Below, in pieces: positions 1-33,135 of a stretch of 33,135 bases of DNA (position 1 is its first letter; each line of letters begins with the position of its first letter). A program made the position numbers and the translations under genes. The stretch covers positions 1 through 33,135 of the forward strand of contig JAPYRR010000013.1 in assembly GCA_029936885.1 (NCBI GenBank), given 5' to 3'. The DNA comes from Fidelibacterota bacterium. GTDB taxonomy: Bacteria > Fidelibacterota > Marinisomatia > Marinisomatales > UBA1611. The notes below the pieces were generated by a model that made no database searches, was not told the DNA's origin, and saw only the letters and a program-made list of their open reading frames with translations.

Positions 1-2
1 GT

Positions 3-470
3 GAAATTGTAAGCGAAGGATGGATGACGCAGGAAGACTGGGATTATTGCAGTCAAAAAGCGTTGGAACTGTTTGCCTTTGGACAAAAGAAAGCAGCGGA
101 AAATGGTATGATTTTGGTGGACACAAAATATGAAATGGGACGCGATTCTCATGGAGATATTATGCTGATTGATGAAATCCATACACCAGATTCAAGCCGT
201 TATTGGATTGCAAAAACATACGACGAGCGCATGGCAAACGGACAAGAGCCCCAGAATATTGATAAAGAATTTTTACGCTTATGGTTTATAGATAATTGTG
301 ATCCGTATAACGATGAAACTTTACCGGAAGCGCCAGAAGAATTAGCAACCGAACTTTCAAGCCGCTACATTTATTTATATGAAACTATTACGGGCGGGTT
401 GTTTCCATTCCCTGATGCAGGGAAGCCTATGAATGAACGAATTAATGAAAATTTGAAAGATGTGGTATAA
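3..470 (+). CDS. purC: Phosphoribosylaminoimidazole-succinocarboxamide synthase (SAICAR synthetase), C-terminal part
   Basis: The enzyme joins aspartate to CAIR using ATP in de novo purine synthesis. The frame is open to the left window edge (EIVSEGWMTQEDW...), so the N-terminus is missing and the internal Met at 24 is not the start. Visible family features are VDTKYEMG, DEIHTPDSSRYW, and GQEPQNIDKEFLRLWF, which resemble the long eukaryotic-like form (yeast ADE1). About 155 residues are present, roughly half of a ~300-residue protein. It is first in a co-directional purine cluster and lies two genes before a class II purE, the partner to which PurC is fused in animals (PAICS). Identification is secure; the length of the missing part is not visible. 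Confidence 0.95.
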   Translation, partial: EIVSEGWMTQEDWDYCSQKALELFAFGQKKAAENGMILVDTKYEMGRDSHGDIMLIDEIHTPDSSRYWIAKTYDERMANGQEPQNIDKEFLRLWFIDNCDPYNDETLPEAPEELATELSSRYIYLYETITGGLFPFPDAGKPMNERINENLKDVV

Positions 471-490
471 ACACAGAGTACAGGGAGAAA
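471..490 (+). repeat. Half unit of intergenic repeat family A
   Basis: The purC to orf61 spacer reads ACACAGAGTACAGGGAGAAA. This matches the left arm of the fuller copies at 1464-1478 (ACAGAGTACACAGAG). The right arm is absent. The GGGAGA part also serves as a plausible ribosome binding site for the ATG at 492. Confidence 0.55.
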
Positions 491-491
491 A

Positions 492-677
492 ATGAGTAAA
501 AACAACAAAGAAAACGAAAACGCTGTAGGTATTGGCATCGCTTTGGGTGTTGCTTTTGGCGTAGGAATCGGAGTGGCTTTCGGAAATATCGCGATTGGGA
601 TTTCAGTTGGGATTGCAATTGGAGCCGCTATTGGAACAACCTATACACATTTGTTTAATAAAATTGATAATAAATAA
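492..677 (+). CDS. Small glycine-rich membrane protein of unknown function
   Basis: This 61-residue protein has a polar, charged N-terminus (MSKNNKENENA) and then about 40 residues of alternating Gly and hydrophobic residues (repeated GxGxA/GxAxG, residues 12-50), followed by a polar tail. The pattern resembles glycine-zipper membrane segments, enough for two closely packed helices or a hairpin. No catalytic motif is seen and I do not recognise a named family. A GGGAG motif lies 5-9 nt before the ATG. It sits between purC and purE on the same strand and so is probably co-transcribed, but nothing shows a role in purine synthesis. Confidence 0.75.
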   Translation: MSKNNKENENAVGIGIALGVAFGVGIGVAFGNIAIGISVGIAIGAAIGTTYTHLFNKIDNK

Positions 678-679
678 TT

Positions 680-726
680 GCAGGAACATAGAGCTTTAAT
701 GCTTTCCTCTGTGAACCCTGTGTCAG
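680..726 (+). repeat. Intergenic repeat family A, copy 1
   Basis: The left arm ACATAGAG (686-693) and right arm CCTCTGTGAACCCTGTGTC (706-724) form an imperfect inverted repeat. The same right-arm pattern (TCTCTGTGATCTCTGTGG) recurs at 1185-1202 and 1507-1524. An AAGGA ribosome binding site for purE follows the right arm. Confidence 0.7.
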
Positions 727-748
727 ATAATTTTAAAAAGGAAATAAA

Positions 749-1135
749 ATGAAAACGATTATAATAATGGGTTCAACTTCAGACGAACCGCATGCAAAAA
801 AAATAAAAGATAAATTAGACGAATACGGCATCGCTTGGGAACAACATGCTGCATCCGCTCACAAGCAACCGTTAAAAGTGTTAGAAATTTTGACCGCGAA
901 TAAAGATGGAAAAGATATTGTCTATATCACCATCGCTGGACGCTCTAATGCATTGTCCGGATTTGTGGCCGCCAACTGTGAATTTCCAACTTTAGGCTGT
1001 CCACCATTTTCTGATAAAGCGGATATGCTGGTGAATATTCATTCTACATTGCAAATGCCAAGCAAAACACCGGTGCTTACCATCCTTGATCCCGGAAATT
1101 GTGCGTTAGCCGTAAAGAGAATTTTTGGGGTTTAA
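749..1135 (+). CDS. purE: Class II PurE: AIR carboxylase (CO2-using)
   Basis: This protein makes CAIR from aminoimidazole ribotide, the step before PurC. At 128 residues it is a complete, short PurE. Visible motifs are MGSTSD (7-12), SAHK (36-39), AGRSNALSG (63-71) and CPP (84-86). These match the class II form of animal PAICS and Treponema denticola PurE. Class I enzymes (N5-CAIR mutases) instead have SAHRTP and a Gly/Ala-rich AGxGGAAHLPG loop. Class II enzymes use CO2 directly and need no PurK, and no purK is present in the window. The start has AAAAAGGA about 7 nt upstream. Class assignment is from motifs; the activity is inferred. Confidence 0.93.
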   Translation: MKTIIIMGSTSDEPHAKKIKDKLDEYGIAWEQHAASAHKQPLKVLEILTANKDGKDIVYITIAGRSNALSGFVAANCEFPTLGCPPFSDKADMLVNIHSTLQMPSKTPVLTILDPGNCALAVKRIFGV

Positions 1136-1136
1136 A

Positions 1137-1205
1137 GGAACGCGGAGCTCACGGATTTTAATGAGAAAAATTAATAGATAGTTTTCTCTGTGATCTCTGT
1201 GGCAG
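1137..1205 (+). repeat. Intergenic repeat family A, copy 2
   Basis: The arms CGCGGAGCTCACGGA (1141-1155) and TCTCTGTGATCTCTGTGG (1185-1202) flank an AT-rich middle that contains ATGAGAAAAA, also found in the copy at 1464-1524. The right arm runs directly into CAGATAAAAAGGA, the ribosome binding site of the next gene. Confidence 0.75.
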
Positions 1206-1221
1206 ATAAAAAGGAATTGTA

Positions 1222-1455
1222 ATGAAAACAATGACATGCAAACAATTAGGCGGAGCCTGTGATAAAGAATTTGAAGCTGATACTTTTGACGAAATCGCAG
1301 AAATGAGTAAAGCGCATGGAATGGACATGTTCCAAGCCAAGGATGAAGACCATTTAAAAGCCATGGGTGAAATGCAAAAATTAATGCAAGACCCAACTAC
1401 CATGGGCGAGTGGTTTGAAAATAAAAGAAAAGAATTTGATGCAATTACAGAATAA
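1222..1455 (+). CDS. DUF1059 family small protein
   Basis: This 77-residue soluble protein begins MKTMTCKQLGGACDKEF and continues with the pattern DTFDEIAEMSKAHGMDMF and a C-terminal helix-rich segment (MGEMQKLMQDP...EWFENKRKEFD). It matches the DUF1059 family as I know it: Cys at 6 and 13 and a conserved EM(S)K-HGM motif. The family's biochemical role is unknown. No signal peptide or membrane segment is seen. AAGGA lies 8 nt before the ATG. It lies between purE and purB, both flanked by family A repeats, so co-transcription with the purine genes is likely. A purine role is unproven. Confidence 0.85.
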   Translation: MKTMTCKQLGGACDKEFEADTFDEIAEMSKAHGMDMFQAKDEDHLKAMGEMQKLMQDPTTMGEWFENKRKEFDAITE

Positions 1456-1463
1456 AAATAGCA

Positions 1464-1524
1464 ACAGAGTACACAGAGTTTTATGAGAAAAATAATTAGT
1501 ACGCTTTCTCTGTGATCTCAGTGG
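1464..1524 (+). repeat. Intergenic repeat family A, copy 3
   Basis: This is the clearest copy: left arm ACAGAGTACACAGAG (1464-1478) and right arm TCTCTGTGATCTCAGTGG (1507-1524). The arms can pair over most of their length. It occupies the DUF1059 to purB spacer and ends about 11 nt before the purB start. Confidence 0.8.
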
Positions 1525-1535
1525 AAAAAAATTAA

Positions 1536-2882
1536 ATGAATTCTTTAAATAACATTTCTCCTTTAGACGGTCGCTACGCAAACAGCATAAGCATCTTGTC
1601 GGATTACTTTTCAGAATCTGCCCTTATGGGCTATCGCCTTAAAGTTGAGATTGAATATCTTATCGCTTTGGGTAACGAAAAAGAAATTAAAGACTTACCT
1701 GCATTTTCAAAAGATGAACAATCCCGTCTGCGAAAAATCTATCAAAACTTCAATTCGGCCGGTGCAGAAAAAGTTAAAGAAATCGAAGCAATCACCAATC
1801 ATGATGTAAAAGCAATTGAGTATTACATTCAAGATAAGGTGAAAAAATCTTTACATCCGTGGATACATTTTGCACTCACTTCTGAAGATGTAAATAACCT
1901 GTCCTATTCGCTTATGTGGCAAGACGGATTGAAAAATGTTTACCTAACATCGCTAAAATTGATAAATAAAGAATTGAAGAAATTGGCCCAAAAGTATAAA
2001 GGCTCACCTATGCTGGCTTTGACTCATGGACAGCCTGCAACGCCCACCACATTCGGAAAAGAATTGGCTGTGTTTTGTGCTCGATTAGATCGGCAAATTT
2101 CTCAAATGAAACCCCATACATTATTGGGGAAATTTGGCGGCGCTACAGGAACGTGGTCTGCTCATGTGGCGGCATATCCCAAATTGAATTGGACAAAATT
2201 TGCTGCAAAATTTATTCATTCTCTGGGGCTTGAACCCAATTTGATTACTACTCAAATTGAACCCCATGATTCTTTAGCCGAAAGTTTTCATCAAGTAATT
2301 CGGGTGAATTCTATATTGACTAATTTATGTCGGGATATGTGGTCTTATATTAGTCGTGGAATTCTCGGACAAAAGAAAGTGGCTGGCGAAGTAGGTTCAT
2401 CCACCATGCCCCACAAAATTAATCCGATTCAATTTGAGAATGCAGAAGGAAATATGGGCATTGCCAATGCATTGCTCAATCATTTAGCCACCAAACTTCC
2501 GGTTTCAAGAATGCAGCGAGATTTAACGGATTCCACAACTTTGCGAAATCAAGGTGTAGCGTTGGGACATTCCTATTTGGCATTACAAAATATTTTAAAA
2601 GGTTTGAGCCGCATTACCATTCATAAAGTAAAGATGACGAATGAGCTCAACAATCACTGTGAAGTCTTGGGGGAAGCGGTGCAAACCATCCTGCGAAAAT
2701 CGGGCAAACAAGATGCTTACGAACAGTTAAAAACATTGACCCAAGGACAATCCATTAATGCAAAATCTATGGCTGAATTTGTATCGGGCTTGAAAATTTC
2801 GGACGAAGATAAACGAACTTTATTAGAACTGACACCGGAAAATTATATTGGGCTTTCGAGTAAATTGGTGGAAATCTTATGA
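1536..2882 (+). CDS. purB: Adenylosuccinate lyase
   Basis: PurB splits SAICAR to AICAR plus fumarate, and adenylosuccinate to AMP plus fumarate. The 448-residue length and the opening SPLDGRYA match the E. coli-type form (about 456 residues). The fumarase/aspartase superfamily signature GSSTMPHKINP is at 287-297 and carries the catalytic-loop Ser. THGQPATP (163-170) has the conserved His. LTSEDVNN (114-121) matches the substrate-binding TSEDxNN motif. The start ATG fits the family N-terminus; only GGAAAAAA precedes it as a weak ribosome binding site. Full length with no oddities. Confidence 0.97.
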   Translation: MNSLNNISPLDGRYANSISILSDYFSESALMGYRLKVEIEYLIALGNEKEIKDLPAFSKDEQSRLRKIYQNFNSAGAEKVKEIEAITNHDVKAIEYYIQDKVKKSLHPWIHFALTSEDVNNLSYSLMWQDGLKNVYLTSLKLINKELKKLAQKYKGSPMLALTHGQPATPTTFGKELAVFCARLDRQISQMKPHTLLGKFGGATGTWSAHVAAYPKLNWTKFAAKFIHSLGLEPNLITTQIEPHDSLAESFHQVIRVNSILTNLCRDMWSYISRGILGQKKVAGEVGSSTMPHKINPIQFENAEGNMGIANALLNHLATKLPVSRMQRDLTDSTTLRNQGVALGHSYLALQNILKGLSRITIHKVKMTNELNNHCEVLGEAVQTILRKSGKQDAYEQLKTLTQGQSINAKSMAEFVSGLKISDEDKRTLLELTPENYIGLSSKLVEIL

Positions 2883-2898
2883 ATAAAAAAAGGGTTAA

Positions 2899-2939
2899 CC
2901 TGTTCGTGTGTTCAAGTGTTCATGAACACCCAAACACAT
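2899..2939 (+). repeat. Intergenic repeat family B, copy 1
   Basis: The purB to purF spacer contains TGTTCGTGTGTTCAAGTGTT and a perfect palindrome GTGTTCATGAACAC (2916-2929), followed by AAACACATACGCACATAAAC. Related sequence continues loosely towards purF (TTAAACACATGAGAAC at 2989-3004). Confidence 0.75.
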
Positions 2940-3009
2940 ACGCACATAAACATTTATACGCCGCAGCGTACGTGATCACATTCCCACTTAAACACATGAG
3001 AACTTATAA

Positions 3010-4485
3010 ATGTGCGGTATAACCGGAATTTATTCCCATAAATCTGTCGCGGCGGAACTCTACGACAGTATCATTCACTTACAACATCGCGGGCAGGATG
3101 CCGCCGGTATTATGACGTACGATGACCGTATGCATAAAGAAAAAGGGATGGGTCTCGCCAAAGAAGTTTTTAACGAATCCAACATGGAATTGCTTACGGG
3201 GAATATTGGTATTTCTCATAATCGATATCCCACCCACGGCGGATTCAGTCATGGCGAAGTACAGCCGTTTTGGACATCTGTCCCTTATGGCATCGCCCTT
3301 GCTCATAACGGAAATTTGACCAATTACCAAGAGCTGGCAGAAGAGATTACGAATAAAGACAGCCGTTATTTAAACACGAATTCGGATTCAGAAGTTCTCT
3401 TACATTATTTCGCTGATTTGCTCCACACCAACAATCCGCCAGAAGATAGCGAAGAGTTTTTCTATCTATTGTGTAATGCGGTAACTAAAATATTTAAACA
3501 TGTAAAAGGCGCTTATTCTGTGGTCAGTCTCGTTATCGGAAAAGGACTTGTGGTCTTTCGCGATCCCCAAGGAATTCGCCCGCTGGTAAAAGGTGAAAGG
3601 TCTAATGGTAATGGTGGGAAGGATTACATATTCGCTTCCGAAAATACCATGTTTTATACCTTGGGATACGAGCCCAAAGGTACGGTTCTCCCCGGTGAAC
3701 TCATTTATGTAGACGAAGATGGCAAAGTATTTAGCAAGCGCTTGATGAAAAAGTCATTCAATCCCTGCATATTTGAATATGTGTATTTTGCACGACCCGA
3801 TGCCACATTAAATGATGTAAGTGTTTATCGATCCCGATTGCGAATGGGTCAAAATCTGGCGGATGCGTGGAAGAAAAAGTATCCTGACATAACGCCGGAT
3901 ATTGTGATTCCTGCTCCAAGCACCGCGAACACATCTGCCCTTTCATTTGCCCATGAATTGGGTGTGCGATATTCGGAAGGATTATACAAAAATACTTTCA
4001 TTGGCCGCACCTTTATTATGCCGGGACAAGCTGAACGAAAAAAGTCCGTGAAATATAAATTGGTCCCGCAAGAATTGGAAATCCGCGGTAAAAAGGTTTT
4101 AATTATGGATGACAGTATTGTTCGTGGAAATACGAGCCGTGAGATTGTTCGCATGCTGAAAGACTTTGGTGCAAAGGAAGTCTATTTTGCGGTAGCCTGT
4201 CCGCCGGTGATATCGCCTTGTTTTTATGGCGTGGATATGCCCACCAAAAGTGAACTTATTGCTGGGAATATGACCGAAGATGAAATTCAAAAGCACCTGA
4301 AGGTAGATGCGCTTCTTTATCAGAAAATTGACGATTTAGTGGAAGCTGTAACGCGGAAAGGAGATCACCATATTGACACACCTTGCATGGCTTGTTTGGA
4401 TGGAAACTATGTTGGGAATGATATTGATGAAGCTAAAATCGTTGAAATGGAAACGATGCGCGTTCACGATCGAAATGGGGATTGA
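3010..4485 (+). CDS. purF: Amidophosphoribosyltransferase (glutamine PRPP amidotransferase)
   Basis: PurF transfers ammonia from glutamine to PRPP, the first committed purine step. The start gives MCGITGIYSH, so Cys2 becomes the N-terminal nucleophile after Met or propeptide removal. An N-terminal class II glutaminase domain (about 2-235) includes HNRYPT (70-75) and LAHNGNLTNY (98-106). The phosphoribosyltransferase domain has the PRPP loop VLIMDDSIVRGNTS (363-376). Cys253, Cys404, Cys459 and Cys462 (contexts NPCIFEY, SPCFYG, CMAC) line up with the four [4Fe-4S] ligands of Bacillus subtilis PurF, so this is the iron-sulfur type. Length is 491 residues. The proposed cluster comes from motif alignment only. 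Confidence 0.97.
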   Translation: MCGITGIYSHKSVAAELYDSIIHLQHRGQDAAGIMTYDDRMHKEKGMGLAKEVFNESNMELLTGNIGISHNRYPTHGGFSHGEVQPFWTSVPYGIALAHNGNLTNYQELAEEITNKDSRYLNTNSDSEVLLHYFADLLHTNNPPEDSEEFFYLLCNAVTKIFKHVKGAYSVVSLVIGKGLVVFRDPQGIRPLVKGERSNGNGGKDYIFASENTMFYTLGYEPKGTVLPGELIYVDEDGKVFSKRLMKKSFNPCIFEYVYFARPDATLNDVSVYRSRLRMGQNLADAWKKKYPDITPDIVIPAPSTANTSALSFAHELGVRYSEGLYKNTFIGRTFIMPGQAERKKSVKYKLVPQELEIRGKKVLIMDDSIVRGNTSREIVRMLKDFGAKEVYFAVACPPVISPCFYGVDMPTKSELIAGNMTEDEIQKHLKVDALLYQKIDDLVEAVTRKGDHHIDTPCMACLDGNYVGNDIDEAKIVEMETMRVHDRNGD

Positions 4486-4493
4486 AGAAAACA

Positions 4494-4545
4494 TGTTCAT
4501 GTATTCGTGTGTTCACGTGAACACGTTTACACAGAAACACCTGAA
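4494..4545 (+). repeat. Intergenic repeat family B, copy 2
   Basis: The purF to purD spacer contains TGTTCATGTATTCGTGTG and the perfect 16-bp palindrome GTGTTCACGTGAACAC (4509-4524), then AAACACCTGAATACTT. The last part matches the segment that forms the purN start (CACGTGAATACT). Confidence 0.8.
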
Positions 4546-4560
4546 TACTTAATAAATTAA

Positions 4561-5886
4561 ATGAAAAATAAAATATTAGTCATCGGTTCTGGCGCACGGG
4601 AACATGCCATTCTCCGAGCTTTGGACCGTTCCCCCCAAGACAAAGAAATATACTGTTTGGTTTCCAATATGAATCCCGGCATTGCGGAACTTTGTGACGA
4701 AATATTAATCGGGAATTTTAATGATTCTGAATTTGTGGTGAATTATGCAAAAGAAGTTGATGCAACTTTGGCCATTATCGGACCAGAAAATCCGTTGGCA
4801 AATGGTGTGGCTGATGCACTTTGGGAAGCGGGCGTAAAAGTAGTGGGGCCCAAAAAAGACCTGGCGCAATTGGAAACATCTAAAGCATTCACCCGAGATT
4901 TATTGAAAGAATATGATATTCCCGGTGGCCCCAAATATCAGACATTTAATTCCATAAATGGTGTGGCTGATTTCTTAAATATATTGGGTGAAAACTATGT
5001 GGTAAAGTATGACGGTCTTGCTGGCGGAAAAGGCGTAAAAGTGTCCGGCGACCATTTGCATTCTCATGAAGAAGCATTGGCGTATTGCCAAGAATTGGTG
5101 GACAAAAATGGTGAATTTGTGATTGAAGAAAAATTCATCGGTGAAGAATTTTCACTCATGAGTTTTTGTGATGGGGAAACGCTTAAACATATGCCTGCCG
5201 TCCAAGATCATAAACGAGCTTATGAAGGAGACACGGGATCCAACACTGGCGGAATGGGAACCTATTCCGACGCGAATCACTCACTTCCATTTTTATCAGA
5301 TAATGATATTGCGGAAGCTCATGAAATTAATATTAGAACCGCCAAGGCGGTAAAAGACAAATTTGGTGATGGTTATAAAGGCATCCTATATGGCGGATTT
5401 ATGGTAACGTCCACCGGAGTAAAGCTCATTGAATACAATGCGCGATTTGGCGATCCAGAAGCCATGAATGTTTTGTCTTTGCTCGAGTCTGACTTTATTG
5501 ATATTTGCCACGGCATTGCCGACGGAAATTTAAAAAATATTGATGTCCAATTTGCAAACAAAGCCACCGTTTGTAAATATGCCGTGCCAGAAGGCTATCC
5601 GGGAAATCCCGTTATAGGTGAACCAATTGATATTTCAAAAATCGTAAATCCCGATGGTTTATTCTACGCATCAGTAGATATTCAAAACGGACAATTGGTA
5701 GAAGCCGGGAGCCGAACCGTAGCCGTGGTGGGAATTGCTGATACCATTTCAGACGCAGAAAAAATTGCAGAAAAAGAAGTGTCGTCTATTGGTGGACCGC
5801 TCTTTCATCGAAAAGATATTGGGACCGATTCCGTGATTCAAAAACGCATTGATCATATGAATCAACTAAAGCGCGAAAGTGTTTAA
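4561..5886 (+). CDS. purD: Phosphoribosylamine-glycine ligase (GAR synthetase)
   Basis: PurD joins glycine to phosphoribosylamine with ATP, the second purine step. It is 441 residues, normal for the family. The N-terminal motif GSGAREHA is at 9-16. The ATP-grasp region includes KYDGLAGGKGV (149-159) and GSNTGGMG (226-233). NARFGDPEA (293-301) is the GARS signature. The ATG follows an AT-rich stretch with no clear Shine-Dalgarno. It lies between family B repeats. Confidence 0.97.
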   Translation: MKNKILVIGSGAREHAILRALDRSPQDKEIYCLVSNMNPGIAELCDEILIGNFNDSEFVVNYAKEVDATLAIIGPENPLANGVADALWEAGVKVVGPKKDLAQLETSKAFTRDLLKEYDIPGGPKYQTFNSINGVADFLNILGENYVVKYDGLAGGKGVKVSGDHLHSHEEALAYCQELVDKNGEFVIEEKFIGEEFSLMSFCDGETLKHMPAVQDHKRAYEGDTGSNTGGMGTYSDANHSLPFLSDNDIAEAHEINIRTAKAVKDKFGDGYKGILYGGFMVTSTGVKLIEYNARFGDPEAMNVLSLLESDFIDICHGIADGNLKNIDVQFANKATVCKYAVPEGYPGNPVIGEPIDISKIVNPDGLFYASVDIQNGQLVEAGSRTVAVVGIADTISDAEKIAEKEVSSIGGPLFHRKDIGTDSVIQKRIDHMNQLKRESV

Positions 5887-5947
5887 GTGTTCACGGTCAT
5901 TGATAATTTTTTTTCATTAACACTTGAACACACAAACACGTGAATAC
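5885..5947 (+). repeat. Intergenic repeat family B, copy 3, overlapping the purN start
   Basis: The left arm AAGTGTTCA (5885-5893) begins within 2 bases of the purD stop. The right part AACACTTGAACAC (5919-5931) continues into CAAACACGTGAATACT, which overlaps the purN start codon. AAGTGTT/AACACTT is a perfect 7-bp inverted repeat with a T-rich middle. Confidence 0.75.
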
Positions 5948-6524
5948 TCTAAAATTAGGAGTTTTAGGTTCCACAAAAGGGACCGATCTCCAAGCCATTT
6001 TGGATGCTATTTCTTCCGGCGAATTGGATGCCGAAATTTCTATCGTACTATCCAACCGGAAGAAAGCCTATATATTGGAACGAGCAGAAAATCATAATGT
6101 ACCTGCCCTTTTTATGTCTCAAAAAGATAAAACCCGAGAAGAGTTCGATTCTGAAATTACAACCATTCTAATAAAACATAAGGTTAATTTAGTTTTGCTT
6201 ATTGGATTCATGCGAATTTTTTCCGCAGAATTTTGCCGTGAATGGGGTGACAAATTATTAAATGTTCATCCATCCCTTTTACCAAAGTATGCTGGCGGAA
6301 TGGATACAAATGTCCATGAAGAAGTTTTAAAAAATGGAGAAGCTGAAACCGGGTGTACAATACATTTTGTTACTGATGAAGTGGATGGCGGCCCCATATT
6401 AATTCAAAAGAAATGTACCGTAGATTTCGATGATACCGTGAGCACATTAAAAGCCAAAGTCCAAAAATTAGAAGGCGAAGCTTTTGTTGAAGCAATAAAA
6501 TTGATTCAAAGTGGAAACGTGTAA
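5940..6524 (+). CDS. purN: Phosphoribosylglycinamide formyltransferase (GAR transformylase)
   Basis: PurN transfers a formyl group from 10-formyl-THF to GAR. At 194 residues it is full length. The expected N-terminal strand LKLGVLGSTKGTDLQAIL appears at 4-21. The active site is LLNVHPSLLP (106-115), with Asn108 and His110, and TDEVDGGP (145-152), with Asp149; these match E. coli Asn106, His108 and Asp144. The start is GTG at 5940. It is the only possible start: an in-frame TGA lies at 5925-5927 and no ATG occurs before the conserved strand. There is no Shine-Dalgarno, and the GTG lies inside a family B repeat. Confidence 0.95.
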   Translation: MNTLKLGVLGSTKGTDLQAILDAISSGELDAEISIVLSNRKKAYILERAENHNVPALFMSQKDKTREEFDSEITTILIKHKVNLVLLIGFMRIFSAEFCREWGDKLLNVHPSLLPKYAGGMDTNVHEEVLKNGEAETGCTIHFVTDEVDGGPILIQKKCTVDFDDTVSTLKAKVQKLEGEAFVEAIKLIQSGNV

Positions 6525-6614
6525 AAGTGTTCATGTCTTCGCGCCACGTTTTCTCTTTAACGCATGGCCACTCAAATACTTTTCATACTTAAAAACCCCA
6601 ACACTGTAAACACA
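6524..6614 (+). repeat. Degenerate family B repeat region between purN and purH
   Basis: AAAGTGTTCATG immediately follows the purN stop, and ACTCAAATACTT and CTGTAAACACAATG precede purH. These resemble the ends of the other family B copies (AGTGTTCATG, GAATACTT, AAACAC) but the copy is degraded and has no perfect palindrome. Confidence 0.5.
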
Positions 6615-8153
6615 ATGATAAATCAATCCCCCATCAAAATTAATCGCGCACTTATTTCTGTCTTTGACAAAAAAGGCGTGGTTGAATTGGCTCAATCTTT
6701 ATACAATCTCGGTGTTGAAATCCTTTCCACCGGCGGCACGGCCAAAGCTTTGCGAGATGCGGACATTCCCGTTACCGATGTGAGTGAGTATACAAAATTC
6801 CCAGAAATTATGGACGGCCGCATAAAGACCATTAACCCATTAATAGAGGGGGGTATTCTTGGTCTTCGAGATAAACATTCTTATGATGCCAAAGTGAATA
6901 ATATTAAATGGATTGATCTTGTGGTGTGCAATCTCTACCCTTTTTCAGAAACCATTTCCAGTGATGATTGTGATCTTGCGTTGGCTTTAGAGAACGTGGA
7001 TATTGGCGGACCAACCATGATTCGTTCCGCTGCAAAAAATGTAGGCTGGGTTTGTGTTGCGATAGATCCATCCGACTATTCCACAATTACCTATGAACTT
7101 GAATCAGGTCAAATTTCATTTGAGACACGGAAAAGATTATCAGCCAAAGCATTTGGCCATACTGCTCAATATGATACCATTATCCATAATTATTTCAAGA
7201 ATGAAATCCTGTCAAATAATCTTTCGCTCACCTTTGAAAAACATTCTGAAATGCGCTATGGAGAAAACCCCCACCAGACCGCTGCTTCCTATAAAATTCC
7301 CGGAAATAATGAGCCCAATATTCTGAACGCTACCATTCACCAAGGGAAAAAATTATCTTACAATAACATCATGGATGCCGATGGCGCATTGGCGTGTGTT
7401 CGAGAATTTGACGATACAGCTTGCGTGATTGTAAAACATTCAAATCCTTGTGGCGTTGCAATTGGAGATAATTTATTGGATGTTTATACCCGTGCTTTTA
7501 ATGCCGATTCACTTTCTGCTTTTGGCGGTATAATTGCATTCAATCGCAAATGCACAAAGGAAGTTGCCGAAGAAATTTGCAAAGTATTTGTAGAAATTGT
7601 ATTGGCACCAAGTTTTGAACCGGAAGCATTGGAACTATTTAAAAAGAAAAATAATCTACGTGTGTTGGAAATTGGCGAATTTGGTAAACGATTGCCAAAA
7701 CTTGAAGTCAGAAATATAGATGGTGGTCTTTTAGTTCAGGACACCGACATTAACACTTTAACACGAGAACACTTTAACACAGTAACGAAGGCACAACCTT
7801 CGGAACAAGACATTGAAACCGCTTTATTTACATGGAAAGTATTACGTCACGCAAAATCTAATGGAATTTTGATTGCAAAAAACAACACCACAATTGGACT
7901 GGGCGCAGGACAAGTAAGCCGTGTGGATGCAGTGCATATGGCATTACGAAAAGGTGGCGAGAATGTAAAAGGTGGTGTGTTGGCATCAGATGCATTCTTC
8001 CCTTTTCGGGACAGTATTGACGCCATCAAAAATTCAGGAATCAAAGTTGTTGTGCAACCCGGTGGATCTATCCGAGACCAAGAAGTAATTGATGCTTGTA
8101 ATGAATACGGCATTGCTATGATTTTTACCGGAACAAGGTGTTTTAAACATTAA
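6615..8153 (+). CDS. purH: Bifunctional AICAR transformylase / IMP cyclohydrolase
   Basis: PurH performs the last two steps to IMP. I chose the ATG at 6615 (512 residues) because RALISVFDKKG then falls at 11-21 as in relatives. The frame is open to an ATG at 6564, but those 17 codons are repeat-like spacer. The MGS-like cyclohydrolase domain (about 1-200) has STGGT (38-42), NLYPF (106-110, Tyr108) and ENVDIGGPTMIRSAAKN (Asp129, Lys141). The AICAR transformylase domain has RYGENPHQ (214-221), VKHSNPCG (273-280, Lys274-His275) and ASDAFFPF near the end. The segment usually read as KTLHPxVHGG is KTINPLIEGG here (71-80), an unusual change. Last gene of the purine cluster. Confidence 0.96.
   Translation: MINQSPIKINRALISVFDKKGVVELAQSLYNLGVEILSTGGTAKALRDADIPVTDVSEYTKFPEIMDGRIKTINPLIEGGILGLRDKHSYDAKVNNIKWIDLVVCNLYPFSETISSDDCDLALALENVDIGGPTMIRSAAKNVGWVCVAIDPSDYSTITYELESGQISFETRKRLSAKAFGHTAQYDTIIHNYFKNEILSNNLSLTFEKHSEMRYGENPHQTAASYKIPGNNEPNILNATIHQGKKLSYNNIMDADGALACVREFDDTACVIVKHSNPCGVAIGDNLLDVYTRAFNADSLSAFGGIIAFNRKCTKEVAEEICKVFVEIVLAPSFEPEALELFKKKNNLRVLEIGEFGKRLPKLEVRNIDGGLLVQDTDINTLTREHFNTVTKAQPSEQDIETALFTWKVLRHAKSNGILIAKNNTTIGLGAGQVSRVDAVHMALRKGGENVKGGVLASDAFFPFRDSIDAIKNSGIKVVVQPGGSIRDQEVIDACNEYGIAMIFTGTRCFKH
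7752..7780 (+). repeat. Family B-like 13-bp direct repeat inside purH
   Basis: AACACTTTAACAC occurs twice (7752-7764 and 7768-7780) with 3 bases between. It differs by one base from AACACTTGAACAC in the purD-purN spacer. It encodes part of the linker after GGLLVQD. The protein is the same length here as E. coli PurH, so it is not a simple insertion. Confidence 0.6.
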
Positions 8154-8356
8154 AATATCCGTAGTTGGGTTTCGAACCATAAAGTCAACATCCCATTAAA
8201 ACATTTTCAAATATTACGATATTATTTTTCCACGATTTAATATTTCTATAATCTATACGTCGTGCTTTAGGCGTAAATATTTTAAAATTTGGCCTTAATT
8301 TTCTCACTTATATTTAGAGAAATGAATCCGAATTCATTTTTCCCCAAAATATATAA
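8154..8356 (+). other. Spacer between the purine cluster and the phosphate genes, with an 8-bp inverted repeat
   Basis: This 203-base AT-rich spacer contains no plausible gene. AAATGAAT (8320-8327) and ATTCATTT (8332-8339) form a perfect inverted repeat with a 4-base spacer, ending 17 bases before the next start codon. That placement suits an operator or a leader hairpin. A weak AT-only hairpin followed by TTTTT near 8213-8230 might end purH transcription. Neither site matches a regulator that I can name. Confidence 0.45.
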
Positions 8357-9460
8357 ATGAAAAAAGACACAACATTTATCCTATTAAAAACAGCGGGCGT
8401 CATTGGCGCCCTTTATATGTTCCTCGTGGGTATAAAAGGCATGTCATCCGCTATAAAACATATGGGTGCGGATGTCGCTGACAATATTTTTACAGCAACG
8501 AGTGATCCGTTTGTTGCCCTCTTTATCGGTGTTTTCGCTACGGTCCTTTTCCAAAGTTCATCCACCACAACTTCCTTAATTGTTGGAATGGTCAGCAGTG
8601 GGTCTCTTGGAATTGCAGGCGCAGTTCCCATGATTATGGGTGCAAATATTGGTACCACAGTCACCAATACTATCGTGTCCATGGGACATATTAATCGTGG
8701 AAACGAATTCAAACGAGCATTCGCAGCATCTACGGTTCACGATTTTTTCAACATTCTTGCTGTCATAATATTATTCCCATTGGAAATGATGTTCCATGGA
8801 ATTCAAAGATCATCGGAGTGGATAGCCAGCCTTATTTTCGGGAAAATTCACAATGTGGATGTTTTACAAGCCCAAAGCCCTATCAAAGCAGCGGTCAAAA
8901 CCGGGGCAAAATTTATTGAGCAATTTTCTTTTGATAATGATATTTTTTATTTGGTCTTAAGTGTCCTGGTCACATTTCTTATGCTTTATTCCTTGGTGAA
9001 ATTACTTCGTAGTTTAGTGCTGGAAAAAATTGAAGTCTTTTTTGATCAGTACATTTTTAAAACAGTTTTACGAGCTATTGCATTCGGGATTGTACTTACC
9101 ATAATGGTCCAGAGTTCTTCCATTACAACATCTTTAGTTGTGCCTCTAGCAGGAGCGGGTGTACTTACGTTGCGACAAATATTTCCATTCACTTTGGGGG
9201 CCAATATCGGCACAACAGTTACAGCATTATTGGCGGCTCTCACCGGAACCGTTTCCGCACTCATCGCTGCCATTAGCCATTTGCTGTTCAATATTTTCGG
9301 GATTCTGGTCATTTACGGATTACCGCCATTGAGGGCTATCCCACTCAAACTAGCCGAAATGATTGCTGAATATTCCGTGAAAAATAAATTTATTCCCATT
9401 GGATATTTATTGATTGTGTTTGTTGCCATTCCATTAACCATAATTTTATTAGGCGGATAA
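8357..9460 (+). CDS. Na+/phosphate cotransporter family protein (PNaS/NptA type)
   Basis: This inner-membrane symporter probably moves inorganic phosphate with sodium. The 367-residue protein is mostly hydrophobic with about 8-9 helices. It shows the family's two inverted-repeat halves: QSSSTTTSL (66-74) and GANIGTTVT (95-103) in the first, QSSSITTSL (252-260) and GANIGTTVTA (281-290) in the second. The QSSS motifs are the defining Na_Pi_cotrans feature. Many relatives carry a C-terminal PhoU domain; here PhoU is a separate gene 32 bases downstream. Phosphate is the likely substrate, by family. Confidence 0.9.
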   Translation: MKKDTTFILLKTAGVIGALYMFLVGIKGMSSAIKHMGADVADNIFTATSDPFVALFIGVFATVLFQSSSTTTSLIVGMVSSGSLGIAGAVPMIMGANIGTTVTNTIVSMGHINRGNEFKRAFAASTVHDFFNILAVIILFPLEMMFHGIQRSSEWIASLIFGKIHNVDVLQAQSPIKAAVKTGAKFIEQFSFDNDIFYLVLSVLVTFLMLYSLVKLLRSLVLEKIEVFFDQYIFKTVLRAIAFGIVLTIMVQSSSITTSLVVPLAGAGVLTLRQIFPFTLGANIGTTVTALLAALTGTVSALIAAISHLLFNIFGILVIYGLPPLRAIPLKLAEMIAEYSVKNKFIPIGYLLIVFVAIPLTIILLGG

Positions 9461-9492
9461 ACCGCTCACATACAAAAAAAGAGAGATACATT

Positions 9493-10167
9493 ATGTCAGT
9501 CTTTAAAGATATTGTCACACTTTGGAATTCAGATGACCTCCTATCCCAAGCTTGGGATGAGTCATATAAAATGATGGTATTATCAAATGAAATATTTACT
9601 CAGGCGATTAAATATTTGCGAGAGGGTGAGAATAAGGACACCATAAAAGCCCTGAAAAAACGAGATGTTGAGATAAATACTTTCCAAAAAGATGTGAGAC
9701 GAAAGGTTGTCACCCATTATGCAATCAGTCAGGACATCGATGATCTCCCAAACGGCCTTGTTCTTCTGAATATGGTTGTTGATATTGAACGAGTTGGGGA
9801 CTATACAAAGAATATTCTAGATCTGGCATTAAACCACCCCAACACGATAAGGTCGGAAGATTATTCTGAAGCTCTCCATCATGTGGAACAAGAGGTTATA
9901 TCTCGATTCAGTAAAACACTAGAAGCTATTCACACTCAAGATGTGGAAGTAGCGCGATCTATGATGGATTCTTACAAAGAGACGCTTACGGGAGTTTCTG
10001 ATGATATTGTCAATGGATGTATATCTGGAAAAATTACCTTGGGCAATGAATCAAAGACTGTAGCATTGGCCCTATATGCTCGGTATTTAAAACGGATTGG
10101 TGCTCACCTAAAAAACATAACAACCGTTCTTGTTAATCCCTTCGAAGCTGTAGGATATAAACAGTAA
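9493..10167 (+). CDS. PhoU-domain protein
   Basis: This 224-residue, helix-rich cytosolic protein has the two repeats of a PhoU fold. The metal-binding type motifs appear as DIERVGDYTKNI (about 112-123) and LYARYLKRIGAHLKNI (about 193-208). PhoU proteins restrain phosphate uptake or signalling. As a direct neighbour of a Na+/phosphate symporter it probably adjusts that transporter rather than a Pst system, of which there is no sign. AGAGAG precedes the ATG. The stop overlaps the next start (TAATG). Confidence 0.88.
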   Translation: MSVFKDIVTLWNSDDLLSQAWDESYKMMVLSNEIFTQAIKYLREGENKDTIKALKKRDVEINTFQKDVRRKVVTHYAISQDIDDLPNGLVLLNMVVDIERVGDYTKNILDLALNHPNTIRSEDYSEALHHVEQEVISRFSKTLEAIHTQDVEVARSMMDSYKETLTGVSDDIVNGCISGKITLGNESKTVALALYARYLKRIGAHLKNITTVLVNPFEAVGYKQ

Positions 10168-10337
10168 TGAAAAAAATTATTTGGTTATATTTATCATCCT
10201 TTGGGATTATGTTTGCCGTGTTATCCTGGCTTCAAGAAGGCGGACTGCTCCCCACTCAAATGGGATGGAATAAAGGATTGTTGGCTTGCGTTTGTGGAAC
10301 AATTCTTTTTGGGACTCTCCCAAGAAATATGGAATAA
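10167..10337 (+). CDS. Small two-helix membrane protein of unknown function
   Basis: This 56-residue protein starts MKKIIWLYLSSFGIMFAVLSWL and ends with a second hydrophobic segment (GLLACVCGTILFGTL) before LPRNME. The ATG shares a base with the PhoU stop (TAATG), which suggests translational coupling. The overlap, coherent two-helix topology and co-directional context support a real gene. No family is recognised. A role with the phosphate symporter/PhoU pair is inferred from position only. Confidence 0.65.
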   Translation: MKKIIWLYLSSFGIMFAVLSWLQEGGLLPTQMGWNKGLLACVCGTILFGTLPRNME

Positions 10338-10368
10338 CCAACTAACATAATTATTTAACTTTTTCAAT

Positions 10369-10384
10369 ACGCGAAATTTCGCGT
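10369..10384. terminator. Perfect palindrome between convergent genes, possible bidirectional terminator
   Basis: ACGCGAAATTTCGCGT is a perfect 16-bp palindrome in the 69-base gap between the convergent 56-aa gene and the porin gene. It could fold as a 5-bp GC-rich stem with an AAATTT loop. It lacks a strong T-tract on either side, so termination is a guess from position. Confidence 0.4.
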
Positions 10385-10406
10385 TCTTAAATTCAACTAA
10401 ATTAAG

Positions 10407-11393
10407 TTAGAATTTGAATTGAAAATTCACTACGATTGAATTTTCAGTATCCCCTTCTTCTGGTCTTGTAATTCTTAAAGTGGGTGCGATGGTTAAGCCA
10501 TTTTCAGCATTATAGTGGACACCTGCAATAATAGACTGTTCTAATCCACCATCAAAATCTGTATTCGCATCAAATTGATCAAATCGCCCTAATATCGATA
10601 TTTTATCTAAAACTTTAACCGTCGCATAGGCGGAAATAATTTGTGAATTTTGACCTTTGATCCCTTTCTTGTCATATTCTAATCCGGCACGAATTCCATT
10701 ACCAGAATAGCCACCAAATAGACCCAAAACCCCTGAGCTTTCTAAGGAAATCATGGTGGAATCTTCTGGCATTATAGTGTTGGGATCGTAATCAAAATCT
10801 CCAATTATTTCTTGATCATAAGATTCATAAGAAAAACTAGCTCCCACATTAAATCCGGCATTATTATTTAATTTGGTTTCACCATATACAGCGTGGAATG
10901 ACAATTTTTTATGTGAATCTGTTTCTGTCATTTTGTAACCACCGCCATTGGTAATTAGGGCACTTGTGGACACGGCACCGAAAGACCGTGATAAGCCCAC
11001 ACCTAAATCTGCTGAAGATGAAAATCCGTAGGTGTCCATGGGCATTTTAGCAATAAACCGATGTCCCCAAGTATTTTCCATGGTTTTGAACATATTCATG
11101 CCCTGCATTCCTAAAGTAACATCCCCAAGATTGGTTTTCCATCTGAGCATGGCTACTTTTAAAAAAGCTGTATAGGCACTGCCTCCATCGTTATTGCCCA
11201 TATCATAAGTCACATTATAAAACAGGTCATCACTAACACTATTGGCGTAGGATAAATATGCCCGTTTCATCTTGAACGCATTCATCCCATTTTCGTCTAA
11301 ATCTGTTGTATGATTAAAAAACACTTTTCCGCTCAAGTTGCTATCCGCTAAAAGAAACGTGCTAAAAAAAAGGAGTATTACTACTTTTTTCAT
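10407..11393 (-). CDS. Outer-membrane beta-barrel protein, phosphate-selective porin-like
   Basis: I place the start at 11393, giving MKKVVILLFFSTFLLADS, a clear signal peptide, with AAAGG 8 nt upstream. An open frame extends to 11468 but adds only a Lys/Phe-rich non-signal stretch. The mature protein (about 310 residues) has alternating amphipathic strands, Gly- and aromatic-rich turns, and ends VVNFQFKF, a C-terminal Phe typical of barrels recognised by the BAM complex. MKRAYLSYANSVSDDLFYNVTYDMG resembles the N-terminal repeat of OprO/OprP-type porins (RRARLxxxGxLxDxxxYKxxYDF). It converges with the Na+/phosphate symporter and PhoU genes, which fits phosphate uptake. Substrate is inferred. 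Confidence 0.72.
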   Translation of the reverse strand: MKKVVILLFFSTFLLADSNLSGKVFFNHTTDLDENGMNAFKMKRAYLSYANSVSDDLFYNVTYDMGNNDGGSAYTAFLKVAMLRWKTNLGDVTLGMQGMNMFKTMENTWGHRFIAKMPMDTYGFSSSADLGVGLSRSFGAVSTSALITNGGGYKMTETDSHKKLSFHAVYGETKLNNNAGFNVGASFSYESYDQEIIGDFDYDPNTIMPEDSTMISLESSGVLGLFGGYSGNGIRAGLEYDKKGIKGQNSQIISAYATVKVLDKISILGRFDQFDANTDFDGGLEQSIIAGVHYNAENGLTIAPTLRITRPEEGDTENSIVVNFQFKF

Positions 11394-11424
11394 GATAATA
11401 CCTTTGAATTGATTTTTCCCAAAA

Positions 11425-11430
11425 ATTATA
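11425..11430 (-). promoter_or_regulatory. Candidate -10 box for the porin gene
   Basis: TATAAT on the minus strand, followed by TTTTTGGG, lies about 32 bases before the porin start in the 75-base gap after the rhodanese gene. The gap is larger than any other downstream of aceE, so the porin may have its own promoter. No good -35 box is seen. Confidence 0.35.
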
Positions 11431-11468
11431 GAACGGAACTTAAAAAATATTTTTATTTTGAAATCCAA

Positions 11469-11783
11469 TTAATATATGGGCACTGATGGATCAATCTCAG
11501 TTGACCAAGCGTGAATGCCACCCCTTATATTTACCGCATCAAATCCTTTTTGCTCTAAATAAAGACAGGCTTGTGCAGACCGAACGCCCGAATGACATAA
11601 AATATAAACCGGCTCATCTTTATTAATTTTGTCTAATTCATAGGGAATCGCCATCATGGGGATATGGATGGCACCATCGATAGATGCCGTAATAAGTTCA
11701 CGATCTTCCCGTACATCTAATAAGGTGTACTTTTCAGAATCCTCCATAGATTTTTTTAATTCTTGTACAGTGATTGATTTCAT
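11469..11783 (-). CDS. Rhodanese-like domain protein
   Basis: This is a single 104-residue rhodanese domain with no signal peptide. LLDVRED (21-27) is the conserved substrate-side motif, and CHSGVRS (63-69) is the active-site loop with Cys63 as the predicted persulfide carrier. GGIHAW (88-93) is the usual C-terminal motif. Such stand-alone domains resemble GlpE and PspE sulfurtransferases; the acceptor is unknown. The start overlaps the stop of the upstream GNAT gene by ATGA, suggesting coupling. Confidence 0.9.
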   Translation of the reverse strand: MKSITVQELKKSMEDSEKYTLLDVREDRELITASIDGAIHIPMMAIPYELDKINKDEPVYILCHSGVRSAQACLYLEQKGFDAVNIRGGIHAWSTEIDPSVPIY

Positions 11784-12220
11784 AATTTAAAATATCCAGT
11801 TTTGTGGGGTCCCAAATTTGGGATAGCAAATTCTTTCCCAACGATAGTGAAACCCATTTTTTCATAAAAGCCAAAAGCCGTCACCCGCGCATTACACCAT
11901 AATATTTCTGTATCTGTTTCCATTTTTAAATACTGAATTACGCCATTTAAAACCATGGTGCCATAGCCTTTTCCTATTTCAGCCGCCTCCGTTGCCATGC
12001 CCCGAAGTCGCATGGCCCTTTTTACTGGCATTGCTTCAAAAGATTCATAATATATGGATGCAACGCATAAAATATTTCCACTTTTTTTTACCATAAAATG
12101 GGCAGAATCATGCTGGTCGTCTGTGGGCATTATGGATGCTTCTAATGGTAAATTTGGGCGAAGCACTTTATGCCTTAGTGGACGAACCACATGGGAAGAA
12201 ACTTTTTCTACTTTAAGCAT
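11780..12220 (-). CDS. GNAT family N-acetyltransferase
   Basis: The protein has 146 residues. The acetyl-CoA binding motif RGMATEAAEIGKGYGTMVL lies at 73-91, and the C-terminal ARVTAFGFYEKMGFTIVGKEF matches the GNAT motif with a conserved FYEKxGF. The acceptor cannot be told from sequence; it resembles the compact ElaA-like branch. Its start overlaps the GDPD gene by 8 bases and its stop overlaps the rhodanese start by 4, so it belongs to the long minus-strand run. Confidence 0.9.
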   Translation of the reverse strand: MLKVEKVSSHVVRPLRHKVLRPNLPLEASIMPTDDQHDSAHFMVKKSGNILCVASIYYESFEAMPVKRAMRLRGMATEAAEIGKGYGTMVLNGVIQYLKMETDTEILWCNARVTAFGFYEKMGFTIVGKEFAIPNLGPHKTGYFKL

Positions 12221-12995
12221 GAACTACTTTTGGGTTATCCGTTATCATACTGGCAATCTTGTTGCGATTACACCAAGCCATCGCCGGGACCGTATTAATA
12301 GTCCATAAATTTAACGGTAATTGATGGCGTTTGCTCATTTCAATCATTTTACCATCCACCAGATCTCCTCTTGGATGAAAATAATCCGGATGAACCCAAT
12401 GGGTTACCCAAGACCATTCCGTGTCTTGTAAAATAAATCCAATTGAAACATTGGGATGAAATAGTCTGTAGTATGCTACCACAAACGGATTAAAAGAAGA
12501 CACCATAAATGGATGTTTTATTCCATTTTCTCGGATGGATTTTCCCAATGTAAATGCAGCGGAAAGATCAAAAAGCCTATGCGTTTTAATTTCAATATTT
12601 AAAAAGATATCTTCGGGAACCGTTGCCAAAACATCAAAAAATGTTGGGATGGATTGTGGATTAGCTTTATGAGAATATATACCGGTTTGGATCTCTTTTA
12701 CTTTGGCGATATTTTGATGATGAATACAGCCATGACCATTGGTTTCCCGTTCTAAATCAAAATTATGAGAACAAACAAGGGTGCCGTCTTGAGTTTGTAA
12801 AATATCCAATTCAATCGCTTTAAACCCAACGCTAATCGCTTCCTTATACGAAGAAAGTGTATTTTCCGGCGATTTGATTTTCATTCCACGGTGGGCCATA
12901 ACTTTTGGCGGCTTGGGTCGTTTCCGTGCTGTCCAAAAATATCGATGTCTTACCAAAAGCAAGGTGATGGTAATGAAGAAAAGTAATTCAAGCAT
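12213..12995 (-). CDS. Glycerophosphodiester phosphodiesterase family protein
   Basis: GDPD enzymes hydrolyse glycerophosphodiesters to glycerol-3-phosphate and an alcohol. The 260-residue protein has one N-terminal membrane helix (LELLFFITITLLLV), so it is probably membrane-anchored. The catalytic signature is AHRG (34-37) with PENT (43-46), then ELD (62-64) and SHNFDLERETNG with His77, the usual HR-x(n)-ExD-x(n)-H arrangement. NIEIKTH and TINTVPAM match the later barrel strands. It lies 3 bases after the penicillin acylase gene. A link to phosphate scavenging fits the nearby phosphate genes but is inference. Confidence 0.92.
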   Translation of the reverse strand: MLELLFFITITLLLVRHRYFWTARKRPKPPKVMAHRGMKIKSPENTLSSYKEAISVGFKAIELDILQTQDGTLVCSHNFDLERETNGHGCIHHQNIAKVKEIQTGIYSHKANPQSIPTFFDVLATVPEDIFLNIEIKTHRLFDLSAAFTLGKSIRENGIKHPFMVSSFNPFVVAYYRLFHPNVSIGFILQDTEWSWVTHWVHPDYFHPRGDLVDGKMIEMSKRHQLPLNLWTINTVPAMAWCNRNKIASMITDNPKVVHA

Positions 12996-12998
12996 GTA

Positions 12999-15407
12999 TT
13001 ATGGATTAAAAATAAGGTGCCGAAATAAATGGTCGTTTTCAGGGGAACGGATAAAATCTTCATTAAACCACGTTGTGCGATATTTCCCGCTGTGATACAT
13101 CTCCGCTTGATCCCGATAATGGGAACTACTTGGCATGCCCGATTGTCCGGTTGGTAAAATAAACTGTGTTTCATTCATATTGTTGAAATCAACAATTCGA
13201 CGCATGGAAGCACCGGCGGTTTGATGATAGGGTTTATTGAATGAATATCCACCTGCATTTGGAGTCTTGTCAGATCCACCAGAACGGAACGGCCCAACAT
13301 TTAAATTAAATAAATTATCAAGAATTTTTACTTTTGATAACATATGAGGGTGCGTCAGCGTATGTGCATCTCCCCATTTCCAGTTGGACACATTCACGCC
13401 ATAACTCGATTCCAATTCACTCACTGCATCCGTTACGGATTGTACAATAAGTTCAGTTAAAGTTTCAACATGATCTGGCGTGGTAATATTGTCAATCCAA
13501 GAGGACTCTCCTGTTTTAAAAACTTCACGAATTTTGCGATGAACCAAATATTTTAAGCCGGTATAGGCTTCTAAATAATTTTCGCCCAGCAAGGCGAGCT
13601 CATCGCCATACATATTTAAAACGAGATGACGAAGCGTTGCGTGAAACACCAACGTCGCTTCAGAATCCACACCTTCAACGCCATCCCACTCTTTCAAAAA
13701 TTCATAAGCTCGTTTTACATTACCCGTTTCTTCCCCTGTTTCTGTCAACCAGATATGGGGTAATATTTCCTGTGAGAACGGAGATGTTTGATCCAGTTGA
13801 ATAGATTTCATGTCTTCAACTGTCATGTCCTTCATATCATCCAAGCGGCGTTCAATTTGTTCAATTCGGCTAGGATCTGCCCAGAGTCCACTAATATAAT
13901 AAGGGAATTCATTCCCAATGGTTTGGTTATTGGCCGTGGCAATGTATCCTTTTTTTGGATTATATAAAAAAGGCATTTCTTCGAAAGGCACTTTTCCCTT
14001 CCAATCATAATCAGGGTCATGGCCGGGTCGCGGGACCATACTAAAACCTTCTTTTCTGATGGGAATATAAACCGCGGGACGCCAACCAATATTTCCGTCA
14101 ACATCCGCATAAACTATATTTTGTCCTGGAACCCCAAATTTTTTGATTCCCTTACTGAAATCATTCCAATTTCTCATATTGTTAATCATCACCCACGCAT
14201 CCATTTCCGTGGTATTCCAGTGTCCGGTCCAAGCCATAGACATGGCAACATCTTCACCTTTCAAGAGTCCATGGATGTCGCTAATAATGGGACCGTGGTG
14301 AGTCATTCGAATGGTAATGCTTGTATCTTTTCCATCCTTAAGTGGAATAGTTTCTTCAAACAAATCCATGGACAACCATCGGTTTCCGGATCGATATTGA
14401 TTTGGATTATCCGGATGAATTGTTTCTACAAAAAAATCAACATCATCCACCATGCTGTTGGTAAATCCCCAAGCGACCCGTTCATTTTGCCCAATAACGG
14501 GCATGGGAATTCCGGCAATACATACACCCGATATATTGAATCGACCCCCTTTTAAATGAATTTCAAACCAACGAGGTGGTTGCGTATAGGCTAGGTGAGG
14601 ATCATTGGCTAACAGTGGCTTCCCGGTAGCTGTCAATTTTCCAGACACCACCCAATTATTAGATCCAATATCTGCATTGTGTTCACCAAACATATCACGG
14701 AGAGCAAACTCCTGTTCCATAATTTTATCAAAAACAGGTTTTAAATATTTAAAGGAATTTTCCGAAATGCTTGGTTTATCTTTTGGATAACCCGGAATAA
14801 GATCCGCTAGTTTTTCTTCACCAAAATAAGAAGCAACTGCGCCATAAACAATTTCAGGTTTCCATGAACCCTGCATTTCGTGGGCCATCATTCTGGCATA
14901 ACCAGCGACAATGCTGGGGTCCCAGTACGGTGGGTCAATTCCCAATATTTTGAATTCAATGGGTGGATCATTTTTCACTTCATCAATGCGTAAATTGATT
15001 CCTTTACAAAAAGTGTCAAAGATTTTTTTATTCCTTGGCTCCATGGAAGAGACCATTTGTTTTGCAACATGATGAATTCTCCATGTCCGCAAATAAATAT
15101 CGCTATCAATATAATCATCTCCCAAAGCGGACGCTAATTCACCCCGAACCGCTAGAGCTACGATAGACAGTTGAAAAAGCCGTTCCCGTGCTGCAAGATA
15201 CCCAGCCGTAAAAAATAAGTCTTCTTCATTATCAGCAAATACATGGGGCACACCAAAATCATCTGTAAATACATCTACGGATTTATTTAATCCAGGTAAT
15301 GAATAGTCTCCCTCATAAGGTGGAAGCGGATGGTGAAGCCAATTCCAAATTAGAATAAGACTCAATAAGACGGCGCCCAATGAATAAGATAAAATTCGAT
15401 TTTTCAT
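12999..15407 (-). CDS. Penicillin acylase family Ntn-hydrolase, exported
   Basis: At 802 residues it has the full family length. An N-terminal hydrophobic segment (about 8-21) serves as signal or anchor. Self-processing should occur at Gly248-Ser249 in DIGSNNWVVSG, freeing Ser249 as the catalytic nucleophile of the beta subunit. NDPHLAYTQPPRWFEIHLKGG after it is the conserved substrate-pocket region, and FGVPHVFADNEEDLFFTAGYLAARERL (split here by FA and GY) at the start of the alpha subunit is typical. The family hydrolyses amide bonds in penicillins, acyl-homoserine lactones or peptides; the substrate here is unknown. It lies 1 base after the M1 peptidase gene. Confidence 0.93.
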   Translation of the reverse strand: MKNRILSYSLGAVLLSLILIWNWLHHPLPPYEGDYSLPGLNKSVDVFTDDFGVPHVFADNEEDLFFTAGYLAARERLFQLSIVALAVRGELASALGDDYIDSDIYLRTWRIHHVAKQMVSSMEPRNKKIFDTFCKGINLRIDEVKNDPPIEFKILGIDPPYWDPSIVAGYARMMAHEMQGSWKPEIVYGAVASYFGEEKLADLIPGYPKDKPSISENSFKYLKPVFDKIMEQEFALRDMFGEHNADIGSNNWVVSGKLTATGKPLLANDPHLAYTQPPRWFEIHLKGGRFNISGVCIAGIPMPVIGQNERVAWGFTNSMVDDVDFFVETIHPDNPNQYRSGNRWLSMDLFEETIPLKDGKDTSITIRMTHHGPIISDIHGLLKGEDVAMSMAWTGHWNTTEMDAWVMINNMRNWNDFSKGIKKFGVPGQNIVYADVDGNIGWRPAVYIPIRKEGFSMVPRPGHDPDYDWKGKVPFEEMPFLYNPKKGYIATANNQTIGNEFPYYISGLWADPSRIEQIERRLDDMKDMTVEDMKSIQLDQTSPFSQEILPHIWLTETGEETGNVKRAYEFLKEWDGVEGVDSEATLVFHATLRHLVLNMYGDELALLGENYLEAYTGLKYLVHRKIREVFKTGESSWIDNITTPDHVETLTELIVQSVTDAVSELESSYGVNVSNWKWGDAHTLTHPHMLSKVKILDNLFNLNVGPFRSGGSDKTPNAGGYSFNKPYHQTAGASMRRIVDFNNMNETQFILPTGQSGMPSSSHYRDQAEMYHSGKYRTTWFNEDFIRSPENDHLFRHLIFNP

Positions 15408-15408
15408 T

Positions 15409-17016
15409 TTATTTAGATTCTTTTTTTAATTGATACAGCACCCAATTATTTGGGTCAATATTTAAGTCCGATTTTACAGGAATAGCAATTCGATTTGGAG
15501 AATTATTCAATATCAGTTTACGATTTCTTTCTCCATCAAAAGATTGAAATCTAATTTCAATAGGCATTTTAAATCCTTCTTCTTTCCACCAAAATTCTAC
15601 AAACTTTTTATTGTTGATAATTTCTTCTTCAACCATCAAAGTGGGCAAAATATGATTGTAGAGATATTGATCAAAAAACCATTGAATATCTTCGCCGGAG
15701 TTTTTTTGAATTAGCGAAATAAATTCTTTGGTGGATGTTTGATTGTGGGGGAACTCTTTGGGCATTTGCATATATTCTTTTAAGCTCTCCCTTAAAATTT
15801 CATTCCCAATTAAATATCGCAAAGTATGGAGAATATGAGCGCCTTTATAATAAATATCGTTATCTGTTTTATATCCGGTAGATGTATTGCGCCCTGGAAC
15901 CACTGCTTGTTCGTTTTTAATATTCTTTTTATACCGATTATTCACAAAGGTTCTGGCAGCTATTTTCCCAAATTTTTCTTCCACAAATAAGGCTTCTGCA
16001 TAGGTATCAAAACCTTCATGAATCCAGAAATCAGCCCAATCTGCAACGCTTAAATAATTCCCCCACCATTCATGTCCCATTTCATGAAACATAAGAAAGT
16101 CGTACCCTAATTTTGTTTTTTTATACTTGTTTCCATAGGCGTTGATGGTTTGGTGTTCCATGCCCAAATACGGCGTATGTACCAAACCAAATTTTTCCTT
16201 CATCCATGGATATTGCCCAAAATTTCTGGCATAAAAATTCAAATATTCTTCTGCATCATTGAGTAAGTCTTCTGCGCCATTCCGTTTTTCCGGTAAAACA
16301 TAATAAACCATTTTTAGCGGTTTATCCAAAATGTATCCGGTCTTTTCAACGGCTTCAAAATAGCCGGCTGTAAAATTCACATTATAAGTACTGATAGGAT
16401 ATTCGGTACGCCAATGCCACGTTGTCCACTTATTTCCCGTTGGGTGGACAGATTGAAGGACTCCATTAGCGGCAACAGTTAGAGGATCCGGAGTGGTAAT
16501 ATACATATCAACCCCATCCGGTTTATCGCTTGGATGTTCCTTACACGGATACCAGATATAAGCACCGTTTGTCTGGCAAGATACAGCAATCCACGGATGT
16601 CCGTCTTCGCTTTTTTCCCAAGTGAAACCACCATCCCAGGGCGGTTTTTTTGCCACGGGCGGTTTGCCGCTATATTTAATAATCAAGCGATGGGATTTAA
16701 AAATACTCAGTCCCGGGTTTTCAATCAAGATTTTATGGTTTTTATGTGTAAAGGCAAGATTCATCCCATCAATGGCTGTACCGGAAACATGAAATTGATC
16801 CAATAAATCAATCTCAATTTTGTCTGGTTTTCCGATTAAAATAAAGGTGATTATTACTTTTCCTTCTAGGGTCTTTTTATAAGGATCAACTTTTAATCGA
16901 AGATCGTAATGGGTCACATCCATGGCAGCTTGATTGGGTGACAATTTTCCACCGCTGTACACATCCAGGGAAAAACCCAAAGAAATGAAAAGAACAATCA
17001 TCAGATAATTTTTCAA
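15409..17016 (-). CDS. M1 family metallopeptidase (aminopeptidase), exported
   Basis: This 535-residue protein has a signal peptide (MIVLFISLGFSLDVYSGG). The zinc site is HEMGH (311-315), with Glu334 19 residues after the second His, the M1 spacing. The exopeptidase motif usually read GxMEN is GMEHQ here (285-289). The N-terminal beta domain contains HYDLRLKVDPYKKTLEG. It lacks the long C-terminal helical domain of PepN and resembles short bacterial forms. The start is TTG at 17016, preceded by AAGGTG at good spacing. The TTG overlaps the DHFR-like stop (TTGA). An in-frame ATG five codons later (residue 6) is the alternative. Confidence 0.93.
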   Translation of the reverse strand: MKNYLMIVLFISLGFSLDVYSGGKLSPNQAAMDVTHYDLRLKVDPYKKTLEGKVIITFILIGKPDKIEIDLLDQFHVSGTAIDGMNLAFTHKNHKILIENPGLSIFKSHRLIIKYSGKPPVAKKPPWDGGFTWEKSEDGHPWIAVSCQTNGAYIWYPCKEHPSDKPDGVDMYITTPDPLTVAANGVLQSVHPTGNKWTTWHWRTEYPISTYNVNFTAGYFEAVEKTGYILDKPLKMVYYVLPEKRNGAEDLLNDAEEYLNFYARNFGQYPWMKEKFGLVHTPYLGMEHQTINAYGNKYKKTKLGYDFLMFHEMGHEWWGNYLSVADWADFWIHEGFDTYAEALFVEEKFGKIAARTFVNNRYKKNIKNEQAVVPGRNTSTGYKTDNDIYYKGAHILHTLRYLIGNEILRESLKEYMQMPKEFPHNQTSTKEFISLIQKNSGEDIQWFFDQYLYNHILPTLMVEEEIINNKKFVEFWWKEEGFKMPIEIRFQSFDGERNRKLILNNSPNRIAIPVKSDLNIDPNNWVLYQLKKESK

Positions 17017-17468
17017 GATTTCATCACCTTGTATTGATATTGAAATATACCGTCCATTTCATCCACTGTAACCATTTTCTGAAATACCAGATTTAGTGCA
17101 GGTGTTTCACCATCAAATAAAGGAATACCTTTGCCAAAAACAAAGGGGTGGGGCGTTATATATAGGTGCGTTAAATAGGGAGAAAATCGGGCATAGGTTT
17201 TTCCGCCACCAATGATAAAACACCGGTCTTCATAGATGTTGTTGAGAATCGCTTGTGGATTATCATTGCGATGAATTACGATCATCCGTCGCCCTTCAAG
17301 TTCCGCGGCCAGTGTGTCGTAGGTATTCGATCCCATGACCACGGGATGTCCCAATGTTTGCTCTTTAAATAAGCACAGGTCTTTGGACCAGGTTGTCACT
17401 TCACGATTGTGGCGGGCAATGAATCCATCAACCGTCACCGCCGCAATAAGAATGACTTCCTTAGGCAT
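17013..17468 (-). CDS. Dihydrofolate reductase-like protein (DHFR/RibD C-terminal family)
   Basis: This 151-residue soluble protein has the DHFR fold landmarks: IAAVTVDGFIAR (8-19), VVMGSNTYDTL (43-53), CFIIGGGKTYARF (83-95; the NADPH-binding GGG) and HPFVFGKGIPLF (107-118). The VDGFIAR start resembles the RibD C-terminal reductase branch more than classical FolA, so I do not assign folA. Substrate could be dihydrofolate or another pterin or pyrimidine. AGAGGA precedes the ATG. It is the one clearly cytosolic gene among exported hydrolases. Confidence 0.8.
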   Translation of the reverse strand: MPKEVILIAAVTVDGFIARHNREVTTWSKDLCLFKEQTLGHPVVMGSNTYDTLAAELEGRRMIVIHRNDNPQAILNNIYEDRCFIIGGGKTYARFSPYLTHLYITPHPFVFGKGIPLFDGETPALNLVFQKMVTVDEMDGIFQYQYKVMKS

Positions 17469-17474
17469 TGTCCT

Positions 17475-20297
17475 CTATTTATAGGATCTGGACTTTTTCC
17501 AGACACTCATATCATTAAACGTGCTTTTAAGATTTGTTAGATTTTCGTGATGATTGGCAAACATTAAGATATTTATCATTCGTCTTGTATCATCGTTGAT
17601 TGCGTTTTCTAGTAACTTTACGGCTGAACTTTGTTCGAGTTTTTTTAATGCAATAATTGTTTCTTCGTCTCTAGTAAAGTCGGCTTTATGTTCAAATATT
17701 ATTGTTTTTAGCTTTCGAGATCTTTCACGAATACTCATTGGGCTTTTTTCTAATTGTTCAATGGCAGAATTTTTTAATTGATTAAACATTTCTCTATCCA
17801 TTGATGCCAAGATTTCTGGTGTAGTTGAAATAAAATCATCTGCCCGTTGATTCACATCATCTGCAGTGAATGCCCCGGATTGAATTACAAAACTCAAGTA
17901 ATGGGTCTTTTCGCGATTCGTGGTATAGGACCAAACTATGTATCCCAATTGCTGTTTTGTCCTCATTTCTGTAAAAAATGGTTGCTGGAGCGCCTGCCTT
18001 ATAACCATTGATGCTGCTCTCATTTCTGGAGAGTCATCTCCCAAAACATATTCCCGATAAAAACAGGAATTATTCACATCTAGTTTTCCAACATATTGAA
18101 TGACTTCCGCATCAAGTTGAGTGAGGTAATTTATATCAAATGCTTGATTTCGCTTTAGGCCCTTTGTTTTGGTTTTTTCCTTATATAATCGAAGTGCTCG
18201 ATGAGCATCCCGTTCTTTAAAGTCCCCATAAACCAACCCCTCAATAAACGTTTTTTTATAAATAGATCTACCAAATTCTTCAATATCTGCCAGAGTTGCA
18301 GTTTTGGCAATAGGAAGGCTTTCAGCCCAACTATATTTAACATGATTAAAAAACTCAGCACCTTTGTCTCGGGTTTGTTGATGAGCATCCGAGAGGCCAA
18401 AATTCTGGTAGTTACGGACTATCTTATCTTTCACTGAATTAAACTGGTCTTCTGTAATGGAAAAATCAACCATATGATTCAGAATCATTTCGTAAAGCTT
18501 CATGGAAGATTCTGAATAGCCACTTACGTTAAGGAAAATACCTTCGTATCCATCGCGGAATGAATAATTCAACCCCGCTTGTTTAGCGGGATACCCCAAT
18601 TCGTTCAACGATTCATTCACGCATGCTGTATAGAGTTTTAAATGAACACGGTGCTTTAACATCATAGCATCATTTGGAAAAAGGATTTTTATGTCAATCA
18701 CGCCCTTGGGACGTAAAAATTCATAATCTTTTCCAAAATAAAGATTTGTTCCGGCCCCATTTGATATCCGCCTAGGTAAAATTCCTTCTTTCATTTTCCG
18801 ATTGGGAACCGATGCGGTCTTTGGTATAAATGGATTTTCAGTGGCAATTGCGAATTCTGACCGCTTATTCGGTGCAAGAAGCGCCTGATAAAATTCATTA
18901 TCTTCAGAATAAGAGTAGGGCGCCTGATAATAGTGTTCTATTCGGTCGGTTTCTATGCCTTTTGCAACCAAAACCGCAATCATATTTTCTGGAGATAAAA
19001 AGGACAACAAAGATTCAAATGTTGCGGGTGAATCATCTGAATAAATATAATTAACCCTACCGGCATCTTCGATAGGATACATCATGATTTCATTTGCTAA
19101 TTGGGTTGCCCGCCACATACCTTCGCCTTTACTAGCATAAATCTCTTCCAACGATGCCATTGATTTTAGTTCATGAAATACGTGGGGTTGGTGACCCGAT
19201 TCTTTCATCAGAGCAATATAATCAAAAACCGCTTTTATTATTTCTTTGTATTCCGTCTGCCCTTTTGGTGTAAGTCCGATCCTAATTTGTGCTTTACCGT
19301 ATTCTTTAGTTTCTGAATGAGCACCAGCAGATAAGGATTGAGCCCACCCCATGTCTTTTAAATAAGAAAGGAGGCTCCCTGCCCCTTCATATCCAAGTAT
19401 AAATCCTAATTGACGACCCGGCTTACTTGTATACATCCCTCGAGTGCTTGGGAGTGGGAAGTCTAATTCCAAGTCACGTAAATCTTTTACCGGATCAATT
19501 TTTATTAATCTAAATGTTGATTTTTCTTCGAGGGGTTTAGGATCGTGATTGGTTCTTTCTAAATTGTGATTTTTAATATCTGAAAAATACTTTCGGGCCC
19601 AAGATTCCAATTCATCTAAGGGTTGGGAACTCAAAAGGGCCAGGCCCATTCGATTTGAGCTATAATTACTATTATAAAAATTGACTAATTCTTCACTCGT
19701 TATATCACCTAAAGTTTCAAGGTTACCCGTTGAAAATTTTCGAGCAGGGTGCCCTTCTTTTACAAATTGATTTAAAATTTGGTGATGGCGCCAATTATCA
19801 CTCATGATATTTTTCTGATGTTCAGAATTGACAGCATTCACTTCTCTTGCGGTGTATTCAGGCGTAAAAAGCGGACTGATAAAAAATTGAGCGAAGCGGT
19901 CTAATGCACCTTCAAATCCGTCCGGCAATACCTGAAGTTGATAATTGGTATGATCGCTAGCGGTATAAGCATTTGAATATCCTCCGAAAGTTCGTAAATA
20001 AGTAGAATACTCATCCACATCCGGATATTTTTCTGTGCCGAGAAATAACATGTGCTCTAAAAAATGTGCTAATCCCTGCCGGTCATCTGGGTTTTCTAAT
20101 GATCCAGTTTCCACGACCATTGATGCAGCAGAAACATTAAAACTTGGATCCGACAGAAGATAAACTCTTACGCCATTATCCAAAATTAATTTTCGAACTT
20201 CAGATTTATCTAATGGGTGTTTATCTAGGGGAGTACTGTTTATAATGGTTTGGCTCATAATTATTGTGCTAAGTAATAAAAATAGTGAATTCTTCAA
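17475..20297 (-). CDS. M16 family metalloprotease (insulinase/pitrilysin type), exported
   Basis: The 940-residue length is that of full four-domain M16A enzymes. The inverted zinc motif is HFLEH (78-82), with the third ligand Glu159 in NSEHQKN exactly 77 residues after His82. GGYSNAYTASDHTNY (105-119) is a conserved active-half motif, and QQLGYIVWS marks the inactive C-terminal half. The N-terminus KNSLFLLLSTIIMSQTIINS is a signal peptide. The start is TTG at 20297 with AAGGGA about 7 nt upstream. It probably degrades short peptides in the periplasm. It follows the zincin gene after 23 bases. Confidence 0.94.
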   Translation of the reverse strand: MKNSLFLLLSTIIMSQTIINSTPLDKHPLDKSEVRKLILDNGVRVYLLSDPSFNVSAASMVVETGSLENPDDRQGLAHFLEHMLFLGTEKYPDVDEYSTYLRTFGGYSNAYTASDHTNYQLQVLPDGFEGALDRFAQFFISPLFTPEYTAREVNAVNSEHQKNIMSDNWRHHQILNQFVKEGHPARKFSTGNLETLGDITSEELVNFYNSNYSSNRMGLALLSSQPLDELESWARKYFSDIKNHNLERTNHDPKPLEEKSTFRLIKIDPVKDLRDLELDFPLPSTRGMYTSKPGRQLGFILGYEGAGSLLSYLKDMGWAQSLSAGAHSETKEYGKAQIRIGLTPKGQTEYKEIIKAVFDYIALMKESGHQPHVFHELKSMASLEEIYASKGEGMWRATQLANEIMMYPIEDAGRVNYIYSDDSPATFESLLSFLSPENMIAVLVAKGIETDRIEHYYQAPYSYSEDNEFYQALLAPNKRSEFAIATENPFIPKTASVPNRKMKEGILPRRISNGAGTNLYFGKDYEFLRPKGVIDIKILFPNDAMMLKHRVHLKLYTACVNESLNELGYPAKQAGLNYSFRDGYEGIFLNVSGYSESSMKLYEMILNHMVDFSITEDQFNSVKDKIVRNYQNFGLSDAHQQTRDKGAEFFNHVKYSWAESLPIAKTATLADIEEFGRSIYKKTFIEGLVYGDFKERDAHRALRLYKEKTKTKGLKRNQAFDINYLTQLDAEVIQYVGKLDVNNSCFYREYVLGDDSPEMRAASMVIRQALQQPFFTEMRTKQQLGYIVWSYTTNREKTHYLSFVIQSGAFTADDVNQRADDFISTTPEILASMDREMFNQLKNSAIEQLEKSPMSIRERSRKLKTIIFEHKADFTRDEETIIALKKLEQSSAVKLLENAINDDTRRMINILMFANHHENLTNLKSTFNDMSVWKKSRSYK

Positions 20298-20320
20298 AAT
20301 GATGTCCCTTCATATTATGG

Positions 20321-22876
20321 TTATAATAAATCTAATGATTTCTTTATTCGATAGGTTAAATATCTTCGGTGGGCTTTTGTTGCATCATCTAATCCCTGTA
20401 TTTTGGATGAATATTTTTCGATCTTTTTCAAATTATCAAATGCATAAGATATAATAAGATGATCATATTTTGCCTTGCCCTTGTTTTGGACAATTAGAAT
20501 CAGTCGTTCTGTATACTCTATTTGTAAATTACGCCGAGTTGAATTTACATTTGAATCATTATCAGCTGAAAAACATGCTTTTGTCAAGTCGGACATCATA
20601 GCCAAAAGGCTATAACTATTGCCGTACATTTCCGTATCGGATATTCTTTTTGTGACTTTAATATGCAAAAGGTGATCAAGAATACCTTTTTGTATTGAAA
20701 GAAACTGATCATGAATTTTAGGATCATACGTTCCGCTAAATCCTCGACGCTCTAATTGTAGATAATCAAAGGTACCTTCTGGAATCTCAAACGCATTCGG
20801 CGCAAAAACATATTTATTCAATAAGGTCATTGCCCACTTTTGTTTAGTTTCCGATACAGGAGAAAATGGGGTACCCTTATCTTTTTGACCCACGAAGGAT
20901 CTATCTATCAATACACCGCCCACATACCGAGAAACTACACCAGCAGAAGAAGAATATTCCCGAATGAGAATATTATATGCATCAAAAAATGCGTGATAAG
21001 ATTTCCCATTTTTCTCATATCTTTCTCTTAGGCCTCTGAATAGCAATCGTACATGGTCCATCCTGTCTTTAGCATATCCTACAGGGTCATCGCTCATATC
21101 ACCAATCATTATACGGGGGTCTATGCCTTTCCCGGGAGATCTCATATCATCTGCGTCATTTCCAAAACCAAGCTCATTTTTTGTGGATTGGTTTAACAAA
21201 AACTCTGTCCGCAATTTTTCTTCCAACTGACTTTCCAAAGAGGGTGTATACCCAAATTGGATTGCCCAAATATCATAAGGACCCGGTGTTGTAGAATAAA
21301 ATTGGCCATGGTGTTTTGAATCTTTATTTACATTGGCTGAAACATAATCCATAACAGATGAAGTTAGGCCAACTGGTTCCGTAACATTTCTATCATGTAT
21401 ATTTTGAAGGCTGTGTAGGTTGCTCGCATAGAAGTTGTGATTCAATCCGAGGGTATGCCCAACCTCGTGGAGCGTTAACTTGACCAAACTTTCATAAATC
21501 AAACGATGTTGCTCAAGTTGAGAAAAATCATCTAAACTACTCAAGGCGGTCATACCAAATAAATTCCCCTGATGTAAATAAGAACCAACCATACACGTAT
21601 TTTTAGGATCAATATTTAGCTCAACATTCAGAGTTTTATGAAGTTTTTCATACTTCACTCGATTTGTAAAATAAACATACTCAAGCATAATATCTGCTCC
21701 AAGAATTTGACCCGTTCTTGGGTTCACAAAACTCGGGCCATAGCCACCGAAAGGAGGCCTTGGCGATGATGTCCATCTCAATACATTGTATCGTATATCT
21801 CCTGCGTCCCAACTTGCATCGTCCGGTTGAACTTGAACTTGGATTGCATTTTTAAAACCCGCTTTTTCAAAAGCCTTATTCCAAGCCAGTACCCCCTCTT
21901 TAATCGCATCGCGAAACTCATGTGGTGTTGTATTTTCAATCCACCAAACAATAGGGTTTACCGGCTCAGACATTTCCTGAAGCTGGTCCTTCTTTTCCAG
22001 AGACCAACGATGAACCAGATCCCTATAAGGGGTCACATCATCGGGCGTGGTCATGTCTGTAACTTGGGTCGTAAAATAGCCAACACGCACATCCTCGAAT
22101 CGTGGTTGGTAATTATTGATTGGCATTTGGATAAAACTGTGCTGGATCCTGACATTCACAGAACGGGCATCGGTCAAGCCGCGATCCGAGCCCCAGTTGG
22201 TTGGAAATGGGTTTGTATAAACATACTGTACAATCAAATCTGTATTTTCAGGGTAATTATGGATGCCATCATATTTTGTTCGTTCTTTTGCCAGTTTGCC
22301 AAGTTTAAACGGATTCTTATTTTTACTACCGGGGATAAATCCTCGGGTGATCTGGTGAAGTGCCTCAGAGAGAAACACATTATCAATTTCAATAAGCACA
22401 TTACCTTCTTTCTCGGCAACAACAAATGATGATGCCAGGATCGCCGTACTGATATTTGCATCTGCGGACCGTATCAAAGGATTTTCCGGATCAAACCAGA
22501 AAGCATTATTCTGGACTTCAAATTCAATTCGATTAAAATATTTGTTTAATTTCATAACGTGTGCCCCACGATAACTTCCACGGAATACACCTGCATTTAA
22601 ATGTCCGTTCAGACCATGAACAAAATGGATAAATTCTTGTCCGATCTGTTCTTTTTTTATTAGCATGGACAGTTTTCCATTGGTTGTATCCTGATATAAA
22701 GTGAACAGCCCGGGAATTTCTTTTTTGTCCTTCAGCGCTTCCGCCATAGTTTTCTTTTTAGGCGGTTCTACAGGTTTTGGGGTTCCAGCCGTCACTATAG
22801 GTGTTTGCCCTGTGGGTGAATCTTGCGCAATTGAAAAAGCGAATATTAAGGTTAAGATTATGAGAAACATTTTCAT
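20321..22876 (-). CDS. Zinc-dependent metalloprotease (met-zincin, DUF4953/DUF5117 family), exported
   Basis: This 851-residue protein starts with a signal peptide (MKMFLIILTLIFAFSIAQ) and a Pro/Lys-rich linker. A beta-rich N-terminal domain (about 55-300) matches the DUF5117/5118 region. The zinc site is HEVGHTLGLNH (470-480), an extended HExxHxxGxxH motif, followed by SSVMDY (507-512), whose Met509 is the met-turn. These are features of the large Bacteroidota/FCB met-zincin family; substrates are unknown. AGGG lies 8-11 nt before the ATG. It follows lpd by one base, an unusual pairing of a central-metabolism gene with a secreted protease gene. Confidence 0.92.
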   Translation of the reverse strand: MKMFLIILTLIFAFSIAQDSPTGQTPIVTAGTPKPVEPPKKKTMAEALKDKKEIPGLFTLYQDTTNGKLSMLIKKEQIGQEFIHFVHGLNGHLNAGVFRGSYRGAHVMKLNKYFNRIEFEVQNNAFWFDPENPLIRSADANISTAILASSFVVAEKEGNVLIEIDNVFLSEALHQITRGFIPGSKNKNPFKLGKLAKERTKYDGIHNYPENTDLIVQYVYTNPFPTNWGSDRGLTDARSVNVRIQHSFIQMPINNYQPRFEDVRVGYFTTQVTDMTTPDDVTPYRDLVHRWSLEKKDQLQEMSEPVNPIVWWIENTTPHEFRDAIKEGVLAWNKAFEKAGFKNAIQVQVQPDDASWDAGDIRYNVLRWTSSPRPPFGGYGPSFVNPRTGQILGADIMLEYVYFTNRVKYEKLHKTLNVELNIDPKNTCMVGSYLHQGNLFGMTALSSLDDFSQLEQHRLIYESLVKLTLHEVGHTLGLNHNFYASNLHSLQNIHDRNVTEPVGLTSSVMDYVSANVNKDSKHHGQFYSTTPGPYDIWAIQFGYTPSLESQLEEKLRTEFLLNQSTKNELGFGNDADDMRSPGKGIDPRIMIGDMSDDPVGYAKDRMDHVRLLFRGLRERYEKNGKSYHAFFDAYNILIREYSSSAGVVSRYVGGVLIDRSFVGQKDKGTPFSPVSETKQKWAMTLLNKYVFAPNAFEIPEGTFDYLQLERRGFSGTYDPKIHDQFLSIQKGILDHLLHIKVTKRISDTEMYGNSYSLLAMMSDLTKACFSADNDSNVNSTRRNLQIEYTERLILIVQNKGKAKYDHLIISYAFDNLKKIEKYSSKIQGLDDATKAHRRYLTYRIKKSLDLL

Positions 22877-22877
22877 A

Positions 22878-24305
22878 TTAATGCCCTTTGTTCTTTGGGT
22901 TATATAAATCGGTTATTGTACCGGAGAACGCTTCGGCGGCGGCGGCAAAGGTTTCACCAAGTGTTGGATGAGGATGCACCGTAAGGCCAATGTCATCTGC
23001 ATCTGCCCCCATTTCGATAGCCAGCATTCCTTCTGATATCATATCGCCTGCACCGGGGCCAACTATACCCACACCAAGAACCTGTTTGGATTCGGGATCG
23101 AATAATATTTTTGTTTTGCCCTGATTAGCGCCCATGGCGATGGCCTTCCCGCTGGCAGCCCAGGGAAATTCGCCTTTTTCATAGGAAATCCCATTTTCTT
23201 TTGCCACTATTTCTGTAAGTCCTGCCCAGGCCACTTCCGGATCTGTAAATACTACGGACGGAATCGCCCGCACATCAAATACTGCAGAGTGACCAGAAGC
23301 GACTTCCGCTGCAACCTTCCCTTCATGGGTAGCTTTGTGGGCTAACATGGGATTCCCTGCAATATCACCAATGGCAAAAATGTTTTTCACCGAGGTGCGC
23401 CGATACACATCCACATTAATAAAACCTCGTTCGTCCATTTCAATATCGGTTGAATCAAGGTTTAACAAATTTGAATTTGGTTTCCGTCCCACAGCGACCA
23501 GAACTTTATTATAAACTTTGGTGGTGGCCCCTTTATCGTTTTCAATAGTGACAGTCAGAGTTCCGTCATCATTGGGTTCCACCGAAGTCACTTTGGATGA
23601 AAGTAAAATTGATTCAAATTGCTTTTTCAATTTTCGTTGGAGTGGCTTAACCAGGTCCGGATCTGTGCCGGGAAGCAAATTGGGTAAAAATTCAACCACA
23701 GAGACTTGTGAACCAAGCGCTGCATAAACTTGTCCTAATTCCAAACCAATGATTCCACCACCAATAACCAAAAGTCTTTCCGGAATATCAACGAGATCAA
23801 GTGCGGTTCGCGAGGTGAGAACAGATGAATGATCTGCGGGCACACCGGGAATCATGGCCGCGGTGGATCCGGTAGCAATAATACATTTATCAAAGGAAAC
23901 AGACACATGGCCGTTTTCCGTTTCAATATTTAATTCTAAATTGGATTTGAATGTGGCGGATCCTTGAATTGTCTCAACATTTCTTACTTTTGCCATTTGA
24001 GTAATTCCACCGCTCAACTGGGATACAATTTTGTCTTTATGGGCACGAATAGCTTCTAAATCAATTTTTGGTTCTCCATAGGTAACACCCATTTTTGCTA
24101 AGCTTTTCGTTTCATCCATAACCTTTGAAATATGAAGCAATGCTTTGGAGGGAATACATCCCCGATTTAAACAAACGCCACCCAGGGTTGGGTCCTTATC
24201 AATTAAGAGAACTTGTTTTCCGAGATCAGATGCACGGAAAGCTGCGGCATACCCACCGGGACCCGCACCAATAACGACGATTTCTGCATGTTTTGTTCCG
24301 GTCAT
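22878..24305 (-). CDS. lpd: Dihydrolipoyl dehydrogenase (pyruvate dehydrogenase E3)
   Basis: E3 reoxidises lipoamide and passes electrons through FAD and a disulfide to NAD+. At 475 residues it is full length. The FAD-binding GAGPGG is at 13-18, the redox disulfide GGVCLNRGC contains Cys45 and Cys50, the NAD-binding VIGGGIIGLELG lies near 180, and the C-terminal HPHPTLGE supplies His446 and Glu451 of the catalytic dyad. It lies 3 bases after aceF, so it is the dedicated E3 of this complex, though it may also serve other 2-oxoacid dehydrogenases. Confidence 0.97.
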   Translation of the reverse strand: MTGTKHAEIVVIGAGPGGYAAAFRASDLGKQVLLIDKDPTLGGVCLNRGCIPSKALLHISKVMDETKSLAKMGVTYGEPKIDLEAIRAHKDKIVSQLSGGITQMAKVRNVETIQGSATFKSNLELNIETENGHVSVSFDKCIIATGSTAAMIPGVPADHSSVLTSRTALDLVDIPERLLVIGGGIIGLELGQVYAALGSQVSVVEFLPNLLPGTDPDLVKPLQRKLKKQFESILLSSKVTSVEPNDDGTLTVTIENDKGATTKVYNKVLVAVGRKPNSNLLNLDSTDIEMDERGFINVDVYRRTSVKNIFAIGDIAGNPMLAHKATHEGKVAAEVASGHSAVFDVRAIPSVVFTDPEVAWAGLTEIVAKENGISYEKGEFPWAASGKAIAMGANQGKTKILFDPESKQVLGVGIVGPGAGDMISEGMLAIEMGADADDIGLTVHPHPTLGETFAAAAEAFSGTITDLYNPKNKGH

Positions 24306-24308
24306 GGT

Positions 24309-25580
24309 TTAATCTTTATGGTGTGATAGGTCCGCAAGGACTTTGGCAAACCTTGAAGTAAATGTTGCCGCGGCCGCGCCATCAATCACTCGGTGATCAT
24401 ATGACAATGAAAAGGGCATCATAAAACGTGTTTTGAAATCACTGGATGATTTGTCAAACACTTGTTTCAATTTGCTCCTAGATATTCCCATAATCGCGAC
24501 TTCTGGTGGATTGACAATGGGTGAAAATCCTGTTCCACCAATTCCGCCCAGACTTGAAAGAGTGAATGTTCCCCCTTTCATTTCATCGGGTTTCAATTTT
24601 TTGTCCCGAGCTCTTGAACTTAAATCTGCGAGCTCAGACGAAAGATCCATGATAGATTTTTGATCCACATTTCTCACAACAGGAACCGTAAGTCCGCTTG
24701 GTGTATCAACCGCAATTCCAATGTGGTAATAATTTTTTAAAATTAAATTTTGATCTGTGTGGTCCAAAGAACTATTGAACTCGGGCATTTCTTTTAATAC
24801 GATCGTTACTGCCTTCATGAGAAATGGGAGAAACGTGATTTTAATATTTTTATCACTCGATTCATTATTCAACGATTTTCTATAATTGTTTAGATCTGTG
24901 ATGTCCGCTTCGTCAAATTGCGTTACATGGGGAATGGTGTGCCAAGCGCGCTGGAGACGTTCTCCAGTAATTCGTTTAATTCTAGTGAGCTTTAGTATTT
25001 CAATCTCGCCCCACTGAGAAAAGTCAACCTCTTGTTTTGGGGCACTCACATTCCCGGATGACATAGCCATTTGGAGCTTTATATAGCCATTAAGGTCGTC
25101 TTTAGTTATTCTTCCTTTTTGGCCAGTGCCATTCATTATTTCAAGATTGATATTAAGCTCTCTTGCTAAACGACGAACGCCCGGGGAAGCAAAAACATTA
25201 CTAGTAATAGGGCTATCATCCAGAGTTTTTCTGGAATCTAATTTTTCAATTTGTGTTTCTTGTGGGGTGGTTATATTGGCAATTGATGGGGCTTCCTGTG
25301 GGGCCTGTTCTTCGATAGGCGAAGCGGGTTCAGTTTCATCCCGTGAAACTTCTATCTTCATAAGAAGATGGCCTGGTTTTAATTCATCTCCTTCAGATAC
25401 CAATATTTCTGTGATATTTCCATTCATTTCTGAAGGGATTTCCATGGATGCCTTGTCTGACTCTAAAACGAGTAGTGTATCATTGGGTCCAACCGAATCA
25501 CCTACGGACACTGTTACTTCGCTTACTTCGGCACCATCTATGCCTTCGCCTAAATCGGGTAAAATAATTTCTTTAATCAT
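24309..25580 (-). CDS. aceF: Dihydrolipoyllysine acetyltransferase (pyruvate dehydrogenase E2)
   Basis: E2 carries the acetyl group from E1 to CoA. Domains in order: one lipoyl domain (1-80) with the lipoylated Lys43 in ESDKASMEIPSE, a Pro/Glu-rich linker (81-128), an E3/E1-binding domain (131-167, VFASPGVRRLAREL...GRITKDDL), and the catalytic domain with DHRVIDG (395-401; His396). At 423 residues with one lipoyl domain it is shorter than the three-lipoyl E. coli AceF. It sits between aceE and lpd, 8 bases after aceE, which fixes it as pyruvate rather than oxoglutarate E2. Confidence 0.96.
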   Translation of the reverse strand: MIKEIILPDLGEGIDGAEVSEVTVSVGDSVGPNDTLLVLESDKASMEIPSEMNGNITEILVSEGDELKPGHLLMKIEVSRDETEPASPIEEQAPQEAPSIANITTPQETQIEKLDSRKTLDDSPITSNVFASPGVRRLARELNINLEIMNGTGQKGRITKDDLNGYIKLQMAMSSGNVSAPKQEVDFSQWGEIEILKLTRIKRITGERLQRAWHTIPHVTQFDEADITDLNNYRKSLNNESSDKNIKITFLPFLMKAVTIVLKEMPEFNSSLDHTDQNLILKNYYHIGIAVDTPSGLTVPVVRNVDQKSIMDLSSELADLSSRARDKKLKPDEMKGGTFTLSSLGGIGGTGFSPIVNPPEVAIMGISRSKLKQVFDKSSSDFKTRFMMPFSLSYDHRVIDGAAAATFTSRFAKVLADLSHHKD

Positions 25581-25588
25581 CGTTTTTC

Positions 25589-28243
25589 CTAAACCGTAAT
25601 GGGGCTTGGTTTTTCGGGGTCAATATTATATTTCTTCATAACATCATATGCTTTTGACATTCCCATTTTTCCATCAAGTGCCAATGCACGAATCGCAGCT
25701 AAAACAATATAGTACCGGTCCACTTCAAAGAAATGTCTTAGGTTTTCACGGGTTTCGCTTCTACCAAACCCGTCGGTTCCCAACGCATAGTAGGGCCCGG
25801 GAACATAGGGTCCAATTTGTTCAGAAACCATTTTCACATAATCTGATGAGGCCACTGTTGGAACTTGATGTTTACTCAACGATTGTTCTAGGTGTGATTT
25901 CTTAGGTGTTTCATCTGGGTGTATCAGGTTCCATCTTTCGACTTCTTCAGCATCTCTTCGAAGTTCGCTAAAACTTGTAACATTCCAAATTCCAGGTTCT
26001 ACATCCCAATCATTTTTCAAGAGATCAGCGGCAGCTAATATTTCGCCCATGAGAGGTCCGCTACCCAAAAGTCGAATTGTTGGGTTATCTGTTGATCGAA
26101 TTTTATAAAGTCCCTTAATGATATCATCTGCAACACCGTCTGGCATGGGCGGATGAATATAATTTTCATTTTCAACTGTCAGGTAATAAATAACATCTTT
26201 CTCGTCTTGGCACATTTCTTTCATACCATGATGTACAATAGTAGCAATTTCGTAAGCATATGATAAGTCGTAAGCTTTTATGTTAGGTGTTGCCGCGGCT
26301 GCAAGATGACTATGTCCATCTTGATGTTGGAGACCCTCTCCGTTTAGAGTTGTTCGTCCAGCTGTTCCGCCTAACAAAAATCCTCTTGCGCGCATATCGC
26401 CTGCTGCCCAAATAAAATCCCAGACACGCTGAAAACCAAACATAGAATAATAAATATAAAATGGTATCATTTTTATTCCATGGTTAACATAACTCGTCCC
26501 TGCAGCAATAAAGGATGAAATTGAGCCAGCCTCATTGATCCCTTCTTCAAGAATTTGACCATCGACCGCTTCTTTATAAAATAAAAACTGATCTGAGTCT
26601 ACAGGATCGTAGAGTTGCCCCTTATGAGAATAAATTCCCAATTGTCTAAAAAGTGGATCCATCCCAAAAGTTCGGGCTTCGTCAGGAATAATAGGGACAA
26701 TATGCTTTCCAACTGATTTATCTTTTGATAGTATTGTAATTAAACGTACAAAAGCCATTGTTGTAGATATCTCTCTTTCGCCTGTTCCATCTAATAATTC
26801 TTGAAATATGGAAATATTAGGGATTTCTAAGGGTTCAGAGTTATCTATTCTAATAGGAAGTGACCCTCCCAATTTTTCCCTTCTTTCTTTTAAATATTTG
26901 TATTCTGGGCTACCTTTTTCTAATGGATAAAATGGTGCTTTCATAGCATCTTCATCTGAAATGGGTAGATTAAATCGATCTCGAAAATGTAGAAGTTCAT
27001 CTTCATTCAATTTTTTCTGATTATGGGTAATATTTCGCCCCTCGCCTGCCTCACCCAATCCGTAACCTTTAATTGTTCTCGCAAGAATAACCGTAGGTTT
27101 CCCCTTATAATTCACAGCTTCGTTATAGGCTGCATACATTTTTAAAGGGTCATGGCCTCCCAATCTCATTTTTGCTAACTCATCATCAGAAATATGTTCT
27201 ACCATTTTTAGCAGTTCCGGGTATTTTCCATAAAAATGTTCACGAAGATAGGCGCCACCTTCCACCACATATTTCAGTAAATCACCATCTACCACCTCAT
27301 CCAAACGTTGGAGTAATAAACCGCTAGAATCATTTTCCAATAACTCATCCCAGTCAGACCCCCAGATCACTTTTATCACATTCCATCCTGCACCCCGAAA
27401 TACGCCTTCTAATTCCTGAATCACCTTTGAATTCCCTCGGACAGGCCCATCTAATCTCTGGAGATTACAATTCACAACAAAAATCAGATTGTCCAGATTG
27501 TCCCGAGAAGCTAGAGTAAGCGCCCCCAAAGATTCCGGTTCGTCCATTTCCCCATCGCCAAGATATGCAAAAACCTTTCTGCCAGTATTTTCCATAAATC
27601 CACGATCAATCATATAATTCATGAACCGAGCCTGGTAGATAGCCATAATTGAGCCCAGCCCCATGGATACCGTGGCAAATTGCCAAAAATCCGGCATTAA
27701 ATAAGGATGAGGGTAAGATGAGAGCCCTCCATCCTTAGAGAGTTCCCGTCGAAAATTATGGAGGTTGTCTTTGTTCAACCTGCCCTCAAGATATGCCCTG
27801 GCATAAATTCCTGGAGATGCGTGACCCTGAAAATAAATCAGATCTAAACCATTGGGGTGATTTGCTCCCTTGAAAAAATGATTAAAAGCCACCTCATATA
27901 GGGTTGCTGCGGATGCAAATGTTGAAATATGACCCCCAATCCCTGGCGTTTCTTTATTCGCCTTAGTAACCATTGCCATGGCATTCCAACGTACAATTGA
28001 TTTAATTTTTCTTTCAATTTCTCGGTTGCCGGGGTAATCTGGCTGTTGTCCGGGTAAAATTGTATTTACAAAAGGCGTGCTTGTGTTGAAAGGGAGCCTG
28101 GCGCCTTTTGATTGGGCAAAAGAAATTAATGTTTCTAAAAGGTGTCTCGTTCTCTCAAAACCGTGTTCTTCCAGTGCGTCTTCAATGGATTCAATCCATT
28201 CCTGTGTTTCTTGTGGATCTGGGTCTTTATAAGGATTGGGCAT
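25589..28243 (-). CDS. aceE: Pyruvate dehydrogenase E1 component, homodimeric type
   Basis: E1 decarboxylates pyruvate with thiamine diphosphate and acetylates E2. The 884-residue single chain is the E. coli AceE type, not the alpha/beta type. The thiamine diphosphate motif runs from GDGEMDEPES (229-238) to FVVNCNLQRLDGP (about 255-267). GGHISTFASAATLYE (103-117), SMFGFQRVWDF and GGTAGRTTLNGEGLQHQDGH (split near GEG) are conserved AceE stretches. First gene of the aceE-aceF-lpd operon. I see no clear Shine-Dalgarno before the ATG. The 91-base upstream gap should hold the promoter, but no convincing boxes stand out. Confidence 0.97.
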   Translation of the reverse strand: MPNPYKDPDPQETQEWIESIEDALEEHGFERTRHLLETLISFAQSKGARLPFNTSTPFVNTILPGQQPDYPGNREIERKIKSIVRWNAMAMVTKANKETPGIGGHISTFASAATLYEVAFNHFFKGANHPNGLDLIYFQGHASPGIYARAYLEGRLNKDNLHNFRRELSKDGGLSSYPHPYLMPDFWQFATVSMGLGSIMAIYQARFMNYMIDRGFMENTGRKVFAYLGDGEMDEPESLGALTLASRDNLDNLIFVVNCNLQRLDGPVRGNSKVIQELEGVFRGAGWNVIKVIWGSDWDELLENDSSGLLLQRLDEVVDGDLLKYVVEGGAYLREHFYGKYPELLKMVEHISDDELAKMRLGGHDPLKMYAAYNEAVNYKGKPTVILARTIKGYGLGEAGEGRNITHNQKKLNEDELLHFRDRFNLPISDEDAMKAPFYPLEKGSPEYKYLKERREKLGGSLPIRIDNSEPLEIPNISIFQELLDGTGEREISTTMAFVRLITILSKDKSVGKHIVPIIPDEARTFGMDPLFRQLGIYSHKGQLYDPVDSDQFLFYKEAVDGQILEEGINEAGSISSFIAAGTSYVNHGIKMIPFYIYYSMFGFQRVWDFIWAAGDMRARGFLLGGTAGRTTLNGEGLQHQDGHSHLAAAATPNIKAYDLSYAYEIATIVHHGMKEMCQDEKDVIYYLTVENENYIHPPMPDGVADDIIKGLYKIRSTDNPTIRLLGSGPLMGEILAAADLLKNDWDVEPGIWNVTSFSELRRDAEEVERWNLIHPDETPKKSHLEQSLSKHQVPTVASSDYVKMVSEQIGPYVPGPYYALGTDGFGRSETRENLRHFFEVDRYYIVLAAIRALALDGKMGMSKAYDVMKKYNIDPEKPSPITV

Positions 28244-28302
28244 AAATAATAAGAATATTGACAGTTATTTTGAGCCTGAAAGTTACAATAAATAATCTGT
28301 TT

Positions 28303-28325
28303 ATCCACGGAAGAGCAAAGTGGAT
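28303..28325 (-). terminator. Possible hairpin between the MATE gene and aceE
   Basis: ATCCAC (28303-28308) and GTGGAT (28320-28325) form a 6-bp inverted repeat with an 11-base loop, just after the MATE stop on the minus strand. A run of T residues follows it only on the plus strand, so a terminator for MATE is uncertain. Confidence 0.3.
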
Positions 28326-28334
28326 TTATTTTAT

Positions 28335-29753
28335 TTATACTTCAATTTCTTTCCAGTCTCCTTTTGATATTTTCCAAACCATAATACCTGCAAATAAGCC
28401 CATATACAAAGGGAACAAAAGCCAGGGGGCTTTAAATCCTAGTTCATAAACTACGCCAAACACATAGCTTCCTAATACGATTATACCCCAAGTTAGACAC
28501 GATTCTACCACAGCTGGGAAAAGCGTGTTACCTGCACCGGATAATGCAAACCAAAGCGTAAATCCAATAGCATCCAAAAATTGAACTGCACCAATCATTC
28601 TTAAACCAAAAACACCCATCCTGATTATTTCAGGATCATCGGTAAATAAAAATAGGTAATATTCCGGAATCAAAATAAAACTCATTCCCATGGTACCCAT
28701 TATATATACAGAAAGTCTAACCGATTCCTTTATACTCGCTTCAGATTTATCTATTTTCTTTTCACCCATATATTTACCAACCAGCGTGGCACAGGCCTGC
28801 CCTACGCCTAATGCCGGCATAAATGATGCGTGCATAATCGTAAATAATAATTCTGTGGTTGCAAGCTCAATGAGGCCAATCATACCCATAATTTTATAAA
28901 ACACAGACCACCCCACAGCAATGACTGCTTCCTGAACACCCTGGGGAAGCGCCAGTTTCAATTGTCGTTTCATCATCGTTTTATTAGAGGACAGGCTGAA
29001 CACAGAAAAACGATCTTTTATCTGGCTTGAAAAAAGAAATGAAAAATAATGTACCGCCATCCAAGTTGATGCGATTAGAGTGGAAATAGCGGCGCCCTTT
29101 ACACCTAAAGCAGGAAAGGTTGTCCACCCCCAAAGGTTAGATAAAAATGATAAGGATGGGAATGTTTCTGCAAAAAATTTAGTTACCCCCACTGACCCAT
29201 AAATGAGTCCTGCATTAAGATAAACATTGAGAGCATTACTGGTAACGGTGACACTCATATGAATCTTTGTCTTTTCCACCCCGGTGAAAAATCCCTGAAA
29301 CACAAAGCTGTAGGCGGAAAATAAAAGACTGATAAATATCACAGATGTATAGTCCACTGCGAGAGGTGTGGCAATAGGATCATTAATGAAAAATGGGATG
29401 ATATCTTTTGCCCAAAGCCAACCCGCCAAGGAAACAGGCAGGGCATAAAGGGTCGCCATGATTAATCCGTTATGCAGAGCAGTGCCGCATTCTTTATCAA
29501 TTTTTTGTCCCAGGCGACGGGACGCCACCGTTTGAACCGCTGTTCTGATTCCCAACACAAGGCTAAGCGCTCCCCAAAGTAACATAGCACCCATCCCTGT
29601 GGCGGCTAACGCTTCGGCGCCAAGCCGGCCAACCATGGCAACGTCCACCATACTCATGAGCACCCTGCTTAAATTGCTTAAAATAACAGGAAATGCTAGC
29701 GTGAACACTTCTTTAGAAATAGCTTTATCTTGTGGAAAAATGAATCGGAACAT
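28335..29753 (-). CDS. MATE family efflux transporter
   Basis: This 472-residue membrane protein has 12 predicted hydrophobic helices in two related halves. LAFPVILSNLSRVLMSMVDVAMVGRLGAEALAATG (about 18-52; split after SNL) is the typical MATE opening with the conserved VDxxMVGxLG. ALPQGVQEAVIAVGW and GVGQACATLVGKYMGEKK mark the second half, and the sequence resembles NorM/DinF-like exporters using Na+ or H+. The drug or metabolite exported cannot be told. It lies 91 bases upstream of aceE, farther than the genes inside the run, so it may be a separate unit. Confidence 0.93.
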   Translation of the reverse strand: MFRFIFPQDKAISKEVFTLAFPVILSNLSRVLMSMVDVAMVGRLGAEALAATGMGAMLLWGALSLVLGIRTAVQTVASRRLGQKIDKECGTALHNGLIMATLYALPVSLAGWLWAKDIIPFFINDPIATPLAVDYTSVIFISLLFSAYSFVFQGFFTGVEKTKIHMSVTVTSNALNVYLNAGLIYGSVGVTKFFAETFPSLSFLSNLWGWTTFPALGVKGAAISTLIASTWMAVHYFSFLFSSQIKDRFSVFSLSSNKTMMKRQLKLALPQGVQEAVIAVGWSVFYKIMGMIGLIELATTELLFTIMHASFMPALGVGQACATLVGKYMGEKKIDKSEASIKESVRLSVYIMGTMGMSFILIPEYYLFLFTDDPEIIRMGVFGLRMIGAVQFLDAIGFTLWFALSGAGNTLFPAVVESCLTWGIIVLGSYVFGVVYELGFKAPWLLFPLYMGLFAGIMVWKISKGDWKEIEV

Positions 29754-29777
29754 GTTTAATTTAAATAGTAGATATGT

Positions 29778-29813
29778 AAAACGTAACTGGACCGGATTAA
29801 ATAATTACGTTTT
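29778..29813 (-). terminator. 9-bp inverted repeat between the 85-aa gene and the MATE gene
   Basis: AAAACGTAA (29778-29786) and TTACGTTTT (29805-29813) are perfect inverted arms around 18 bases. It lies 30 bases after the 85-aa gene stop and 25 bases before the MATE start. On the minus strand the second arm ends in TTTT, which suits a weak intrinsic terminator; an operator for MATE is equally possible. Confidence 0.4.
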
Positions 29814-29843
29814 AAAAACTTATTTCGCATTGTGATTTTCTAT

Positions 29844-30101
29844 CTATATTTCTTTTATATTTATTTTTTGTTCTGCCAAATATTGGCGTGTTTTACTACA
29901 CACAGGTGCAGAGGTTAAAACAGAAATTTTTCTGGCCTTTTCCACCGATTGAATAGATTTCACCAACTCGTGAATCCTTTTTCCATCTTTCATAATAAGT
30001 CTACTTTTACGATCGACATAAATAAAGAGGTCACCGGAATTATTTTGCAGGAGCCGGATTCGATGAGAAAGGTTGTATTTTCGTGGGTCAATATTTTTCA
30101 T
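29844..30101 (-). CDS. Small protein of unknown function
   Basis: The 85-residue protein is basic and soluble, beginning MKNIDPRKYNLSHRIRLLQ. DLFIYVDRKSRLIMKDGKRI looks like a beta hairpin, followed by a helix (HELVKSIQSVEKARK) and VLTSAPVCSKTRQYLAEQKINI. The alternating strand/helix pattern might be a small alpha/beta fold, possibly a nuclease-like remnant, but no catalytic motif is complete. It is divergent from psuG across 52 bases. No Shine-Dalgarno is seen. Regular codon-like texture and a divergent promoter position favour a real gene. Confidence 0.55.
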   Translation of the reverse strand: MKNIDPRKYNLSHRIRLLQNNSGDLFIYVDRKSRLIMKDGKRIHELVKSIQSVEKARKISVLTSAPVCSKTRQYLAEQKINIKEI

Positions 30102-30153
30102 AACAGAGTAAAAACGACCGGGAAATTAAGCCATAGTTTTCATCCAATCGTCT

Positions 30154-31053
30154 ATGAATATAAACTATTCAAAAGAAGTACAATCGGCTAAGGAGTCGGG
30201 GATACCCATCTTGGCCCTAGAATCCACAATTATTTCACACGGTATGCCATTCCCGGATAATCTGGAATTTGCACAACAAGGAGAATCATTATGTAGGAGA
30301 AATGGTGTTGCTCCAGCTACAATTGCTATTTTAAATGGTGAAATTCATGTGGGATTGGAAGCAGGTCAATTGGCGGTTATTGCTGAAGAAAAATCTGTAA
30401 AAAAAGTATCGCGACGAGAGTTGGGAATGGCAATGGCAGAAAAGTGGCATGGCGCAACCACAGTATCGTCAACAATGCATATTGCTCAGCAAGTTGGAAT
30501 TTCTGTTTTTGCAACGGGTGGAATTGGCGGTGTTCATCGAGGTGTAGAATACTCTTTTGATGTGTCCCAAGACCTTATTGCATTGGCAAACATTCCCATG
30601 ATCGTTATTTCTGCAGGAGTAAAATCAATCTTAGATATACCCAAAACTTTGGAAATAATGGAAACACTTGGAATTACAGTTGTTGGATATAATACCGATG
30701 AGTTTCCGGCGTTTTATTCAAGAGAATCTGGGTGCCTTGGAATTCATTCTGTTTTATCTCCCGCTAGCATTGGTGACATTTATAATGAAAATGTTTCAGC
30801 ACGACTTTCATCTGCAATGCTGGTTGCAAATCCTGTTCCTGAAAAAGATGAAATACCGGCAAATGAAATGGAATCCATTATTGAATCCGCATGCAAAACA
30901 GCGGCCGAGCAAAATATCATCGGAAAAGAGCTAACACCATTTTTACTAAAGGAAATTGTGGAAAAAACTTCGGGGCGCAGTCTTGAAACAAATAAGGCTT
31001 TGGCTATAAATAATATAAATCTTGGCATACAGATTGCAAATGGATTAGTATAA
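30154..31053 (+). CDS. psuG: Pseudouridine-5'-phosphate glycosidase
   Basis: PsuG cleaves pseudouridine 5'-phosphate to uracil and ribose 5-phosphate, recycling modified nucleotides from RNA turnover. At 299 residues it is full length. Diagnostic motifs are LESTIISHGMPFPDN (22-36), ATIAILNGEIHVGL (55-68), SRRELGMA (86-93) and ATGGIGGVHRG (120-130). Lys157 in SAGVKSILDIP aligns with the catalytic Lys166 of E. coli PsuG. No kinase (psuK) gene is next to it; the two are often paired or fused. No clear Shine-Dalgarno precedes the ATG at 30154. Confidence 0.95.
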   Translation: MNINYSKEVQSAKESGIPILALESTIISHGMPFPDNLEFAQQGESLCRRNGVAPATIAILNGEIHVGLEAGQLAVIAEEKSVKKVSRRELGMAMAEKWHGATTVSSTMHIAQQVGISVFATGGIGGVHRGVEYSFDVSQDLIALANIPMIVISAGVKSILDIPKTLEIMETLGITVVGYNTDEFPAFYSRESGCLGIHSVLSPASIGDIYNENVSARLSSAMLVANPVPEKDEIPANEMESIIESACKTAAEQNIIGKELTPFLLKEIVEKTSGRSLETNKALAINNINLGIQIANGLV

Positions 31054-31122
31054 TACTGTCGAATTGTCAACCAGTGAGCTATTGCGCGATTTTTGTATTC
31101 AATATTTAAAAGAGAAAAAAAC

Positions 31123-31347
31123 ATGAATAAAATTCAATCATTAATGCTGCGACACCCCCTGGTGAGTGTTGTATTAATTCTACCCTTAACCATGATGTTT
31201 ACGATGGCGGTTTTTTCACTCATTATAAATATTGTATTGCCTGGACTTTTAGCGTTGTGGTTGGCGGGCTGGGTTTACACATCTATTGTTGGGCAGCACT
31301 GGCGCCGGAATATCAATGAGCCGTTTTGGTTTATTCGGGTTAGTTAG
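31123..31347 (+). CDS. Small two-helix membrane protein of unknown function
   Basis: I start at the ATG at 31123, giving 74 residues; the frame is open upstream to a TTG at 31093, but that adds only a short basic stretch. MNKIQSLMLRHPLVSVVLILPLTMMFTMAV is a basic N-terminus leading into a first helix, and the second spans about IVLPGLLALWLAGWVYTSIV, ending in a basic, aromatic tail (QHWRRNINEPFWFIRVS). Its last 8 bases overlap the end of the convergent selenoprotein gene. No family is recognised. Confidence 0.6.
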   Translation: MNKIQSLMLRHPLVSVVLILPLTMMFTMAVFSLIINIVLPGLLALWLAGWVYTSIVGQHWRRNINEPFWFIRVS

Positions 31348-32455
31348 CGACTTGTTTCAATTCGCTGCATTTTGACAATGTTTCATTCACGAAACTCACC
31401 ATACTTTCATCATCGATGATCTCCTTACCCATGGGTACATTTTCAAAATGGAGTGTATTTACAGCAGATTTTAGGATCTTTCGGGTTTGCCCAATTTCTT
31501 TCCGTCTTTCGGTTATTTTTTCTAGAACTGCATCTTGGCCAGCATAGATCTCTTCCAATTTTTTACTCGAATCCGAATCCTGAAGCCGATCTAATATTCG
31601 TCGGGTATAATTCATCTTTTCTTCTAGATAAGATACATTTGTAACAGGATATGACTTATTTTTTATATTTAGTTCTGTCACATTCAGAAACCGTCCCTCC
31701 CGACCGCTGGAGTAGAGATAGGGACCATCCACAAGCTGCCGCATCATGGGGCGTGTGAGACTGGTGCTGCCGCTAGTATAGATCAGGTCAGCCTCAGAAA
31801 AATGGCCTGGTAGATCTTTATATGTGGATCGATCACTATTGACCAGCATCACAATTATATCCACTTTTTTCTTTATTTTTGAAATGATTTCCTGCCCAGT
31901 AATGATATAATTATCCAGGATCAATTCGGGGATGGAATCGGGCACCAAGTCTGTTAAACCAATAATACCGATCTTTAAATCAGATCGTCTCAGAATAATA
32001 TAAGGCTCAAATAAAAGTTTTCCCGTATTCCCATCCCTAAGGTTGGCAGAAATGAATGGAATGGGTGTGGATCGTGTAATGTCCAAAAGAAAAGGTAGTC
32101 CATTTGCCAATTCATATTGCCCTACATTTATGGCATCACAGCCAATTTGACCATATCCTTTGATGATAGCAGAGGCGCGATATGATTCTGAACTGCGGAT
32201 GGAATCATGGAGTGTGTGAGTGGAAAAAAAGAGATCCCCTGCATCTAGGATGATGGGGCTCTTCCCTTCTTTATTCATATTCATTATTGTCACATATTTC
32301 CTGGACAGACCGCCCAGTGGTTTTTTGGGTCATCCACAAGGGTCTAACTGTCCGTGAACGCTTCCTGTGACAACCAGGGTTACGTTTCCCTGCCCTACCA
32401 GAAAAGATATTAGAAAAATACCCGGTAACCATATTTTAATGATGTTAAAGATCAT
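31340..32455 (-). CDS. Predicted selenoprotein: exported UshA/5'-nucleotidase-like protein with a CGU motif
   Basis: Read from ATG 32455 with the TGA at 32330-32332 as selenocysteine, this is a 371-residue protein. Order: signal peptide (about 1-22, IIKIWLPGIFLISFLVG), VVTGSVHGQLDPCG-Sec42-PKKPLGGLSR (28-52), DAGD (71-74), CDAINVG (106-112), a metallophosphatase-like core, and a coiled-coil-like C-terminus (about 285-345). In the UshA/5'-nucleotidase superfamily, HG...GGLxRR...LDAGD forms the N-terminus; in a subgroup I recall, CGC precedes GGLARR. Here Sec replaces the second Cys. Conserved sequence lies on both sides of the TGA, and a SECIS-like hairpin follows it. The shorter GTG start at 32293 would lose the signal peptide and core motif. 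Metal ligands look degraded (SVHG for NDxHG, SGSTS for GHxH), so a redox role is likely. The start overlaps the upstream stop (ATGA). Confidence 0.85.
32301..32332 (-). promoter_or_regulatory. Selenocysteine UGA codon with bacterial SECIS-like stem-loop
   Basis: The UGA is at 32330-32332. After 12 bases, CUGGGC pairs with GUCCAG (6 bp, one G-U) around the loop GGUCU (stem-loop 32301-32317). The loop starts 18 bases after UGA. I recall the E. coli fdhF SECIS having a GGUC(U) apical loop at the same distance and a minimal hairpin of the same 17 bases. The loop GG is what SelB recognises. Caveat: GGUCUG also encodes Gly-Leu of the conserved GGL motif, so part of the sequence is fixed by protein. 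Confidence 0.82.
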
Positions 32456-32786
32456 TTTAACAGCAGGATTTTCTGTACAATAATTTTATTCCCGTCATTT
32501 AACACAGTAAAATACATCCCCGTTGCTACCGCACGACCGTTCTGATCCTGACCCTGCCAAATCACCTCGTGGTGGCCCATATCTCTCCAGCCGTTCACCA
32601 GCTCGGTAACATCCTACCGCTTATGTTTTGCGTTAGCACAAAATCATCCAGGGTATCATCATAACCCAGATCGATAATGGCTTGCTCAAAGTTGTCATCT
32701 GGGACATAGGTGTTTTGCCCCCAGAGCATGGACGCAGGGGCCAGGAGAATAATAAAAAGGAATAAAGGGATGAGGGTGTTGATTAC
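32452..32786 (-). pseudogene. Remnant of an exported LRR protein fused to a FlgD-like/T9SS C-terminal domain
   Basis: The 5' part encodes a signal-peptide-like NTLIPLFLFIILLAPASMLWG and then QNTYVPDDNFEQAIIDLGYDD (split after PDDN), TLDDFVLTQNISGRM, the N-terminal cap of FCB-group leucine-rich repeat proteins. The frame then shifts near 32611-32616. From 32613, DVTELVNGWRDMGHHEVIWQG...GMYFTVLNDGNKIIVQKILLLK is a FlgD Ig-like/T9SS sorting domain. The LRR array that should lie between is missing, the FlgD frame has a TAG at 32614-32616, and no standard start codon precedes the signal. This looks like an internal deletion plus frameshift, or an assembly collapse near the contig end. The stop TGA (32452-32454) overlaps the selenoprotein ATG. 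Confidence 0.72.
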
Positions 32787-33135
32787 GGTACCGGCAGGCT
32801 CGGGGGTTCGCCAATCGCACTGGAAGCACCGCCTGCGCCGCCATCTGCTGACGCACCGCCGCCCATGGCTACCGCTGCACCGCCGCCCGCTACCACAAGG
32901 CCAATGAGGCCATAAAGTAATAATTTGCTGCCGCCCTCACCATCTGCCAGCTCGGCGGATGCTTTCTTGCGCTTCTTCTTCAAGGCACGGGGCGGATCCA
33001 GTCCCAGAATATCCCAGGCCAGGATCTCGATCTCAATAATGAGTCCATCCACCTTTCCGGAATAGGTAATGCTTTTCATCCTTTCCGCTACACCCGTGGC
33101 CACAGAAAACATCTTGGCATCTATAGTATAGGTGT
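32783..33135 (-). CDS. C-terminal part of a membrane-anchored protein, possibly CsgG/FlgO-like
   Basis: The frame is open to the right window edge (TYTIDAKMFSVATGV...), so the N-terminus is missing and the Met at 33112 is internal. The first 50 residues (TIDAKMFSVATGVAER...SYSGKVDGLIIEIEILAW-like) resemble the end of CsgG/FlgO-type domains, where a modified amount of 'cell-state' is followed by a GLI...LA helix; this match is by eye. Then come a Lys-rich segment (LKKKRKKAS), a hydrophobic helix (KLLLYGLIGLVVAGGGAAVAM), and a Gly/Ala/Pro tail. It is visibly more GC-rich than the rest of the window. It ends just where the LRR remnant begins. Confidence 0.5.
   Translation of the reverse strand, partial: TYTIDAKMFSVATGVAERMKSITYSGKVDGLIIEIEILAWDILGLDPPRALKKKRKKASAELADGEGGSKLLLYGLIGLVVAGGGAAVAMGGGASADGGAGGASSAIGEPPSLPVP

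Follow-up and report, generated by a model that had tools for sequence, protein, structure and literature searches.

A very probable UshA-like selenoprotein with a Cys-Gly-Sec motif encoded by a member of Candidatus Neomarinimicrobiota

The window analysed here, a stretch of 33,135 nucleotides, is the whole of contig C37 of the host genome (G000; 1.71 Mb, 125 contigs, 87% complete). Towards its right end, the minus strand carries a gene for a UshA-like protein with a TGA codon within its reading frame, and the following features were recorded:

31340..32455, minus strand: gene of the very probable UshA-like selenoprotein, 371 amino acids followed by TAA, beginning with the ATG at 32455 and with TGA as Sec42
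32330..32332, minus strand: in-frame TGA, selenocysteine U42 of the motif P-C-G-U; 125 relatives share the TGA and 10 have a Cys codon
32336..32338, minus strand: Cys40, invariant partner of Sec42 (96/96 aligned relatives)
32391..32455, minus strand: hydrophobic N-terminal export signal MIFNIIKIWLPGIFLISFLVGQ, predicted from sequence
32301..32317, minus strand: bacterial SECIS-like hairpin, stem CUGGGC/GUCCAG, loop GGUCU, recognised by its fold, invariant synonymous codons and compensatory changes at pair 18-30

Between the ATG at 32455 and the TAA ending at 31340, the frame is interrupted by TGA exactly once, at codon 42 (32332-32330), with VTGSVHGQLDPCG-U-PKKPLGGLSRKY as its surroundings, and the motif CCNTGYGGNTGA...GGCGGTCT occurred once in the window, with 0.00 occurrences expected by chance. 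Under the standard code, the listed open reading frame covers 31340-32293 (317 aa) and starts at the GTG at 32293, so that the first 54 residues are lost, as an earlier note on this DNA had stated. The same note had described the product as exported, in agreement with the predicted hydrophobic signal which, unlike that of most relatives, has no lipobox Cys (aligned position 18 is Cys in 51/96 relatives). The stop codon of the upstream frame (...TTAAAATGATC) and the ATG of this gene overlap. Upstream of the gene, at the contig end, the region 32457-33135 (minus strand) has a broken or chimeric look: VPDDNFEQAIIDLGYDDTLDDFVLTQNISG, similar to the beginning of a leucine-rich secreted protein, precedes NGWRDMGHHEVIWQGQDQNGRAVATGMYFTVLNDGNKIIVQKILLLK, a C-terminus of sorting-tail-like type that is read in a different frame. 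Relatives of the UshA-like selenoprotein were absent from IMG/VR, and thus no viral link was indicated.

The codon aligned with position 42 was inspected across 137 loci, in which the same gene is sometimes present twice, from two collections (88 distinct Sec sequences over the first 48 nt). TGA was found in 125 loci, TGT in eight and TGC in two, the remaining two rows (L156 and L157) having been mis-anchored by the regular expression; this recurrence of TGA at one codon, together with the ten Cys codons, argues that the in-frame TGA is not a matter of chance. Within the same GTDB family, relatives were detected in 27 of the 33 genomes, and among the loci read every relative covering the motif carried TGA. 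With respect to the nearest ortholog, dN/dS was 0.135 for the part preceding the TGA and 0.139 for the part following it, indicating the same protein-level constraint on both sides. That the TGA is a real stop, in a decayed gene or through a sequencing error, and that translation of the remainder begins at the GTG at 32293, would agree with the reading frame yielded by standard annotation and with the broken or chimeric aspect of the region just upstream (32457-33135), but it was rejected as practically without probability, since the codon and its intact flanks are common to independent assemblies and 125 loci, dN/dS is about 0.14 on either side, and downstream silent sites are frozen.

The genes required for Sec incorporation were all detected in the host genome. 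SelA (511 bits) adjoins SelB on C43 (340.8 bits when its neighbouring piece is included; cut-off 242), SelD is encoded on C87 (399.5 bits), and a tRNA-Sec with anticodon TCA (UCA) is found on C66 (67.2 bits). The SelD of this genome (L046, G000:C87:8621-9547) is itself a selenoprotein, with one in-frame TGA in HGSGU. An in-frame TGA alone does not specify the inserted residue, and we therefore also weighed the possibility that TGA stands for an ordinary amino acid throughout the genome (code 4/25-like); this was rejected, with a likelihood close to nil, given that 2 of 17 long open reading frames in the window end in TGA, that the full Sec machinery is present, and that relatives without Sec carry Cys at the aligned residue. 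Two marks of a bacterial selenoprotein were found together, namely an in-frame UGA that is conserved in orthologs and replaced by a Cys codon in some homologs, and SelA, SelB, SelD and tRNA-Sec in the genome. The earlier note had proposed to look for selA, selB, selC and selD, for orthologs in which TGA recurs at this position and for Cys homologs with conserved flanks at U42; all were found, in support of its reading of the gene as a selenoprotein with Cys-Gly-Sec. Sec decoding of the TGA is very strongly supported, to nearly the degree that sequence evidence allows. As the comparative evidence suggests, SelB and tRNA-Sec would decode the UGA as Sec at the bacterial SECIS hairpin directly downstream.

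The hairpin consists of a six-pair stem (MFE -9.0 kcal/mol) with a loop that begins 18 nt past the UGA and occupies nt 22-26 when the U of UGA is taken as nt 1, an offset shared with G23-U24 in E. coli fdhF. Taken together with the loop sequence GGUCU, these values lie within the published bSECIS model, which specifies a stem of 4-16 bp, a loop of 3-9 nt, MFE <= -7.5 kcal/mol, and a G in the first two loop positions at 16-37 nt from the UGA (PMC13188914). Rfam gave no match in the window at gathering thresholds, and no SECIS family in an E-value search of L001 and L002; the hairpin was judged by codon freezing and covariation, not by Rfam. Among 25 homologs, the loop codons were nearly invariant (G48 = GGC in 25/25, G49 = GGT in 25/25, L50 = CTG in 24/25; codon entropy of 0, 0 and 0.24 bits, respectively), whereas entropy was 1.4-2.0 bits at the remaining invariant Gly residues, for which all or most codons occurred. 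The third base of G48 was C in 88/88 distinct Sec sequences vs. 2/9 distinct Cys sequences (Fisher p 3e-9, relatedness ignored). The wobble-position pair 18-30 was found as G-C, A-U, U-A and C-G. Two-sided covariation was seen at one hairpin pair only, and a control slid by +1 scored similarly to the true register, because Ser-type and Ala-type sequences use hairpin registers one base apart. When single sequences were folded against shuffles, the window hairpin was not better (z -0.46), vs. z -2.28 for the paralog L002. With the bSECIS geometry and the frozen GGC-GGT-CTG codons, the claim of a correctly placed SECIS-like hairpin was upheld. In one TGA relative (L062, G222) the downstream codons are GGC-GGA-TTC, the sole departure from the GGCGGTCT loop, and its SECIS may differ.

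A natural control was provided by the streamlined genus g19 (genomes of ~0.4-1.0 Mb), in which family matches were recovered without an in-frame stop. TGT was read in L120, L121, L123-126, L130 and L141, loci of small-genome Marinimicrobia that we infer to be of the g19 lineage. SelA was absent from 7/7 tested g19 genomes (93-98% complete) and present in 8/8 other genomes tested. This sister genus has apparently swapped TGA for TGT and has lost both selA and the frozen SECIS codons, which makes for a clean natural comparison. A relative with TGC (L052, G197), whose genome has selA, still keeps the SECIS-like GGCGGTCT and possibly reflects a recent Sec-to-Cys change.

The product matched the NCBIfam model NF041198 (UshA_like_PCGU, 'UshA-like (seleno)protein') with E=1.2e-59 and 202.3 bits, below the cut-off of 275; the paralog L002 reached 230.4 bits. 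This match, along with that of the structural model to E. coli 5'-nucleotidase, bears out the UshA-like assignment of the earlier note. Its description of the protein as undescribed did not hold, as NF041198 exists and the UshA-like family has been catalogued since at least 2008, when the GOS selenoproteome listed COG0737 UshA-like proteins with a CxU motif (76 Sec sequences; PMC2398784), and again in catalogues of 2022 and 2026 (PMC9312934, PMC13188914). The window protein falls within this broad-sense UshA-like (COG0737) CxU group, and the gene very probably encodes a genuine selenoprotein of that known family. The literature search turned up no paper discussing what UshA-like selenoproteins do.

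The organisms carrying relatives belong to Candidatus Neomarinimicrobiota (Marinimicrobia), except for outliers from Calditrichaeota and Deltaproteobacteria. Across 245 genomes of the phylum, NF041198 had matches in 235, among which weak ones can include ordinary 5'-nucleotidases, and its cut-off was passed in one. Typical members of NF041198 share with the window protein the UshA-like domain and P-C-G-U (the Calditrichaeota member L148, with a score of 351.7 bits, has the same TGA), but the model runs to position 519 and includes a C-terminal multiheme part that is missing here. A tetraheme cytochrome (four CXXCH) was found at the C-terminus of L148 and of three delta-type members (L153-155), whereas the window protein has no CXXCH and the tetraheme part was absent from the Neomarinimicrobiota proteins examined, which explains their low scores. 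A second model, NF049981 (UshA-like (seleno)protein family 2), describes exported UshA-like selenoproteins of related fold, but with a CxxU instead of a CxU motif, and the window protein scores 20.1 against its cut-off of 140. The remaining novelty, a mild one, lies in the short cytochrome-less branch widespread in Neomarinimicrobiota, and the 76 GOS sequences may include this short form.

The AlphaFold model of the protein (mean pLDDT 87, pTM 0.85, with low confidence in the Cys-Gly-Sec loop, 38-42) had E. coli 5'-nucleotidase as its best Foldseek match (E=2.7e-18), and the exported product is predicted to fold like the metallophosphoesterase domain of that enzyme. The window protein has this N-terminal fold in common with E. 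coli UshA (PDB 1oie, 1ush), but it lacks the C-terminal substrate-binding domain, does not conserve the dimetal and catalytic residues, and bears Cys-Gly-Sec. SoxB thiosulfohydrolase (TIGR04486; E 6.2e-12) belongs to the same superfamily and is likewise exported, yet the score of 44.6 bits is far from the cut-off of 550 and the dimanganese site is not conserved in the window protein. For the mapping of ligands, a UshA fragment and the UshA metal-ligand numbering were used. D41 aligned with S32, H43 with H34, D84 with D74, N116 with Q113 and the catalytic H117 with Y114, while the mapping of later ligands is uncertain, the alignment being gappy beyond residue 200. In 96 diverse relatives, the ligand-equivalent positions 32, 34, 113, 114 and 206 vary or are occupied by non-ligands: position 34 is His in 51/96, position 74 is Asp in 70/96, and 113 and 114 can be anything. 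Position 34 was the sole column with His in >40% of the sequences, and as no His column is conserved, H217, H252 and H254 have presumably been lost. C40 and G41, on the other hand, were invariant, and residue 42 was always U or C, save for one alignment gap. What the earlier note had called the active motif is thus an invariant Cys-Gly-Sec/Cys, but not a phosphoesterase active site, since the metal ligands are not conserved.

A working metal-dependent 5'-nucleotidase or phosphodiesterase, with Sec as a metal ligand or accessory, would be in line with the fold, with the family matches to UshA, SoxB and NadN, and with the retention of D74 (UshA D84) in 70/96 relatives; it is nevertheless improbable in view of the five ligand positions that vary or hold non-ligands and of the 5'-nucleotidase C-terminal substrate domain missing from the 371-residue product. 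The loss of metal ligands and the invariance of Cys-Gly-Sec/Cys favour instead a metal-free scaffold with a Cys-Gly-Sec site.

A rhodanese and/or a MauE/DoxX-like gene adjoins the family gene in 54 loci, always in the same orientation and, for the most part, no more than 500 bases away, and these neighbours apparently form an operon with most copies, though not with the window copy. The rhodanese has an N-terminal hydrophobic segment and a YCS-x3-C active-site loop, and the MauE/DoxX-like protein has a CGC motif. The host genome carries a second UshA-like selenoprotein gene (L002, G000:C92:11104-12156), 51% identical, with TGA and a lipobox Cys; a SUI1/YciH-type gene lies upstream of it, and rhodanese and MauE genes downstream. 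The window copy is not beside such a pair, so the partnership may not hold for it, and in its nearest relatives (L079, L081) the gene just upstream is instead a thioredoxin-like one (AhpC/TSA, TlpA/ResA-like).

The lost ligands, the invariant Cys-Gly-Sec/Cys and the rhodanese/MauE neighbours favour thiol/selenol redox or sulfane-sulfur transfer, and the window protein probably has a thiol/selenol role rather than a phosphoesterase one; any particular substrate would have to be named with much lower confidence. The protein most likely acts in the periplasm as a metal-free selenol/thiol protein on a SoxB/UshA-related scaffold, with redox or sulfane-sulfur transfer taking place at Cys40-Sec42. 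In most genomes, its probable partners would be the membrane-anchored rhodanese and the MauE/DoxX-like protein encoded next door, and in typical members elsewhere the fused tetraheme cytochrome could pass electrons on. A more specific version, in which a SoxB-like metal-free carrier or hydrolase takes sulfane sulfur (persulfide) on its selenol from the neighbouring rhodanese, is suggested by the operon-like layout of the YCS-x3-C rhodanese and CGC MauE-like genes and by SoxB being among the best family matches. The tetraheme fusion, however, fits plain thiol-disulfide redox equally, and the window copy is without these neighbours; we regard this version as a serious possibility that falls short of being likely.

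Through an exported protein present in most of its genomes, Sec use is here confirmed for SAR406/Neomarinimicrobiota, a widespread uncultured marine phylum. Because NF041198 is tuned to cytochrome-fused members, genes of the short branch do not reach its cut-off, and their annotation is likely to be truncated. The conserved rhodanese/MauE neighbours represent a testable lead on the function of UshA-like selenoproteins. Tentatively, the cytochrome-less Neomarinimicrobiota branch might constitute a distinct functional type, a metal-free pseudo-phosphoesterase whose Cys-Gly-Sec site, a membrane rhodanese and a MauE-like protein would together form a previously undescribed periplasmic sulfur (or selenium) relay, largely missed by annotation models.
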